A stretch of DNA of 7,083 bases from positions 4,220 through 11,302 of the forward strand of contig CAMYNZ010000278.1 of assembly GCA_947259865.1 (NCBI GenBank), written 5' to 3'. Position 1 is the stretch's first letter; each line of letters starts with the position of its first letter. The position numbers were made by a program, and so were the translations under genes. The stretch comes from an uncultured Desulfobacterales bacterium. Lineage in GTDB: Bacteria; Desulfobacterota; Desulfobacteria; Desulfobacterales; G020354645. Shown here in pieces: positions 1 through 7,083 of this stretch. The notes under the pieces were generated by a model. It was not told where the DNA came from. It did not search any database and saw nothing but the letters and a program-made list of their open reading frames with translations.

Positions 1-524
1 CGCCCGTTTCCCTTTAACCACAAAAATAAGCGATAACAGATCAGGCTGTATAAAAACAAAAAGAACAGATACCATAGATGCATCCCGTGAAATGCAAAAT
101 TCCCCGGCATGTTTACCGCCAAATACACACCGTTGAAATATCCGGGTAAAAATGAAAAGAAGGATCCTGAGAATTGACCGTGAGTCAAACGCTCCAGATA
201 TACTTGTAACGCACTGTGTGTAATTGACGCGATAAGAACCGGAATCATCAGTCTCAAAAACTTATCGATGTAGAATCTCGACCAACTGCCGGATTTGCCG
301 ATTGCATGAAACAAGCTCGCGCCGGAGATGATGAAAAAAAGCGGCATCATCCAACGGGTGGCAAAAAGGTTCCAGATTTCCACCCAGACGTAAGTATTGA
401 CATTCTTAACATGCCAATCACCCAGATTGAAAAATCGCGTGCTGTGATAAAGAAGAACGACCAAAATGGCCAATACGCGAAGCCAATCAAGCTCATACCT
501 CCTGTTTGATGCAACTTTACTCAT
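1..524 (-). CDS. Acyltransferase-3 family membrane protein (5' part, OpgC-like)
   Basis: This is the N-terminal 174 codons of a multi-span inner-membrane acyltransferase; the 3' end lies outside the window. The start MSKVASNRRYELDWLRVLAI has the family hallmark of Asp13 and Arg16 followed ten residues later by His27 (R-X10-H), the proposed catalytic pair, inside the first membrane segment (about 14-30). Further hydrophobic segments lie near 53-72 (with MPLFFIISGAS), 89-107, 120-137 and 147-168. The ATG at 524 is preceded by GAGG (534-531) with a six-base spacer, which decides the start. Family members transfer acyl groups, for example succinyl or acetyl, to glucans, polysaccharides or lipids. 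The N-terminal style recalls OpgC/MdoC-like proteins, but the substrate cannot be read from this part. The gene lies downstream of, and in the same direction as, the transposase gene, whose flanking repeat begins just before its ribosome binding site. Confidence 0.88.
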   Translation of the reverse strand, partial: MSKVASNRRYELDWLRVLAILVVLLYHSTRFFNLGDWHVKNVNTYVWVEIWNLFATRWMMPLFFIISGASLFHAIGKSGSWSRFYIDKFLRLMIPVLIASITHSALQVYLERLTHGQFSGSFFSFLPGYFNGVYLAVNMPGNFAFHGMHLWYLFFLFLYSLICYRLFLWLKGNG

Positions 525-530
525 CTGAAA

Positions 531-534
531 CCTC
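531..534 (-). promoter_or_regulatory. Ribosome binding site of the acyltransferase gene
   Basis: GAGG on the minus strand lies six bases before the ATG at 524. An AGGAGG inside the gene (about codons 7-9) is followed only by an out-of-frame ATG, so it does not define a start. This site lies only a few bases outside the transposon-associated repeat. Confidence 0.6.
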
Positions 535-539
535 ATAGA

Positions 540-591
540 AATTAGGGGACGGGTATTGATATATTGATATCTGCTATTTAACCAGCTCAAG
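540..591 (-). repeat. Left copy of 52-bp inverted repeat at the 3' end of the RAYT gene
   Basis: This segment matches the reverse complement of 1650-1701 at 51 of 52 positions; the one difference is at 573. It includes the last five codons and TAG stop of the transposase gene, then a REP-like tract with core AATTAGGGGACGGG followed by two ATTGATAT units. The GGAC-containing head resembles the conserved tetranucleotide that RAYT enzymes recognise next to REP palindromes. That functional reading is inference. Confidence 0.9.
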
Positions 592-1578
592 CCCCTGCTC
601 GGCCACAATCTTTTCGCCTCGCCGGACTGATTGACTTGCTGTCGGCTGTGAAATACCCAGGCGTTTGGATAGTTCCCGCGTGCTAATACCCAACTCCCTG
701 GCAGCCCAATAACACAGTAAACTACGCGCTTTAACAGTATTCGGATAGCTTCCCGGCCGGATCACGGCCGCTTCTTCCACATCTATTAGCTGAGCCACTT
801 TTTGCACTAACCAGCTAAAATCATATCCTTTTGCCTGGTAATCATATTGACGTTCTAGCCGCTCTTGACTGTTTTTTAAAACGCTTTCAACAAAATCACC
901 ATCACCGAGGATGCGTTCATCGCCCTTGATCCGATCACCGGCGCCACGTAATGCTTTTACCACCGACCAGCCTCCCAAACTTCGAATCAATCCCCCACCG
1001 ACCAAATCTGATCTCTTGCCTCGGTCGATTCCTTTTTTCACAAATTCGCCATAGCGCCGGCGAGCCCTTGGTATTCTGCTATCGAATAGAGCTAAAACAT
1101 AATTGATATCCTGCCAATCGTTTTTGCGTTTAGCCAGCAAAAAGCTATGTCCGCAATAGGCAAAGCGTCCTAATTGTTTGTAATCTGCAACAAGTTCTGA
1201 TCGTAAGGGGTTTAAGTGAATGTAACGCACCAATTCCAGTAGATAAGGATCTTCTTGACATAATATGGATTTGTATCGATTCTGAAAAAGGTGACCGTGG
1301 CGGCGATGTCGCCTGTTGAACCTGACAGCATGACTTGTGAGGAGACGTCTCATCACCGTGGATAATGACGTTTGACCCGTTCGCAACAATAAGTGCACAT
1401 GGTTTGGCAAAAGGGCCCATGCAAAACAGGGTGTCTGGGTTTCTTTTAATAGGGTCCCGAGTCGATCAACAAAAGAATTTCGGTCCGTGTTATCCAGGAA
1501 AATTTTCCGCCGCTCAATTCCTCTCACCATTATATGGTGAATGGCACCGGGCGCATCTATGCGGGCTTTGCGAGGCAT
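574..1578 (-). CDS. REP-associated tyrosine transposase (RAYT, Y1_Tnp/HUH family)
   Basis: This 334-residue protein belongs to the IS200/IS605-like single-strand transposases that are usually domesticated to move REP-type repeats. The start MPRKARIDAPG is typical of the family, so I take the ATG at 1578; a TTG two codons upstream (1584) is also open. Neither start has a clear Shine-Dalgarno sequence. The HUH metal site is His60-Val-His62 in LLPNHVHLLL, and the nucleophile is very probably Tyr119 in RYIHLNPLR. HGHLFQNRYKS (94-104) is a further family motif. Beyond the catalytic domain (about 1-135) is a long C-terminal extension ending in a helix-turn-helix (about 291-325, ELGISTRELSKRLGISQPTA), presumably for DNA binding. 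The reading frame and motifs look intact, so the enzyme may be active. It is flanked by repeats in opposite orientations, and its stop codon lies within one of them. Confidence 0.93.
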   Translation of the reverse strand: MPRKARIDAPGAIHHIMVRGIERRKIFLDNTDRNSFVDRLGTLLKETQTPCFAWALLPNHVHLLLRTGQTSLSTVMRRLLTSHAVRFNRRHRRHGHLFQNRYKSILCQEDPYLLELVRYIHLNPLRSELVADYKQLGRFAYCGHSFLLAKRKNDWQDINYVLALFDSRIPRARRRYGEFVKKGIDRGKRSDLVGGGLIRSLGGWSVVKALRGAGDRIKGDERILGDGDFVESVLKNSQERLERQYDYQAKGYDFSWLVQKVAQLIDVEEAAVIRPGSYPNTVKARSLLCYWAARELGISTRELSKRLGISQPTASQSVRRGEKIVAEQGLELVK

Positions 1579-1612
1579 GATCAAATTGATTAGCCAAACG
1601 GTTGAAAGCTGT

Positions 1613-1643
1613 CAATCAATATATCAATCCCCGTCCCCTAATT
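1613..1643 (+). repeat. Third REP-like copy upstream of the RAYT gene
   Basis: The 30 bases 1613-1642 match 1671-1700 at 27 positions as a direct repeat, and match the reverse complement of 541-570 equally well. The shared core is TCAATATATCAAT, one variable base, then CCCGTCCCCTAATT. With 540-570 it frames the transposase gene with inverted short repeats, the arrangement expected for RAYT genes. Confidence 0.85.
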
Positions 1644-1649
1644 TCCGTC

Positions 1650-1701
1650 CTTGAGCTGGTTAAATAGTAGATATCAATATATCAATACCCGTCCCCTAAT
1701 T
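1650..1701 (+). repeat. Right copy of 52-bp inverted repeat, containing a transposase gene tail
   Basis: This is the near-perfect inverted copy of 540-591. Read on the plus strand it contains codons for Leu-Glu-Leu-Val-Lys and TAG, exactly the end of the transposase gene, followed by the REP-like tract. The match stops abruptly at 1650, upstream of which the sequence is not transposase-coding. It is best explained as the surviving 3' end of a second RAYT element in the opposite orientation, or as a gene-tail copy made during repeat mobilisation. Confidence 0.85.
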
Positions 1702-1732
1702 CTTTGAATTTGAAGTCACCGAATTCACCAGT

Positions 1733-1757
1733 AAAAAGGAGGGGTCAAAGCTTCCTT
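1733..1757 (-). terminator. Possible weak terminator after the 72-residue protein gene
   Basis: On the minus strand, AAGGA (1757-1753) can pair with TCCTT (1740-1736), and the second arm runs into a short T tract (1737-1733). It begins 14 bases after the stop codon at 1771. The stem is only five base pairs with a 12-base loop, so this is a weak call based mainly on position. Confidence 0.3.
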
Positions 1758-1770
1758 AACCATTTTCGTA

Positions 1771-1989
1771 TCACGACCCACCCACTCCATAAGCATCCAT
1801 GAGAAAGTCCATATCACTTTGAGAATATGTCTCCTTGGGATTTTTCTTTACCTCTTTGGGATGCTCAACCTCTTCAATCATCACCTCTGGGGCTTGTTCC
1901 TTATAATACTGATTGACCGCGGGCTTTTCAAAAAGAGCAAGCAACGAGATCAAAACGATGATACTTATGATCAATATGATATATCTCAT
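1771..1989 (-). CDS. Small single-span membrane protein, function unknown
   Basis: This 72-residue protein is not assigned to a family. Residues 1-20 form one strongly hydrophobic segment (MRYIILIISIIVLISLLALF), read either as a membrane anchor or an uncleaved signal. It is followed by an acidic and lysine-rich tail containing EVMIEEVEHPKEVKK and a C-terminal SDMDFLMDAYGVGGS. Its ATG overlaps the TGA of the Nudix gene as ATGA, which implies translational coupling and supports it being a real gene although it lacks its own Shine-Dalgarno site. The tail would be cytoplasmic or periplasmic depending on orientation, which the sequence does not settle. One alternative is that the overlap arose by a frameshift that cut the Nudix C-terminus; the soluble charged tail argues that the small protein is now an independent product. 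Confidence 0.6.
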   Translation of the reverse strand: MRYIILIISIIVLISLLALFEKPAVNQYYKEQAPEVMIEEVEHPKEVKKNPKETYSQSDMDFLMDAYGVGGS

Positions 1990-2489
1990 AATGATGGGTT
2001 GATCTCTTTTTTATCAATTAAGGCCGGAATTGATTTCAAAGGAACGTTTATAATTTCGATGTCTTCGCCTTCATCGGGACTGGATTTGCTGACCTTTTCG
2101 GCATCCCGGGCCACAAAAAAGAAGCATTGATTGGTCAGCACGGCAGGCTGAGGATAGCATTCTCCGAGAAAATCGAATTTTAAGGCCCGATAACCGGTTT
2201 CTTCTAAAAGCTCCCGTTGGGCCGCCACCTCCGGGCAATCATCTTCAGGGTCCACCAGACCGCCGGGCAATTCCAGACATACCTGCTCGATCCCATGCCG
2301 ATATTGACGCACCATAATCACCTCTTCATCCCGGGTCAGAGGTAAAACGAGTACCCAGGCCGGAAACCGGAGTGCCAGAACATCACTGATCACGCCCGTC
2401 CTGGGCGAGCGCACCTGCTTTTTTTGCACCTGTAAAATTTGATAATCGTTAACCAGCTCGCGTTTTAGAATTTCCCACTTCTGGATCAT
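1986..2489 (-). CDS. Nudix hydrolase, ADP-ribose pyrophosphatase type
   Basis: This 167-residue Nudix protein probably hydrolyses ADP-ribose or a related nucleoside diphosphate derivative to AMP plus a phosphosugar. The Nudix box spans about 76-100, with GGLVDPEDD then RELLEETGY; Glu93, Glu96 and Glu97 are the expected metal ligands. The spacing between the glycine and the RE pair is one residue longer than the strict GX5EX7RE pattern, a variant seen in some ADPRase relatives. VRSPRTG (26-32) and VRQYRHGIEQVCLELPGG (60-77) are also typical of this subfamily. The ATG at 2489 is chosen because AAGGAA precedes it at suitable spacing. A longer open frame to 2609 crosses the upstream inverted repeat and is unlikely to be translated. 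The C-terminus ends at EINPSL, where relatives usually continue for one more helix, so it may be slightly shortened. Confidence 0.88.
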   Translation of the reverse strand: MIQKWEILKRELVNDYQILQVQKKQVRSPRTGVISDVLALRFPAWVLVLPLTRDEEVIMVRQYRHGIEQVCLELPGGLVDPEDDCPEVAAQRELLEETGYRALKFDFLGECYPQPAVLTNQCFFFVARDAEKVSKSSPDEGEDIEIINVPLKSIPALIDKKEINPSL

Positions 2490-2538
2490 AAAGATTTTTC
2501 CTTTTTTAGGTATTTTAGGGATTTCAGAGACCGGGGTG

Positions 2539-2557
2539 TTTTTTTTAAGACAAGATG
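2539..2557 (+). repeat. Left arm of 19-bp perfect inverted repeat
   Basis: T8 followed by AAGACAAGATG is the exact reverse complement of 2707-2725. Outside the perfect part, similarity continues for about 15 bases (2524-2538 against 2726-2740), nearly all differences being transitions. The outer end lies about 35 bases upstream of the Nudix start codon. Confidence 0.85.
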
Positions 2558-2639
2558 AACACTCAGGTGTTTCTAAATGGCAAAAGGTTGCTCCCGCTTG
2601 GAAAGGCAAACGACGGTGTTAGTTATTGGGAGAGTAAAT

Positions 2640-2668
2640 ATTTTAACCGGCAGGCGGCAAATTGTCAG
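2640..2668 (-). promoter_or_regulatory. Candidate sigma-70 promoter for the Nudix operon
   Basis: On the minus strand, CTGACA (2668-2663, five of six to the -35 consensus) is followed after exactly 17 bases by TAAAAT (2645-2640, five of six to the -10 consensus). Transcription would begin near 2633, giving a leader of about 145 bases that crosses the left inverted-repeat arm before the Nudix start at 2489. The promoter sits inside the inverted-repeat unit. Confidence 0.5.
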
Positions 2669-2706
2669 GGAGTTGCCGTTGCCTGGCACGGCAGGCGATA
2701 ACATGG

Positions 2707-2725
2707 CATCTTGTCTTAAAAAAAA
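2707..2725 (-). repeat. Right arm of 19-bp perfect inverted repeat
   Basis: CATCTTGTCTT followed by A8 pairs with 2539-2557. Its extended, imperfect part reaches to within about 20 bases of the LysR stop codon (2761-2759). Confidence 0.85.
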
Positions 2726-2758
2726 TATCCCGACCCCTGAGGTATTTCGAATTCCGCT

Positions 2759-3706
2759 TCACTTTCTCTGGGAGAGGATTTTGGCCATCATCAATCCGAT
2801 ACCCATTGGATGCATGTCTTCGGACTTTAATTTTCCCAGGGTATCCACAAACGCCTTGGCCGGCGGCGAAAGTACCTGGCCTTTAAGATAGGCAATGCTG
2901 ACATCCAGATAAACTTTATTACCTTTTAGCGGAACTGCGGCCAATTTTTTATCACCCAGCTCTGCCGCCACCGCTTCCCTTACCACAAAGGAAACCCCCT
3001 CTCCGCGCTGCACCAATTGTTTGATAAATTCCGTGTTGCTGGTTTCCATCAGGATATTGGGCGTGCAGGTATCTTTTCTAAATAACTGTTCAACCAGTTT
3101 CCGGGTGCCCGAGCCTTTCTCTTTCATGATAAAGGGTTCTCGGGCCAGTTTCGCGAAATTGACCGTTTTTTTATCCGCCAGAGGGTGGTCGGGCGCCACA
3201 ATGACGGCCATTTCTTCCCGGCTGAAAGGGAAAAAGTTGACCCGGGGATTGTCTTCGGTTTTGGCGATAACAGCCACTTCAATTTTAAAATCAAGCAAAC
3301 TGTGGATCATATCCAGTGAGCTGCCTTCATTTAATTGAATTTTTATATTCGGATAGTTCTGGTGAAAAGTCGTGATCATGGTGGGCATAAAATAGCGCGC
3401 ATAGGCCTTGGTTGTGCCAAGGCTGAGCACTCCCCGCTTGAGTTCCCGCATATCATCGATGGCATTTTCTATTTCTTTTTCATACTTGAAGATGGTCTCG
3501 GCAAACTCAAATAAAGACCTGCCTTCGTCGGTCAGGTAAATTTTGCGCCCTTTTTTTTTAAAAAGTTTTAAGTTGCAGTATTCTTCGAAAGACTTCACCT
3601 GGGCCGTCACGGCCGGCTGGGTGATAAAAAGCTCACCGGCGGCCCTGGTAAAATTCAGATTCTTGGCAGCGTGATAAAAGACCCTGAGCTGGTTAAAATT
3701 TAACAT
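2759..3706 (-). CDS. LysR-family transcriptional regulator
   Basis: This 315-residue protein has the full LysR length. The N-terminal winged helix-turn-helix (about 1-60) reads FNQLRVFYHAAKNLNFTRAA, then ITQPAVTAQVKSFEE, then the wing ending LTDEG. The effector-binding domain follows from about residue 92, with GTTKAYARYFMPTMITTF in its first half and KEKGSGTRKLVEQLF near its hinge. The style is closest to the CbbR/CysL branch, but the ligand is unknown. It is transcribed divergently from the phenylphosphate-synthase-like genes across 321 bases containing two dyads, the classical arrangement for a LysR regulator controlling its neighbour and itself. An aromatic substrate or pathway intermediate as coinducer is inference. 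No strong Shine-Dalgarno sequence precedes the ATG at 3706. The last 15 or so residues (GIGLMMAKILSQRK) are an unremarkable basic tail. Confidence 0.93.
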   Translation of the reverse strand: MLNFNQLRVFYHAAKNLNFTRAAGELFITQPAVTAQVKSFEEYCNLKLFKKKGRKIYLTDEGRSLFEFAETIFKYEKEIENAIDDMRELKRGVLSLGTTKAYARYFMPTMITTFHQNYPNIKIQLNEGSSLDMIHSLLDFKIEVAVIAKTEDNPRVNFFPFSREEMAVIVAPDHPLADKKTVNFAKLAREPFIMKEKGSGTRKLVEQLFRKDTCTPNILMETSNTEFIKQLVQRGEGVSFVVREAVAAELGDKKLAAVPLKGNKVYLDVSIAYLKGQVLSPPAKAFVDTLGKLKSEDMHPMGIGLMMAKILSQRK

Positions 3707-3718
3707 AGGACTAGGTTT

Positions 3719-3746
3719 GATTTTGGATTTTGGATTTTAGATTTTG
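3719..3746 (+). repeat. Four tandem heptamers GATTTTG
   Basis: GATTTTG is repeated four times head to tail, with one base changed in the third unit (GATTTTA). It lies in the LysR gene leader, 13 bases upstream of its start codon. Its role is unknown; it may be a simple slippage repeat. Confidence 0.75.
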
Positions 3747-3754
3747 AAGCTAGA

Positions 3755-3789
3755 TTTTATTTATACTTGAATTTCATCTATAAATAAAA
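3755..3789. promoter_or_regulatory. Perfect 11-bp inverted repeat, candidate operator
   Basis: TTTTATTTATA (3755-3765) and TATAAATAAAA (3779-3789) are exact reverse complements separated by 13 bases. The site lies between the divergent LysR and ppsA-like genes, directly beside a second dyad. It could be a regulator-binding site or an AT-rich cruciform. AT richness lowers its significance, but an 11-bp perfect arm is still notable. Confidence 0.5.
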
Positions 3790-3790
3790 C

Positions 3791-3805
3791 TTATGCATAG
3801 CATAA
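3791..3805. promoter_or_regulatory. Candidate LysR-box dyad TTATGC-ATA-GCATAA
   Basis: A perfect 6-bp dyad with a three-base spacer contains T3792-N11-A3804, the general LysR-family binding pattern. It ends 11 bases before the -35 element of the candidate ppsA promoter, centred near -54 if transcription starts near 3852, a position suited to an activator. The adjacent divergent LysR gene is the obvious candidate partner. Binding is inferred. Confidence 0.6.
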
Positions 3806-3816
3806 ATATAATTAGA

Positions 3817-3845
3817 TTGACAGTTTTTTCCCAATCCTCCATAAA
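3817..3845 (+). promoter_or_regulatory. Candidate sigma-70 promoter for the ppsAB-like genes
   Basis: A perfect TTGACA (3817-3822) is followed after 17 bases by CATAAA (3840-3845), which matches the -10 consensus at four of six positions. A weak -10 with a good -35 and an upstream dyad is consistent with an activator-dependent promoter. The start would be near 3852, giving a leader of about 175 bases. Confidence 0.5.
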
Positions 3846-3852
3846 TTTTTGA

Positions 3853-4013
3853 ATAACATGTGACTTCAGAATTATGGACCCTTCCCGTTTCATATATTTT
3901 AAATTCCGATTCAAACACCAGTTCCTTATCCATTTCTTTTGACCCGGCGGCTTAACACCATATACCCAAGCTGCCCAAAGACAGTTAACCATATCTTTTA
4001 ACCCCTCTAAATG
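3853..4013 (+). other. Untranslated leader of the ppsA-like gene, no recognised element
   Basis: This stretch between the candidate promoter and the ribosome binding site is AT-rich. I see no riboswitch, strong hairpin, terminator or supported small gene in it. A 22-codon open frame from 3874 lacks a ribosome binding site. Confidence 0.4.
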
Positions 4014-4020
4014 AAAGGAG
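4014..4020 (+). promoter_or_regulatory. Ribosome binding site AAAGGAG deciding the ppsA-like start
   Basis: AAAGGAG ends one base before an ATG at 4022 and seven bases before an ATG at 4028, in the same frame. Only the second has usable spacing, so translation should begin at 4028. Confidence 0.8.
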
Positions 4021-4027
4021 AATGAGA

Positions 4028-5887
4028 ATGGCAGACCAAGATACAGGCAGATTTCCAGACCCGCACGAATTTCAGACGCCACCGGAACTTGAAGGCTGGG
4101 AAGAAATGTATCCTTCCCACCACCTTTTCTCCCAGGACAGAGCAGAATGGGAAAAAGGTCAATTCTGGTATCAGGACAAAATTCACGCCCCGGAGCCCAT
4201 GCCGCCGTTGGATTTAATCTTCCAGGAAGCATGGCAAATCTCCCTTTCCCAGTACACCACGCGCGTATTTTGCATACCACCGGCCCAGGGAATCGCGCAA
4301 AGAATGGTCGGATGTTACATGTACATTTGTGCCATCCCGCCGCCGCCGGAGGAAATCATCGGGGAAAAAGCGGCCCTGTTTGAAAAACGCGTGTTCTATG
4401 TATTTGAGCACTATGATGAGCTGTGGGACAAATGGCTGTCTAAATTTAAAGCTCTTGGTCATGAGATGGCCGCAGTTAAAATTCCGAGTGAGTTACCCAA
4501 ATTTGTACCCGAAGACCAGGTTATTCCGGCACCCACAGGCTGTTATGCCAGTTATGACCTGATCGAGGCCTTTGACAAGCTGGTCAACCAGATGTTCAAG
4601 GGCTGGCAATACCACTTCGAGATGCTCAACCTGACCTACCTGGCCTACCTAATGTTCGCTGATGTGACCCGTAACCTCTTTCCGGGTATCAGTGAAAGTG
4701 CCATCGGCAAGATGGTCGCCGGTGCCTATGTTTCGATGTTCCGTCCCGAAGAGGAGCTTTGCCGACTTGCCAGACTGGCCGTTTCGGAAAGCGGCGTAGC
4801 GGATGTCCTTAAAAGTGATGCCAACGCAGACCAGAAAATCGCTGAGCTTCAAAAATCATCGGAAGGAAAATATTGGCTGGATGAGTTTGAAAAGGCCAAG
4901 GACCCTTGGTTTTACGTATCATGCGGCAGCGGCTGGTTTCATCACGAAGGCAGCTGGCTTACCAATTTAGACATCCCTTACAGTTATATCAAAAGTTATG
5001 TGGAAAGAATAGAAAAGGGAGAGACCATCGAGCGGTCTTTGGATGAAATCGAGAAGCAAAGAGACGAAATCGTTACCGAATATCGCAAGTTGATTAAAAC
5101 CGACGACGACCGCAAGGCTTTCGACAATGCTTACAACACCATCAGAACCATATACCGATATGCAGAAGATCATCTCTTCTGGGTTGAGCACTGGTTCCAC
5201 ACCATCTGGTTCGATAAAATAAGAGAATTGGGCAGCGTTCTGGTCGACAATGGAATGTTGAATGAGGTAGACGATATATTTATGTTTAATCGCTACGAGA
5301 TTCCGCAACTTCTGACCGAGGTGGCCACCGGCTGGGCTTTGGGTGTGGGAATACCGATGCGCAGCGAAAGTTATAAAAACAAGGCTGCCAAACGTAAAAA
5401 AATCCTTGCTGCGGCCGAAAAATGGAATGCTACGCCGGCTTTAGGAGTTCCGCCTGAAGAAGTGGCCGAACCATTTACCATTATGCTTTGGGGCATCACC
5501 ACCGACAAAGTCAAAGAATGGCTCAAGGGCGTTGAAGGGCCATCAGGCGGAGATGTCTCTGAAATCAAAGGATTTGCTGCTTCGGCCGGTATTGTCGAAG
5601 GCCCGGCCCGGGTGCTCAAACTTCTCAAAGACATTGTAAATCTGCAACCGGGTGAGATTCTGGTATGCCCCTCTACCAATCCATCCTGGGCACCTGTATT
5701 TACAAATATTAAAGCAACGGTCACTGACATCGGTGGACTGACCAGCCACGCAGCAATCGTCTGCCGGGAGTATGGTGTGCCGTCGGTAACCGGAACCGGC
5801 GTAGCGACCTCAGTTATCAAAACCGGTGATATTTTGAAAGTTGACGGTGACACCGGGGTTGTCGAAATCGTCAAAAGAGCAGGATAA
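4028..5887 (+). CDS. ppsA: Phenylphosphate synthase-like subunit A (phosphohistidine subunit)
   Basis: This 619-residue protein ends in a PEP-utilising mobile domain (about 515-613). That domain contains [15 protein letters not shown] and the motif [19 protein letters not shown], in which His574 is the phosphorylated residue. The first 510 residues are a helical domain (with [17 protein letters not shown] near 46-62) that I take as the acceptor-binding part. The ATP-binding domain is absent here but encoded by the next gene, and the PEP/pyruvate barrel of PEP synthase is missing. In Thauera phenylphosphate synthase, a roughly 70-kDa subunit carries the catalytic His (residue 569 as I recall) and a roughly 40-kDa subunit binds ATP, converting phenol and ATP to phenylphosphate, AMP and phosphate. 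Size, His position and gene pairing agree well. Other hydroxylated acceptors remain possible. The symbol is the phenylphosphate synthase name, not that of PEP synthase. Confidence 0.7.
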
Positions 5888-5950
5888 TCAATTTACGAGG
5901 TTTTTCTGAAAAGCATTACCCTTTATCGTAACTCTCGTCATGTAAATTGA
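5888..5950 (+). other. Inverted repeat just after the ppsA-like stop
   Basis: TCAATTTAC (5888-5896), immediately after the stop codon, is perfectly complementary to GTAAATTGA (5942-5950). The pairing can resume after a five-base bulge (GAG with CTC). Inside, TTAC and GTAA near 5916-5931 can close a small inner hairpin. It may form the base of an RNA structure upstream of the stronger stem-loop. Confidence 0.45.
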
Positions 5951-5961
5951 GCATTCATTCT

Positions 5962-5991
5962 GAAACCCCTTCCCTAAAGGGAGGGGGTTTC
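5962..5991 (+). other. Strong 13-bp stem-loop between the ppsA- and ppsB-like genes
   Basis: Bases 5962-5974 (GAAACCCCTTCCC) pair with 5979-5991 around a TAAA loop, with one G-U pair, and weaker pairs can extend it outward. No T tract follows on either strand, so it is not a standard intrinsic terminator. It could be a processing or mRNA-stabilising element, or a partial terminator that sets the ratio of the two subunits, or a genome-wide dispersed repeat. Confidence 0.75.
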
Positions 5992-6006
5992 GGGTGGATG
6001 GGTATT

Positions 6007-6014
6007 GAAAGAGG
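6007..6014 (+). promoter_or_regulatory. Ribosome binding site of the ppsB-like gene
   Basis: GAAAGAGG lies five bases before the ATG at 6020 and 16 bases after the stem-loop. It supports the start MDYILDFEKLDKNS, which gives the usual short lead into the GGKNASLGEM motif. Confidence 0.6.
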
Positions 6015-6019
6015 CAGAC

Positions 6020-7083
6020 ATGGACTATATCCTGGATTTTGAAAAACTGGATAAAAATTCAATTCCCATCGTCGGTGGGAAAAATGCCAGTCTGGGTGAG
6101 ATGATCAAAACTGATATTCGGGTTCCGCCCGGATTTGCCGTAACCACCGATAGCTATTTATTATTTATTACCGAAGCCGGAATCAAAGATAAGATTTTAG
6201 ATATCGTCTCGGATTTAAGTCCCGATGACGTGGCGGCTCTCAACCAGGCCAGTGCCGACGTGCAGGAATTGATCAAAAACACGGCGATACCCGAGGCTGT
6301 GAAAAAGGCCATTACGGACGGGTATGCCCGATTGTGTGAAAAATGCGCCGTTGAATCTGTTCCCGTGGCGGTTCGTTCCAGTGCCACCGCTGAAGATCTG
6401 CCAACCGCCAGCTTTGCAGGCCAGCAGGATACCTACCTCTGGATCCAGGGAGCCAATCAGGTTATCACCAAGGTTCAAGATTGCTGGGCCAGTTTGTATA
6501 CTCCCCGGGCTATCGCCTACCGCAACAAAAACGATTTCCCCCATGAAAAAGTACTCATCAGTGTTGGGGTGCAGAAAATGGTCAACTCAAAAGCAGCCGG
6601 TGTAATGTTTACGATTAACCCGACTAATGGAGATATATCCAAAGTGGTCATCGAGGGCAGCTGGGGACTGGGGGAAACCGTGGTTTCCGGATCCGTCAAT
6701 CCGGATAAATTTGTGGTTGATAAGGTGATGCTGGAAATTAATGAAAGGACCATATCCACCAAACACATAGAATGTGTTTACGATCTGGACAAAGGGGAAA
6801 CGGTCGACGCGGATGTGGCTGATGAGAGACAGTGCACCTGCTGTCTGGCGGATGATGAAATAAAAGCACTGGTAAAAGCCGCTAAAAATATCGAAAACCA
6901 CTATGACCGGCCAATGGATATTGAATGGGCTATTGATAAAGATATCTCTTTTCCGGAAAACATGTTTATTGTCCAGGCGCGCCCCGAAACCGTATGGAGC
7001 CAGCAAAGGACGAAATCGGTCATCGGCGGCAAAACCGGTCGTCAGCTTTTGATGGAACAGGCCATGAAACGTATCAAAATTCC
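6020..7083 (+). CDS. ppsB: Phenylphosphate synthase-like subunit B (PPDK ATP-binding domain), partial
   Basis: The first 354 codons are in the window; the end lies beyond it. The protein is a PPDK/PEP-synthase N-terminal ATP-grasp domain with all landmarks: GGKNASLGEM (19-28), VPPGFAVT, VAVRSSATAEDLP (116-128) followed by SFAGQQDTYL, AAGVMFTINP (192-201), EGSWGLGETVVSG (212-224), MDIEWAID (299-306) and VQARPETV (318-325). It should transfer the beta-phosphoryl of ATP to the histidine of the upstream subunit, releasing AMP and phosphate. PEP synthases end this domain near QARPE and continue into the mobile domain. Here the next 30 residues do not yet resemble that domain, and the upstream gene already supplies it, so a stand-alone subunit of about 40 kDa is expected. 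A longer fusion cannot be excluded. The 132-base gap to the ppsA-like gene contains two RNA structures. Confidence 0.78.
   Translation, partial: MDYILDFEKLDKNSIPIVGGKNASLGEMIKTDIRVPPGFAVTTDSYLLFITEAGIKDKILDIVSDLSPDDVAALNQASADVQELIKNTAIPEAVKKAITDGYARLCEKCAVESVPVAVRSSATAEDLPTASFAGQQDTYLWIQGANQVITKVQDCWASLYTPRAIAYRNKNDFPHEKVLISVGVQKMVNSKAAGVMFTINPTNGDISKVVIEGSWGLGETVVSGSVNPDKFVVDKVMLEINERTISTKHIECVYDLDKGETVDADVADERQCTCCLADDEIKALVKAAKNIENHYDRPMDIEWAIDKDISFPENMFIVQARPETVWSQQRTKSVIGGKTGRQLLMEQAMKRIKI

What the first reader, a model, noticed from the sequence alone, without database searches (positions are those of the whole stretch)
4028..7083. Split PEP-synthase-like pair matching phenylphosphate synthase architecture
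The phosphohistidine domain sits at the C-terminus of one protein and the ATP-grasp domain is a separate downstream protein. The PEP/pyruvate barrel is absent from the first and not seen in the visible part of the second. Together the pair resembles rifampin phosphotransferase cut in two, with acceptor domain plus His as one piece and the ATP part as the other. It agrees in sizes, gene pairing and His position with phenylphosphate synthase of anaerobic phenol degradation. The acceptor domain decides the substrate, so a relative acting on cresol, catechol or a non-aromatic alcohol would be new.
Basis: partly seen in the sequence, partly recalled or inferred. Interest (0 to 1): 0.7.

Follow-up and report, generated by a model that had tools for sequence, protein, structure and literature searches.

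The report
Likely two-part phenol-phosphorylating enzyme
Two neighbouring genes, probably from an uncultured relative of sulfate-reducing bacteria, encode the two halves of an enzyme that most likely uses ATP to put phosphate on phenol so that it can be broken down without oxygen; this is a known kind of system and is ordinary apart from small details.

Summary
Gene A (4022-5887, 621 aa) is a helical acceptor domain followed by a swivel domain with the expected catalytic His (H576); its predicted fold matches rifampin phosphotransferase over most of its length. Gene B (from 6020, cut one or two codons before its expected stop) is a lone ATP-grasp domain without a PEP/pyruvate barrel. Among close relatives with at least 3 kb downstream, 27 of 31 loci hold a UbiD-family phenylphosphate carboxylase gene; with 8.5 kb, 14 of 17 hold UbiX. 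Eight of 12 relatives' genomes hold the benzoyl-CoA-pathway ring-opening hydratase over its cut-off. A is 63% identical to a protein deposited as phenylphosphate synthase subunit A of uncultured Desulfatiglans and 42% to the Azoarcus, Thauera-type protein. PpsC is not found beside the pair, and PpcG not over its cut-off, in 11 relatives' genomes; lack of PpcG is already published for Desulfatiglans and Geobacter. Verdict: new member of a known kind. The exact phenol is not shown. Two details may be worth a look: a UPF0261 gene kept in the cluster, and a hairpin recurring between A and B.

The parts
4022..5887 (+). PpsA-like subunit (acceptor domain about 1-510, phosphohistidine swivel domain about 511-621)
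5747..5749 (+). codon of the expected catalytic His576 in GGLTSHAA; Thr574 is kept in 75 of 79 clade rows (the motif was not found in the other 4) and is Met in 4 of 6 plasmid references, Thr in the 2 haloarchaeal ones
   Evidence: role of the His by homology to HpeH H581 (PMC12167813, sections read)
6020..7083 (+). PpsB-like subunit, lone ATP-grasp (PPDK_N) domain; cut by the window end one or two codons before its expected stop
5952..6000 (+). strong hairpin in the A-B spacer; hairpins of other sequence recur there in many bacterial relatives
2759..3706 (-). LysR-family regulator, divergent from A; a divergent LysR is next to A in 24 of 39 close loci with at least 1.2 kb upstream
1986..2609 (-). 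NUDIX hydrolase; a member of its cluster is in 4 of 17 close loci with long flanks, and a NUDIX gene also lies within 10 kb of the pair in Azoarcus, Natrinema and Haladaptatus plasmids; role unknown

Best explanation
The two genes encode a two-component phenolic dikinase of the phenylphosphate synthase kind. B binds ATP and phosphorylates H576 on the swivel domain of A; the swivel domain carries the phosphate to the acceptor domain of A, where a phenol (most likely phenol itself) is phosphorylated. A UbiD-family phenylphosphate carboxylase, with a UbiX-made cofactor, encoded near the pair in relatives, then makes 4-hydroxybenzoate, which is ligated to CoA and dehydroxylated to benzoyl-CoA. Shown here: gene structure, motif, predicted fold, gene company in relatives, ring-opening hydratase in relatives' genomes. 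Inferred: the catalytic steps (by homology to HpeHI and PpsAB), the substrate, and that the same genes follow the window's own end.
Against: The window ends inside B, so its own downstream genes are unseen, and no genome is held for it. 4 of 31 close loci (L001, L011, L024, L031) show no UbiD. L001, the closest relative, has no TIGR02724 match and no close B match anywhere in its genome, though there a run of 100 N starts just after the first codons of B. Of the 11 genomes with a TIGR02724 match, two (G004, and a split copy in G012) stay below the cut-off. NF006153 also rings over its cut-off in Corynebacterium glutamicum, presumably its cresol dikinase CreH (my inference from PMC12167813), so the family name does not fix the substrate. 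The HcrA model is over its cut-off in 0 of 12 genomes, with sub-threshold hits in 11 of 12 (best per genome 318-919 bits, cut-off 995). The hydratase is not over its cut-off in 4 of 12.
Confidence: 0.85

Rival explanations
1. The same kind of dikinase, but acting on another phenol (catechol, cresol, a lignin fragment), with the UbiD carboxylase acting on that phosphorylated product.
For: Characterised relatives take different phenols, and HpeHI itself has a broad range (PMC12167813). The clade is a separate branch from the Azoarcus protein, 42% identical. One host (G003) holds 26 UbiD-type and 27 HcrA-type hits.
Against: The UbiD neighbour of L003 is over the phenylphosphate carboxylase beta cut-off; the closest protein seen with a specific name is a phenylphosphate synthase (the name is an annotation); the company resembles the D. 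anilini phenol cluster.
Confidence: 0.25
2. Phenylphosphoamidate synthase: the pair activates aniline rather than phenol.
For: D. anilini has a homologous PasAB pair for aniline in a sulfate reducer (PMC7500099, abstract, part of one section and passages).
Against: Pas alpha is reported 28% identical to Thauera Pps alpha, D. anilini Pps alpha 42%; window A is 42% identical to the Azoarcus, Thauera-type protein, like the phenol enzyme. The Pas sequence itself was not available to compare.
Confidence: 0.04
3. Ordinary PEP synthase or pyruvate phosphate dikinase broken into two genes.
For: Shared swivel and ATP-grasp domains.
Against: No barrel; acceptor domain matches RPH; the pair is kept in relatives of several phyla, B next to A in 33 of 39 close and 25 of 28 more distant loci, with 47 of 67 called B-cluster genes 353-361 aa long.
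Confidence: 0.01

Closest known systems
Phenylphosphate synthase/carboxylase cluster of Desulfatiglans anilini (PpsAB, PpcB, AMP ligase, UbiX)
   Same: Gene set and split architecture; A 63% identical to an uncultured Desulfatiglans protein deposited as PpsA; no PpcG in D. anilini either (PMC6114531, sections read).
   Different: Window relatives often have a divergent LysR gene, a response-regulator-like gene, UPF0261 and PAC_bac in the cluster; whether D. anilini has these was not seen. D. anilini carries Hcr-type genes in the cluster; HcrA-like was found in 1 of 17 close loci with long flanks.
Thauera/Azoarcus PpsABC-PpcBDAG
   Same: A and B architecture, PpcB and UbiX in the operon.
   Different: 42% identity in A, Met for Thr574, and the CBS subunit plus PpcA, PpcD, PpcG present in Azoarcus; PpsC beside the pair and PpcG over cut-off not found in relatives; PpcA and PpcD were not searched for by their own models.
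HpeHI and CreHI two-component phenolic dikinases
   Same: Two proteins with the same domains, presumably the same phosphohistidine relay (PMC12167813).
   Different: The plasmid relatives that I take for this kind from their neighbours (Rhodococcus, Rhizobium) are 40% identical and sit beside oxidation or biotin-carboxylase genes, not UbiD.
Rifampin phosphotransferase RPH
   Same: Same fold of acceptor plus swivel domains.
   Different: One polypeptide, 18-20% identity in the full-length alignments, acts on an antibiotic.

Membership tests
Two-component phenolic dikinase (PpsAB/HpeHI/CreHI kind) | Acceptor domain with RPH fold joined to a C-terminal phosphohistidine swivel domain | tested here: met
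   model mean pLDDT 72, so pocket details are not trusted
Two-component phenolic dikinase (PpsAB/HpeHI/CreHI kind) | Separate ATP-grasp protein without PEP/pyruvate barrel | tested here: met
Two-component phenolic dikinase (PpsAB/HpeHI/CreHI kind) | Conserved glycine-rich motif ending in the catalytic His | tested here: met
Phenylphosphate synthase, reduced type of sulfate and iron reducers | Gene neighbourhood with phenylphosphate carboxylase beta (UbiD) and UbiX | tested here: inconclusive
   met in relatives: UbiD in 27 of 31, UbiX in 14 of 17 close loci, family check on one representative; in the window itself the sequence ends first
Phenylphosphate synthase, reduced type of sulfate and iron reducers | Phenol as substrate | not testable with these tools
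   needs an assay
Thauera-type PpsABC-PpcBDAG operon | CBS-domain subunit PpsC beside A and B | tested here: not met
   in relatives: Azoarcus PpsC as query, E <= 1e-8, none beside A in 11 genomes; 25-32% identical proteins elsewhere in 7 of 11; control found
Thauera-type PpsABC-PpcBDAG operon | PpcG subunit | tested here: not met
   in relatives: 0 of 11 over cut-off, weak hits in 2 of 11; Azoarcus control over it
PEP synthase / pyruvate phosphate dikinase | C-terminal PEP/pyruvate barrel | tested here: not met
Phenylphosphoamidate (aniline) synthase PasAB | Aniline as substrate and closeness to Pas alpha | not tested
   Pas sequence not at hand by name; only published identities compared

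The most novel reading that the evidence does not exclude
This is the most widespread form of anaerobic phenol activation: a reduced system, distinct from the Thauera type, in which PpsA keeps the threonine that regulates PEP synthases, one UbiD subunit replaces the four-subunit carboxylase, an uncharacterised UPF0261 protein is a working part, and a hairpin between ppsA and ppsB sets unequal amounts of the two subunits.
Probability: 0.25. Interest if true: 0.45.

Novelty: new member of a known kind. Interest (0 to 1): 0.22.

Why it matters
It adds a well-supported case of likely anaerobic phenol activation in uncultured Desulfobacterota. A genes of this family are common there: 45 of 297 sampled genomes of the phylum carry one over the NF006153 cut-off (their neighbours were not checked). 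It names a gene set, with UPF0261 in it, to test in sulfate reducers, whose small energy budget makes a route costing up to four ATP equivalents puzzling (stated in PMC6114531, discussion read).

Tried and rejected
Broken or split PEP synthase: rejected, no barrel, and the split is conserved. Loss of B in the closest relative L001: it looked real because no close B match and no TIGR02724 match was found in that genome, but the first codons of B run into 100 N at L001:12031-12130, so it is probably an assembly gap or a masked stretch. Substrate by family model: NF006153 also rings in C. glutamicum, so it cannot decide. Folds absent from the VIA list are not used as evidence. The tree was built by the quick method with long branches for the six plasmid references; only the split and the percent identities are used. 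Searches of the paper library for UPF0261 with phenol and carboxylase and for UPF0261 with phenylphosphate carboxylase found no paper; Tm-1-like ATP-binding with PEP-utilizing enzyme and anaerobic, two of three terms, listed 7 papers, none holding the Tm-1 term. Most subscription papers are not in that library, and the A-B hairpin was not searched for in papers, so none of this shows that these points are unpublished.

Full report
What is in the window. Gene A runs from 4022 (or an in-frame ATG at 4028) to 5887 and encodes 621 aa; gene B starts best at ATG 6020 and runs off the window. A has one Pfam domain, PF00391 at 542-612; B has one, PF01326. Upstream, on the other strand, lie a LysR regulator, a NUDIX hydrolase, a REP-type Y1 transposase gene and a cut acyltransferase gene. 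No tRNA and no Rfam match at gathering thresholds.

B is complete but for its last codons. Aligned with B of L003, L045, L036, L069 and Azoarcus, the window copy reaches residue 354 where L003 and L045 have 355 and 356. Of 67 called B-cluster genes (the window's included), 47 are 353-361 aa long; six are shorter, five of them at contig ends and one (L052) inside its locus; twelve are 364-440 aa, probably from upstream start calls, which I did not check; two of 803 and 805 aa are minus-strand neighbours of A in L031 and L025, perhaps true PEP synthases, not scanned.

Relatives. One scan of genome contigs with A matched 105 stretches, 100 encoding a relative, of which the best 80 were kept, at 62-90% identity; most record titles are Deltaproteobacteria, Desulfobacterales or Desulfobacteraceae metagenome assemblies, with Marinimicrobia, Chloroflexi, Archaeoglobaceae and others. 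My gene calling and clustering gave a repeated order: LysR (divergent), A, B, UbiD, response-regulator-like, AMP ligase, UPF0261, PAC_bac, UbiX; the names come from one representative of each cluster. Among the 47 of L001-L048 in which A was called, B is next in 33 of 39 with 400 bp or more downstream, a divergent LysR is next in 24 of 39 with 1.2 kb or more upstream, and UbiD is somewhere in the locus in 27 of 31 with 3 kb or more downstream; with 8.5 kb or more, UbiX 14 of 17, UPF0261 14 of 17, response-regulator-like 9 of 17, AMP ligase 9 of 17, PAC_bac 7 of 17, NUDIX 4 of 17, HcrA-like 1 of 17. In the 31 more distant loci B is next in 25 of 28 and UbiD is present in 11 of 21 with 3 kb or more.

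Pathway genes in relatives' genomes. In 12 genomes, phenylphosphate carboxylase beta is over its cut-off in 9, below it in 2 and absent in 1 (G001, the genome of L001); the 6-oxocyclohex-1-ene-carbonyl-CoA hydratase is over its cut-off in 8; the 4-hydroxybenzoyl-CoA reductase alpha model is over its cut-off in 0, with sub-threshold hits in 11. These models also give sub-threshold hits in 9, 11 and 5 of 14 control genomes, none over the cut-off. In 11 relatives plus the Azoarcus plasmid as control, PpcG is over its cut-off only in the control, and a PpsC-like CBS protein lies beside A only in the control. In 297 genomes of the phylum, 45 carry an A gene over the NF006153 cut-off; the model rings in 1 of 14 controls, Corynebacterium glutamicum.

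Comparison with what is known. Identity of A to the Azoarcus KH32C protein in a ppsABC-ppcBDAG-like operon is 42%, to Rhodococcus and Rhizobium plasmid relatives 40%, to Thermomicrobium 39%, to two haloarchaeal ones 42-46%. The quick tree puts the window beside L001, within a group of 75 rows (the window and 74 loci, support 98) apart from these six. One fixed difference is Thr574 in the His motif, kept in 75 of 79 clade rows, not found by the pattern in 4, and Met in the four bacterial references; the corresponding Thr is the regulatory one of PEP synthases according to PMC12167813. A is 63% identical to P0223, deposited as phenylphosphate synthase subunit A of uncultured Desulfatiglans. Published work already reports that D. 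anilini and Geobacter lack PpcG (PMC6114531, sections; PMC7500099, passages), that PpsAB plus PpcB and the UbiX-like PpcY are the shared core in nitrate, sulfate and iron reducers and syntrophs (PMC5946492, one section), and that a marine Desulfatiglans-related single cell has homologues of these enzymes (PMC6129605, passages). So the finding is a correct recognition of a known system. The window's taxonomy and sulfate reduction are inferred from relatives only.

A possible small addition. The A-B spacer of the window folds into a strong hairpin (5952-6000; z -4.0, 0 of 200 shuffles as stable; z -5.3 in my own 60-shuffle run on a slightly shorter stretch). Hairpins of other sequence recur there: z below -3 in 25 of 47 bacterial A-B spacers of 35-300 nt (the window's included) against 45 of 227 other same-strand spacers in the same loci (Fisher p 1.1e-5), and in 0 of 5 archaeal ones. 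Against a special role: the loci are related, so the p-value is too good; UbiD-AMP ligase spacers show the same in 5 of 8; and 24 of 142 spacers with at least one flanking gene outside the named cluster do too. I read it as a transcript-shaping element, untested.

Noticed in passing
window 5952-6000: Strong hairpin between the two genes; hairpins of different sequence recur at the same place in bacterial relatives more than in other spacers of the same loci (25 of 47 against 45 of 227 with z below -3).
   Followed up: partly
window 538-591 and 1615-1701, around the gene at 574-1584: A REP-associated Y1-type transposase gene has inverted copies of a 52-nt repeat at its two ends and a direct 29-nt repeat, as in a REP/RAYT-like element.
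   Followed up: no
window 2524-2740: Spacer with 34-nt inverted arms; a copy 75% identical lies inverted at L001:12131-12338, right after the run of N, so it looks like a dispersed element.
   Followed up: no
L003:17467-18675; cluster present in 14 of 17 close loci with long flanks: A UPF0261 (Tm-1-like) protein of unknown role is a steady member of the cluster; solved relatives exist (9mpy, Tm-1).
   Followed up: partly
L049, L050, L052, L059, L066: Here the A-B pair is followed by an AIR-synthase-like gene (5 of 5), an MFS transporter (4 of 5) and a 370-aa-type protein (3 of 5; no family hit for the copy scanned, from L053), without UbiD on the stretch held; possibly another fate of the phosphorylated phenol.
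   Followed up: no
L082 (Natrinema) and L086 (Haladaptatus): Haloarchaeal plasmids carry the pair beside ring-hydroxylating dioxygenase, aldehyde dehydrogenase, metallophosphoesterase and NUDIX genes, suggesting an aerobic archaeal pathway through an aryl phosphate.
   Followed up: no
genome of L013 (CP070673.1, G003): 26 UbiD-type and 27 HcrA-type hits, some of them fragments, in one 5.1-Mb genome, with no ring-opening hydratase over the cut-off.
   Followed up: no
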